A DNA stretch of 46,588 bases, from contig JAFVBR010000047.1 of assembly GCA_017479885.1 (NCBI GenBank), positions 1 through 46,588 of the forward strand, in the 5' to 3' direction. Position numbers and translations under genes: made by a program. Positions within the stretch are counted from its first letter, which is position 1, and each line of letters begins with the position of its first letter. Origin of the DNA: Paludibacteraceae bacterium (GTDB lineage: Bacteria > Bacteroidota > Bacteroidia > Bacteroidales > Paludibacteraceae). Below are positions 1 through 46,588 of this stretch, piece after piece. The notes beneath the pieces are model-generated. The model saw only the letters and a list, made by a program, of their open reading frames with translations. It ran no database searches and was not told the DNA's origin.

Positions 1-296
1 AACAAGAGTTAAAGCATTATTTATCAACAAAATATATCATAATTTAACCATTGTTTTGCGATTGACCGTTTGTGATACATTTAGCATCCATTCGCACATG
101 TTGCATTACGAAAAATAAAATAATTTGATGCGGTTGCCGTGATAAAAATGTAATCCGCTTGCGTATATGAAAAACTTGCACTACCTTTGCACCCGCTAAA
201 AAAATAATCAACGATAAACAATCAACTCTCAACTATAAACTAAGAAACTCTCCGACTTCTCTCAACACTCAACTTTCAACTCTCAACTATAACCCC
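1..296. other. Gene-free region upstream of metK
   Basis: No convincing gene is seen here. The stretch holds the metK promoter at 158-189 and then an A/C/T-rich, apparently unstructured leader. In that leader the 17-mer TCAACTCTCAACTATAA occurs twice (222-238 and 276-292), with looser CAACTYT units between the copies. A similar run stands before the kinase gene at 4200-4225. Confidence 0.6.
158..189 (+). promoter_or_regulatory. metK promoter (Bacteroidota type)
   Basis: The -7 box TACCTTTG lies at 182-189 and a -33 CTTG at 158-161, with a 20 bp spacer. Transcription would start near 195 and give a leader of about 260 nt that includes the riboswitch. Confidence 0.75.
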
Positions 297-346
297 AGAG
301 GATAGATTTGACTGCTTGCAACCTCTATAAAACAATGCTAAAACGA
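297..346 (+). ncRNA. SAM-II riboswitch aptamer
   Basis: The stretch reads as an H-type pseudoknot aptamer of the SAM-II class, which binds S-adenosylmethionine. P1 is AGAGG (297-301) paired with CCTCT (322-326). The loop holds the conserved segments GATTTGA (304-310) and GCTTGCAA (314-321). The 3' segment TAAAACAATGCTAAAA (328-343) matches the family's conserved AAACA...GCTAAA tail that folds back into the loop. It lies between the promoter and metK, the gene that makes its ligand. SAM-II is best known from alphaproteobacteria, so its use here is notable. The match was made from memory of the consensus, not by a covariance search. Confidence 0.9.
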
Positions 347-353
347 TATTGTT

Positions 354-391
354 GTCGTGACCATAAGCAGTTGGTTGCGACCGTTTTTTTT
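354..391 (+). terminator. Riboswitch-controlled intrinsic terminator
   Basis: GTCGTGACC (354-362) pairs with GGTTGCGAC (373-381), a nine-pair stem with two G-U pairs, followed by eight T from 384. The 3' arm can instead pair with the aptamer: 316-323 against 373-380, eight pairs with one wobble. That alternative uses bases held in P1 and the loop of the SAM-bound form, so ligand binding should free the terminator and switch metK off. Confidence 0.8.
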
Positions 392-453
392 ATTAACCCT
401 ACAAAGAACCAATCTTTAAATCATCAAATCGGACGAAGTCCGCTCAAACTGCT

Positions 454-1695
454 ATGGCATATCTATTTACTTCAGAAAGTGTATCAGAAGGTCATCCTGA
501 CAAAGTGGCTGACCAGATATCAGACGCTGTACTCGACCAGTTTCTCGCTCTCGACCCTGACTCCCACGTGGCCTGCGAAACGCTCGTCACTACCGGGCAG
601 GTGGTGGTGGCTGGCGAAGTGCGTTCCAACAGCTATGTTGACATTCAGAATGTGGTGCGCAACACAATAAATAAAATAGGTTACACCAAGTCGGAATATA
701 TGTTCGACGGCAATTCGTGTGGTATCTTCACTGCTCTCCATGAGCAGTCGCAGGATATCAATCAGGGGGTCTCGCGAGGCGACAAACTCGCGCAAGGTGC
801 CGGTGACCAGGGCATGATGTTCGGATATGCAACCGACGAAACCGACAACTACATGCCTCTCACTCTCGACCTTGCACATACCCTTGTCTTCACTCTGGCA
901 CGCATCCGAAAAGAGGGCAGACTGATGACCTATCTCCGCCCTGATGCCAAGTCTCAGGTCACCATGGAGTACAGCGATGCCGGCGAGCCAATGCGTATTG
1001 ACACCATTGTCATTTCCACTCAGCATGACCCGGATGTCACTCAGGAGCAGATTCGAGAGGACATAATCAATATTCTCCTCCCACGTGTGGCTACGCGCGA
1101 CAGCCGATACTCTGCGCTCCTCAATGCCCGCGATTACCGACTGCTCGTCAATCCCACAGGCAATTTTGTCATCGGTGGCCCGCATGGTGATACAGGGCTT
1201 ACCGGCAGAAAGATAATTGTTGATACCTATGGCGGGCGTGGTGCTCATGGTGGCGGGGCTTTCTCAGGCAAAGACCCGAGCAAGGTTGACCGTTCTGCCG
1301 CCTATGCAGCACGCTATATAGCCAAAAATCTCGTTGCCGCAGGTGTGGCACATGAAGTCCTTGTGCAACTAAGCTATGCCATCGGTGTCGCAGAACCTGT
1401 CAGCGTCTATGTCAACACCTTTGGTACAAGCCGGGTCCGAATGTCAGACAACGAGATTGCCGGACGTGTAAGCAAACTCTTTGATCTCCGACCGGGAGCA
1501 ATAGAGCAGACTCTGCATCTCCGCCAGCCTGTCTATGAAGAGACGGCATCTTACGGCCACATGGGGCGTACTCCGCAAGTAGTGGAGAAAACTTTCCTTG
1601 ACGGCAACGGTAACACTTTCACCCGCGAGGTGGAACTCTTCACATGGGAGAAACTCGATCGCGTTGAGCAGATAAAGAGTGAATTCGGAATATAG
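454..1695 (+). CDS. metK: S-adenosylmethionine synthetase
   Basis: This enzyme (EC 2.5.1.6) makes SAM from methionine and ATP in the cytoplasm, releasing phosphate and diphosphate. The 413-residue length is normal for MetK. Signature pieces visible are EGHPDK near residue 12-17 (ATP binding), the central GAGDQG motif and the GGGAFSGKD motif near residue 260. The ATG at 454 gives the family's usual N-terminus; a small hairpin, CGGAC-GAA-GTCCG at 430-442, ends 11 nt before it. No Shine-Dalgarno sequence is seen, as usual in this phylum. The gene appears to be transcribed alone, under feedback control by the SAM-II element upstream. Confidence 0.98.
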
Positions 1696-1727
1696 TGTAT
1701 TTAACGTGAGTTCTATATAAGTGGAAT

Positions 1728-1795
1728 TGTCATCGTCATCCTGCACCTTTAGATCGTTCGAGCATAGCGAGATAAGAACTTGTTTCAGGATCTCG
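1728..1795. repeat. REP-like palindromic intergenic repeat
   Basis: The segment holds GAGAT (1769-1773) and, further on, AACTTGTTTCAGGATCTC (1777-1794), which can fold GAGAT against ATCTC, next to CATCCTGCACC. It resembles the dispersed CATCCTGAACTTGTTTCAGGATC type of intergenic palindrome found in many bacterial genomes. It may also help end the metK transcript, but there is no T run. Confidence 0.4.
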
Positions 1796-1873
1796 TCTGT
1801 TGACGTTTATAATTGGCTTTGTTACTATAAAATTTCTTCTTGTTAATATTCCTCTGAAATAAGCAAATAAACA

Positions 1874-1905
1874 TTTGCAAGTTTCAGGGGAATGTTGTAT
1901 CTTTG
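1874..1905 (+). promoter_or_regulatory. aqpZ promoter
   Basis: The -7 box TATCTTTG lies at 1898-1905 and -33 TTTG at 1874-1877, with a 20 bp spacer. The predicted start near 1911 places the translated ATG at 1970, not at the upstream in-frame ATG at 1892, which lies inside the promoter. Confidence 0.8.
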
Positions 1906-1969
1906 CAGTGTTGAAACAGAACAAACAAACATCAACAACATAACAACAATCAAAAAACAAAAAACAGTT

Positions 1970-2686
1970 ATGAAGATTACAAACAAACTTCTGGCAGAGT
2001 GTCTTGGTACATTCTGGCTTGTGTTCGGCGGTTGCTGCACTGCAATCTTTGCCGGTGGTAGTGTAGGTTTCCTTGGCGTCAGTCTCGCCTTTGGTCTTAC
2101 AGTAGTTACAATGGCTTATGGCATAGGTCACATCTCGGGGGCTCACCTCAATCCTGCCGTATCGCTGGGCGTATTCTGCAACGGTCGTATGACATGGCAG
2201 GAGATGCTCCTCTATTGGTGCGCACAGATTGTGGGTGCTGTCATTGCAGGTGCTGTCCTCTTCGGTCTCGTTAAGGCTGCCGGTATGGAGGTAGGTACAT
2301 TTGCTGCCAATGGTTATGGTGACTTCTTCGCTGGTGCTGCTGGTTATCAGCAAATAAATGCTGTAGGCGCATTCGCTGTTGAAGCCGTTCTCACCTTCGT
2401 CTTCCTCATGGTTATCCTCGGCGCTACCGATGACAAGCATGCCAACGGCAAATTCGCAGGTCTGGCTATCGGTCTCTGCCTCACACTGATTCACCTTATC
2501 AGTATTCCTCTGACCAACACCAGTGTCAACCCCGCACGCAGTATCTCGCAGGCTCTCTTCTCGGAGAATGCTCTTGCTCTGCCGCAGCTCTGGCTCTTCA
2601 TCGTGGCTCCTCTGGTTGGTGCCGCTCTGGCAGGTCTTGCATACAAAGGCATCACATGCGTTTGCAGCAAGAAGAAAGAGGCATAA
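1970..2686 (+). CDS. aqpZ: Aquaporin Z-type water channel
   Basis: This is a 238-residue inner-membrane channel of the MIP family with six hydrophobic helices. Both half-helix signatures are intact: NPA at residues 61-63 and NPAR at 187-190. The selectivity-filter set F41, H175, T184 and R190 corresponds to the Phe/His/Thr/Arg set of water-selective AqpZ, so water rather than glycerol transport is inferred. The start at 1970 follows an A/C-rich leader and gives the expected short N-terminus; an upstream ATG at 1892 would lie in the promoter. The gene is monocistronic, with its own promoter and a strong terminator after it. Confidence 0.95.
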   Translation: MKITNKLLAECLGTFWLVFGGCCTAIFAGGSVGFLGVSLAFGLTVVTMAYGIGHISGAHLNPAVSLGVFCNGRMTWQEMLLYWCAQIVGAVIAGAVLFGLVKAAGMEVGTFAANGYGDFFAGAAGYQQINAVGAFAVEAVLTFVFLMVILGATDDKHANGKFAGLAIGLCLTLIHLISIPLTNTSVNPARSISQALFSENALALPQLWLFIVAPLVGAALAGLAYKGITCVCSKKKEA

Positions 2687-2721
2687 TTTAAGCCGCTGCT
2701 GACTGAATAGCAGTATTGTTT

Positions 2722-2763
2722 CACAACCGTTTTCACGCAAGAGTGAGACGGTTGTGCTTTTTT
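2722..2763 (+). terminator. Terminator after aqpZ
   Basis: CACAACCGTTTTCAC (2722-2736) pairs with GTGAGACGGTTGTG (2743-2756), about 14 pairs with one bulge, followed by CTTTTTTA. The next promoter starts immediately after it. Confidence 0.85.
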
Positions 2764-2764
2764 A

Positions 2765-2796
2765 TTTGCACAATGACAAAAAATATATTAACTTTG
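2765..2796 (+). promoter_or_regulatory. Promoter of the BACON lipoprotein / kinase-AAA unit
   Basis: TTTG lies at 2765-2768 and TAACTTTG at 2789-2796, with a 20 bp spacer. The predicted start near 2803 supports translation from 2826 rather than from the ATG at 2754, which is upstream of the promoter. Confidence 0.75.
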
Positions 2797-2825
2797 CGGC
2801 TGATATAAACCAAATGTTTTTTATT

Positions 2826-4193
2826 ATGAGAAAATATCTGTTTTGCCTTATGGCATTGGCTATAATGCTGCTTTCATGCAGCCAGCAATCACAGCCCGAA
2901 GCTGAATTCAGTTTGAGTGTGTCACAAATAGAAGCAAGCACCGACGGAGGCGAATATCCCGTTACCGTCACAAGTGCTGTCAGCTGGTCTGCCATCATCG
3001 ATTCCGGTGAAGACTGGGTCGCTCTCAGTGCTACCGAAGGAGAGGGCACTGCTGATGTCATTCTCACCACGCAGCCCGGCAAAGACTATGCTATCGCTTA
3101 TCTCACCTTTACTACAGGCGAGGAGAGCATCATGCTGACTGTGGTCAGACGTGGCGAAGGTGCCGGCAACGGCACTATCCAACTCAGTCAGACTATGATT
3201 GAGGCTCCCGCTGAAGGAGGAGACTATGAGGTGGAAATCACTTCCGATGTCAAGTGGATGGTTGACAAGGATGTGTCGTGGATAACTGTCACACCCGGAG
3301 TGGGGAGCAAAAACGGCAAACTCTCTGTCAGTGTCGCCCTGACAGAATCATATTCCCCGACTACAGGTCAGATTACAGTCTATGAAGTAGGTGCCTCCAA
3401 AGAGAACACGGTGGTTCTGAAAGTAGAGCGTCAAGGCATACCGTTCGGCTCATTCGCTGTCAGCGACAGCAAGAAAGTAATCTTTTCCCCGGGCAACCTG
3501 CAGTATAACCGCTCCCAAAACATCTTCCGCTTTGCCGAGCACCAGTACGACTACATCGGCAAAGCCAATGAACAAATAGAGTATTCGTGGAATGAAGGCT
3601 GGATTGACCTCTTCGGTTGGGGCACAAGCGGGTACAATGATAAGTATCCCTACCTCTGTTCCAAAGAAAATGTGGACTACTATTACGAGTCCGATATAGC
3701 CGGCACTGACTACGATTGGGGACAATATAATTCTATCTCTAACGACTTCTACAAAGATGCAGGCAAAGGATTCTGGCGCACTCCTACTAAGGACGAAATT
3801 GAATACCTTGTAGAAAAGAAATCCCAAAGCGGCTTGGCAGGTGGAATAAAAATTACCGATTTATCTTCCGGCTATGACTACGCGGGCTTGGTAATTATTC
3901 CTGATGGTGTCAGTCTGCCTGACGACCTGACTCTTGAGCCTAATAAAATCACTGACTACACCCTTCAGCAGTTCCATCGTGTTCAAGCTATGGGCGCAGT
4001 CTTCCTTCCTTTGATGCCAGGCTTCCGCTCCGGTGCTGAGTTTACTAACGCGGAAGGTGGAGGATATTGGACTGCAACTCTTCAAGATGATTACTCGCAA
4101 GCAGCATATTACTTTAGTCCTTCTTTTGGTAAAAATTTTGAAACTATAGTATCAACAGGCCTTTCCGTACGCCTTGTTCACGATGCCGAATAA
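2826..4193 (+). CDS. BACON-domain surface lipoprotein
   Basis: This 455-residue protein has a signal peptide ending in a lipobox, LLSC with the lipidated Cys at residue 18, so it should be anchored in a membrane. Two immunoglobulin-like BACON repeats follow (about 31-110 and 115-205). Each has the GGxY start, the W(S/M/I) core and an SWITVTP or DWVALSA edge strand. The C-terminal half (about 210-455) is a domain common in Bacteroidota surface proteins: it begins KKVIFSPGNLQY, has an LFGWGTSGYND turn, and ends in a GYWTATL...SVRLV segment like FISUMP/DUF1566 domains. BACON domains are linked to carbohydrate or mucin binding; the ligand here is unknown. Only 46 nt without a terminator separate it from the kinase-AAA gene, suggesting co-transcription. 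Confidence 0.8.
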   Translation: MRKYLFCLMALAIMLLSCSQQSQPEAEFSLSVSQIEASTDGGEYPVTVTSAVSWSAIIDSGEDWVALSATEGEGTADVILTTQPGKDYAIAYLTFTTGEESIMLTVVRRGEGAGNGTIQLSQTMIEAPAEGGDYEVEITSDVKWMVDKDVSWITVTPGVGSKNGKLSVSVALTESYSPTTGQITVYEVGASKENTVVLKVERQGIPFGSFAVSDSKKVIFSPGNLQYNRSQNIFRFAEHQYDYIGKANEQIEYSWNEGWIDLFGWGTSGYNDKYPYLCSKENVDYYYESDIAGTDYDWGQYNSISNDFYKDAGKGFWRTPTKDEIEYLVEKKSQSGLAGGIKITDLSSGYDYAGLVIIPDGVSLPDDLTLEPNKITDYTLQQFHRVQAMGAVFLPLMPGFRSGAEFTNAEGGGYWTATLQDDYSQAAYYFSPSFGKNFETIVSTGLSVRLVHDAE

Positions 4194-4239
4194 TTTTTAC
4201 TCTCAACTCTCAACTTTCAACTTTAAACAATTAACAATC

Positions 4240-6126
4240 ATGAGTGTACTTAAGAAAGACGACCGTTTCGCCGGATACGTAGTGCAGAACCTGCTTAAAG
4301 AGAATGTCTATTCTGAAACCTATCGCGTGGTTGACGACAACGATGAGGCATATTTTCTCAAGTTGTTTTGCCTGAAGAATATGCCTGAGAAGATGCTCGA
4401 GCAGGGAATAGTGAAAGAGATTGTTTATTGCAAATGTCTCAAGCACACCAATCTGATAAGTCACATCAAAGACGGTCAGGAACGGCTTGAGTCGGGCGAC
4501 TACCAGTATTTGGTAACCAACTATTTCAGTGGCGAACTCCTCATTGAGAAGATTGAGCGTGAGGGCAGGATGGAGCTTGAGGCAGCCCTGAACCTCTTCA
4601 TGCAGATACTGGAAGGCGTTAAGTACATGCACGAGCAGCGCCCGCCACTCATTCATAACGACATCACCCCTGCCAACATCATGCTCTCTGCCAAGACGGG
4701 TGGGGTGCCAGAGTTGATTGACATGGGGCATGTGTCGGAACGTTCCAACGGAAACCCGAAGTTCGATGGCGCCGACCTCGACCCGTTCTATCGTGCCAAC
4801 GAGACGTTCATCGGCGTGTTTGACGAGCAGTCCGATGTGTTCTCTGCCTGTGCAGTGCTGTTCACTATGCTCACAGGCAAGGCACCGTGGCTGGTTGACC
4901 TTCCCATGGACAACAGTCTTCAGGAGCGCGGAAGCCAAATACGCAAATACCGGCAGAATCACTCGCTTGACTTTAACGGAGCCAGCCTGCCTCAGTGGCT
5001 TCAGAACATACTGCGCAAAGGTCTCTCGCCCGACTATCAGAGCCGCTACGAGAGCGTGGAGCAACTGACGACAGCCCTTCGCAACCGGGAAGAGAGTGCA
5101 CCTGCTCCCGGAACATCCGAGACCAACGGTGCAAGAAAGTCATCAAGACGACCTGCCGGGCAGGATGCACCACAAAACAATGGCAATCCCGGCAACACGT
5201 CCAACCACGGCAGTCCCGGCGAACCAGGCAATTCCGGCAACCCGGAGACCGAAACCGAACCCGGTGCCTCGCAGTTCCGCGTACAGAGAGGCAACGGAAA
5301 GGGCTTTCAGGATATAGCCGGTATGCAGGAGCTCAAAGACCTTCTCTCACAGAAGGTGATCTTCGTGCTTCGCAACAAAGAACTTGCAGAAGAGTACCGT
5401 CTCACGCCTCCTAACGGAATGTTGCTCTACGGACCTCCGGGGTGTGGCAAGACTTTCTTTGCCGAGAAGTTTGCCGAAGAAGCAGGATTCAACTACATAC
5501 TCATCAAGGCTTCAGATCTGGCGAGTACCTATGTGCACGGCTCGCAAGAGAAAATAGCCGCCCTGTTCAAGCAGGCTGAGCAGTCTGCTCCCTGTGTGCT
5601 CAACTTCGACGAGTTTGATGCTCTTGTCCCCACACGAAGCGGGGACAGCAACAACCAGCATTATGCCAGCGAGGTCAACGAGTTCCTGTCGCAACTCAAC
5701 AACTGCTCCCATAGGCAGATATTTGTTATTGCCACATCCAACCGTCCTGACAAGATTGACCCGGCAGTGCTCCGCACAGGCCGTATCGACAAGCAGATTT
5801 ATGTGCCTCTGCCCGACTTCAAAGCGCGTCACGACATGTTCCTGCACCACCTCAAAGGACGCCCTGTTGAAGACGATATCGATGCCGACAAACTGGCTAC
5901 CATGTCAGAAGGCTACGTGGCAAGCGATATTGCTTATGTGGTTAACGATGTGGCTATGACGGCGGCATTCACTCACAGAAAGATATCACAGCAGTTGCTC
6001 GAGACGACCATAAGCAACGTCAAACCGTCTGTAAAAAAGGAAGTGCTCAAACAATACGACGAGATACGTGAGCGCATGGACGGAGTTGCCGGAGCAAACG
6101 ACAGAAAACGCATCGGGTTCTTCTGA
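4240..6126 (+). CDS. Protein kinase-like / AAA+ ATPase fusion protein
   Basis: This 628-residue cytoplasmic protein joins two ATP-using folds. Residues about 8-285 are a Ser/Thr-kinase-like domain: the ATP-anchoring Lys is likely K41 (YFLKLF), the catalytic loop is HNDITPAN (139-146, with D141 and N146), and DMG (161-163) stands for DFG. The glycine-rich loop is not recognisable (around 18-30 there are no glycines). A Gly/Asn/Pro/Ser/Glu-rich linker (about 286-345) looks disordered. Residues about 355-600 are an FtsH/Cdc48-type AAA domain with Walker A GPPGCGKT (398-405), Walker B VLNFDEFD (453-460), sensor-1 Asn 501 and Arg-finger candidates R512 and R515. There is no zinc-protease motif. 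The start at 4240 gives the first sensible residue of the kinase fold. The gene probably shares the lipoprotein transcript. Function is unknown; a signalling-driven remodelling ATPase is an inference. Confidence 0.8.
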   Translation: MSVLKKDDRFAGYVVQNLLKENVYSETYRVVDDNDEAYFLKLFCLKNMPEKMLEQGIVKEIVYCKCLKHTNLISHIKDGQERLESGDYQYLVTNYFSGELLIEKIEREGRMELEAALNLFMQILEGVKYMHEQRPPLIHNDITPANIMLSAKTGGVPELIDMGHVSERSNGNPKFDGADLDPFYRANETFIGVFDEQSDVFSACAVLFTMLTGKAPWLVDLPMDNSLQERGSQIRKYRQNHSLDFNGASLPQWLQNILRKGLSPDYQSRYESVEQLTTALRNREESAPAPGTSETNGARKSSRRPAGQDAPQNNGNPGNTSNHGSPGEPGNSGNPETETEPGASQFRVQRGNGKGFQDIAGMQELKDLLSQKVIFVLRNKELAEEYRLTPPNGMLLYGPPGCGKTFFAEKFAEEAGFNYILIKASDLASTYVHGSQEKIAALFKQAEQSAPCVLNFDEFDALVPTRSGDSNNQHYASEVNEFLSQLNNCSHRQIFVIATSNRPDKIDPAVLRTGRIDKQIYVPLPDFKARHDMFLHHLKGRPVEDDIDADKLATMSEGYVASDIAYVVNDVAMTAAFTHRKISQQLLETTISNVKPSVKKEVLKQYDEIRERMDGVAGANDRKRIGFF

Positions 6127-6207
6127 AAAATGACACTACTTCATGTCTCACCGTGGTATCAGAATCAGAGTGAAATCAGATAAAAATAATAAAAATATGG
6201 CAAAGGT

Positions 6208-6239
6208 ATTGCGTAATTAAAATAAAAGCAGTACCTTTG
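6208..6239 (+). promoter_or_regulatory. rplM-rpsI promoter
   Basis: ATTG lies at 6208-6211 and TACCTTTG at 6232-6239, with a 20 bp spacer. This gives a leader of about 150 nt. Confidence 0.8.
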
Positions 6240-6245
6240 CGCCCG

Positions 6246-6376
6246 TTTTTGAGGTGGTGTGGACAAACCACGTTAATCCGTCAAACCACCTCAAAACAAA
6301 ATTATTAAACAATAGTATTAATTCGCCGGTCTGGGCAGTGTGCATTGGCACTTAATAGATGTCTGTCGGGTCGGCC
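6246..6376 (+). ncRNA. Structured rplM (L13) mRNA leader, probable autoregulatory element
   Basis: Two elaborate hairpins fill the leader. Hairpin 1 has TTTTGAGGTGGT (6247-6258) perfectly paired with ACCACCTCAAAA (6285-6296), capped by GTGG/CCAC (6259-6262 with 6268-6271). Hairpin 2 has GCCGGTCTGGGCAG (6325-6338) paired with CTGTCGGGTCGGC (6363-6375) over about 13 pairs with a bulge, enclosing a GTGC-ATTG-GCAC stem (6340-6351). The second ends 19 nt before the GTG start. Ribosomal-protein operons are often autoregulated through such leaders, and I recall an L13 leader candidate described for Bacteroidia; that this is the same element is an inference. Confidence 0.75.
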
Positions 6377-6394
6377 TAAAACAAACAAAAAACA

Positions 6395-6856
6395 GTGGAA
6401 ACATTAAGTTACAAGACTCTGTCGCTTTCAAAAGAAGCTGCCCGCGAACAAAAACAGTGGGTGGTAGTTGACGCTCAGGGTCAGATTCTTGGTCGTATGT
6501 GCACCAAGATTGCCAAACTTCTGCGCGGCAAGTACAAACCGTCGTTCACTCCCAACCAGGATTGTGGCGACTACGTAATCGTTATCAACGCAGCCAGCGT
6601 CGAGCTTACTGGAAACAAGTGGACCGGTCGCCAGTATGTACGCTACACCGGTTATCCCGGAGGTCAGCGTGAGTTCACTCCCCAAGACCTGAAGGACAAA
6701 GGTGCAGACCGTCTGATTAAGAAGGTGGTTAAGGGTATGCTTCCCAAAAACCGTCTTGGAGACAAAATCATCAACAATCTGTATGTATATGCAGGCAGCG
6801 AGCATCCTCACGAGGCTCAGCAACCCAAACAAATCGACATCAACACACTTAAATAA
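6395..6856 (+). CDS. rplM: 50S ribosomal protein L13
   Basis: This is the large-subunit protein L13, an early assembly protein, 153 residues. It shows the family core GQILGRMCTKIAKLLRGK, the DYVIVINA strand and the KGMLPKNRLG motif. The start codon is GTG at 6395, which gives the N-terminus METLSYKTLSLSKE typical of Bacteroidota L13. It lies 8 nt upstream of rpsI, the near-universal L13-S9 pair. Regulation is probably through the structured leader just upstream. Confidence 0.97.
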   Translation: METLSYKTLSLSKEAAREQKQWVVVDAQGQILGRMCTKIAKLLRGKYKPSFTPNQDCGDYVIVINAASVELTGNKWTGRQYVRYTGYPGGQREFTPQDLKDKGADRLIKKVVKGMLPKNRLGDKIINNLYVYAGSEHPHEAQQPKQIDINTLK

Positions 6857-6864
6857 ACGCAGCA

Positions 6865-7251
6865 ATGGAAGTAGTAAATGCATTAGGTAGACGAAAAGCA
6901 GCAGTTGCTCGCGTTTTCGTGAAAGAAGGAGCAGGCAAAATCACTATCAACAAACGTGATTTGGAAGTTTATTTCCCCTCTTCAATTCTCCAATTTATAG
7001 TAAAGCAACCTCTCAACAAACTCGGTGTTGCTGAGAAGTACGACATCACCGTCAATCTCGACGGTGGCGGTTACAAAGGTCAGGCAGAGGCTCTCCGTCT
7101 CGCTATCGCCCGCGCTTTGGTGAAAATCAACCCCGAAGACAAGGTTGCTCTCAAGGCTGAAGGATTCATGACTCGTGACTCACGTGAAGTTGAGCGTAAG
7201 AAACCGGGTCGTCCCAAAGCTCGCAAGCGCTTCCAGTTCAGTAAGCGTTAA
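6865..7251 (+). CDS. rpsI: 30S ribosomal protein S9
   Basis: This is the 128-residue S9, whose extended basic C-terminal tail reaches the P-site tRNA. The family core ALGRRKAAVARVFVKEGAG and the tail RKKPGRPKARKRFQFSKR ending in Lys-Arg are present. It is translated from the rplM transcript, with the ATG 8 nt after the L13 stop region. Confidence 0.98.
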   Translation: MEVVNALGRRKAAVARVFVKEGAGKITINKRDLEVYFPSSILQFIVKQPLNKLGVAEKYDITVNLDGGGYKGQAEALRLAIARALVKINPEDKVALKAEGFMTRDSREVERKKPGRPKARKRFQFSKR

Positions 7252-7271
7252 TCACTTGAGAATCTTGGGAA

Positions 7272-7370
7272 ACTTGAGAATTTCAAGTCACTTAAGACGC
7301 TTAAGCACCTTTTTGACACTATTCTCCAAAATTGCGGGGACTCCGCTCGGACTACCCCGCAATTGTTTTG
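7272..7370 (+). terminator. Hairpin cluster between rpsI and rpsB
   Basis: Three stems are seen: ACTTGA/TCAAGT (from 7272), CTTAAG-ACG-CTTAAG (about 7290-7304, followed shortly by five T), and a ten-pair stem ATTGCGGGG (7331-7339) with CCCCGCAAT (7355-7363) followed by TGTTTT. They may terminate the rpsI transcript or form a leader for rpsB. No clear TANNTTTG box is seen for rpsB, so read-through with attenuation is possible. Confidence 0.5.
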
Positions 7371-7501
7371 GCTGTTCAAAGGCAGTTCTCGCCTGCTGCA
7401 AACCGCAATCACAGATTGATGAGTAATGCAGTGAAAGAACATGCGAAACCAACGGAGAAAACAATAATCAAACAACAAACAACACAAATCAATCATTCAT
7501 T

Positions 7502-8350
7502 ATGAGAACAAATTTTGAAGAATTGCTTGAAGCAGGTGCTCATTTCGGTCACCTCAAGCGCAAATGGAATCCCGCTATGGCTCCTTATATATTTATGGAG
7601 CGCAACGGAATCCACATCATCGACCTCAACAAGACAGTCGTTAAAATCGAAGAGGCTGCAGAGGCTCTGAAGAACATTGCCAAGTCCGGTCGCAAAGTAC
7701 TCTTTGTCGCTACCAAGAAACAGGCAAAGGATGTCGTAGCCGAGAAAGCTCAAGAAATCGGTATGCCTTACATCACAGAGCGTTGGGCAGGCGGTATGCT
7801 CACCAACTTCCCCACCATCCGCAAGGCTGTGAAGAAAATGTCGTCTATCGACAAAATGATGACTGACGGTACTTTCGACAATATCTCCAAACGTGAGAAA
7901 CTGCAGATTACACGTCAGCGCGAGAAACTTGAGAAAAACCTTGGTTCTATCGCCGACCTTACCCGTCTGCCGAGCGCAGTGTTTGTAGTTGACGTTATGA
8001 AAGAGCATATCGCAGTTGCCGAGGCTCAGCGTCTGGGTATTCCTGTATTCGGAATCGTTGACACCAACTCCGATCCTAACAATATCGACTTCGTTATTCC
8101 TGCAAACGACGATGCTACATCTTCTATCACCGTCATCCTCAATGCTGTAGTTGCAGCTATCAAGGAAGGTATCGAAGAGCGCAAAGTAGAGAAGGCTGAC
8201 GAGACTGCAGCTGCAGCACAGGCCGACGAAGAGGCTCCGGCTCCCAAAGAGCGCCGTCAGCGCGTTCGCAAACAGGCTGAACCCAAAGCTCCCGAGAAAG
8301 TGGCAGAGGCAGCTCCCGAAGCAGCAGAAGAGGAAACTCCTGCAGAATAA
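7502..8350 (+). CDS. rpsB: 30S ribosomal protein S2
   Basis: This is small-subunit protein S2, 282 residues. Motifs seen are LLEAGAHFGHLKRKWNP at the N-terminus, the RKVLFVATKKQA strand, ERWAGGMLTNF and PVFGIVDTNSDP. After about residue 225 comes an Ala/Glu/Lys-rich tail rich in APxAP and EEETPAE pieces, longer than in the enterobacterial protein and common in Bacteroidota. It lies 41 nt upstream of tsf, the conserved S2-EF-Ts pair. Confidence 0.98.
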   Translation: MRTNFEELLEAGAHFGHLKRKWNPAMAPYIFMERNGIHIIDLNKTVVKIEEAAEALKNIAKSGRKVLFVATKKQAKDVVAEKAQEIGMPYITERWAGGMLTNFPTIRKAVKKMSSIDKMMTDGTFDNISKREKLQITRQREKLEKNLGSIADLTRLPSAVFVVDVMKEHIAVAEAQRLGIPVFGIVDTNSDPNNIDFVIPANDDATSSITVILNAVVAAIKEGIEERKVEKADETAAAAQADEEAPAPKERRQRVRKQAEPKAPEKVAEAAPEAAEEETPAE

Positions 8351-8391
8351 TTTGTGAATACTGATTGTAAATCTTCAAATTATCAATAACT

Positions 8392-9381
8392 ATGGCAGTA
8401 ACACTTGCAGATATTAAGAAACTGCGCGACATTACCGGCGCAGGTATGATGGACGTTAAGAAGGCTCTTGAAGAGGCTAACGGTGATTTCGAGCAGGCAA
8501 AAGACTTGCTTCGCAAGCGCGGTCAGGCTATCGCAGCAAAGCGTAGCGACCGTGAGGCATCAGAAGGTTGCGTGCTTGGTCGTGCAGAAAACGGCTTTGC
8601 AGCAATCGTGGCAGTAAAATGCGAAACCGACTTCGTTGCAAAGAATGCTGATTTTGTGGCTCTCGTCAAGTTGATTCTTGATGTTGCCATGGATCGTCAG
8701 CCCGCATCCCTCGAGGCATTGAAGAACGAAGTTGTCAGCGGTCGCACTATAGCCGAACTTGTAACAGAGCGCTCGGGTGTGACAGGCGAAAAGATGGAAC
8801 TGAGCGACTACGTGTTCCTTCGCGGAGCAAAAGTGGATGCTTACAACCACCTCGGCAACAAACTCTCATCACTTGTAGCAGTGGCTGAAGCAGAAGCTCC
8901 TCAGGAGACCGTTCACGGCATCTCTATGCAGGTGGCAGCTATGTCGCCTATCGCTGTTTCTGCTGAACTCGTTGCTCAGGAAGTGAAAGACCACGAACTC
9001 AGCGTTGCTGTTGAGAAAACCAAACAGGACGAAATCAACAAGGCTGTTGAGAACGCACTGCGCAAAGCAGGCATCAATCCTGCTCATGCTGATTCGATGG
9101 ACCACATCGAGAGCAACACTACCAAAGGTTGGCTCACAGCAGAACAGGCAGAACTCGCCAAGCAGATTCGCAACACCGTTCCTCAAGAGGCTGAGGCAAA
9201 CATCAACATGAAGAAAGTTGAAATGATTGCCCAAGGTCGTCTTCAGAAGTTCCTCAAAGAGTCAACTCTGCTCGAGCAAATCTACGTTATGTCGGAAGAG
9301 AAAGAACTCGTAAAGGACGTTCTGAAGAAAGCCGGTGTAACTGTATGCGACTTCAAGCGTGTAACACTCAACCAAGAGTAA
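8392..9381 (+). CDS. tsf: Translation elongation factor Ts
   Basis: EF-Ts is the nucleotide exchange factor that releases GDP from EF-Tu. The 329-residue protein begins with the UBA-like helical domain (TLADIKKLRDITGAGMMDVK), followed by the CETDFVAKN motif that contacts EF-Tu near residue 80. The C-terminal core domains are complete. It is transcribed with rpsB, and the intergenic 41 nt hold no terminator. Confidence 0.98.
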   Translation: MAVTLADIKKLRDITGAGMMDVKKALEEANGDFEQAKDLLRKRGQAIAAKRSDREASEGCVLGRAENGFAAIVAVKCETDFVAKNADFVALVKLILDVAMDRQPASLEALKNEVVSGRTIAELVTERSGVTGEKMELSDYVFLRGAKVDAYNHLGNKLSSLVAVAEAEAPQETVHGISMQVAAMSPIAVSAELVAQEVKDHELSVAVEKTKQDEINKAVENALRKAGINPAHADSMDHIESNTTKGWLTAEQAELAKQIRNTVPQEAEANINMKKVEMIAQGRLQKFLKESTLLEQIYVMSEEKELVKDVLKKAGVTVCDFKRVTLNQE

Positions 9382-9396
9382 TTAAGTTGGTTTCAC

Positions 9397-9525
9397 GTAG
9401 AGACAGCGCAGTATTGCGCGTTGCATTGGAACGTCTCTATTAAGAGCCAATTCACACCTTTAGAGACATTTGACCAAATGTCTCTAAATCAAAAGCGGAA
9501 TTGCATTGCTGTTCCGCTTATTTTT
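9397..9525 (+). terminator. Terminator region after tsf
   Basis: AGAGACATTTG (9462-9472) pairs with CAAATGTCTCT (9475-9485). A second hairpin, AAGCGGAA (9493-9500) with TTCCGCTT (9512-9519), is followed by ATTTTTG and is the clear intrinsic terminator. Further upstream, AGAGAC (from about 9399) and GTCTCT (from about 9433) flank a GCGCA-GTAT-TGCGC stem, a REP-like palindrome. Confidence 0.75.
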
Positions 9526-9526
9526 G

Positions 9527-9558
9527 TTTGTGGAATTGGGAAATTAGCACTACCTTTG
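9527..9558 (+). promoter_or_regulatory. Promoter of the DUF2400-hydrolase pair
   Basis: TTTG lies at 9527-9530 and TACCTTTG at 9551-9558, with a 20 bp spacer. This puts the start of the next protein at 9576. Confidence 0.75.
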
Positions 9559-9575
9559 CAAAACAATATACGTTT

Positions 9576-10319
9576 ATGACTGAAAACATCAGAAATACAC
9601 TTATCTCAAATGCCGAACTGTATGAAACTGAGTCGTTTGTCAATGGTGACCCGTCGTGGTTTATGCACCAAGTGTCAGGCGAAGCGAATCAGGAGGCATT
9701 GGCATTCATAGCCTCCACTCTTAGTTATGGCAACCGCAAGCAGTTTATGCCAAAGATAGAATATCTGATGCAAATGTCAGAAGGCAAGACTGCCTCGTGG
9801 ATAAGAGATGGAAAATTCCTGACGATGTTTCCTGATGATAACAATTGTTTTTATCGCTTGTACACCAATCATCAGATGTATCTCTTCTTTCTTGCATACC
9901 GAAGTCTTATGCTTGAATACGGCAGCCTCGGAGAATACGTCAAACTGCATGCCGATACGGGAATAAAAGCTGTTGAATGTATCTGCAACTACTTTTCCGG
10001 CAGGGGTATAAGTGTAATTATCCCTAAAGATACCGCCTCGCCCTGCAAACGTGTCTGTATGTTTCTCAGGTGGATGGTTCGCACCGGTTCACCGGTTGAT
10101 CTCGGTCTGTGGAGTTTCATCGACAAACGTACTCTCATTATCCCTCTTGATACTCACGTACTGCAACAGGCAGTCAGCCTTGGCCTGCTTCGCAGCAAAA
10201 CTGCATCAATGAGTGCCGCCGTCAAACTGACCGACACACTGAGTGAAGTATTCCCCGATGACCCTCTTAAGGGTGATTTCGCCTTGTTCGGATACGGAGT
10301 CAACAATAAACAGATATGA
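9576..10319 (+). CDS. TIGR02757 / DUF2400 family protein
   Basis: This 247-residue cytoplasmic protein is recognisable as the TIGR02757 (DUF2400) family common in Bacteroidota, by its ANQEALAFIASTLSYGNRKQ start, the central NYFSGRG and SPCKRVCMFLRWMVR segments, the LIIPLDTHVLQQA motif and the C-terminal DPLKGDFALFGYGV. The central and C-terminal pattern (helical, LDTH, Asp near the end) recalls helix-hairpin-helix DNA glycosylases, but no activity is established, so I leave it unassigned. The ATG at 9576 follows the promoter; an upstream in-frame ATG at 9501 would lie inside a terminator. Its stop overlaps the next start (ATGA), implying translational coupling. Confidence 0.85.
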   Translation: MTENIRNTLISNAELYETESFVNGDPSWFMHQVSGEANQEALAFIASTLSYGNRKQFMPKIEYLMQMSEGKTASWIRDGKFLTMFPDDNNCFYRLYTNHQMYLFFLAYRSLMLEYGSLGEYVKLHADTGIKAVECICNYFSGRGISVIIPKDTASPCKRVCMFLRWMVRTGSPVDLGLWSFIDKRTLIIPLDTHVLQQAVSLGLLRSKTASMSAAVKLTDTLSEVFPDDPLKGDFALFGYGVNNKQI

Positions 10320-11401
10320 CTAAAACAATGAAAACCATAATTATACTTTCCTCCATAGCAATAGTTCTGGCTGTTGTGGCATTTGCCATTCTATCTCATC
10401 CTGCTTTCGGACGAAAACCTTCGGCAGAACGAAAGGCAAGAATCGAGAACTCCGCAAATTGGCGTAACGGCATGTTCCACAATCAGATTCCAACGCCTCA
10501 ATTCACAGGCAGGAAAGGCGGTTTCCGCACTCTGTGGGAGTTTCTGACAGACAATGATGCCCGGCGTACTCCCTCCGAGCCGCTAAACGCCGTGAAAACC
10601 GACCTGAAAAATCTGCCGCCTGATACTGATTTGTTGGTATGGTTCGGACACTCGTCATATCTTTTCCGTTTGGGAGGCAAGACTTTTCTTGTTGACCCTG
10701 TGCTGAAAACCGGGTTCCCTTCGTCTCTAATGATGAAGCCGTTCAAGGGAACTGATATTTATTCGCCTGACGACCTACCGGATATTGACTGCCTGATTAT
10801 TACTCACGAGCATTGGGATCATCTTGATTATGCCACACTCTGTGACTTGCGCGAAAAAGTGCATTATGCCGTTTGCCCGCTCGGAGTAGGGGAATATTTG
10901 GAGTATTGGGGATACGACAAAAACTGTATTTATGAGACCGATTGGTACGAACAAACCTGTCTGCCTACTGAAGAAGACGGACAAAATATCCTTATAACCT
11001 GTCTTCCGACAAGACATTTCTCCAACCGTTTGCTGAGTAGAAACCAAACATTATGGGCATCGTATATGGTGCAAAACGGCTCACGCAAGGTTTACATCGG
11101 CGGCGATGGCGGCTACGATGGGCGGTTCAGCGAAATCCGAGAGACCTATGGAAGAGTTGACTTGGCGCTGATGGAAAACGGCCAATATAACAAGGATTGG
11201 GCTAACATTCATCTCTTGCCTGAAGATTTGGAAAGAGCCATACTCGACCTTGATGCCAAGCAAGTATTTACTGTACATCACGACAAATTCGCGCTTGCCA
11301 AACATGCATGGGATGAGCCTGACAATGTGGCAAAAGCGATTGCACAAAAAGATAATATAGTGTTGCTTGACCAACCTATAGGTACAATAGTTGAATTTTA
11401 G
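10316..11401 (+). CDS. Membrane-anchored metallo-beta-lactamase-fold hydrolase (UlaG/NAPE-PLD-like)
   Basis: The 361-residue protein has an N-terminal hydrophobic segment (about 6-26), so it is either secreted or anchored, then a metallo-beta-lactamase fold. It shows DLLVWFGHSSYLF and FLVDPVL strands, the metal motif THEHWDHLDY (HxHxDH), a later His in LPTRHFSNR, and GGDGGYDGRF (metal Asp). Layout and motifs match the UlaG / N-acyl-phosphatidylethanolamine phospholipase D-like group, so a phosphodiester or lactone substrate is plausible but unproven. The start at 10316 overlaps the previous stop; an ATG four codons further in (10328) is an alternative. Confidence 0.85.
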   Translation: MTKTMKTIIILSSIAIVLAVVAFAILSHPAFGRKPSAERKARIENSANWRNGMFHNQIPTPQFTGRKGGFRTLWEFLTDNDARRTPSEPLNAVKTDLKNLPPDTDLLVWFGHSSYLFRLGGKTFLVDPVLKTGFPSSLMMKPFKGTDIYSPDDLPDIDCLIITHEHWDHLDYATLCDLREKVHYAVCPLGVGEYLEYWGYDKNCIYETDWYEQTCLPTEEDGQNILITCLPTRHFSNRLLSRNQTLWASYMVQNGSRKVYIGGDGGYDGRFSEIRETYGRVDLALMENGQYNKDWANIHLLPEDLERAILDLDAKQVFTVHHDKFALAKHAWDEPDNVAKAIAQKDNIVLLDQPIGTIVEF

Positions 11402-11412
11402 AGCATTCGCGG

Positions 11413-11444
11413 CTTGCAGATGTCAGAAATTTGCAGTAACTTTG
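11413..11444 (+). promoter_or_regulatory. Promoter of V-ATPase D-I-K
   Basis: CTTG lies at 11413-11416 and TAACTTTG at 11437-11444, with a 20 bp spacer. The presence of a promoter directly before subunit D supports D-I-K as a separate operon from the rest of the complex. Confidence 0.75.
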
Positions 11445-11474
11445 TAGCCGATAAAATCTGTTATTAATTAGATA

Positions 11475-12074
11475 ATGGCAATAGCGTTTCAATATAACAA
11501 AACGTCTCTTCAGAGTTTGGAAAAAAACCTGAAGATGCGTGTGCGTGCTCTGCCGACTCTGAAAAACAAAGAGTCAGCATTGCGTATGGAAGTAAAGAAG
11601 GCCAAGGACGAGGTGGCAAGACTTGACATGGAAGTTGAAGAGCGTATAGCCGCCTACGACCAGATGTTGGCATTATGGGGAGAGTTTGACACATCGCTTC
11701 TGCATGTTGACGATGTAAGGATGAGTGTCAAGAAGATAGCGGGTGTGCGCGTGCCGGTGCTTGACGAGGTGGTTTACAGCACCAAGCCGTTCAGCGTTTT
11801 CTCCGCTCCTAAATGGTATGCCGACGGATTTACCCAACTTAAGGAATTGGCGCAGGTAGGTATAGAGCAAGTGTTTTGCCGTGAGAAAGTTAACCTGCTT
11901 GAATATGCAAGAAAAAAGAGCACTCAGAAAGTGAATCTGTTTGAAAAAGTTCAGATTCCCGGATATGAAGATGCTATCCGCAAAATTAAGCGCTTTATGG
12001 AAGACGAGGAGAACTTGAGCAAATCAAGTCAGAAGATTGTGAAATCGAAACGTGAAAAGGAGGCTCAGGCATGA
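11475..12074 (+). CDS. ntpD: V-type ATP synthase subunit D (central stalk)
   Basis: This is the 199-residue rotor-shaft subunit of the V1 sector, which turns inside the A3B3 head. It is mostly two long helices forming a coiled coil: the N-terminal helix starts FQYNKTSLQSLEKNLKM with LPTLKNKESAL, and the C-terminal helix ends in RKIKRFMEDEENLSKSSQ. The region between is globular. It overlaps the start of subunit I by four bases (ATGA). In Bacteroidota the usual gene order is E, a small protein, A, B, D, I, K; here D is the first gene and B lies 27 kb away. Confidence 0.93.
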   Translation: MAIAFQYNKTSLQSLEKNLKMRVRALPTLKNKESALRMEVKKAKDEVARLDMEVEERIAAYDQMLALWGEFDTSLLHVDDVRMSVKKIAGVRVPVLDEVVYSTKPFSVFSAPKWYADGFTQLKELAQVGIEQVFCREKVNLLEYARKKSTQKVNLFEKVQIPGYEDAIRKIKRFMEDEENLSKSSQKIVKSKREKEAQA

Positions 12075-13906
12075 TAACAAAAATGAAGAAATACACGTTT
12101 CTCGTGTTTCACCGCGATTATGAGCATTTCTTGGAGCAACTGAGAGAGGCGGGCGTACTGCATGTCGCTGAAAAAGCAACAGGCATTGCCGATAATGATT
12201 CGCTTCAGCAGCAGATTCAACTGACCGGACGCATCCGTAAAACCATTTCTTCTGCCGAGCAGTATCTTCCGGAAGGAAGTGCACCCGTAAACACTGGTAA
12301 TGCACCTGCCGATACAGAGGCCCTAATTGCCGAACTCCCGCAGATTATTGCAGAGAAGCAGCAACTTGCCGAGTTTTTGAATGCAGTACAGAAAGAGCAG
12401 AAGCGCATGCAGGTGTGGGGAAACTTTTCTGTTGACAAGCTGAAAGCATTGCAAGCCGAAGGATATGACCTGCAATACTATGTATGTCCCAAGAACAAGT
12501 TTAATGCCGAGTGGGAAACAGAGTATAATGCATTCGTTGTGGCAGAAGATGGAGGATTGATATATTTTGTTACCATCAACAAACCTGCCGTACAAGAACA
12601 GATAGATGCCGAGCAAGTGCAACTCAACAGTCACAATGCCCAACAGCTTGAGGCTGACGCAGAAGGACTCAAGGGTTTGATTGCCGCCAAGCAGGCTCAA
12701 CTTGAAGCGTGGGCTATTGCGCATACAGGCGAACTCGAAGAGGCTGAACGGCAGAACAACCAAAGCATAGATTGGAAACGTGTAGCCCTCTCAACCACTC
12801 AACTTGCAGACGATACATTGTGTCTGCTCGAAGGTTTCTGCCCGATAGACGGCACTGAAGAACTTGACAAGATGCTTGATCAGGAGCATATTTTCTATAC
12901 CTCGGAGGATCCGACCGAAGAAGACAATACGCCTGTTAAACTGCGTAACAATTGGTTCACACGTATGTTCGAGTGTCTGACGGGTATGTACGGTTGGCCT
13001 GTTTATGGCGAATTTGACCCGACCCCCATTCTTGCTCCGTTCTTCCTGCTGTTCTTTGCTCTTTGTATGGGTGACGCCGGTTACGGAATACTGCTCATTA
13101 TCTTCGGAATACTTACTGCAAGGAAAGTGATTAACATCGAGATGTTCGAAGGTCTCGGTCCGCTCATTACCACTCTCGGCATCGGTACGCTTGTGGTAGG
13201 CTTCTTCCTTGGCACATTCTTCGGAATTGACCTTTACACTGCTTCATGGGTGCCTGACAGTCTGAAGTCAGTGATGATAAAGGGCGATGTGGCAGGCTTT
13301 GATATTCAGATGGTGATGGCACTCTGTATAGGTGTGTTCCACATCTGTCTCGCAATGATTATCAAAGCAATATGTTACACCAAGCGCTTCGGATTCAAGC
13401 AGAATATCTCCACATGGGGTTGGCTGCTGCTGATATTGGGTGCATTGGCAACCGGCATCTTTGCTTTGACCGATGTGTTCTCTCCCGAAGTCACCAAGTG
13501 GGTGCTGATAGCCGTTGGTTCTGTTTCAGCTTTGGGAATCTACATATTCAACACACCCGGCAGAAATCCTCTTATCAATATAGGTGCAGGTCTTTGGGAC
13601 ACTTACAATATGGCGACAGGTATTCTTGGCGATGTGCTCTCATATATCCGTCTCTATGCATTAGGGCTCGCAGGCGGCATGCTCGGTGCAGCATTCAACA
13701 GCCTTGGTTTGATGGTGCTTGGTGAAAACCCCAATGTAGGCACATGGTTAGGCTTCATTGCCATACTTATTGTAGGGCACTTGCTCAATCTCTGCATGTC
13801 GGCTCTCGGTGCCTTTGTCCATCCTCTGCGTCTGAGTTTCGTTGAGTATTTCAAGAACTCAGGATACGAGGGCAAAGGGCATCTTTACAAACCATTTGCC
13901 AAATAA
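12071..13906 (+). CDS. ntpI: V-type ATP synthase subunit I (membrane stator, a-subunit homologue)
   Basis: This is the 611-residue stator subunit. The N-terminal half (to about 315) is cytoplasmic and helical, and the C-terminal half has about seven or eight transmembrane segments, beginning at PTPILAPFFLLFFALCMGDAGYG, a conserved entry motif. The transmembrane segment with SYIRLYALGLAG carries the essential Arg that faces the rotor-ring carboxylate. The length is slightly short for the family (600-680). The start overlaps the subunit D stop, so translation is probably coupled; subunit K follows after 52 nt. Confidence 0.94.
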   Translation: MITKMKKYTFLVFHRDYEHFLEQLREAGVLHVAEKATGIADNDSLQQQIQLTGRIRKTISSAEQYLPEGSAPVNTGNAPADTEALIAELPQIIAEKQQLAEFLNAVQKEQKRMQVWGNFSVDKLKALQAEGYDLQYYVCPKNKFNAEWETEYNAFVVAEDGGLIYFVTINKPAVQEQIDAEQVQLNSHNAQQLEADAEGLKGLIAAKQAQLEAWAIAHTGELEEAERQNNQSIDWKRVALSTTQLADDTLCLLEGFCPIDGTEELDKMLDQEHIFYTSEDPTEEDNTPVKLRNNWFTRMFECLTGMYGWPVYGEFDPTPILAPFFLLFFALCMGDAGYGILLIIFGILTARKVINIEMFEGLGPLITTLGIGTLVVGFFLGTFFGIDLYTASWVPDSLKSVMIKGDVAGFDIQMVMALCIGVFHICLAMIIKAICYTKRFGFKQNISTWGWLLLILGALATGIFALTDVFSPEVTKWVLIAVGSVSALGIYIFNTPGRNPLINIGAGLWDTYNMATGILGDVLSYIRLYALGLAGGMLGAAFNSLGLMVLGENPNVGTWLGFIAILIVGHLLNLCMSALGAFVHPLRLSFVEYFKNSGYEGKGHLYKPFAK

Positions 13907-13946
13907 GCCAACAAATAAGCTAATAAATAAAATAATAACAACATAA

Positions 13947-14378
<432 letters not shown>

Positions 14379-14405
14379 TTACTACAGATTAGAAATTAAG
14401 AATAG

Positions 14406-14449
14406 AGAATTAAGAATTGCCTTGGTGGTGACTCTTAATTCTTTTTTTT
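14406..14449 (+). terminator. Terminator of the D-I-K operon
   Basis: AGAATTAAGA (14406-14415) pairs with TCTTAATTCT (14433-14442), followed by a run of T through 14449. Confidence 0.85.
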
Positions 14450-14503
14450 GAAAAGACAAAAAATACAAGAAGAGTTTAAGAATCTTAAGTAACTTAAGAT
14501 ACT

Positions 14504-14538
14504 TGCAACCTGAAACATGCAACCTGAAACTTGAAACT
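14504..14538 (+). repeat. Short 14-bp tandem repeat in the Sel1 gene leader
   Basis: TGCAACCTGAAACA (14504-14517) is followed by TGCAACCTGAAACT (14518-14531) and a partial TGAAACT. It sits 10 nt before the start codon. Upstream is a small CTTAAG-TAA-CTTAAG palindrome (about 14484-14498). I see no standard promoter box here. Confidence 0.65.
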
Positions 14539-14547
14539 TTACCACTT

Positions 14548-16950
14548 ATGAATACAAAAGTTCCCGAAGGTCTGAAAGGATGGACCAAACTCATAATAGC
14601 AGGCGATGTAACAGCCTGTGACCCCGGCATCAACAACACTTCCACATATAAGGCTGAAGCACAATGCTCTGAGCTTGTGCTCGGGCAGGATTTGCGTCAG
14701 TTGATAAAAAACGAATGGTGGTCATCGGAAATTAGCACCCGCTTCAGTCCCCTGAAAATTATAGAGGTAACTGCCGATGGTGCCACATTGGAGTATGGCT
14801 CACAGAAGATAGAGGTCATAGTCAGCTCTTCCAAGAAGATTGCGGAGGTAGGGCTAAGCTATTCCTATGCAACGCTCTATGTCAGTCTTATGAAAGAAGA
14901 AGGCATTGACATCATTAACTCACGTTGGGATGTATTCACAAAAGAGGAATACGACTATCTTCTGTCGAAGGCGGGAAAAGCAGATGCAGATGCAATGAAT
15001 CGTTTGGCATATTGTCTCTATTATGGTGTGCCCCGCTTAGGCATAGCAGCCGATATGAAACAAGCAAATATGCTATGGGAAAAGGCTGCAAACAAAGGCA
15101 ACACTTTTGCTCAGCACTGTTTAGCCGTCAATTATTATTACGGTGACGATTGGACAGAGGTTGACAAAAAGAAAGCGTTCTCTCTATGGAAGAAAGCTGC
15201 TGAGCAGGGTAATATCCTTGCTATTAACCGTTTGGGAAGCCTCTATCTTTCAGGCGAAGAGGGGGTGGTGACGCAAAACCTGAAGAAAGCCTTCGAGTGC
15301 TTCAAGAAAGCCGCTGAAGAGGAGAAACAGGATGCCATTACGACGTTGGGTATGATGTATAATGAGGGGCAGGGCGTCAAGCAGGACTATAAGAAAGCAT
15401 TCGAATGTTTCGACGAGACTGCATATTCCGACAACCGTTGGGCATCGCAATGGTCGTGCTACTATCTTGGCTGGATGTATCGTAACGGCGAAGGCGTTGA
15501 ACGGGACGACAAAAAGGCACTCGGCTTCTATGAATACGCCGCCGGACAGGGATTGGCGGATGCCATGCAGGAGGCAGGATATATGTATTCAATGGGGCTC
15601 GGCTGCAATCGCGATTTAACCAAGGCGGTGGAGTATTGGCAGAAAGGTGTGGAAGCAGAAGACGGACTGTCTGCTTATTATCTTGCACTGTATTATGAAG
15701 ATTCAGGCTTGGGCAACGACCCCGATAAAGCTGACGAGTATCAGCAGAAAGCAGCTGACCTCGGCTATGAAGACGCAGAGCGGGAGATTCAACTCGGTCT
15801 GCGTCCGGGAGAGGAAGAGACAGACAAGGAAGTGGAGGAAGATATGCAGACAGGTGAGGACTATGAGGCACTGCTTGACAGTACTATGAGTAACCCGACA
15901 GAGCATGCCCGCGTTATCTGGCGCGGAGTCAAGCACGGTGACTCAGAGTGTATGCGCCGTTATCTGTATGTGGCATACAATTGTCAGGCTGAAGACGAAA
16001 TAGACACTGTCGCAGGGTGGCTCGCAGAGGAAGGCGATGAGAGGGCAAAACTGTATCAGCAGTTCCGAAAGAACGTGCCGGATTCTACACCACTTGCATC
16101 ATACTGCATGGCGTTCTTCGACAAAGAAGGTTCGCCATACGCCCCCGTCTATGGCGAAATGATATACACTCTGTGCCGTCTGCATACCAACGGAGTAGGG
16201 TTCTTCGAAGATGACGAGCCGACAGAACCGGAGGCTGTGACTGACACTCCTGATGCTGAAGATGTGAAGTATTGGTACAGCCTGTACAACCGCAGTGACT
16301 GCGCGTCCAATCAGATTGGCATCTACAGGGATGCTCTGCCATACGCCAATGGCGGAAATGCTGATGCTGAGTATATCGTAGGCTATCTGCTTTTGCATGG
16401 AATAAAAACCAAATATTCCTCTCCTAACACCGTCTATCTCGAACCTGATAAACAGAAAGCTAAAAAATGGCTACTGAAGGCTGTCGCCGAAGGAATTGTA
16501 AAAGCAAACCGCGAACTGTCATATACTTGTGAGTATGGCACAGAGGAATGGCTTGGGTACATACAGAAGGGCGCAGAACAGGGAGAACCTGAGTGTATGG
16601 AGCGTTGGCAGAAATGGCTCCATGAGCACGACGAGGCTCAGAAGGCTGCCGGGCAGTGTCTGAAAAGAGTGGAGCAGGGCAGCCGTCATGCAATGCTTGA
16701 GATGGCTGACTATTACCTGAAAGGTTATGGTGTGGAGAAGAATCCTGAGGAGGCATTCCGCCTTGTTGAATATGTTTATAAGAACTCATCGGCTACACCC
16801 TATGACAGTTTGCACGACGATGCGGCAGAACTGCTGCAGAAGTTCTATGCCGAAGGCATCGGAGTAGAGAAGGACCCCGACAAGGCATGGCAGATATACA
16901 CCGACCTCAAAAGCGATTGGGATGACCTCGAAGACATACTCTCAAGGTAA
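14548..16950 (+). CDS. Large Sel1-repeat protein
   Basis: This 800-residue, acidic protein has no signal peptide or transmembrane segment, so it is probably cytoplasmic. The first ~130 residues are of unknown type, with GLKGWTKLIIAGDVTACDPG and a beta-rich stretch. From about residue 145 it is a chain of Sel1/TPR-like helical pairs of about 36 residues, with the typical ALAxY...G.GVxxDxxKAxxxxxKAAxxG pattern. At least eight run to about 425. A more diverged acidic segment follows, then further Sel1 units at about 600-800, ending GIGVEKDPDKAWQIY. Sel1 arrays serve as protein-interaction scaffolds; the partner is unknown. The start at 14548 avoids the repeat in the leader. It has no clear operon partner. 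Confidence 0.85.
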   Translation: MNTKVPEGLKGWTKLIIAGDVTACDPGINNTSTYKAEAQCSELVLGQDLRQLIKNEWWSSEISTRFSPLKIIEVTADGATLEYGSQKIEVIVSSSKKIAEVGLSYSYATLYVSLMKEEGIDIINSRWDVFTKEEYDYLLSKAGKADADAMNRLAYCLYYGVPRLGIAADMKQANMLWEKAANKGNTFAQHCLAVNYYYGDDWTEVDKKKAFSLWKKAAEQGNILAINRLGSLYLSGEEGVVTQNLKKAFECFKKAAEEEKQDAITTLGMMYNEGQGVKQDYKKAFECFDETAYSDNRWASQWSCYYLGWMYRNGEGVERDDKKALGFYEYAAGQGLADAMQEAGYMYSMGLGCNRDLTKAVEYWQKGVEAEDGLSAYYLALYYEDSGLGNDPDKADEYQQKAADLGYEDAEREIQLGLRPGEEETDKEVEEDMQTGEDYEALLDSTMSNPTEHARVIWRGVKHGDSECMRRYLYVAYNCQAEDEIDTVAGWLAEEGDERAKLYQQFRKNVPDSTPLASYCMAFFDKEGSPYAPVYGEMIYTLCRLHTNGVGFFEDDEPTEPEAVTDTPDAEDVKYWYSLYNRSDCASNQIGIYRDALPYANGGNADAEYIVGYLLLHGIKTKYSSPNTVYLEPDKQKAKKWLLKAVAEGIVKANRELSYTCEYGTEEWLGYIQKGAEQGEPECMERWQKWLHEHDEAQKAAGQCLKRVEQGSRHAMLEMADYYLKGYGVEKNPEEAFRLVEYVYKNSSATPYDSLHDDAAELLQKFYAEGIGVEKDPDKAWQIYTDLKSDWDDLEDILSR

Positions 16951-17257
16951 TAACCTTGTTGAGCGATTCCTGTCGTGCGATTTAATTTTTGAAACTTTGC
17001 ATATTATATATAAATCTCTGCGGCACAAGCCCCCCTTGCTCTCCTTCTCTCGGAATATACTTGAACTGCGCATGATACGCACGGAATAGAAGAAAAACAA
17101 TAATTGTTTGCAGTTGCAAATTATGTTCACTAATTTTGCATGCAAATTCTAACCCTTAACTGACTAACTAAAGATAAAACACGGCATATGATGAAAGTCT
17201 AAAGCGTGTTTTCATTTGCCGGATCAGAAAGAAGCAGTATCTTTGCGACACTTCTCA
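16951..17257 (+). promoter_or_regulatory. Intergenic region with two candidate promoters
   Basis: No gene is seen. Promoter P1 has TTTG 17107-17110 and TAATTTTG 17131-17138 (20 bp spacer). Promoter P2 has TTTG 17215-17218 and TATCTTTG 17238-17245 (19 bp spacer), so its transcript would begin almost at the first ATG (17258). Between them AAAACACG (17176-17183) can pair with CGTGTTTT (17205-17212), a possible weak terminator between P1 and P2. Confidence 0.6.
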
Positions 17258-17440
17258 ATGTCATTATTGGAAATGAAAGAAGATCAACATACAGAATTCA
17301 AACGTCTGTGGAAAGACGAATATATTCAATACATCAGTGGCTTTGCTAACGCGCAAGGCGGCATATTGTTTATCGGCATAGGTGACGATGGTACTGTATG
17401 CGGAGTTAATAATGCGGCTAAACTATTAGCTGACCTTCCC

Positions 17441-17455
17441 AATCAAATCAAATCA
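17441..17455 (+). repeat. Pentamer repeat (AATCA)x3 at the frameshift
   Basis: There are three consecutive AATCA units. Two (or five) units would keep the regulator gene in frame; three put it out of frame. Confidence 0.9.
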
Positions 17456-18423
17456 ACCAGACTACCGGTGTCTTGGCCCAAGTGGACTTGCACACGGAGG
17501 ATGGGAAAGAATATATCTCGATTAGCGTAGAATCCACCAACCACCCTGTTGCATATCGTGGCAAGTTCTATTATCGTAGTGGTTCTACGCTGCAAGAGGT
17601 GAAAGGCACCGGGTTGCAAACTCTCATACTTAAGAAGATGGGGCGCACATGGGATGATATGGAGTGCGAAGGTGCTAAACTGGATGAGATAGATCCTAAG
17701 GCGGTTGACTATTTCCTCCGCCACGCTATCCCCATTGACAGAATGCCGAAAGAGGCAATGAATGACCAGATAGAGGTCGTTCTGAAGAATCTTAACCTGA
17801 TGACAGAAGACGGGCACCTCAAGAACGCCGCAATCTTGCTCTTCGGTAAGAACCCTCAACGCCGTTTTATCAACGCTCGTTTCCGCATTGGTCGTTTTGT
17901 AAAGGATGAAACTGACTTGGTACATCAAGATAATATCGAAGGCAACATCCTGCTAATGGCAGATGAAGTGATTTGGAAACTGCGTCAAGACTACCTTATT
18001 CGTCCTATTCATTATGAGGGAATGCACCGCGTCGAGCCTCTGGAGATGCCGGAAGATACTCTACGTGAGTTGGTGTATAACGCAATAATCCACCGCGATT
18101 ATTTGGGACAGGATATTCAGATGAAGATATATAACGACCGTATATGGTTCTGGAACGACGGAAATCTTCCGGAGGGTTTTAGCGTGGAGCGAATGAGTAA
18201 GGAGCACATTTCTGTACGGCGCAATCCGCTTATTGCCAATATCTTTTATCGTGCAGGTTTTATTGAGTCGTGGGGACGTGGGGTCTCGAAAGTGCGCTCA
18301 GCTTTCAAAGATGCAGGACTGCCCGAACCGAATTTTGAGAACTTCATGAGTGGCACACTGGTTACCATACACCGAGATTTAAGTATTTATGGGGGGCTTT
18401 CAGAGCAAGGAGGTGAAGTAAGA

Positions 18424-18471
18424 GGTAATGTGGAAGGCAATGTGACAGGCAATGTGACAGGCAATGTGAAG
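18424..18471 (+). repeat. 12-bp in-frame tandem repeat encoding GNV(T/E) units
   Basis: There are four units of the pattern GGCAATGTGACA, with variants at the first and last. Each adds four residues (GNVT) between the GHKL-like and winged-helix parts, so copy-number change would keep the frame and only alter linker length. Confidence 0.8.
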
Positions 18472-18690
18472 AGACTGATTATTGCACTTCAGAAAGAAGC
18501 CAAAACGCGCGAGGAGTTAATGACCTTGTTAAATCTAAAAGGTAGTGGTAATTTCAGAGCCAATTATCTATATCCCGCAATCAATCAAGGCTATGTAACA
18601 AAATTGTACCCGGATTCAGCATCGCGTACGGACCAAGCTTACTATTTGACTGCGAAAGGGAAAGAGTTGCTGAAGAGCATAAATCTATGA

Positions 18691-19069
18691 TAGTCTATGA
18701 CAATCGATAATAGAATATAACAATAATAAATAACCTCCCCGCCTATGAACAACGCGCAGTAAGACTGCAGGATATACATAATTTATAAAGCATCAGAGCT
18801 TAAAACTTGGGTTCTTTAAATCTGGACAATTTATAGAATCTTTTATCCAAGGCAAGGCTTTTGTGCTCGCGTGAAAGCGTGAGCCTTGTCGCTGATATTT
18901 GGATAAAAGAGGTAGTCCAGAATCCCAAAGAACCCGAATTGAAGCCGCAGGTTTCACGCTTGCTTTGTGTATATGATGCACTCAACTGATATATATAATA
19001 CCGCAAAAGCGGCACTATATCTATGTGGACAAAGATGCAGCAGTATGTGCAAGGGTGACTCACTTGTGT
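18691..19069. other. Gene-free gap between two pseudogenes
   Basis: No coding sequence is credible. The gap holds the long hairpin element at 18809-18935, a small CCGC-AAAA-GCGG stem near 19002-19013, and GGTGAC...GTCACC (about 19053-19072). It looks like a decayed junction between accessory genes. Confidence 0.6.
18809..18935 (+). ncRNA. Long imperfect hairpin element (structured RNA or MITE-like), unassigned
   Basis: A 127-nt segment folds on itself through stacked helices: GGGTTCTTT (18809-18817) with AAAGAACCC (18927-18935); CTGGAC (18822-18827) with GTCCAG (18915-18920); TCTTTTATCCAA (18839-18850) with TTGGATAAAAGA (18899-18910); CAAGG (18853-18857) with CCTTG (18884-18888); and CTCGCGT (18866-18872) with GCGTGAG (18877-18883) closing a GAAA tetraloop. 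The GNRA loop appears only when the plus strand is read as RNA. No promoter, duplication of flanks or partner gene is evident. I do not recognise the family. Confidence 0.55.
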
Positions 19070-20067
19070 CACCTTTCGGATGCTGCAAAATGCTACTTAA
19101 GTCAAAAAATATCATCAATAACTATGGCGGATTACACAATCGCCTGACATATCACATACATCTCTATCCTTTCAATCTCAGGCAGACAGAATTATTCCTA
19201 AAGAAACAAAATTTCACTTGGGATAGGCTGACAATTTTATAACTCTACATGATAACGGGTGGAGTCCCGTTCTATTTAAGTATGTTGCAACAGGACGAAA
19301 GTTTGGTGCAAAACATTGACCGGCTTTTTTTTAATAAAGATGCACAACTAATCGGCGAATTTGAAAGACTATACAAATCATTATTCAAAACGCCTGAACC
19401 ATATTTGAAGATAGTCAAAGCGCTTGCAGATAATGCGGGAGGATTAACACAGAAACAGATTCAAACCGAACTGAATCTACAAAAGGGCGGACATTTGAGT
19501 GAGCAACTTGAGGCATTGGTACAATGCGATTTCATTCGCAGATATGATGTGATGGATAAGAAAATTTCGGTCAGACAAGGTATATACCAACTGACAGATA
19601 TGTTCACTCTGTTTCATTATCGCTTTCTTACATCACGACATAAAGATGGTTATTGGCAGAGTGTTATAGGTAAGCCCAGACATAATAGTTGGCTTGGTAT
19701 AGCTTTTGAAAAAGTGGTGGCATCACATATTGACCAAATAAAAACAGCATTGGGAATAAGCGGTATCTATACTGAGTATTATTCTTGGCGCAGTAAACAA
19801 AGCACCCCCGGTGCACAGATTGATTTACTCATTGAACGTGCTGACAAGGTGATTCATGTCTGCGAAATAAAATATAGTGAAACATCCTACACTATTAATA
19901 AAAATGAAGATGCTCTTTATCGCAATAGAATAGCCGCTTTTAGAACGGAAACGGGAACAAAGTCAACCTTGCTGCCTACCTTCATTACAACCGAAGGTTT
20001 GAAGAAAAACATATATTCTTCTCAGGTATTGTATAACATAAAGTTAGACGATTTGTTTGTTCTGTAA
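19070..20067 (+). pseudogene. DUF234-type AAA ATPase, N-terminally truncated with an internal stop
   Basis: This is the C-terminal two-thirds of an archaeal-type ATPase of the kind abundant in Bacteroidota. The remaining AAA part reads NNYGGLHNRLTYHIHLYPF...FTWDRLTIL, then meets TAA at 19240-19242, and continues in the same frame with LYMITGGVPFYLSMLQ, where intact relatives have a Glu or Gln codon. After that come the winged-helix region (GGLTQKQIQTEL) and the DUF234 nuclease-like end with QIDLLIE...CEIKYSE, a PD-(D/E)xK-like set. The Walker A and B region is missing altogether. An ORF restarting at 19249 could make a 272-residue fragment, but I see no promoter for it. It is a decayed accessory gene. 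Confidence 0.8.
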
Positions 20068-20077
20068 AACCATCTCC

Positions 20078-20122
20078 AAACGCGTCCCTTTCGATGATTT
20101 TTCGCTCGAAAGGGACGCGTTT
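20078..20122 (+). terminator. Strong hairpin after the DUF234 pseudogene
   Basis: AAACGCGTCCCTTTCGA (20078-20094) is perfectly complementary to TCGAAAGGGACGCGTTT (20106-20122), 17 pairs with an 11-nt loop. The sequence after it is GGGCTTTAG, so the usual T run is lacking; it could equally be a remnant inverted repeat. Confidence 0.6.
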
Positions 20123-20131
20123 GGGCTTTAG

Positions 20132-20368
20132 TCTGCCCCCCCCCCGGGCACTACCTACCACTACACCCTTGATGCCTTGGACAAGGACGACAACATCATC
20201 AACCGCCGCGAGGGCGACTTCACCACTTCGGGTATTCCTACCGCATTGGACGATGCAGCAGCAGGCGCTATCCGGCCACAGCCGATCAAGGTGATAGAGA
20301 ATGATAAGGTTTACATCCTCATGCCTGACGGTCGCCGCTACTCTGTCACCGGCACGGAAGTGAAGTAA
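20132..20368 (+). pseudogene. C-terminal fragment of a large surface or secreted protein
   Basis: An open stretch without a start codon runs from just after a TAG (20129-20131), through a ten-C tract (20136-20145), and reads GTTYHYTLDALDKDDNIINRR... to ...VYILMPDGRRYSVTGTEVK. The last ~30 residues resemble the KVI.NG.VYI...G.RY...G.EV tail seen at the ends of repeat-rich surface proteins in Bacteroidales. The rest of the gene is absent. The C10 tract at its broken edge may be a natural junction, a slippage tract or an assembly artefact. Confidence 0.6.
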
Positions 20369-20441
20369 GCAGACCGGCTGTCTGCTGACGCTTGGCAATG
20401 TCTCACTGTCAGACGCCCCATCAACAGACGCTTCATCAGCA

Positions 20442-20523
20442 GACGCTTCCTTAAAGAAAAGAGTTCACTTGCCCCTGGCAGGTGAGCTCTTTTTGCAGAG
20501 CGATATTGGGACAGACAGAGTCA
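20442..20523. repeat. Direct repeat copy A flanking the Fic gene, containing a terminator
   Basis: About 80 bp here are roughly 80% identical to 21807-21885. Inside is a hairpin, GAGTTCACTTGCC with GGCAGGTGAGCTC plus five T (20461-20495), a plus-strand terminator. Just upstream CAGACGC recurs three times at 15-bp spacing (from about 20410). Confidence 0.8.
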
Positions 20524-20615
20524 AGGTATGACCACATTGTTTGTAATCCGAATAATATGTGGGGAATAGATTTTGGGTTACGAACAGAAGAAATAATCTT
20601 TGATATACAAGGTGT

Positions 20616-21650
20616 TTAGAAATACTCTCTAACTGCGAATTCGTATTGGTCGATGAAAATCTGTTTGAAGGCAGAGATGTTGTTTTGCTCATAGAAGATA
20701 AGCATCGCCTTTTTGTAATCAATAGAGTCAACTGAACGGAATGACAGCGGACAATAGCCGTTGGCAATCAACAATGCGTTGCTCGTAATTCGTGCCGTGC
20801 GTTTGTTTCCGTCCATAAAGGGCTGAATATAACTAATGAGCACCAAGGCAAGCAAGGCTTTCTCCCAGATATTCGCTTTTTGATTGATAAGGTCGCATGC
20901 GTCACGCATGGCTTCGCGAATTTGGAACTCATTGTCCAGAGGATGATAATTGGTACCCGTTATTCCGACTCGCCGATGTCGCAGACCCTTATCAACCGAC
21001 AATTCTTTGGTGAGCAGAGTGTGAATATCTTCTATATGGCTGATTGTAATTGGTTGCAAATAGTCTGGATTGTCCAAAATGAAACGCAGTGCGTCTTTGT
21101 GATTGAGAAGCATTACCGCCTCTTCTTTCGTCTTGCCTTCTGCGGTTTTGCTCTCGCGTAGCAGACGCTCTGTCTCAAGCAGCGAATAGGTGTTGCCCTC
21201 TATCTGCGATGATTTCCAACTGAGGTCTATGCCCAAACGCTCCATCTCACGCCTGTACTCGTTATCTGTCATCTCACTGATGTTGCGCCGGTATTCTGCT
21301 TGCAGTTGCTCAAGGTAAGTCTTCTCTTCAGCAGTGAACAGCTCAATTTTGGGCAGTTGATTGGTTACGAGAGTGAAGTTGAAGGAGGTCTGCACCTGCC
21401 TATCATCAATATCTTTGGCAAAATAGGTGTCAATATTGAGCGGCATCAGCAGTTGTGCCTTAGCCGATAGCGAGTAGCGCGTTGCTCTTCCTTGACCGGT
21501 TACATCTATGTTACCATTGCTGATGCCGGCTGCCAAATAACGCTTTAGGGTCGCATCACTAACTGTAGATTCAGTACCTTCAGCAATCTCAGTGCGGGAA
21601 GATTGCGGATGATAATGTAGAAAACTGAGTATCTCTCTTTGTGTGTCCAT
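20616..21650 (-). CDS. Fic-family protein with N-terminal HTH, catalytic His replaced by Gln
   Basis: This 344-residue protein has an N-terminal winged-helix-like segment (about 1-65, QREILSFLHYHPQSSRTEIAEG), a Fic_N-like region, and the Fic core. The class II inhibitory helix motif SSQIEGN lies at 147-153. The core motif reads QPFMDGNKRTAR at 276-287. The first residue, normally the catalytic His of HPFx(D/E)GN(G/K)R, is Gln, while the phosphate-binding DGN and Arg are kept. Fic enzymes usually transfer AMP to proteins; loss of the His should weaken or change this. The start at 21650 fits the promoter. The gene is opposite to its neighbours and bounded by direct repeats, suggesting a moved cassette. 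It appears intact. Confidence 0.85.
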   Translation of the reverse strand: MDTQREILSFLHYHPQSSRTEIAEGTESTVSDATLKRYLAAGISNGNIDVTGQGRATRYSLSAKAQLLMPLNIDTYFAKDIDDRQVQTSFNFTLVTNQLPKIELFTAEEKTYLEQLQAEYRRNISEMTDNEYRREMERLGIDLSWKSSQIEGNTYSLLETERLLRESKTAEGKTKEEAVMLLNHKDALRFILDNPDYLQPITISHIEDIHTLLTKELSVDKGLRHRRVGITGTNYHPLDNEFQIREAMRDACDLINQKANIWEKALLALVLISYIQPFMDGNKRTARITSNALLIANGYCPLSFRSVDSIDYKKAMLIFYEQNNISAFKQIFIDQYEFAVREYF

Positions 21651-21703
21651 AACTGCTTTTCGGCTCAAAAACGGATTGATATGTGTGCGAAATAGGCAAA
21701 CTG

Positions 21704-21746
21704 TGAGCCGCAAAAGCTCGAAATTTGCACTCTATTGAGCCGCAAA
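21704..21746 (-). promoter_or_regulatory. Operator-like direct repeat in the fic promoter
   Basis: TGAGCCGCAAA occurs at 21704-21714 and 21736-21746, exactly 32 bp (three helical turns) apart; the second overlaps the -7 box. A diverged third, CGGCTCAAAA in the opposite sense, is at 21661-21670. The gene's own HTH domain is a candidate binder. Confidence 0.5.
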
Positions 21747-21774
21747 GATATAACAATTTGTTCAATTATGCAAA
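21743..21774 (-). promoter_or_regulatory. fic promoter
   Basis: Read on the minus strand: -33 TTTG (21771-21774) and -7 TATCTTTG (21743-21750) with a 20 bp spacer, giving a leader of about 85 nt. Confidence 0.75.
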
Positions 21775-22085
21775 AAAATCAAGTGGTGGGTATGCTCTCG
21801 TCGGCTGACGTTTCCTTAAAGAAATGAGTTCACTTGCCCTGGCAGGTGAGCTCTTTTGCGGAGCGATACGGGGCGGGCATAGTCAGGACAACACAAAAGT
21901 GTCCATAACTCGGAAAAATGTTGAGATCGGTATGCTTTCGTTATGTTGCGTGCAACTCCATAAAATATGGGAAAGTGACAAAATCCACACTTGATTTATA
22001 TGGAAAAGTGACTGAGACAAGGCTTCTGTCTTTATGGCATAAAGGTAGGAGCATGGGCTTAATCTTACAGAAAAATGACAGACGG
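21775..22085. other. Gap between fic and fabD
   Basis: No gene is convincing. It holds repeat copy B (21807-21885) and, at about 21966-22050, imperfect repeats of ATATGGAAAAGTGAC spaced about 34-36 nt apart (clear copies near 21966 and 22001). These are too diverged to assign. Confidence 0.5.
21807..21885. repeat. Direct repeat copy B flanking the Fic gene
   Basis: This is the partner of 20442-20523, with the same order of blocks: GACG-TTCCTTAAAGAAA, the GAGTTCACTTG...CAGGTGAGCTC hairpin, GAGCGATA and AGTCA. Confidence 0.8.
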
Positions 22086-22117
22086 TTTGTACATATCATA
22101 AAAAATCAATACCTTTG
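22086..22117 (+). promoter_or_regulatory. fabD-aspS promoter
   Basis: TTTG lies at 22086-22089 and TACCTTTG at 22110-22117, with a 20 bp spacer. The leader to fabD is about 110 nt. Confidence 0.8.
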
Positions 22118-22232
22118 CAGTCTATTATGTGTGTGCCAACGAACACAACTCACGGTGGAGTATAGCACTCAAACCGACAGCAATAAAATCGAACACTCAA
22201 ACATTCAAACAATAATAATATAAACAATATAT

Positions 22233-23102
22233 ATGAAAGCATTTGTATTCCCCGGTCAGGGGTCGCAGTTCAGCGGAATGGGCAAAGACTTGTACGATGC
22301 ATCGCCTCTTGCACGTGAACTGTTTGACAAGGCTAACGATATTCTCGGATTCAACATAACCGACATCATGTTCAACGGCGACAGTGAAGCACTTCGCCAA
22401 ACCAAGGTTACTCAACCTGCAGTTTTTCTTCATTCAGTAGCAGCATCAATGGTTGCCGATTACGGCAAGCCCGATATGGTTGCAGGTCATTCGCTCGGCG
22501 AATATTCCGCACTCGTTGCATGCAAGGCTCTTCGCTTCGAGGATGCACTCGTTTTGGTCAGCAAACGGGCTATGGCTATGCAGAAAGCCTGCGAGATGCA
22601 GGAGGGCACAATGGCGGCAGTTTTGGCTCTCGAAGATGAGAAAGTGGAAGAAATCTGCAATCAGATAAAAGCTGAAACAGTGGTGGCAGCCAACTTCAAC
22701 TGCCCGGGTCAGGTCGTGATTTCAGGTACCGTTGCAGGAGTAGAGCAGGCATGCGTGCTGATGAAAGACGCAGGTGCCAAGCGTGCTTTGCGTCTGCCGG
22801 TCGGCGGTGCATTCCACTCTCCGCTTATGCAACCTGCTGCTGAGGAACTGCGTGAGGCAATAATGCAGACCGAATTCTCTGCGCCCGTCTGCCCTATATA
22901 TCAGAATGTCAACGCTCTGCCGCAAACAGACCCCGAGACTATAAAGCAGAATCTCGTGGCACAACTTACCGCTCCCGTGCGTTGGACACAGTCTGTCAGA
23001 AACATGATAGCCGATGGTGCGACTGAATTTACCGAGTTCGGTCCGGGCGATGTGTTGAAAGGTCTAATAAGAAAAATCAACCCTGAAGTAATAACACAAT
23101 AA
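22233..23102 (+). CDS. fabD: Malonyl-CoA:ACP transacylase
   Basis: This enzyme moves the malonyl group from CoA to acyl carrier protein, supplying fatty-acid elongation. The 289-residue protein has the opening FPGQGSQFSGMG, the nucleophile elbow GHSLGEYSAL with S87, the conserved Arg-containing region after it, and the catalytic-dyad His in GGAFHSPLM near residue 196. It is complete. It lies 3 nt before aspS, so the two are likely co-transcribed although functionally unrelated. Confidence 0.96.
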   Translation: MKAFVFPGQGSQFSGMGKDLYDASPLARELFDKANDILGFNITDIMFNGDSEALRQTKVTQPAVFLHSVAASMVADYGKPDMVAGHSLGEYSALVACKALRFEDALVLVSKRAMAMQKACEMQEGTMAAVLALEDEKVEEICNQIKAETVVAANFNCPGQVVISGTVAGVEQACVLMKDAGAKRALRLPVGGAFHSPLMQPAAEELREAIMQTEFSAPVCPIYQNVNALPQTDPETIKQNLVAQLTAPVRWTQSVRNMIADGATEFTEFGPGDVLKGLIRKINPEVITQ

Positions 23103-23105
23103 GAT

Positions 23106-24860
23106 ATGTACAGAACAGTTACTTGCGGAGAGCTCCGACTCTCTGATGTTAATAAAACGGTTACCCTTGCCGGTTGGGTGCAGCGCATCCGCAAAATGGG
23201 TGGTATGACGTTTGTTGACTTGCGCGACAGATACGGAATCACGCAACTCGCCTTCAATCAGGAGGTGAACAAAGAAGTGTTTGACAAAGCCAACACTCTT
23301 GGTCGTGAGTATGTTCTTCAGGTGACAGGCATTGTTGAAGAGCGCTATTCCAAAAACTCCAACATGCCGACGGGTGATATAGAGATAAACGTCACCGAAC
23401 TGAATGTTCTCAACGAAGCAGTCACTCCTCCTTTCACCATTGAGGAAGATACTGACGGTGGCGATGACATCCGTATGAAGTACCGCTACTTGGACCTGCG
23501 CCGCGAGTGCGTGAGAAAGAACCTCGAATTGCGTCACAAGATGGCGTTTGAGGTACGTCGTTACCTTGATGAACAAGGTTTCTTGGAGGTGGAAACGCCC
23601 GTCCTTGTGAACAGCACTCCCGAAGGTGCACGCGACTTCGTTGTACCAAGCCGTATGAATCCCGGTCAGTTCTATGCATTGCCACAATCTCCCCAAATAC
23701 TTAAACAACTTCTCATGGTGGCAGGATTTGACCGCTATTTTCAGATTGTCAAGTGTTTCCGCGATGAGGACCTTCGTGCCGACCGTCAGCCCGAGTTCAC
23801 GCAGATAGACTGCGAGATGTCTTATGTAGAGCAGGAGGACGTGCTCAATATGTTCGAAGGAATGAGCCGTCATTTGTTCAAGGTGATAAAAGGCATTGAC
23901 TTGCCAAAGTTGCCACGGATGACATGGGCAGATGCCATGAAGTACTATGGTAGCGACAAACCTGACACACGTTTTGACATGCGTTTTGTAGAACTTATGG
24001 ATGTGCTGAAGGGTTACGGGTTCTCCGTGTTCGACAATGCGGCTTACATCGGAGGTATTTGTGCCCAAGGTGCCGCTTCATACACCCGCAAACAGATAGA
24101 CCAACTGACCGACTTCGTAAAGAAACCGCAGATTGGTGCCAAAGGTTTGGTGTATGCTCGAGTGGAGGCAGACGGTACGGTTAAATCAAGTGTTGACAAG
24201 TTCTACACGCAGGAGGTACTGCAGCAGATGAAAGAGGCTATGAATGCCGAGGCAGGTGACCTCATTCTCATTCTCTCAGGTGACGACGCTATGAAGACAC
24301 GCAAGCAACTCTCGGAATTGCGTCTTGAGATGGGCAACCAACTCGGATTGCGTGACAAGAACAAGTATTCCTGTCTGTGGGTAATCGATTTCCCGATGTA
24401 CGAGTGGAGTGACGAGGAGCAGCGCTTGATGGCAATGCACCATCCGTTTACATCACCCAAACCCGAAGATATTCCTCTGCTTGACACCAATCCTGCTGCC
24501 GTCCGTGCCAATGCATACGACATGGTTATCAATGGCGTGGAGGTCGGAGGAGGTTCCATCCGTATTCACGATGCCAAACTGCAGCAGAAGGTGTTTGAGA
24601 TACTCGGCTTCACTCCTGAGCAGGCACAGCGCAAGTTCGGTTTCCTGATGAATGCCTTCAAATACGGTGCTCCCCCTCACGGAGGTTTGGCATACGGTCT
24701 TGACCGTTTCGTAAGTCTCTTTGCAGGTCTCGACAGCATTCGTGATTGCATTGCTTTCCCGAAGAACAATCAGGGCAGGGACGTGATGCTTGGTGCTCCC
24801 GGCGTTATCGATCAGGACCAACTTGACGAACTGCAGATAAATGTAGTGAATAAGGCTTAA
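23106..24860 (+). CDS. aspS: Aspartate-tRNA ligase
   Basis: This is a class II aminoacyl-tRNA synthetase of 584 residues, bacterial type. It has the N-terminal OB fold that reads the anticodon ([19 protein letters not shown]) and motif 2 in [19 protein letters not shown]. The bacterial GAD insertion follows (about 280-420), and motif 3 is in [10 protein letters not shown]. Active-site signatures are intact. The 3' end is followed within 5 nt by the start of an 11-bp tandem array. Confidence 0.97.
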
Positions 24861-24864
24861 CGCA

Positions 24865-25004
24865 CAAACAACTCTCAATCCGTCAAACAACCGTCAAACA
24901 ACTCTCAAACAACCATCAAACAACTGTCAAACAACCGTCAAACAACCATCAAACAACTGTCAAACAACTGTCAAACGACTGTCAAACGACTGTCAAACAA
25001 CTAT
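24865..25004 (+). repeat. 11-bp tandem array 1 (CAAACAACYRT)
   Basis: Eleven units in exact 11-nt phase start at 24884 and end at 25004, preceded by one full and one shortened unit. Units vary at positions 6, 9 and 10 (CCGT, CCAT, CTGT, CTCT). The array fills the aspS to holin gap and stops 15 nt before the next start codon. The same unit forms array 2 at 30464. Confidence 0.9.
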
Positions 25005-25019
25005 TAAACAATTATAATT

Positions 25020-25361
25020 ATGCTTGGATTTATTATCAATCTTCTGATTACGGCGCTTGTAGTGTTTCTTTGCGCCAAGTTTCTAAAAGGTATTTCAGTC
25101 AAGGGCTATTGGTCAGCATGCATTGTGGCTCTTGTACTCGCTGTGTTGAATGCTCTTGCAAGTTGGCTTCTCGGCTTGCTCGGTCTGCCTGCATGGGGGA
25201 GCGGACTGATAGCTTTCTGCATCAACATGTGCATCAACGCAGGTCTGATTATGCTTGCCGACAAACTTCTCTCGGGATTCAAGGTTGACGGCTTCAAGTG
25301 GGCACTTTGTCTCGCCCTCATCTGCGCCCTCGTAAGTGCAGTGCTCGGCGGTGTAATCTGA
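25020..25361 (+). CDS. Small membrane protein, phage-holin-4_2 (YvlD-like) family
   Basis: The 113-residue protein has four hydrophobic helices separated by short polar turns (SVKGYWSA; GLPAWGSG; LSGFKVDGFKW). The order and the Gly/Ala-rich pattern match the Phage_holin_4_2 / YvlD membrane family, which is chromosomal in many bacteria and not evidence of a prophage here. The function is unknown. It is downstream of the 11-bp array and may be expressed from the fabD-aspS transcript; I see no own promoter. A terminator follows. Confidence 0.85.
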   Translation: MLGFIINLLITALVVFLCAKFLKGISVKGYWSACIVALVLAVLNALASWLLGLLGLPAWGSGLIAFCINMCINAGLIMLADKLLSGFKVDGFKWALCLALICALVSAVLGGVI

Positions 25362-25387
25362 TAATATCGGATTTGTTATAACAAGAA

Positions 25388-25418
25388 AATAGAGATGGCA
25401 GCTGTCATCTCTATTTTT
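25388..25418. terminator. Bidirectional terminator between convergent genes
   Basis: AATAGAGATG (25388-25397) pairs with CATCTCTATT (25406-25415), with GCAGCT in the centre. T follows on the plus strand to 25418, and an A-rich run precedes it for the minus strand. It serves the holin-like gene and the opposing YihY gene. Confidence 0.8.
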
Positions 25419-25440
25419 GTTGTGATTACTTATTGTCTTC

Positions 25441-26751
25441 TCAACCCAAAAGGTCTTTTACAAGATAGTGCTTACGCGGATTATCTTCCGCTATAATTTG
25501 TTGGTAACGCTTCCAAAACTGTTCTCTCTCGGGTGTAGGGTTGAGCAAGAAGAGACTGTTACCTTGACGTGAGATGGCGTCATCGATGAAATCCACGGTG
25601 ATGAGGTTTATATCGCGTGCAGGTACGTAAGTCCGTTCTTCTTTGCCCTCTATATACGTCTCACGCACCACATTGGTCTCCACCAAACGCGTGAGCAGTT
25701 GGTTGACAAGACGTGCAGGCAGGCGATTCTCATGCGCCATCTCCTGTGCAGTCTGCGGCTCAACACCCTCAGCAAAACGTTTGACAATAATGTACGTAAG
25801 GAAGAGGGTCACATAGTCTTTGTATCGGCGGGACATGTGTTTTAGGTCTTGGTCGTAATCAAAATCCTCGTTATTCTGAATGGCAAAACTGAGTTGGGCA
25901 CCCGAGAGGATGAACAGACAACTCAGTTGCAGCCATGTGAGCAGCAACGGCAATGCGGCAAAAGCACCATACACAATGCTCGTGCGCGAAAGAAATGCAA
26001 CAAGATAGAACGAAAGCATCTGAAGCAGTTGGAAGAGCGTACCGACAACAATCCCGGGAATGAATGCCGCCCATGCTCCTACCTTTGCGTTAGGTACTGC
26101 CCAATACATCCAACTGAAGATGAGCCAACAAGTAAGGAAAGGCAGTAGTTTGATAGAGAACTCTTTTAGCGGTTCCATGGCAGCGAAAAACTGACTGTCG
26201 GCCGTGGCGGTATTGAAGAAGATGCTGACGCCCGAACTGACCACCATGAGCACAGGAATGAGCAGCAGGATACTTACATAGGTGGTAATCTGACGGAGAA
26301 CTGACCGCGATTTATTCACCTGCCAAATTGTGTTGAATGATGATTCAATGTTGCTGAAGAAGGAATAGACCGACCACAGCAGCACGAGCAGTCCGACCCC
26401 GAGGAAGGCGCCTCCTTGGGCTGTTTCGAGATAGCGCTCTACAAATCCCATCATCGTGGGCACGGCGCCCATCTGTCCAAGAAAACTCTGATACAGCTTG
26501 TCTTCTATCACCTGCTCAAAACCGAAGCCTTTGGCGAAGGCAAGTACGAGAGCGAGAATAGGCACGATGGCGAACATCATGGAGTAGGTGAGGGCATTGG
26601 CACGTGTGTTGATGTCGTGCGAAAGAAAACCCCGTACAGTGATTATGATGCTTCTTAGCGTCAGATATCCCAAACGTTTCCATCGCCCGAGTTCCTCGCC
26701 TGTGCGACGCCACAAATCAACGGTTATGAAATTGATGAAGTTCTTGAACAT
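25441..26751 (-). CDS. YihY/BrkB-family inner-membrane protein
   Basis: The 436-residue protein has the YihY (UPF0761) core of about six transmembrane helices in its first ~300 residues, with family pieces such as NALTYSMMFAIVPILAL, LLVLLWSVYSFFSNIESSFNTIW and SIVYGAFAALPLLLTWLQLSC. The extra C-terminal ~130 residues are soluble and resemble a winged helix (LPARLVNQLLTRLVETNVV), an extension common in Bacteroidota members. The role is not established; the older RNase BN name is incorrect for this family. The start at 26751 is supported by the downstream-most ATG consistent with the family N-terminus. It is transcribed toward the terminator at 25388. Confidence 0.9.
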   Translation of the reverse strand: MFKNFINFITVDLWRRTGEELGRWKRLGYLTLRSIIITVRGFLSHDINTRANALTYSMMFAIVPILALVLAFAKGFGFEQVIEDKLYQSFLGQMGAVPTMMGFVERYLETAQGGAFLGVGLLVLLWSVYSFFSNIESSFNTIWQVNKSRSVLRQITTYVSILLLIPVLMVVSSGVSIFFNTATADSQFFAAMEPLKEFSIKLLPFLTCWLIFSWMYWAVPNAKVGAWAAFIPGIVVGTLFQLLQMLSFYLVAFLSRTSIVYGAFAALPLLLTWLQLSCLFILSGAQLSFAIQNNEDFDYDQDLKHMSRRYKDYVTLFLTYIIVKRFAEGVEPQTAQEMAHENRLPARLVNQLLTRLVETNVVRETYIEGKEERTYVPARDINLITVDFIDDAISRQGNSLFLLNPTPEREQFWKRYQQIIAEDNPRKHYLVKDLLG

Positions 26752-26770
26752 GGTAGTAAGTTTCTAAAAA

Positions 26771-27100
26771 AGTCTCAGCAGGTCTGTAAGCGGGGTTCTG
26801 TGTCCGTCTATAGACGGGTGTCTGTCATTAATCTCGAAACAATATTGCTACTGCTTTCTCTCGCGTTCTACCCTCCGACTCAGGCGAGCCACCCTCTGAC
26901 ATCGGTTTACTTGAACTTGCAACTCGTAGTGTAGCCGTTTCATCATCGGTCTTCCGACCTATGCCATCGTCGCTGTTCCATTGACCAAACATTGCTGCCT
27001 GTCGGGCGTTACCCGATACGATGCTCTGTGTTGCCCCGACTTTCCTCTGCCAATCCGTCGGTTGACGGACTGCACAGCGACAGACCGACCTGCTGAGACT
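26771..27100 (-). ncRNA. rnpB: RNase P RNA
   Basis: The minus strand reads as bacterial class A RNase P RNA, the catalytic RNA that trims tRNA 5' ends. The ends pair as P1: AGTCTCAGCAGGTC at one end is complementary to GACCTGCTGAGACT at the other. Near the 5' end is the conserved GAGGAAAGTC (CR-I, about 27040), and near the 3' end ACAGAACCCCGCTTACAGAC (CR-V, about 26785-26805). The inner ACAGAGCA and GGTAACGCCCGACAGG segments also fit. Six T follow the 3' side of P1. It fills the whole space between the YihY and S41 genes, both also on the minus strand. Boundaries are set by P1. Confidence 0.93.
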
Positions 27101-27118
27101 TGTTTAAGTTTAGTGTTT

Positions 27119-28792
27119 CTAAAGGTTGTTTAATTCTTCTACTGCTCTTTTGAGCATTTTGTCTTTCTTCATGTTTTGTATAACTGCCCCTCTGCCAAAA
27201 TAGTATCTCTGCGCTATCTCTGCGGCAAGCATACTCTTCACTTCATCCTTATGGGCACGTATTGCCTGCTCATAGGAGGGGGTGAGCCGCTCTGCCAACT
27301 TGTCAAGTTCTGCCATCGTAAGGCTGTCTATATCTTCATGATGCGCCATGTCAAGCATCTCGGCAAAGTACTTTGAGGTCTCCGTCTGATAAGTGAAGTT
27401 TCTCTCTTTGAGGAAGATAATGAAATCTTCAACATCTTCATCTGAAAGAACAAAACTGTCGGCAGGAGCAATGGAAGGATGCGTGTTCCGATAGAGAGTG
27501 GCATAGTCAAAGAAGCAGTTCTTGACGTAGAGAGAGTAGGTTATGTCAACCTTTGCCGAGTCATCCAACAGAATGTCAGGTTCTATGCCGCCTCCGTCTC
27601 TCACTGTTCTTCCCTTGGCAGTACGAAATTCGTGGGTCAGACTGTCAGGCACACGCTCCACTGAACCGTCCTGACGGCGTTTGGAGTAGTCGATTGCCTG
27701 AATGCAGCGGCCTGAAGGAATGTAATATTTGGATGTGGTAACTTTCAGATGTCCGTTGTAAGCAATAGGTCGTATAGACTGCACAAGCCCCTTTCCGTAG
27801 GTACGTGTGCCGATAAGCAGGGCGCGGTCAAGGTCCTGCATACTTCCTGCCACAATCTCTGCTGCCGAGGCAGAGTTGCTGTTGACAAGCACTGCCAACT
27901 GCATATCGGGATAGCGGGGTTGTGTGGTGGTTTTGTATGTGCGGTTGGCATTCTTGTTCTTGCCCTTGGTGGAAACAATCTCTGTACCCTTATCAACAAA
28001 CAGACTCATAATCTTTACCGCCTCATCGATTATTCCTCCGCCGTTGTTGCGCAGGTCGATTACAAGAGATGTTATATGCTGTTTTGCTACCATGTCGTCA
28101 ACCGCCTGACGGAACTGTTCGGCACTGCCTTCGGTAAACTCTGAGAAAATGATGTAGCCTGTCTTCTGCTTGCCTGAGTCAATGACAGTGTAAAACTCCA
28201 CGGGCGGCAGTTTTATTTCTTCGCGCTCGAAAGCAACAGTCAGTGGTTTATCCTCATTGGTGCGCAGCAGTTTGAGTGTGACAACAGAGTGGGGCACACC
28301 GCGAAGCAGTGCAGACACATCGGGTGTTGTTTTGCCGAGCACATTCTTGCCGTCCACCTCTATTATTATATCTCCCGCACGCACATCGTTCTTCTGCGCA
28401 GGCATACCCTCGTAAGGCTCCGACACGGCTACATATCGCTTCTCAGCCGACTTGGGCATATATCGTTTCAGGTTGTCGGGGATAGTATCCTGCCGAAGCA
28501 TTATCATTGCCCCTATGCCGCCGTATTTGCCTGTTGTCATGAGGCGCAAATCCTGAGTCTTGTCCTCGGGAATATACACGGTGTATGGGTCAATCTTGCG
28601 CAGCATCTGATGAATGGAGGTTGCCACAAGTTCGTCGTAGTTGAGTGTGTCGGCATAATTGATGTCAAGTTGTCTGAGCACATCGTTGTATATGGTCAGA
28701 TTGCGTTCAACCCTTGCTGTGCTGCTTGTTTGTGCTGCCGCTGCTACAGTGATTGCAAGCAGCAGTGCCGTTATGTAAGTTTTTGTCGTCAT
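27119..28792 (-). CDS. S41-family C-terminal processing protease
   Basis: The 557-residue protein has a cleavable signal peptide (TYITALLLAITVAAAAQ), so it works in the periplasm. An N-terminal helical part is followed by a PDZ domain (about 105-190, with VRAGDIIIEVDGKNVLG). The S41 core has the nucleophile region NSNSASAAEIVAGSMQD and, after it, the general-base Lys in RTYGKGLVQ. The 130-residue tail is helical. Such proteases remove C-terminal tails or degrade periplasmic proteins; the substrate is unknown. Its start overlaps the coaD stop by four bases (ATGA), so it is last in the minus-strand operon. Confidence 0.92.
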   Translation of the reverse strand: MTTKTYITALLLAITVAAAAQTSSTARVERNLTIYNDVLRQLDINYADTLNYDELVATSIHQMLRKIDPYTVYIPEDKTQDLRLMTTGKYGGIGAMIMLRQDTIPDNLKRYMPKSAEKRYVAVSEPYEGMPAQKNDVRAGDIIIEVDGKNVLGKTTPDVSALLRGVPHSVVTLKLLRTNEDKPLTVAFEREEIKLPPVEFYTVIDSGKQKTGYIIFSEFTEGSAEQFRQAVDDMVAKQHITSLVIDLRNNGGGIIDEAVKIMSLFVDKGTEIVSTKGKNKNANRTYKTTTQPRYPDMQLAVLVNSNSASAAEIVAGSMQDLDRALLIGTRTYGKGLVQSIRPIAYNGHLKVTTSKYYIPSGRCIQAIDYSKRRQDGSVERVPDSLTHEFRTAKGRTVRDGGGIEPDILLDDSAKVDITYSLYVKNCFFDYATLYRNTHPSIAPADSFVLSDEDVEDFIIFLKERNFTYQTETSKYFAEMLDMAHHEDIDSLTMAELDKLAERLTPSYEQAIRAHKDEVKSMLAAEIAQRYYFGRGAVIQNMKKDKMLKRAVEELNNL

Positions 28793-29226
28793 GCAAGATA
28801 TTCTTTAATGTCGTATCCGTGTTGATACAAATCGCGTACCAAAGTGGATGATATGTGTGCATATTCGGGGCGTGTGTAGAGTATCACGGTTTCAAGGCCT
28901 GTCAGGTGCTTGTTCGCCTCTGCCATGTTTCTTTCATATTCGAAGTCGGCTACGCAGCGAACACCTCTCAGTATAAATTGCGCGTTGTGTTCGCGGGCGA
29001 AATCGACTGTCAGACCTGTATATATCTCAACCGTTACGCGGGGCTCGTTTTCGTAAGTTTTCCTGATATGCGCAAGGCGTTTCTCGGCAGGAAAGATTGA
29101 CTGCTTTAGCGAATTGGTGCCTATACCTATTATTATATTGTCAAACAGACTGAGTGCACGCTGAACAATATCGGCATGTCCTATAGTGAATGGGTCGAAG
29201 GACCCGGGAAAAATTGCAGTCTTCAT
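28789..29226 (-). CDS. coaD: Phosphopantetheine adenylyltransferase
   Basis: This enzyme catalyses the penultimate step of coenzyme A synthesis, joining AMP to 4'-phosphopantetheine. The 145-residue protein has the nucleotidyltransferase (T/H)xGH motif in FPGSFDPFTIGHADI (H17), the RGVRCVADFEYE segment, and the SSTLVRDL motif near the C-terminus. It is slightly short but complete. It lies 30 nt downstream of the acyltransferase gene and overlaps the S41 protease start. Confidence 0.96.
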   Translation of the reverse strand: MKTAIFPGSFDPFTIGHADIVQRALSLFDNIIIGIGTNSLKQSIFPAEKRLAHIRKTYENEPRVTVEIYTGLTVDFAREHNAQFILRGVRCVADFEYERNMAEANKHLTGLETVILYTRPEYAHISSTLVRDLYQHGYDIKEYLA

Positions 29227-29256
29227 AAAATACTAAACAAGTAAGTTATCGTGCAT

Positions 29257-30435
29257 TTATCGCGCATTTTTGCGCGATGATTTATGCGCTTCAAGTTGGT
29301 TAACAAGCGGAAACGAGTACATCTCGAGAAGTTTCTCGCGCAGGAACACTGTGTCTTTGTCAGCAATATCAACAAGAGCAATGCGCGAGTCGATATAATT
29401 CTCAAATGCCGCCTTCTCTTCATCAGAGTAGTCTTCGCTGAACTTGTCGGTATTGAGATAGAGGTCGTATGCTATGCGGTTGACGTTGTATATGCAATAA
29501 TTGGTGTGTATAAGTCTGTCAATCAGTTCTGCCACAAGCGTCACCTGCTCGTTCCTGTTGGTTGTTTGCGCCTCTATTCCGTCTAAAAACTGATTGATAG
29601 GTTGCGCTATCGTGAATACCGTCTGTCCTTTCCATCCGAGCAAACCGGTACGCATATTCACAAAGTCGTCCTGAGGAGTCTTTTTCCACTCGGCATTATC
29701 GCGTCTGAGTTGCATCTCCTGTGCCTTGAGATAGTCGCAAGGGTCATACTCATAGCAGATTGCAACAGGAGTGATGTTCAGTTCCTTCAGACTCTCTATG
29801 AAGTTTTTGCCGCCCGACATGGCAAGCATCTTCAGCAACGCAGGTTGTGTGCGGTCATCGCTGTTCTTGGCACGGCCCTCCCGTTGCGCAAGCCAAACAC
29901 CTGCTCTCTCATTGGTTATCAAATGACGGATGTAACTGCTTAATTGCAGCGAGTTGCGCATCATCTCATGCACCGTTCCGCCACGTATGACGGAGAAACC
30001 GTGGTTGATTCGCAGCATATCCTCCACCCACGACTGCACGTACAGATTAGTGCCCGCACCGAAGTAGATGCGTTTGCCTGTCAGGTCTTTAATGAGTACG
30101 CTGAGGAAGGCTGCATCAAGAATGATGTCACGGTGATTGCTTAGCAGCAGTGCAGGCAGCGCAAGGTTCTCAGCACCTCTGAGTTGCAGACCGTTGCATG
30201 CCTTGGCGGCAAGGTTTTTCAGACCGCGAATGATTAGCACATCGTCAAACTCATTCAGGTCGTGCACTTCGTTCAGCGGAAGAATTATTTCGTCGGCAGT
30301 GCAACTGTCTTTCATTTGGTAATGGCAGATGCCCTCCACAATATGCCTGAATTCGCTGTTGTGGATTATCCTCAGCAAAGCCTCACGGAATTGCCCCGGA
30401 GAGTATGCCTCTATATTTTCAAATTCTGTGTTCAT
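29257..30435 (-). CDS. Glycerolipid acyltransferase-like protein
   Basis: The 392-residue protein carries a PlsC/PlsB-type acyltransferase domain: LLSNHRDIILDAAFL holds the NHRD-like block I. The spacing to Asp differs from strict HX4D but is shared by a Bacteroidota subgroup. Block III-like text is GVWLAQREGRAKNSDD, and the late block is NITPVAICYEYDPCD. No transmembrane segment is evident, so it would act at the membrane surface, probably acylating a glycerol phosphate or a related lipid. The N-terminal ~100 residues and the helical tail are of unknown role. The start at 30435 lies right at the edge of array 2, whose copies form its upstream leader. Confidence 0.75.
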   Translation of the reverse strand: MNTEFENIEAYSPGQFREALLRIIHNSEFRHIVEGICHYQMKDSCTADEIILPLNEVHDLNEFDDVLIIRGLKNLAAKACNGLQLRGAENLALPALLLSNHRDIILDAAFLSVLIKDLTGKRIYFGAGTNLYVQSWVEDMLRINHGFSVIRGGTVHEMMRNSLQLSSYIRHLITNERAGVWLAQREGRAKNSDDRTQPALLKMLAMSGGKNFIESLKELNITPVAICYEYDPCDYLKAQEMQLRRDNAEWKKTPQDDFVNMRTGLLGWKGQTVFTIAQPINQFLDGIEAQTTNRNEQVTLVAELIDRLIHTNYCIYNVNRIAYDLYLNTDKFSEDYSDEEKAAFENYIDSRIALVDIADKDTVFLREKLLEMYSFPLVNQLEAHKSSRKNAR

Positions 30436-30453
30436 ATCAAACTAAACTACTGT

Positions 30454-30756
30454 CAAACAATATCAAACAACCATCAAACAACCGTCAAACAACCATCAAA
30501 CAACCATCAAACAACCATCAAACAACCGTCAAACAACCGTCAAACAACCGTCAAACAACCGTCAAACAACCGTCAAACAACCGTCAAACAACCGTCAAAC
30601 AACCATCAAACAACCATCAAACAACCGTCAAACAACCGTCAAACAACCGTCAAACAACCGTCAAACAACCGTCAAACAACCGTCAAACAACCGTCAAACA
30701 ACCGTCAAACAACCGTCAAACAACCGTCAAACAACCGTCAAACAACCGTCAAACTT
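30454..30756. repeat. 11-bp tandem array 2 (CAAACAACCRT), 26 copies in perfect phase
   Basis: From 30464 to 30749 there are 26 units of exactly 11 nt without a single length change, preceded by one 10-nt unit (30454) and ended by a partial CAAAC. Only one position varies: A or G at the tenth base (A in units 1, 3-5, 13 and 14, G elsewhere). It lies between the YigZ-like gene and the acyltransferase gene, both transcribed leftward, so the transcript reads ACGGTTGTTTG. Because 11 is not a multiple of three, all three frames cycle within it; on the plus strand this makes long spurious ORFs. Confidence 0.95.
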
Positions 30757-31293
30757 CTTCTTTATGTCGCATACAATTACGCATTGGTCATTCTCATAGT
30801 CCTGACTGATGATGCGGGCGTCGATGTCCTTCAGCGTACGCATAACGTTGTTCATCTTTTCGTAATTAAAACGCAGAGTGCGTCTCACCGTCACGTCTTT
30901 CTCCACTATCTGAGCATTGGCAAGAGCATCTGACGCAGCTTCTTTGTAGGCAACCACGAGTCCGCCCGTGCCGAGCAGTATGCCCCCGAAATACCTTACA
31001 ACCACTATCAGTATGTTGGTCAGGTGCCGTGAATTGATTTGCCCGAGTATAGGTCTGCCCGCAGTGCCCGAAGGCTCGCCGTCATCGCTCTGCCGGAACT
31101 GCTCACGGTCAGCACCGAGCATCCACGCATAGCACACATGACGGGCATCGTAGTATTCTTTTCGGTAGTATGCCAAGCGTTGCTTCGCCTCCTGTTCTGT
31201 CTCAACGGGTTCAGCAAAAGCCAGGAAACGACTCCCTTTCTCTTTGTATAGCCCGTTGGCAGGTTGTAGTATGGTATAAAAACTGTCAGCCAT
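30727..31293 (-). CDS. yigZ: YigZ/IMPACT-family protein
   Basis: The 188-residue protein has the IMPACT N-terminal domain: KEKGSRFLAFAEPV, ARHVCYAWMLG, the DDGEPSGTAGRPIL motif, and VVRYFGGILLGTGGLVVAYKEA. A ferredoxin-like C-terminal part follows (DUF1949-like, FNYEKMNNVMRTLKD). The family is conserved from bacteria to humans and in eukaryotes regulates translation via GCN1; the bacterial role is unclear. The start at 31293 is preferred to 31311, because the -7 box at 31316-31323 would leave almost no leader. The last residues (FDGCLTVV) and the TGA are read from the 11-bp array. Confidence 0.9.
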   Translation of the reverse strand: MADSFYTILQPANGLYKEKGSRFLAFAEPVETEQEAKQRLAYYRKEYYDARHVCYAWMLGADREQFRQSDDGEPSGTAGRPILGQINSRHLTNILIVVVRYFGGILLGTGGLVVAYKEAASDALANAQIVEKDVTVRRTLRFNYEKMNNVMRTLKDIDARIISQDYENDQCVIVCDIKKKFDGCLTVV

Positions 31294-31315
31294 ATATGCA
31301 AACCAATTCAATTTG

Positions 31316-31347
31316 CAAAGTTAATGCAAGTTTTCGAATTATACAAA
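31316..31347 (-). promoter_or_regulatory. yigZ operon promoter
   Basis: Minus strand: TTTG (31344-31347) and TAACTTTG (31316-31323), with a 20 bp spacer. It probably drives yigZ, the acyltransferase gene, coaD and the S41 gene. Confidence 0.75.
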
Positions 31348-31715
31348 TATTTGTGAACTGCCATTATTGATACACCATTCAATAAATCATGTGCTGTTCC
31401 CTTTTAATCTGAGTGCTATGCCATATTAATTTATCTCCTATACTCAATTATATGAATATATACAGTACTCCACATGAATGTACACTCCCAAAGCCTATGC
31501 CTTTCCTGCATGAATTTAATCATATTTATTCCATATAATTAGTATGAAATTAGTATGTGATTAGTATGTGATTAGTATGTGATTAATTATTCGGTACCGT
31601 AATTCTTTGTTACACTCACGCTGATTTCAATACTTATCTCATGATTTGATAACGCCTGCCTTGTCAACTTAATTCCGCTTTCTTCAATAAAAGATTATAT
31701 TTTTTTCGTGATTTT
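31348..31715. other. A/T-rich gap between divergent operons
   Basis: No gene is seen. The only structure noted is the 11-bp repeat at 31539-31582. The rest is low in G+C and otherwise featureless. Confidence 0.6.
31539..31582 (+). repeat. 11-bp tandem repeat of a different unit (TTAGTATGTGA x4)
   Basis: The first unit is TTAGTATGAAA (31539-31549), followed by three exact TTAGTATGTGA units to 31582 and then TTAATTA. The length is 11 nt again, but the unit is unrelated to arrays 1 and 2. Confidence 0.9.
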
Positions 31716-31747
31716 TTTGCGTGAATGAGATAAAAATTATAACTTTG
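31716..31747 (+). promoter_or_regulatory. Promoter of the GH3/SPT lipid operon
   Basis: TTTG lies at 31716-31719 and TAACTTTG at 31740-31747, with a 20 bp spacer. The upstream in-frame ATG at 31721 is inside the promoter, so translation should begin at 31850. Confidence 0.8.
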
Positions 31748-31849
31748 TCGGCTGATTTTGTTAATGTGCAGGAAAAGGGGATTGAAAATGAAGCAAAGAG
31801 GGGGAGGAGAATAGGGAAGGATGGCATCCTGCACTACATATATATTGAT

Positions 31850-33553
31850 ATGAATAAAACTGACAATTCGTTAATACCCAATATTCTTCTGCGTTTAGCA
31901 GGCGGGCAGCAATACAGGGAACTGAAGCGTGCCTGCCGTAATCCCCGCAAGGCGCAGGAACTTACCCTGAGAAGCATTCTCGCTTATGCCAAAGATACTG
32001 TCTATGGCAAAGAGCATCATTTCGATGAAATACTTCAGGCAAAGACGGCGGAAGAACTTTTTATCAGTTATCAGAACAACGTAAAAGCCACTGATTACGA
32101 GCAGTTGCGTGAATACGTAGAGCGCCACAAACAAGGAGAAGAGAATGTCCTATTCCCCGGCAGACCTCGCATGTATGCCACCACATCGGGTACAACCAAA
32201 CAACCAAAATGGATTCCCCTCACTCAGGTTTATCTGAAGAATGTCTATCAGAAGATGACCTACCTGTGGCTCTATAACTACATACGTCACAAGAGAAAGA
32301 CTTTTGCAGGTAAGGTGGTTTTTGTTGTCAGCACTGCCGAAGAAGGCTATGCCCCTGACGGTACGGTTTATGGTGCTGTATCAGGCGTGCTTCAGAAAGA
32401 TGCGCCCGAACTGATAAGAGAGCATTACGCATCAGTACCTGAGATATTCGAGATAAAAGATTATGCTGCAAGATATTATGCACTAATGCGGATATCGGTT
32501 GAACAGTATGTCACCTTGGTCATCATGCCCAATCCCTCTTCAGTGATTGAGATGCAGAACACTCTCACAGAACATTTCGAAGCGATTTGTGATGATATAG
32601 AGAAAGGAACCATTTCTGATGAATTCGACATTCCTGACAATATACGCAATTCGCTTCTGTCATATATAACCCCCAACCCCGAGCGTGCACAGGAACTGCG
32701 TGCCTTGAAAGCGGAATACGGAGAAGTGCTGCCCAAGCATTATTGGCCCGACGTGCAGATGCTGAGCACATGGAAATGCGGCAACACACAGATATATGCA
32801 GACAAAATAAAGGATTGGTTTCCTGCTGACTGCTTCTATCAGGAGTTGGGATATTTCGCCACCGAATGTAGGTTCGGACTTGTGATAGATGACACATTGA
32901 ACTCAGTGCTCTTCCCTCATTATCATTATTACGAGTTTGTGGAAGAGAGCGAGATAGGCAACCCCGATGCCTCTTTTCTGCAGTTGGACGAATTGGTGGA
33001 AGGCAAGCGCTATTGCCCTTATGTGACCACCTTCTCAGGCCTTTACAGATACAACATGAGCGACCTTGTGGAAGTGGGACCTTCCTTCAAGAATACCCCC
33101 ACCGTACACATGGTTCAGAAAGTGAACGGGATAGTCAGCATGACGGGTGAGAAATTGTATGAAGGTCAGTATATTGAGGCTGTGCGTACTGCCGAGAAAC
33201 AACTCAAAATGAAGACGCGTTTCTTCGTTGGCTTCGCTGACATCTCATCCATGGCTTATCAATTTTACTATGAGTTTGTCAATCAAAAGACTACACAAGC
33301 GGCCGCCGAACGTTTCTCCAAGCGGGTAGATGAGATACTTCAACGTATAAACATCGAATATAAGGCAAAACGCGAGAGTTTCCGTCTGAAAGAACCTCGG
33401 ACCCACAGACTCGGAAAGGACTCGTTCTACCGATTCAAGAAGAAGAGTATTGCCGATGGTACAGGCAGAGACGGGCAGTTCAAAGTAAACCTTCTCATGC
33501 AAGACGACAAACGTAAAGCCAAGTTTGACCAACTTGAGAAGATATATGATTGA
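31850..33553 (+). CDS. GH3-family acyl-adenylating/amido-synthetase-like enzyme, copy 1
   Basis: The 567-residue protein belongs to the GH3 family, relatives of plant enzymes that adenylate a carboxylic acid and join it to an amine. Family marks are the opening NILLRLAGGQQYRELKRACRNP, the phosphate-binding YATTSGTTKQPKWIPLT, EGYAPDGTVYGAVSG, the YRYNMSDLVEVG strand and the MTGEKLYEGQ hinge. The substrates of bacterial members are largely unknown. In this operon I infer N-acylation of a sphingoid base or amino lipid, unproven. The start at 31850 follows the promoter and gives the same N-terminus as copy 2. The second copy begins 26 nt later. Confidence 0.87.
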   Translation: MNKTDNSLIPNILLRLAGGQQYRELKRACRNPRKAQELTLRSILAYAKDTVYGKEHHFDEILQAKTAEELFISYQNNVKATDYEQLREYVERHKQGEENVLFPGRPRMYATTSGTTKQPKWIPLTQVYLKNVYQKMTYLWLYNYIRHKRKTFAGKVVFVVSTAEEGYAPDGTVYGAVSGVLQKDAPELIREHYASVPEIFEIKDYAARYYALMRISVEQYVTLVIMPNPSSVIEMQNTLTEHFEAICDDIEKGTISDEFDIPDNIRNSLLSYITPNPERAQELRALKAEYGEVLPKHYWPDVQMLSTWKCGNTQIYADKIKDWFPADCFYQELGYFATECRFGLVIDDTLNSVLFPHYHYYEFVEESEIGNPDASFLQLDELVEGKRYCPYVTTFSGLYRYNMSDLVEVGPSFKNTPTVHMVQKVNGIVSMTGEKLYEGQYIEAVRTAEKQLKMKTRFFVGFADISSMAYQFYYEFVNQKTTQAAAERFSKRVDEILQRINIEYKAKRESFRLKEPRTHRLGKDSFYRFKKKSIADGTGRDGQFKVNLLMQDDKRKAKFDQLEKIYD

Positions 33554-33579
33554 TATAGACTAATATATATATTATCACT

Positions 33580-35277
33580 ATGGAGAAACCTGTAAATGCA
33601 TTTGTGCCGAATTTTCTGTTGGGAATAGCAGGTGGCATACAATATCTAAAACTTAAGTCTGTCAGCAAGAACCCGCGTAAGGCGAGTGAAAAGACACTGC
33701 GTGGCATATTGCAGTATGCCAAAGATACTGTATATGGCAAGGAGCACCACTTTGAAGAGATTTTGAAAGCAAAAGATGACAAGGAGTTGTACAGGCTTTA
33801 TCAGAAGTATGTTCCTGCTCAGGAATATGAGAGCCTGCGCCCGTATGTAGAGCGTCATAAACAAGGAGAAACAGATATTCTGTTCCCTGGCAAACCTGTT
33901 ATGTATGCTACAACGAGTGGTACAACCAAAGAACCAAAATGGGTGCCTATCACAAAAGTATATTTGAATTCTGTCTATGGCAAGATGACAAAGGTGTGGT
34001 TGTTCAACTTCATCAAGAACCGTCCGAAGGTTTTCACGGGAAAGATCGTCAGTATAGTTGGTAAGGTAATCGAGGGCTATGCACCCGATGGCACTGTCTT
34101 CGGCTCAGTGAGTGGTGTCACACAGCGCGATTGCCCTAAGTTCGTCAAGAAACTCTACGCTTCTCCTTCAGACATATTCTCTATTACAGATTACAATGCC
34201 CGCTACTATGCTATCATGCGTATGGGTATTGAAAGAAATATCACTCTGATAGTTACAGCAAATCCTTCCACCATCGTTGAGATGCAGAACAATGTAAATG
34301 AGTATTATGACCAATACGTCAAAGATATAGAGAAAGGTACAATCAATGCCAATCTCAACATCTCTCCAGAGATTCGTGCCGCGCTAATGCCGTACTTCAA
34401 ACCCAATCCTGAACGTGCTGCCGAATTGCGGGCTCTAAAAGAAAAGTATGGGCGAGTACTGCCCAAGCACTATTGGCCCAACATGCAAATACTTAACACT
34501 TGGAAGTGTGGTAATACAAAGGTTTATCTCGACAAGTTCAAAGACTCATTCCCCGAACAGATGTTGCATCAGGAATTTGGTTATTTCTCATCAGAATGCC
34601 GTTTCGGACTTGTACTTGACGATACCAACAATACGGTCCTTTTCCCGCATTTCCATTATTATGAGTTTGTGGAAGAGCATGACATAGAGAGCGAGAATCC
34701 TCATTACTTGCAACTGCATGAGTTGCAGGAGGGTAAGCGCTATTGTCCGTTCGTTACAACGTATGCAGGTTTGTATCGTTACAATATGAACGACCTGGTG
34801 GAAGTTGGTCCTAAATTTCAAAACACTCCCACAGTTCACATGATTCAGAAAGTTAATGGCATAGTTACTATGACAGGTGAGAAACTGCATGAGCGTCAAT
34901 TTATTGAAGCTGTACGTACTGCTGAGAAAGAATTGCAGATGCCGGTCAAGTTCTTTGTCGGATTTGCCGATTTGGACATCTCCGCCTACCATTTCTACTA
35001 TGAGTTTGAGAACCTGGATACCACTCAAAAGGAAGCAGAGTTATTCACTGGGAAAGTGGACGAAGTGTTGCAGCAAGTAAATATTGAATACAAAGCAAAG
35101 CGTGAATCATTCCGTGTGAAAGACCCTGTTACGCACCGTTTGCAGAAAGAATCGTTTGAGACTTTTAAGGCACAATGCATTGCTGAAGGTGCCCGTGACG
35201 GACAGTTCAAGATGAATCTGCTGATGCAAGACGAGAAACGTCATGCTAAGTTCAAGAAGTTGGTTATTGCCGACTGA
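33580..35277 (+). CDS. GH3-family enzyme, copy 2
   Basis: This 565-residue tandem paralogue of the preceding gene is alignable end to end, with the same motifs (YATTSGTTKEPKWVPIT, EGYAPDGTVFGSVSG, YRYNMNDLVEVG, MTGEKLHERQ). Most positions are identical and both N- and C-termini match, so the pair arose by tandem duplication and has since diverged, perhaps in acyl or amine preference. The catalytic motifs are intact in both. It is followed after 9 nt by the HAD gene. Confidence 0.87.
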   Translation: MEKPVNAFVPNFLLGIAGGIQYLKLKSVSKNPRKASEKTLRGILQYAKDTVYGKEHHFEEILKAKDDKELYRLYQKYVPAQEYESLRPYVERHKQGETDILFPGKPVMYATTSGTTKEPKWVPITKVYLNSVYGKMTKVWLFNFIKNRPKVFTGKIVSIVGKVIEGYAPDGTVFGSVSGVTQRDCPKFVKKLYASPSDIFSITDYNARYYAIMRMGIERNITLIVTANPSTIVEMQNNVNEYYDQYVKDIEKGTINANLNISPEIRAALMPYFKPNPERAAELRALKEKYGRVLPKHYWPNMQILNTWKCGNTKVYLDKFKDSFPEQMLHQEFGYFSSECRFGLVLDDTNNTVLFPHFHYYEFVEEHDIESENPHYLQLHELQEGKRYCPFVTTYAGLYRYNMNDLVEVGPKFQNTPTVHMIQKVNGIVTMTGEKLHERQFIEAVRTAEKELQMPVKFFVGFADLDISAYHFYYEFENLDTTQKEAELFTGKVDEVLQQVNIEYKAKRESFRVKDPVTHRLQKESFETFKAQCIAEGARDGQFKMNLLMQDEKRHAKFKKLVIAD

Positions 35278-35286
35278 CAACCGCTG

Positions 35287-35907
35287 ATGAAACAGTTGAG
35301 AATTGAAGATATTGATTTGGAAGGAATACGCGCAGTTGTATTCGATCTCGACGGTACGCTTTACGACAAGCGTTTTCTCCCGTTACGTCTTGTCGCAGGT
35401 GACTTGCACCATGCATTGTGGATCGCCTCGGAACGTCATGCCCGTCGTTTGCTGAAAGGACAGGACTTTGGTGATGCCGACACTTTCTATAAAACACTGT
35501 TCACTCACATATCTTCTCATCAGAATGTACCATATCTCAAGGTTAAAGAGTGGTATTTCGGACAATATCTACCTCTTACCATTGACATTTTGTATCAACA
35601 CTATGAAGCAGGTGCTTTTGTTATCCCTCTGCTCAGAGAATTGGACAAACGCAACATCAAAACTGCTGTGTTCTCAGACTATCGTTGCGTAGAAGATAAA
35701 ATAAGAGCAATCGGACTTGAATCCAAAATGTTTGACTATTGTCTGGCTGCACCTGAATTAGGAGGCCTCAAACCGAACAAAACTCTGTTTATGCGATTGC
35801 TGAAACTGATGCGGGTCAAACCTGAGCAGACTTTGATGATTGGTGACAGGGAAGACACTGACGGGCAAGGGGCCAAGAACGCAGGAATGAAATTCCTCAA
35901 GGTGTGA
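35287..35907 (+). CDS. HAD-family phosphatase
   Basis: The 206-residue protein has all four HAD motifs: DLDGTL (about 20-25, nucleophile Asp first), Ser in TAVFSDY, Lys in LGGLKPNKTLF, and GDREDTD at about 191-197. A helical cap sits between motifs I and II. The cap and size suggest a small phospho-metabolite phosphatase; in this operon a phospholipid or sphingoid-phosphate intermediate is possible. There is no signal peptide, so it is cytoplasmic. Confidence 0.85.
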   Translation: MKQLRIEDIDLEGIRAVVFDLDGTLYDKRFLPLRLVAGDLHHALWIASERHARRLLKGQDFGDADTFYKTLFTHISSHQNVPYLKVKEWYFGQYLPLTIDILYQHYEAGAFVIPLLRELDKRNIKTAVFSDYRCVEDKIRAIGLESKMFDYCLAAPELGGLKPNKTLFMRLLKLMRVKPEQTLMIGDREDTDGQGAKNAGMKFLKV

Positions 35908-35934
35908 CGGGAAACAATAAACGAAAAGATAATT

Positions 35935-36789
35935 ATGAATCTGCGATACGATAATCTGAAAGTGAGTAAGGGTGTATATGTACCTGAGATAGGAAAATCA
36001 TACCCTGAACATGGACCTGACAAGAGTCAGTTGCATCCTGTTTATATCGACAATCGTGTTTTCGATGAGACATATCCCTATCTTGACGATTCGTTCCGTT
36101 TCAAATTGAACAATTGGGTAGGGTACTATCTGTTTTTGTATCCTATAGTATTCACTGCAAACAGAATAAAGAACGGACTGAAAATACAAGGTAGAGAGAA
36201 CCTGAGAAAATGGAGGAAAGAACTCCGAAGAAACGGTGCAATCACCATAAGCAACCATTGCAACCGCCTTGATGCACCCGCAGTACTCAACGCTGTGTTT
36301 GCCAACCGACATACACGCATACCTATGTATGCGCCCAATTTCAACACCAAAGACCATTGGTACATGTGGGCCGTCGGCGGAATACCTGTTCCTGAATCGG
36401 GGATGCAGGCAATGAAATGTTTCAATGCCGCCTTTGATGAATTCAACCGCAGACATTGGTGGTTTCACATCTTTCCTGAAGCTGCGCGTTGGGACGGATA
36501 CAAACCCTTGCGTCCCTTCCAAAAAGGTGCATTCACCATGGCATACAAGTATGACAAACCATTGCTGCCGTGCGTTATAACTTTCCGTCCGAGAACCGGC
36601 ATATACAAACTGTTCGGGTCGGCTGACGAACCGTTGCTCACAGTCACTATAGGTGAACCCGTCTTCCCCGACAAGACTCAGCCGAGAAAACAGGAAGTGG
36701 ACAGACTGAGGGAGATATGCCACGTGAGAATGCAAAAGATGGCAGGTATAACGGAAAACACATGGCCTATAGTGCCTGAAAACGAATAA
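35935..36789 (+). CDS. PlsC-like lysophospholipid acyltransferase
   Basis: The 284-residue protein has the HX4D block as NHCNRLD (about 102-108), the downstream Arg block at TRIPMYAPN, and FPEAAR in place of FPEGTR. The late VITFRP segment is also present. A single hydrophobic stretch near residue 63-75 (YYLFLYPIVFTA) suggests membrane association. It should transfer an acyl chain to a hydroxyl of a glycerolipid or sphingolipid-like acceptor; the FPEA variant may alter specificity. It lies within the operon (27 nt before and after). Confidence 0.83.
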   Translation: MNLRYDNLKVSKGVYVPEIGKSYPEHGPDKSQLHPVYIDNRVFDETYPYLDDSFRFKLNNWVGYYLFLYPIVFTANRIKNGLKIQGRENLRKWRKELRRNGAITISNHCNRLDAPAVLNAVFANRHTRIPMYAPNFNTKDHWYMWAVGGIPVPESGMQAMKCFNAAFDEFNRRHWWFHIFPEAARWDGYKPLRPFQKGAFTMAYKYDKPLLPCVITFRPRTGIYKLFGSADEPLLTVTIGEPVFPDKTQPRKQEVDRLREICHVRMQKMAGITENTWPIVPENE

Positions 36790-36816
36790 AACGAAACAAA
36801 AGATTAGAATAAATAT

Positions 36817-38001
36817 ATGGATCTATTTGACAAATGTAACTATGAGCTGTTGAATCGCTCAAGAGAATTGGGTGTTTATCCCTATTTCCATGAACTACAG
36901 TCACGTCAAGCCCCTATCGTCACCATGGAAGGACGTCGGGTAATTATGCTTGGCAGCAACAACTATCTTGGATTGACAGAAGATGACGATGTGATAGAAG
37001 CCGGTATCAATGCCTTATATAAATATGGTACAGGTTGTTCAGGTTCGCGTTTTCTCAATGGTACACTCGACCTTCATAAGGAACTCGAAAGAGAACTCGC
37101 CGAGTTTATGGGCAAGGAAGACTGTATGACTTGTGCAACCGGTTTTCAGTCGAATTTGGCAATCATCTCGGCTATTGCAGGCAGAAACGACTACATTCTC
37201 AACGACAAAGAGAACCATGCCTCTATTTACGATGCATGCAGACTAAGTTTCGCTACCACTCTGCGCTACAACCATAGCGATATGGAAGATCTTGAGAAAC
37301 AGTTGAAAAGAATTCCTGACACGGCAGGCAAACTGATAGTCACCGACGGTGTGTTTTCTATGCGCGGAGATATATGCAAGTTGCCTGAAATCTGTGCATT
37401 GGCAGAGAAATACGGAGCAAGAGTGATGGTTGACGATGCACACGGATTTGGCGTTCTTGGCAATGGAGGACGCGGTACTGCCGACTACTTCGGCTTAACC
37501 GACAAAGTTGACATCATTATGCTCACCTTCTCCAAGTCGCTTGCTTCGATAGGCGGTTGTATGCTTACTTCTCATCATGTGGCAGATTGGCTCAGACATG
37601 TATCCCGACCATTTATCTTCTCAGCCAGCATGACTCCGGCATCCACAGCAACAGCACTTACAGCACTACGCAAACTTAAGGCACATCCTGAAATGTGTGA
37701 TAATCTGAAAAACATATCTGCCTATTTCCGCAAAGGCCTGCTCGACAACGGAGTGAGGATAATTGACGCACCGACACCTATAGTACCCATCTTCACCTAC
37801 AACTCTCTTGACACTTTCTACTATGGCAAACGTTTGTTTGAGGAGGGTGTGTACGTAAATCCCGTCATTGCTCCTGCTTGTGTGGAAGGCGAGTGCCTGC
37901 TTCGTTCTACTCTGATGGCAACACATACCGAACCTGTTGTAGATGAGGCTGTTCAGATTATTAGCAACGTGCTCAAACAGGGTATTCCTGAAACTTGGTA
38001 A
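36817..38001 (+). CDS. spt: Serine palmitoyltransferase-like alpha-oxoamine synthase
   Basis: This 394-residue PLP enzyme is of the alpha-oxoamine synthase family. It has YGTGCSGSRFLNGTLDLH (69-86), the stacking His in KENHASIYD (H134), VDDAHGFGVLG (205-215) and the PLP lysine K240 in TFSKSLASIGG. The beginning GVYPYFHELQSRQAPIVTMEGR resembles known Bacteroides serine palmitoyltransferase better than 8-amino-7-oxononanoate or 2-amino-3-ketobutyrate enzymes, and no biotin genes are nearby. It would condense serine with an acyl-CoA or acyl-ACP to give a 3-keto sphingoid base. The reductase gene follows after 3 nt. Confidence 0.85.
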   Translation: MDLFDKCNYELLNRSRELGVYPYFHELQSRQAPIVTMEGRRVIMLGSNNYLGLTEDDDVIEAGINALYKYGTGCSGSRFLNGTLDLHKELERELAEFMGKEDCMTCATGFQSNLAIISAIAGRNDYILNDKENHASIYDACRLSFATTLRYNHSDMEDLEKQLKRIPDTAGKLIVTDGVFSMRGDICKLPEICALAEKYGARVMVDDAHGFGVLGNGGRGTADYFGLTDKVDIIMLTFSKSLASIGGCMLTSHHVADWLRHVSRPFIFSASMTPASTATALTALRKLKAHPEMCDNLKNISAYFRKGLLDNGVRIIDAPTPIVPIFTYNSLDTFYYGKRLFEEGVYVNPVIAPACVEGECLLRSTLMATHTEPVVDEAVQIISNVLKQGIPETW

Positions 38002-38004
38002 GAC

Positions 38005-38790
38005 ATGAAACAGGTTGTGATTATTACCGGCGGCTCTTCAGGTATAGGCAAAGCTGCTGCAGAGTTGTTTGCAAAGAAAGGTTATTCCGTTTATGAGTTC
38101 TCAAGAAGCGGCAAATCTGCAGACAGTATATGTCATGTGGATTGTGATGTGACCAATGAAGAGCAGGTGAAAAAGGCTGTGGAACTTGTTGCAGACAAAG
38201 AGGGCAGGGTTGATGTGCTTGTAAGCAATGCAGGATACGGAATTTCAGGAGCTGTAGAGTTCACAAGAACAGAAGATGCCAAACGTCAGTTTGACGTGAA
38301 TTTCTTCGGAGCACTTAATGTGGTGAAGGCAGTACTGCCGATAATGCGCAGCCGCAAACAGGGCAGAATTGTATTTACAAGCAGTGTGGCAGCAGTCCTG
38401 AGCATCCCGTATCAGTCCTTCTATTCTGCATCCAAATCCGCCATCAACGCCCTTGCTTTGGCATTGAGAAACGAGGTCGCAGAGTTCGGAATAACCGTTA
38501 CTGCCCTCATGCCGGGCGATGTAAGCACCGGATTCACTGCGGCGAGAGATAAAAGTGTGGCAGGCGAACAAGTTTATACACACATGCGCAAAGCAGTTGC
38601 AGCAATGGAGAAAGACGAGCAAAGCGGGATGAGTTCCGAGTATTTGGCACTACAACTCTACAAAGCGGCTACAAAGCGTAATCCGAAGCCTCTATATACT
38701 GCGGGCGTGCAGTACAGGATATTTGTAGTTTTGGAAAAACTGTTGCCTAAACGACTGAGCAATTGGATTGTTGGTCTTTTATACAGATAA
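38005..38790 (+). CDS. Short-chain dehydrogenase/reductase, candidate 3-ketosphinganine reductase
   Basis: This is a 261-residue classical SDR with NAD(P)-binding TGGSSGIG (8-15), NAG (75-77), a catalytic Ser near 127, and Y140 and K144 in YSASK. The hydrophobic C-terminal end (RIFVVLEKLLPKRLSNWIVGLLYR region) could attach it to the membrane, as in sphinganine reductases. Its position immediately after the SPT-like gene makes reduction of the 3-keto group to dihydrosphingosine the natural guess; sequence alone cannot prove the substrate. It is the last gene of the operon. Confidence 0.82.
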   Translation: MKQVVIITGGSSGIGKAAAELFAKKGYSVYEFSRSGKSADSICHVDCDVTNEEQVKKAVELVADKEGRVDVLVSNAGYGISGAVEFTRTEDAKRQFDVNFFGALNVVKAVLPIMRSRKQGRIVFTSSVAAVLSIPYQSFYSASKSAINALALALRNEVAEFGITVTALMPGDVSTGFTAARDKSVAGEQVYTHMRKAVAAMEKDEQSGMSSEYLALQLYKAATKRNPKPLYTAGVQYRIFVVLEKLLPKRLSNWIVGLLYR

Positions 38791-38792
38791 AG

Positions 38793-38824
38793 TTTGCATA
38801 ATTCAGAATTAAGCAGTACCTTTG
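38793..38824 (+). promoter_or_regulatory. Promoter of tRNA-Gly / V-ATPase B
   Basis: TTTG lies at 38793-38796 and TACCTTTG at 38817-38824, with a 20 bp spacer. The following ~100 nt contain AATAGTAAATA-type repeats and no gene before the tRNA. Confidence 0.75.
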
Positions 38825-38927
38825 CAAACTGAAAAAGATGTTCACTTGGTTCGAAACAGTCAATATTCAATAGTCAATATAGTAAATATAAATAGTAAAT
38901 AGTAAATGGTAAATATCCAATAGTCTT

Positions 38928-38998
38928 GCGGCATTAGCACATCGGTAGTGCATGAGCTTCCCAAGCTTAGGAGGTGGGTTCGACTCCCATATGCCGCT
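38928..38998 (+). tRNA. tRNA-Gly (anticodon CCC)
   Basis: A cloverleaf of 71 nt without encoded CCA. The acceptor is GCGGCAT (38928-38934) with ATGCCGC (38991-38997) and discriminator T. The D stem is GCAC/GTGC, the anticodon stem TGAGC/GCTTA with loop TTCCCAA, and the T stem GTGGG/CCCAT with the TTCGACT loop. The anticodon is CCC, reading GGG. Confidence 0.95.
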
Positions 38999-39015
38999 CT
39001 TATTACAATTATACT

Positions 39016-40332
39016 ATGGCAAAAGCATTTCAGAAAATTTATACGCAGATTACTGCTATCACGAAAGCCACTTGCTCACTCAAGGCACAGGGAGTCGGCA
39101 ACGATGAGTTGGCAACAGTAAACGGCAAGTTGGCTCAGGTTGTAAAAATCATGGGTGACGATGTCACACTGCAGGTGTTTGAGGGTACAGAGGGTATTCC
39201 TACCGATGCCGAAGTGGTATTCTTGGGCAAAGCGCCGTCTCTTCGCGTAAGCGACCAATTGGCAGGACGTTTCTTCAATGCCTATGGCGACCCAATTGAC
39301 GGAGGACCCGAGGTGGAAGGCGAAGAAGTGGAAATCGGCGGACCTTCGGTTAATCCGGTCCGCAGAAAGCAACCGTCTGAACTGATTGCAACAGGTATTG
39401 CAGGTATCGACCTTAACAACACTTTGGTCTCCGGACAGAAGATTCCGTTCTTTGCTGACCCAGACCAACCATATAATCAGGTTATGGCGAACGTTGCTCT
39501 GCGTGCTGAGGCCGACAAGATTATTCTCGGCGGTATGGGTCTGACTAACGATGACTACCTGTATTTCAAAAATGTGTTCTCCAATGCCGGAGTGCTTGAC
39601 CGCATTGTGTCCTTTGTCAACACAACTGAGAATCCTCCTGTAGAGCGTCTGCTTATTCCTGATATGGCTCTTACTGCAGCAGAGTATTTTGCTGTGCAGA
39701 AAAACGAGAAGGTACTCGTCTTGCTGACCGACATGACGCTTTATGCCGATGCACTTGCCATTGTGAGCAACCGTATGGATCAGATTCCTTCCAAGGACTC
39801 TATGCCGGGTTCTCTTTACAGTGACCTTGCAAAAATATATGAGAAGGCTGTTCAGTTCCCCACAGGCGGTTCGATAACTATCATTGCTGTCACTACGCTC
39901 TCAGGCGGAGATATCACCCATGCTATTCCCGACAATACAGGTTACATTACCGAGGGTCAGTTGTATCTGCGTCGCGACTCTGATATCGGTAAGGTTATTG
40001 TTGACCCGTTCCGCTCACTGAGCCGTCTGAAACAACTTGTGGCAGGCAAGAAAACACGCGAAGACCATCCGCAAGTGATGAATGCCGCTGTTCGTCTGTA
40101 CGCGGACGCCGCAAATGCCAAAACCAAACTTGAGAACGGTTTCGACCTTACTGACTACGACAACCGCTGCCTGCAGTTTGCAAAAGACTATTCCGACAAG
40201 ATTTTGGCGATAGATGTCAATATCAACACCACAGAAATGCTTGATGTGGCATGGCAATTGTTTGCCAAGCACTTCCGTCCTGAGGAAGTTAATATCAAGC
40301 AGGCATTGGTTGACAAATATTGGGGCAAATAA
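39016..40332 (+). CDS. ntpB: V-type ATP synthase subunit B
   Basis: This is the non-catalytic nucleotide-site subunit of the V1 head, 438 residues. It shows the beta-barrel start (FQKIYTQITAITKATCSLK), the core GRFFNAYGDPIDGG, ELIATGIAGIDLNNTLVSGQKIP (where catalytic subunits have a P-loop, absent here), and the LTDMTLYADAL and SLSRLK segments. The start 17 nt after the tRNA gives the correct family N-terminus. Its usual neighbours, A upstream and D downstream, are not here; D-I-K lies 27 kb away and A and E are outside the window. The stop codon lies inside a terminator. Confidence 0.95.
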   Translation: MAKAFQKIYTQITAITKATCSLKAQGVGNDELATVNGKLAQVVKIMGDDVTLQVFEGTEGIPTDAEVVFLGKAPSLRVSDQLAGRFFNAYGDPIDGGPEVEGEEVEIGGPSVNPVRRKQPSELIATGIAGIDLNNTLVSGQKIPFFADPDQPYNQVMANVALRAEADKIILGGMGLTNDDYLYFKNVFSNAGVLDRIVSFVNTTENPPVERLLIPDMALTAAEYFAVQKNEKVLVLLTDMTLYADALAIVSNRMDQIPSKDSMPGSLYSDLAKIYEKAVQFPTGGSITIIAVTTLSGGDITHAIPDNTGYITEGQLYLRRDSDIGKVIVDPFRSLSRLKQLVAGKKTREDHPQVMNAAVRLYADAANAKTKLENGFDLTDYDNRCLQFAKDYSDKILAIDVNINTTEMLDVAWQLFAKHFRPEEVNIKQALVDKYWGK

Positions 40333-40347
40333 TTTTGCCCCTTTTTT
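40322..40347 (+). terminator. Terminator overlapping the ntpB stop codon
   Basis: GGGGCAAA (40322-40329) pairs with TTTGCCCC (40334-40341), followed by six T. The TAA stop (40330-40332) is in the loop, so a ribosome at the stop would cover the hairpin. Confidence 0.85.
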
Positions 40348-40359
40348 ATTGCATAGGTT

Positions 40360-42012
40360 ATGACGAAAAAGAAACATATTATATTGTGGTCGGTACTTGC
40401 AGTCGTTGCCATACTGATTACAATTGCCGTGCTGTATGCTGACAAGATTGTGACTTCTGTTGCCGATGCCGAGTTGCACAAAGCACTTAACAAAAATCAG
40501 TACATTCAAGTTGATTACTCTGATTTGCGTGTACGCCTTGTGGCAGGAAGCATATCTGCAAAAGATATCACTTGCCGTATCGTTGCCAAAGAGCAACCGC
40601 TGAAAGACACTATCGCACAGCAAATAAGCGTTGAATATATCGATGTACACGGAATCAATTGGTTAAACCTGCGAAAGAAACAGCTTGATATTCACAACAT
40701 AACTCTCAAATCTCCGCAAGCGGAAATCATTTTGCCACCCAAACAGAAAAACAAGGTCGCAGCAACTACCGACACTGCCGATGTCAAGAAGAGCAGCATC
40801 TCCAACTATATCTCGTCTGTCGAAGTACATAAGGTGAAGATTTCAGGCGGAACAGTCAGCCTGAAGAGACTTGAGAATAAATTTGCATTGCGCACCGACT
40901 CAGTTACCCTGAAATTTAATGACTTGAGATACGACATTGCGCAGAAAGAGTTCACCTACAATGACTCTGTTTACTCGGTTGCACTCCGGAACTTTGCTCT
41001 AACAGGCTCCGACGGACTCTTTGCAGTTGCAATTGGCAGTGCAAATACTGAAGATGCAGGCAAAGTGAAGGTCAATAAACTTCGTGTGAACAACACGTGC
41101 AAGAAAGAGAATCTTGCAAAGGCAAAAGGCAAAGTGCCTGTAACATGGGTGGATGCGGAGATTACGGAGTTAACGACCTCTGATGTCAATCTTATAAGAC
41201 AAGTCGTCAACAAATCAGTTGATATAGAGAAGGTCGACATATCAGGAAAGAAAGTGCAACTATATCGTGATTTGCAATATCCTCCAAAGAAACCATATAA
41301 GATGCTTCAGGAGGCGATTGTTAATATTCCGATACCTGTACATGTGGGCGAAGTCAGGTTGGCAATGAAGGATTTAGCAGTAGGTCTTACACGTGACGGC
41401 AGCCATGTAGGCAGACTCGCTCTCAACGATGTTCACCTTAATGCCGACAATTTCAGCAATGCTACCGGCAATGTGCTCAAGACTCATATCATCGGAAATT
41501 TGTCAGGCTCCAAGGCTGACATGCATTTGAATCTCAAGAATGACAAAGCATGCACATTTACCTATACTTTTGAAGCCAACAACTTGAGAGGAAGTGCGTT
41601 GGATGATTTCCTGCATCCAATCTCAGGTGCTACCGTTTCTGCCGATATCCATAGCGTAAACATTCAGACCAAAGGTGACAAAGATATAAATGTCGGAACA
41701 TTCTGCATGCTTTACGATAGTCTCCATGTTCATATTACCAAAGAAGATGCTCCCATTGAGCGTCTTGCAAAGAATGCAGGAATAATCAACTTCTTTGCTC
41801 CTGCTATCATTCATAAGTCAAATCCGCGTAGTCCGAATGGGCAGCCGTATGTGGCAACTGTCAACAACAGGCGCAATCCGCAGAAGAACTTTATGGCTTA
41901 TGTCATGTCGCCATTCATGGACGGAATTATGCATACCGTGCTGCCTGAAGGCATATATCAGTCAATCAAGATAAAAATGACGGCTGACAATCCTCCGGCA
42001 AAGAAGCAATAA
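40360..42012 (+). CDS. AsmA-like envelope protein
   Basis: The 550-residue protein has one N-terminal transmembrane helix (about 6-27, IILWSVLAVVAILITIAVLY), then a long beta-rich periplasmic part with repeated hydrophobic strands of the AsmA/DUF748 type (VEYIDVHGINWLNLRKKQLDIHNI; HVGEVRLAMKDLAVGL). The C-terminal pieces include FMAYVMSPFMDGIMHTVLPEG. AsmA-like proteins are implicated in lipid or outer-membrane transport between membranes; the role here is not established. It begins 13 nt after the terminator of ntpB, and no separate promoter is clear, so it may depend on read-through. Confidence 0.7.
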   Translation: MTKKKHIILWSVLAVVAILITIAVLYADKIVTSVADAELHKALNKNQYIQVDYSDLRVRLVAGSISAKDITCRIVAKEQPLKDTIAQQISVEYIDVHGINWLNLRKKQLDIHNITLKSPQAEIILPPKQKNKVAATTDTADVKKSSISNYISSVEVHKVKISGGTVSLKRLENKFALRTDSVTLKFNDLRYDIAQKEFTYNDSVYSVALRNFALTGSDGLFAVAIGSANTEDAGKVKVNKLRVNNTCKKENLAKAKGKVPVTWVDAEITELTTSDVNLIRQVVNKSVDIEKVDISGKKVQLYRDLQYPPKKPYKMLQEAIVNIPIPVHVGEVRLAMKDLAVGLTRDGSHVGRLALNDVHLNADNFSNATGNVLKTHIIGNLSGSKADMHLNLKNDKACTFTYTFEANNLRGSALDDFLHPISGATVSADIHSVNIQTKGDKDINVGTFCMLYDSLHVHITKEDAPIERLAKNAGIINFFAPAIIHKSNPRSPNGQPYVATVNNRRNPQKNFMAYVMSPFMDGIMHTVLPEGIYQSIKIKMTADNPPAKKQ

Positions 42013-42021
42013 AGAAACGGT

Positions 42022-42045
42022 AGAGCCATAATATATTATGGCTCT
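42022..42045. repeat. Perfect 24-bp palindrome after the AsmA-like gene
   Basis: AGAGCCATAATA is followed directly by its reverse complement, with no loop. No T run follows, so it may be a protein-binding site or an RNA 3' stabilising hairpin. Confidence 0.7.
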
Positions 42046-42107
42046 GCAAGCGTTACTATGCAACCTGACTATTCAACAACTCATCAAATAATCAATTCAC
42101 CAATTAT

Positions 42108-42139
42108 AAAGCCTCTCTCATGTACGGAGGGGCTTTTAT
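42108..42139. terminator. Bidirectional terminator between convergent genes
   Basis: AAAGCCTCTC (42108-42117) pairs with GAGGGGCTTT (42127-42136), with T on the right and A on the left. It serves the AsmA-like gene and the opposing GDPD gene. Confidence 0.8.
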
Positions 42140-42145
42140 TTGTGT

Positions 42146-42931
42146 TTATTGTTTGAGAAACAAACCCGGGCAATTGGTTATAATGCCGTCAACGCCTTCG
42201 TATGTATTCGTAGTGTCGTTCAATGTCCATATTTTTATCTCTTTACCTACTTTGTGCACCTGTTCGATATACTCCGGCGTAGCCATACTATAATGAACAT
42301 TTATAGAGGCATAATAAGGAACTTCAAAAGCGATATCCGAAGGTTCACCAAGGAGCAATTCTATTCGTAAGGTAGAGTCTATTGAGTGAATTATCTCCAT
42401 CGATTTGCTGCTGAACGATTGGAATACCACTTCATTCTCCATCCCGAACGATTTGACTATGCTGTCGCAGAGCGCTTCTATTCCTTCGTTACATCCCCGA
42501 CGGCTCTTTATTTCAAGCAGTATCGGGCAACGGCCCTTGCATATTGCAAGCACCTCGGCGAGGGTAGGTATCGTCTCTTCCGATACTGTACCGTCCTTAT
42601 GCTTGAGTCGGCATTGGCGCACTTCCGCAAATGTGTAGTCCTCTATTTTGCCGGTCATATCTGTAGTGCGGTCAAGTGTGTAGTCATGGTTCACCACCAC
42701 CTGCTTGTCAGCAGTAAGGTGTACGTCAATCTCTATCATGTCCACGCCGGCTGCGATGCCTTTCTCTATACACGACAGGCTGTTCTCTATACCAAGATCA
42801 GCGCCGCCCCTATGGGCAATGATAAGGGGATGATGCGGTTGTTTCACGGACTTCTGCGTGCACGACAACAACAATGCGGATAGCGCCGCAGTAAGTAATA
42901 AACTTAAATGGAATCTTTTTATTGTCATCAT
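42146..42931 (-). CDS. Glycerophosphodiester phosphodiesterase lipoprotein
   Basis: The 261-residue protein has a lipoprotein signal (LLLTAALSALLLSC, Cys at about 24), so it is attached to a membrane facing the periplasm. The GDPD barrel shows IIAHRGGADLGIENS (catalytic His and Arg, then the metal Glu), VDMIEIDVHLTADKQVVVNHD (metal Glu/Asp and the second catalytic His), and the late KEIKIWTLNDTT strand. It releases glycerol-3-phosphate from phospholipid head groups, allowing salvage. It lies 26 nt downstream of the EamA transporter gene in the same direction. Confidence 0.92.
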   Translation of the reverse strand: MMTIKRFHLSLLLTAALSALLLSCTQKSVKQPHHPLIIAHRGGADLGIENSLSCIEKGIAAGVDMIEIDVHLTADKQVVVNHDYTLDRTTDMTGKIEDYTFAEVRQCRLKHKDGTVSEETIPTLAEVLAICKGRCPILLEIKSRRGCNEGIEALCDSIVKSFGMENEVVFQSFSSKSMEIIHSIDSTLRIELLLGEPSDIAFEVPYYASINVHYSMATPEYIEQVHKVGKEIKIWTLNDTTNTYEGVDGIITNCPGLFLKQ

Positions 42932-42957
42932 ATTTTATTTTGAATAAATTATGGTAA

Positions 42958-43857
42958 TTATATTGTATTGACACTTCCGAGCAGTAAAAAGACCATTCCG
43001 AGCAGTACAAACATCAGACAGACCGCTTTCTGTGGCGCATTCTTGTCGTGCAGTACAAGTGAACCATATAGGAAAGGTATGATTACTCCGCATCTGCGCG
43101 TAACAGAAACCACTGCAATTAGCGACTCCGAATCAGTGAGCGAAAGCAGATAGAAAAAGTCAGACATCACAAGGAAGACCGATATTCCCAAAATCCACCA
43201 GCGCCACCTGAAGGGTATCGCATCTTTTCTTTTTTGCATCAAGAGGAATACGGGCACCATAAGTATGGCCTGATAAACAGTGTAATACACCTGCACCGCG
43301 TTGTGGTCAATATGCCGCATGAGGTACTTGTCGTATAGTCCGGAGGCTGCACCGAGAAACATAGCAAGCAGCAGACACCAGATGTAGTGATTTTTAGCAA
43401 AACGAATTCCTTCCTTTTTTCCGACAAGCGAGAAAGCGAAGAATGCAACAATAATCACTGCTACTCCTGCCCATTGCCATGAGTTCAGATGCTCGCCGAA
43501 AATAAGCAGTGCGCCAAGCAATGTCCACATCGGTCGGGTGGCATTGACAGGGGCAACTATTGTGAGAGGCAGATTCTTGATGGCTATATATGCAAACAAC
43601 CATGAAGAGAGCACTATCAGCGACTTGAGCACTATCAGTCCGTGTTCTTTCAGCCCGACTTGTGCAACATAAAACTCTGAAGAGGATTCAATTATTCCCA
43701 TCCTTGACATCAGCAGAGCAGGCAGCAGGAGCATTGAAGAGCACACCACAGAAAGCAGCAGCACGCCTACAACCGAGTTGTCGCGCAAACCTTGTTTTTT
43801 GCTTACATCGTAAAAACCAAGACATACGGCTGACAATATGGCAAGTAAAATCCACAT
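42958..43857 (-). CDS. EamA/DMT-family transporter
   Basis: The 299-residue protein has ten hydrophobic helices arranged as two EamA repeats (about 1-140 and 150-299). The first shows AYIAIKNLPLTIVAPVNATRPMWTLLGALLIFGEHLN, a classical EamA segment, and the second mirrors it with SLTDSESLIAVVSVTRRCGVIIPF and the ending VLLGMVFLLLGS. The substrate cannot be told. An open frame extends upstream to 44022, but the promoter at 43882-43913 lies inside that extension, so the start is 43857. Confidence 0.85.
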   Translation of the reverse strand: MWILLAILSAVCLGFYDVSKKQGLRDNSVVGVLLLSVVCSSMLLLPALLMSRMGIIESSSEFYVAQVGLKEHGLIVLKSLIVLSSWLFAYIAIKNLPLTIVAPVNATRPMWTLLGALLIFGEHLNSWQWAGVAVIIVAFFAFSLVGKKEGIRFAKNHYIWCLLLAMFLGAASGLYDKYLMRHIDHNAVQVYYTVYQAILMVPVFLLMQKRKDAIPFRWRWWILGISVFLVMSDFFYLLSLTDSESLIAVVSVTRRCGVIIPFLYGSLVLHDKNAPQKAVCLMFVLLGMVFLLLGSVNTI

Positions 43858-43881
43858 CTCAATATCATTGTTTTCAATATG

Positions 43882-43913
43882 CAAAGATAACACATATCTT
43901 CCATATCTGCAAA
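43882..43913 (-). promoter_or_regulatory. Promoter of the EamA transporter-GDPD pair
   Basis: Minus strand: TTTG (43910-43913) and TATCTTTG (43882-43889), with a 20 bp spacer. Confidence 0.8.
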
Positions 43914-44073
43914 TATGCCGGGAAAGATCGGTTGCTGAAGCAGAGTAGGTCACACCCAACCGACCGGCACTGAAGACAAAGCGTAATAAAAAGAAAACGC
44001 ATACCATACTATATGCAACCATATAAGTCCACCGGATTTTTATGCTCCATTGACGGTGGGTGAGGTTTTCGTA

Positions 44074-45264
44074 TTACAGCCTTCTGATTCTTTGAATTGC
44101 TTCCTGTGTGTCTGAACGTGAGCCGAATGCAGAGAAACGCACATATCCCTGACCGCTCATGCCGAAGCCTACACCGGGCGTGCAGAGCACCTGACATCGG
44201 TCAAGCAGCAAGTCGAAGAAAGTCCACGAATCAGTGTCATTGGGGACCTTCATCCATATATATGGTGCATTCACACCGCCATATACTTGATAGCCTATCG
44301 ATTGCAGACCGGTTCGTATCAATTCGGCATTCTGCTTGTAATAGCAGATATTCTTCATTATACCCGCTCTTCCGACATCACTATAAGTTGCCTCTGCACC
44401 TCGTTGGGAGATATAAGATGCGCCATTGAACTTTGTGCATTGCCGTCTGTACCACATGCCGTTTAGTCCTGTTGCTTTAGGTACTACGGTGTAGCCGCAT
44501 CTGACAGATGTGAAACCTGCTGTTTTCGAGTAGGAACGTATCTCTATTGCGCACTGTTTGGCACCGGGTAATTCATAGATACTATGAGGTACATCATCTT
44601 CTTCGATGAATATTTCATAAGCAGAGTCGAAGATTATAATGCTTTTATGCTCAATTGCATAATCTACCCATAACTGCAATTGTTGTCTTGTCAGTGTTGT
44701 GCCTGTCGGGTTGTTGGGAAAGCACAGATATATGATGTCGGCTTGTGTCTTTGGCAGTTCGGGTACGAAAGCGTTTTCGGCAGTACAGGGCAGATATTCT
44801 ATGTCACTCCATCTGCCGTTACTCCATATTCCTGATCTTCCTGCCATGACATTGGTATCCACATAAGCAGGATAAACGGGGTCAAGTACTGCCACATGAT
44901 TGTTTACATCAAATAATTCGCTTGTGTTCCCTAAGTCGCTTCCTGCGCCGTCGGATATGAACACTTCATCTGTGTCAATCTGAATACCAAGCGGTTTATA
45001 ATCGTTTTGTATGATAGCAGTTCGCAGAAAGAGATTGCCTTCTTCCAATCCGTAGCCGTGGAAAGTCTCTACATGTGCCAAGTCTTCTACAGCATTATGC
45101 ATTGCATTGATTATGGGGGCGGGCAGAGGCAGCGTAACATCGCCAACACCAAGTTTGAGCAGTTTGGTATCGGGATGAGCCTGTTGATATGCCTTACCGC
45201 GATTCACTATCTCGGTGAAAAGATAGTTGCTCTGTAGTTTATTGAAATTCTGATTGATGTTCAT
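44074..45264 (-). CDS. dapL: LL-diaminopimelate aminotransferase
   Basis: This PLP enzyme converts tetrahydrodipicolinate directly to LL-diaminopimelate using glutamate, replacing the DapD/C/E steps. At 396 residues it has the DapL opening NYLFTEIVNRGKAYQQAHP, LGVGDVTLPLP, CFPNNPTGTTL, DSAYEIFIEEDDVPHSIYE, the PLP lysine K247 in SYSKTAGFTSVRCGY, and the closing Arg in YVRFSAFGSR. It follows dapF by 2 nt on the same transcript; the two catalyse consecutive steps, providing meso-diaminopimelate for peptidoglycan and lysine. Confidence 0.96.
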   Translation of the reverse strand: MNINQNFNKLQSNYLFTEIVNRGKAYQQAHPDTKLLKLGVGDVTLPLPAPIINAMHNAVEDLAHVETFHGYGLEEGNLFLRTAIIQNDYKPLGIQIDTDEVFISDGAGSDLGNTSELFDVNNHVAVLDPVYPAYVDTNVMAGRSGIWSNGRWSDIEYLPCTAENAFVPELPKTQADIIYLCFPNNPTGTTLTRQQLQLWVDYAIEHKSIIIFDSAYEIFIEEDDVPHSIYELPGAKQCAIEIRSYSKTAGFTSVRCGYTVVPKATGLNGMWYRRQCTKFNGASYISQRGAEATYSDVGRAGIMKNICYYKQNAELIRTGLQSIGYQVYGGVNAPYIWMKVPNDTDSWTFFDLLLDRCQVLCTPGVGFGMSGQGYVRFSAFGSRSDTQEAIQRIRRL

Positions 45265-45266
45265 AT

Positions 45267-46058
45267 TTATATTTGAATAATTCCGCTAAACACTTCTTCT
45301 GCAGGACCTGTCATGAGTAGCTCACCAGTGTCTGGATTGATGCAGATATTCAAATCGCCTCCGGGAAGATGTATGATTAGTCGGGGTAGGGTGTTCTTTA
45401 CCATATATGCAGCGAAGGCAGTTGCACAAGCCCCTGTACCGCATGCCAAAGTTTCTCCCGTTCCTCGTTCCCATACTCGCAGATTGATTTCTCCCGGGTT
45501 CAGTACTTGAGCAAACTCCACATTGGTCTTCTCAGGAAAGCATGGCAAATGTTCAATCAGTGGTCCAACCGATTTCACGCTATAGGTCTCAGTGTCATTC
45601 ACAAAAATAATCGCATGCGGATTACCTACATCTGCGCACACTATTTCCTCTCCCTTGTATTCAGTCTTTCCGCATAGGTGAGCTTTGCCCATATTGACAG
45701 TGACGTGATCTACAATATTGCCTGTCAGATGCAGTTGTAAGTGCTTAATGCCTGCAAGAGTTTCGAGCGTCAGATCTGTTTTTTTTACCAATCCGTGTTC
45801 GTATGCATATTTGCCTATGCATCTCGATGCGTTTCCGCACATCTCAGCTTCACTACCGTCTGCATTGAACATACGCATCTTGAGGTCGGCTCTTTCTGAA
45901 GGCATTATCAGTACTAATCCGTCAGAGCCTATGCCTGTGTGACGGTTGCTCAATCGCACTGACAATGCTGACGGATTGTTGATGTTCTGACGGAAGCAGT
46001 CTATATAGATGTAATCGTTTCCTGCCCCGTGCATCTTGGTGAATAGCAGTTGTTTCAT
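45267..46058 (-). CDS. dapF: Diaminopimelate epimerase
   Basis: This enzyme converts LL- to meso-diaminopimelate with two cysteines as acid and base. The 263-residue protein shows FTKMHGAGNDYIYID, the first Cys in MCGNASRC (C74) and the second in ETLACGTGACAT. The first motif has Ser where Ala is usual after NA/NG (CGNAS against CGNGA), a mild variant. An open frame extends upstream to 46163, but the promoter at 46067-46097 lies inside it and the family N-terminus starts at 46058. Confidence 0.96.
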   Translation of the reverse strand: MKQLLFTKMHGAGNDYIYIDCFRQNINNPSALSVRLSNRHTGIGSDGLVLIMPSERADLKMRMFNADGSEAEMCGNASRCIGKYAYEHGLVKKTDLTLETLAGIKHLQLHLTGNIVDHVTVNMGKAHLCGKTEYKGEEIVCADVGNPHAIIFVNDTETYSVKSVGPLIEHLPCFPEKTNVEFAQVLNPGEINLRVWERGTGETLACGTGACATAFAAYMVKNTLPRLIIHLPGGDLNICINPDTGELLMTGPAEEVFSGIIQI

Positions 46059-46066
46059 AGCGACTG

Positions 46067-46097
46067 CAAAATTACAAAAAACGCAAAAAAAGGCAAA
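46067..46097 (-). promoter_or_regulatory. dapF-dapL promoter
   Basis: Minus strand: TTTG (46094-46097) and TAATTTTG (46067-46074), with a 19 bp spacer. It is very close to the start codon (leader of only a few nt). Confidence 0.65.
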
Positions 46098-46461
46098 TAC
46101 TGATTGATAATTTTCTTGAGTTACAGATAATAAAAAGTGCATTTTCTGTTTAAGGATGGACATTCGCTATACTAAAATAGGGAACGGACTTTAGCTATAC
46201 TAAATGATATTTATAATTACCATTTATGAAAAATATAATTTAACCTTGTATTCTTTCAGATTATGAGAAACGAATGTTGACCCCGCCGCCCCCCTACGAC
46301 CACACCACCCGCGCAAGAAAGCACTACTACACCCTCAAACTGTATCCGCGCCATGCTCATCTACGACCTCAAGTTTAATCAACAGTCCCATAACGCTATA
46401 CAAATAGCCGGCAAACAATAAAATGCCCTAATTTCCTCATAAAAAGTACAGGGCAACCGCA
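46098..46461. other. Gene-poor right-hand gap
   Basis: It holds a pair of 19-bp near repeats, GGACWTTMGCTATACTAAA, at 46158-46176 and 46186-46204 (28 bp apart). A sharply C-rich segment from about 46280 has two overlapping open frames, one ending at the TAA near 46420; neither is recognisable. This may be the remains of a gene cut by insertion. Confidence 0.5.
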
Positions 46462-46588
46462 TCAAAATTTGTAGTTTTTGACCATATCCGCCATATAATC
46501 GCTATTGAGTGATGCCTTAAACAGTCTTTTCCTTATGCTTCGTTTGTCACTATAGTTTCTTACCACCTGCAATGCCAACTTTCTAATC
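46462..46588 (-). CDS. Probable transposase, C-terminal fragment at the window edge
   Basis: A minus-strand frame is open from the window edge for 41 codons to TGA at 46462-46464. It starts IRKLALQVVRNYSDKRS and has IRKRLFKASLNSDYM near its end. The pattern (R.LAL.L, then S..KR..A..., ending soon after) is like the C-terminus of IS4/ISAs1-group transposases. The stop is followed at once by GATGCGGTTGCCCTG, which could be the element's terminal inverted repeat. Only the end is visible, so the family is tentative. Confidence 0.5.
   Translation of the reverse strand, partial: IRKLALQVVRNYSDKRSIRKRLFKASLNSDYMADMVKNYKF

Follow-up and report, generated by a model that had tools for sequence, protein, structure and literature searches.

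Organization of the locus

The window, that is, the whole 46,588-nucleotide stretch analysed here, comes from a Paludibacteraceae genome (G000; 2.8 Mb, 93.8% complete) whose closest relatives with a name are MAGs from the rumen, assigned to Paludibacteraceae and Bacteroidales. It carries six + strand genes between positions 31850 and 38790, and their open frames are separated by gaps of 26, 9, 27, 27 and 3 nt. Pfam searches identified two GH3 proteins, both complete, followed by a HAD hydrolase, an acyltransferase with a PlsC domain, an enzyme of the aminotransferase class I/II family and an SDR:

31850-33553, + strand: GH3a, acyl-acid:amine ligase family (Pfam GH3, GH3_M and GH3_C; alignment; separate tree branch)
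33580-35277, + strand: GH3b, acyl-acid:amine ligase family (Pfam; AlphaFold model; Foldseek PDB matches; intact adenylation motifs)
35287-35907, + strand: HAD-family hydrolase (PF00702/PF13419)
35935-36789, + strand: PlsC-like O-acyltransferase with an N-terminal extension (PF01553, 52.7 bits; HX4D motif NHCNRLD)
36817-38001, + strand: divergent serine palmitoyltransferase, SPT (NCBIfam SerpalmtaseCFB best; PDB 3a2b; branch and motifs)
38005-38790, + strand: SDR, probable 3-ketosphinganine reductase (NCBIfam KdsR best; neighbor of SPT in relatives)

Alignment of homologues and the frame start of GH3a in a related locus (L143) indicate that GH3a begins at the ATG in 31850 and not with the longer GTG frame from 31721. 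The same six-gene order was found in two further genomes (L036/G200 and L062/G224; tblastn for the SPT loci), that is, in three genomes with the window, and the arrangement is therefore not an assembly accident. The order, strand and families recovered from open frames, Pfam and NCBIfam agree with the six-gene operon described in the initial annotation.

Downstream of the SDR gene lies a tRNA-Gly gene (38928-38999) and, directly after the operon and this tRNA, a V-type ATP synthase subunit B-like gene (38974-40332; PRK02118, above cut-off). Upstream, positions 31536-31585 hold 4.5 copies of an 11-bp repeat, TAATTAGTATG, that could influence expression of the operon. This repeat differs from the 11-bp repeats, related to each other, that form two arrays at 30444-30754 (AAACAACCGTC, about 28 copies) and 24865-25011 (GTCAAACAACT, about 12 copies).

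A predicted sphinganine-making pair

The best NCBIfam model for the SPT-like protein is the CFB-type serine palmitoyltransferase (NF047600), and its best PDB match is the Sphingobacterium-type SPT 3a2b (412 bits). The protein keeps the active-site motifs GCSGSRF, NHASI, DDAH, FSKS, SASMTP and LLRSTLMATHT, read against the residues that we take to matter in the Sphingobacterium enzyme. The label "SPT-like" given initially is thus right as to the nearest family, but the score of 514 bits is below the cut-off of 640 bits, as are those of the 12 other SPT copies of the window type (496-518 bits). A sulfonolipid (capnine) synthase is unlikely, since the match to the structure of cysteate-C-fatty acyltransferase reaches 213 bits versus 412 for SPT.

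A tree was built with 18 canonical SPTs, 12 window-type SPTs, five SPTs from the order sample and that of E. coli BL21, and was rooted on L004, a weaker family member from the window genome. In this tree, printed without support values, the window SPT forms its own branch within the SPTs, adjoining the canonical Bacteroidales SPT. The window genome encodes one further SPT-family member at E ≤ 1e-10 (328 bits).

Similarly, the SDR has the 3-ketodihydrosphingosine reductase KdsR (NF049977) as its best NCBIfam model, with 234 bits for a cut-off of 400. Two SDRs of other Bacteroidales likewise have KdsR as their best model and stay under this cut-off, one adjacent to SPT (L173, 337 bits) and one from an SPT stretch (L164, 389 bits). 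The Y-x-x-x-K (YSASK) and TGGSSGIG motifs can be read directly in the sequence; a search against PDB gave no match at E ≤ 1e-25. Of the 12 further genomes with a window-type SPT, tblastn showed the SDR gene adjoining SPT in 11, the exception being G203; among the remaining 24 fetched SPT stretches, 8 have an SDR of about 40% identity next to SPT. SPT and SDR, 3 nt apart, are therefore likely to form the predicted sphinganine-making pair: families, PDB match, tree and adjacency all support the two first sphingolipid steps proposed initially.

The tetrad HAD-PlsC-SPT-SDR is intact in 6 of the 13 genomes with a window-type SPT, window included (tblastn). Among the others, PlsC-SPT was found in one and SPT-SDR alone in six, one of which is cut by a contig end; the G199 contig begins at SPT. 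Hence, HAD and PlsC do accompany SPT in part of the window's genus.

The GH3 proteins and their recurrent partners

GH3a and GH3b both exceed the curated cut-offs of the three Pfam models that cover the N-terminal, middle and C-terminal domains. They are paralogues sharing 63% identity, and their separate branches in a midpoint-rooted tree of 29 sequences rule out a recent tandem duplication. Both belong to a clade of 565-aa proteins: in alignments, GH3b shares 63-74% identity with GH3a and with four members from the order sample, but only about 20-25% with the 510-aa GH3 that is common in Bacteroidales. The three nucleotide-binding motifs (commonest forms TTSG[TS]T, Y-x-x-x-E and GLYRY..D; compare PMC12493201) are present in both proteins, and their key columns are invariant among 29 aligned sequences. 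The AlphaFold model, made for GH3b alone (mean pLDDT 81.6), has the GH3 fold: in a Foldseek search against PDB it matched over its full length and plant GH3s occupied the first 30 matches. Neither protein reaches the cut-off of the OlsH equivalog NF052613 (620 bits), with scores of 91 and 95.7 bits.

Neighborhoods were compared over 79 loci related to the window GH3s, in which homologues of the window HAD and PlsC were counted; they were also counted near SPT loci. A same-strand HAD homologue occurs in 53 of the 79 loci, at most 150 nt from GH3 in 48 of them and at most 30 nt away or overlapping in 36. A PlsC homologue is found no more than 2.5 kb from GH3 in 25 loci, on the same strand in 14 and on the opposite strand in 11. 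With stricter clustering, the counts are 48 for HAD and 25 for PlsC. HAD and PlsC are therefore recurrent partners of the 565-aa GH3 clade. No homologue of either was found in the nine loci of the common 510-aa GH3 that were examined. Against PDB, the window HAD retrieves generic HAD phosphatases alone (best E 1.5e-8).

One locus (L102:582-4551) displays a tightly joined GH3-HAD-PlsC-SDR set in a genome where the SPT model retrieves no SPT-type match (best score 342 bits, in the range of KBL-like members). This indicates that the SDR can stand with PlsC in the absence of SPT, and reflects either a clean loss of SPT or an SDR with a different substrate. It is also what favors an assignment of the genes to glycerolipid remodelling, in which the SDR would reduce 1-acyl-dihydroxyacetone phosphate, PlsC would produce phosphatidate, HAD would dephosphorylate it and GH3 would supply an acyl conjugate. 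However, KdsR is the best model for the SDR of L102 (245 bits) as it is for that of the window, and SPT and SDR are adjacent in most window-type genomes and in one third of the other SPT stretches; we regard this assignment as highly improbable.

GH3 and SPT genes are distributed independently

The initial annotation had proposed that GH3 enzymes N-acylate a sphingoid base. In this scheme, SPT and SDR would supply sphinganine, one or both GH3s would N-acylate it, and the lipid would be completed by PlsC and HAD. Several data fit it: the six same-strand genes with short gaps and an order kept in three genomes, the HAD-PlsC pair, which accompanies GH3 in genera other than the window's and SPT in the window's own, and a chemistry of acyl-AMP formation and transfer to an amine that suits the reaction (PMC12493201).

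However, GH3 and SPT show no association. Among 150 genomes of the family (98 of them with a completeness of 90% or more and a contamination of 5% or less), SPT is present in 25 of the 37 that carry the 565-aa GH3 clade versus 74 of the 113 that do not (p=1.0). The two genes lie on one contig in a single one of these 25 genomes, that of the window. Likewise, among 198 genomes of the order, 172 of which encode a GH3 of any type, such a gene is found in 62 of the 69 SPT-positive genomes versus 110 of the 129 SPT-negative ones (p=0.51). The 565-aa clade occurs in six genomes of this sample, and the window's alone has SPT. The samples overlap (G243 and G346 are apparently one genome, and there are others), and profile A1 contains rows from four order-sample genomes.

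Individual genomes give the same picture. Four near-complete genomes (G163, G074, G109 and G001) carry the GH3 clade with no SPT at E ≤ 1e-110. In genus g164, eight genomes (64-99% complete) encode the GH3 clade and none has an SPT or a match to the bCerS family described below; no g164 genome is found among the 99 SPT-positive ones of the family sample. Within the window's own genus, three genomes have SPT without the GH3 clade (G315, G332 and G391) and three others the converse (G346, G356 and G363). Since almost all relatives are MAGs, these absences are soft.

At the level of loci, SPT is found in only two of the 79 GH3 loci (L036 and L062). Fifty of the genomes that carry these loci were typed: their SPT is of the window type in 12 and canonical in 18, and 20 have neither. 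Reciprocally, GH3 stands beside 2 of 30 SPT genes (12 window-type and 18 canonical), in stretches of 4-16 kb, several of which end at contig ends. GH3 genes are therefore mostly unlinked to SPT in relatives, the outcome that the initial annotation had named as refuting its proposal, and the sphingoid-base role assigned to them is not supported.

Furthermore, genome G205 retains the flanking genes of both sides with HAD-PlsC-SPT-SDR between them, but lacks GH3 at this location; as in G202 and G246, its GH3 genes are located elsewhere. Together with the independent distributions, this would also be expected if the two sets of genes were mere neighbors, joined by rearrangement and sharing neither product nor control. 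Such a fortuitous juxtaposition is rather unlikely in our opinion, since gaps of 3-27 nt and a single order in three genomes argue for joint transcription at least, and terminator-like sites across the region are no more numerous than in shuffled sequences (5 versus a mean of 6.3).

A candidate for ceramide N-acylation

Another family tracks SPT. In 11 of the 24 SPT stretches from other Bacteroidales, we found a 371-aa GNAT-like protein, in some cases with an ACP and an AMP-ligase. Its profile retrieves YghO from E. coli BL21 (E 2e-63), whose gene sits in a cluster with spt, an ACP, an epimerase and an acyl-AMP ligase. YghO and CC_1154 of Caulobacter are assigned the acyl-CoA N-acyltransferase step in dihydroceramide synthesis (PMC9386255), and ceramide-synthase references are cited for Bacteroides in PMC10865984. 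A member of this bCerS family lies in the same fetched stretch as SPT in 11 of 36 SPT loci, all of them among the 24 other stretches and none among the 12 of the window type. For instance, L158:2819-5778 contains an SPT-linked AMP-ligase, an ACP and a YghO-family acyltransferase, a set that resembles the E. coli BL21 cluster and is a candidate for a compact ceramide pathway.

At E ≤ 1e-20, the family is found in 169 of the 198 order genomes. Copies scoring at least 430 bits occur in 52 of the 69 SPT-positive Bacteroidales genomes versus 14 of the 129 SPT-negative ones (p=4e-20). The corresponding figures are 53 versus 26 at 400 bits (p 7e-15) and 53 versus 40 at 370 bits (p 9e-10). These p-values are optimistic, since the score bands were picked after the scores had been viewed and the profile (A2, built from 10 of the 11 cluster members) derives from SPT-linked copies.

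The window genome holds one copy on contig 34 (444 bits, 28% identical to YghO), and so do all but one of the 12 further genomes with a window-type SPT (seven at 430 bits or more, four just under, 418-430). In G224, a 1.9 Mb MAG that has the full operon, no match was detected at E ≤ 1e-10, which favors a GH3 role in N-acylation. Conversely, genomes of the window's genus in which SPT was not detected (G346, G356, G363 and G387) carry the gene, which may therefore serve another role there.

With a bCerS-family homologue elsewhere in the window genome and GH3 genes distributed independently of SPT, we consider N-acylation of sphinganine by the GH3s of the operon to be improbable. The more general idea that GH3 is the missing ceramide synthase of Bacteroidota was dropped as the leading reading, since GH3 does not co-occur with SPT and the YghO/bCerS family does. 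A role of GH3 in ceramide synthesis is possible in the window's genus, the evidence against it outweighing that in its favor.

Proposed function of the operon

We give about an even chance to an operon made of two modules: a GH3-HAD-PlsC module of the aminolipid type which, in one genus, stands beside an SPT-SDR module for sphinganine. This reading is preferred because GH3-HAD, with or without PlsC, recurs without SPT, because the bCerS family tracks SPT, because the GH3s have the expected fold and motifs, and because OlsH provides a precedent. In the first module, the GH3s would convert a fatty acid and ATP into an acyl-AMP and transfer the acyl group to an amine, most likely a head group of the amino acid or amino-alcohol type. 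PlsC would add a second acyl chain through an ester bond, in an OlsA-like manner, and HAD would either dephosphorylate a precursor or intermediate or drive the reaction by hydrolysing the released phosphates. In the second module, SPT would condense serine with an acyl thioester to 3-ketosphinganine, which SDR would reduce to sphinganine. Ceramide N-acylation in this organism would most likely be performed by the YghO/bCerS-family acyltransferase of contig 34. The two modules might be under joint control; this and every substrate are inferred from the observed families, motifs, fold, linkage and distribution.

Some data do not fit easily with two modules: the six-gene order kept in three genomes and the HAD-PlsC-SPT-SDR sets of the genus, the 11 of 25 loci in which PlsC is encoded opposite to GH3, the absence of a bCerS-family match in G224 and the presence of this family in same-genus genomes that lack a detected SPT. 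Moreover, the window genome contains a match to Acetyltransf_5 (47 bits), as do 17 of the 24 genomes searched. We take this Pfam family to be a marker of OlsB/GlsB. The match is perhaps OlsB/GlsB-like, so that an amino-acid N-acylator may already be there, which weakens the idea that GH3 substitutes for GlsB/OlsB. Finally, OlsH used non-hydroxy acids well and hydroxypalmitate very weakly, with which an acyloxyacyl product agrees poorly.

A more specific scenario would give the GH3s a sphingoid substrate after all. The window's genus would have recruited the GH3 pair with HAD and PlsC, an ATP-dependent GH3 would N-acylate sphinganine from free fatty acids and PlsC would add a third chain. The product would be an acyloxyacyl ceramide, reached without the known bacterial ceramide synthase. 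We judge this scenario distinctly improbable. More generally, a sphingoid substrate for GH3 has a low probability, and the most likely reading of the GH3-HAD-PlsC half is a module for amide lipids, present mostly apart from SPT.

The recurrence of GH3-HAD-PlsC supplies testable partners for finding the substrate of GH3, and the SPT-linked operon is one clean place to ask whether GH3s act on sphingoid bases. In addition, the link between YghO/bCerS and SPT across Bacteroidales yields a concrete candidate for the ceramide synthase.

Comparison with known systems

Literature searches combining GH3 with sphingolipid, aminolipid or Bacteroidota returned no title assigning a sphingolipid role to GH3, subscription papers being mostly outside their coverage. 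In the literature searched, a single study tests the function of a bacterial GH3. It describes OlsH from Singulisphaera acidiphila (2025), which forms N-acyl ornithine from free fatty acids in an ATP-dependent manner, using non-hydroxy acids well and hydroxypalmitate very weakly (PMC12493201). Its authors report that almost 90% of the matches are in Bacteroidota, and suggest that other bacterial GH3s, those of Bacteroidota among them, act on different amino acids (PMC12493201). Thus, GH3 is already known as a bacterial fatty acid:amine ligase, and the role that the initial annotation held to be new has been published for amide lipids; what stands is the sphingoid acceptor, as the main text of PMC12493201 contains neither "ceramide" nor "serine palmitoyl". 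OlsH (GH3-like lyso-ornithine lipid synthetase, NF052613) resembles the window GH3s in family, motifs, fatty acid:amine ligase chemistry and bacterial lipid context. However, its partner is the alpha/beta hydrolase OlsI, whereas those of the window GH3s are HAD and PlsC.

The plant GH3 acyl acid amido synthetases are structurally close to GH3b (JAR1, Foldseek E 4e-31; GH3.15, TM-scores 0.76-0.79) but share only 18-21% identity with it. The acids used by the plant enzymes are hormones and aromatic acids rather than membrane fatty acids.

The SPT and 3-ketosphinganine reductase of Bacteroidota, for instance BtSPT BT_0870 and BT_0972, resemble the window pair by the SPT branch, the motifs and the KdsR-type SDR. 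The window proteins differ from them by a divergent branch and by scores under both NCBIfam cut-offs. In B. thetaiotaomicron, BT_0972 is not clustered with SPT (PMC9278070).

The bCerS/Aca proteins (CC_1154 and YghO of E. coli BL21) are GNAT-like and, in this respect, differ from the window GH3s; this family is the expected owner of the ceramide N-acylation first given to GH3. Finally, the OlsBA/GlsBA pathway, whose OlsA carries the PlsC domain PF01553 (PMC11631085), proceeds by N-acylation and then O-acylation, as the proposed GH3-PlsC module would. Its N-acylation is performed by an acyltransferase that uses acyl-ACP, whereas that of the window would depend on an ATP-using GH3.
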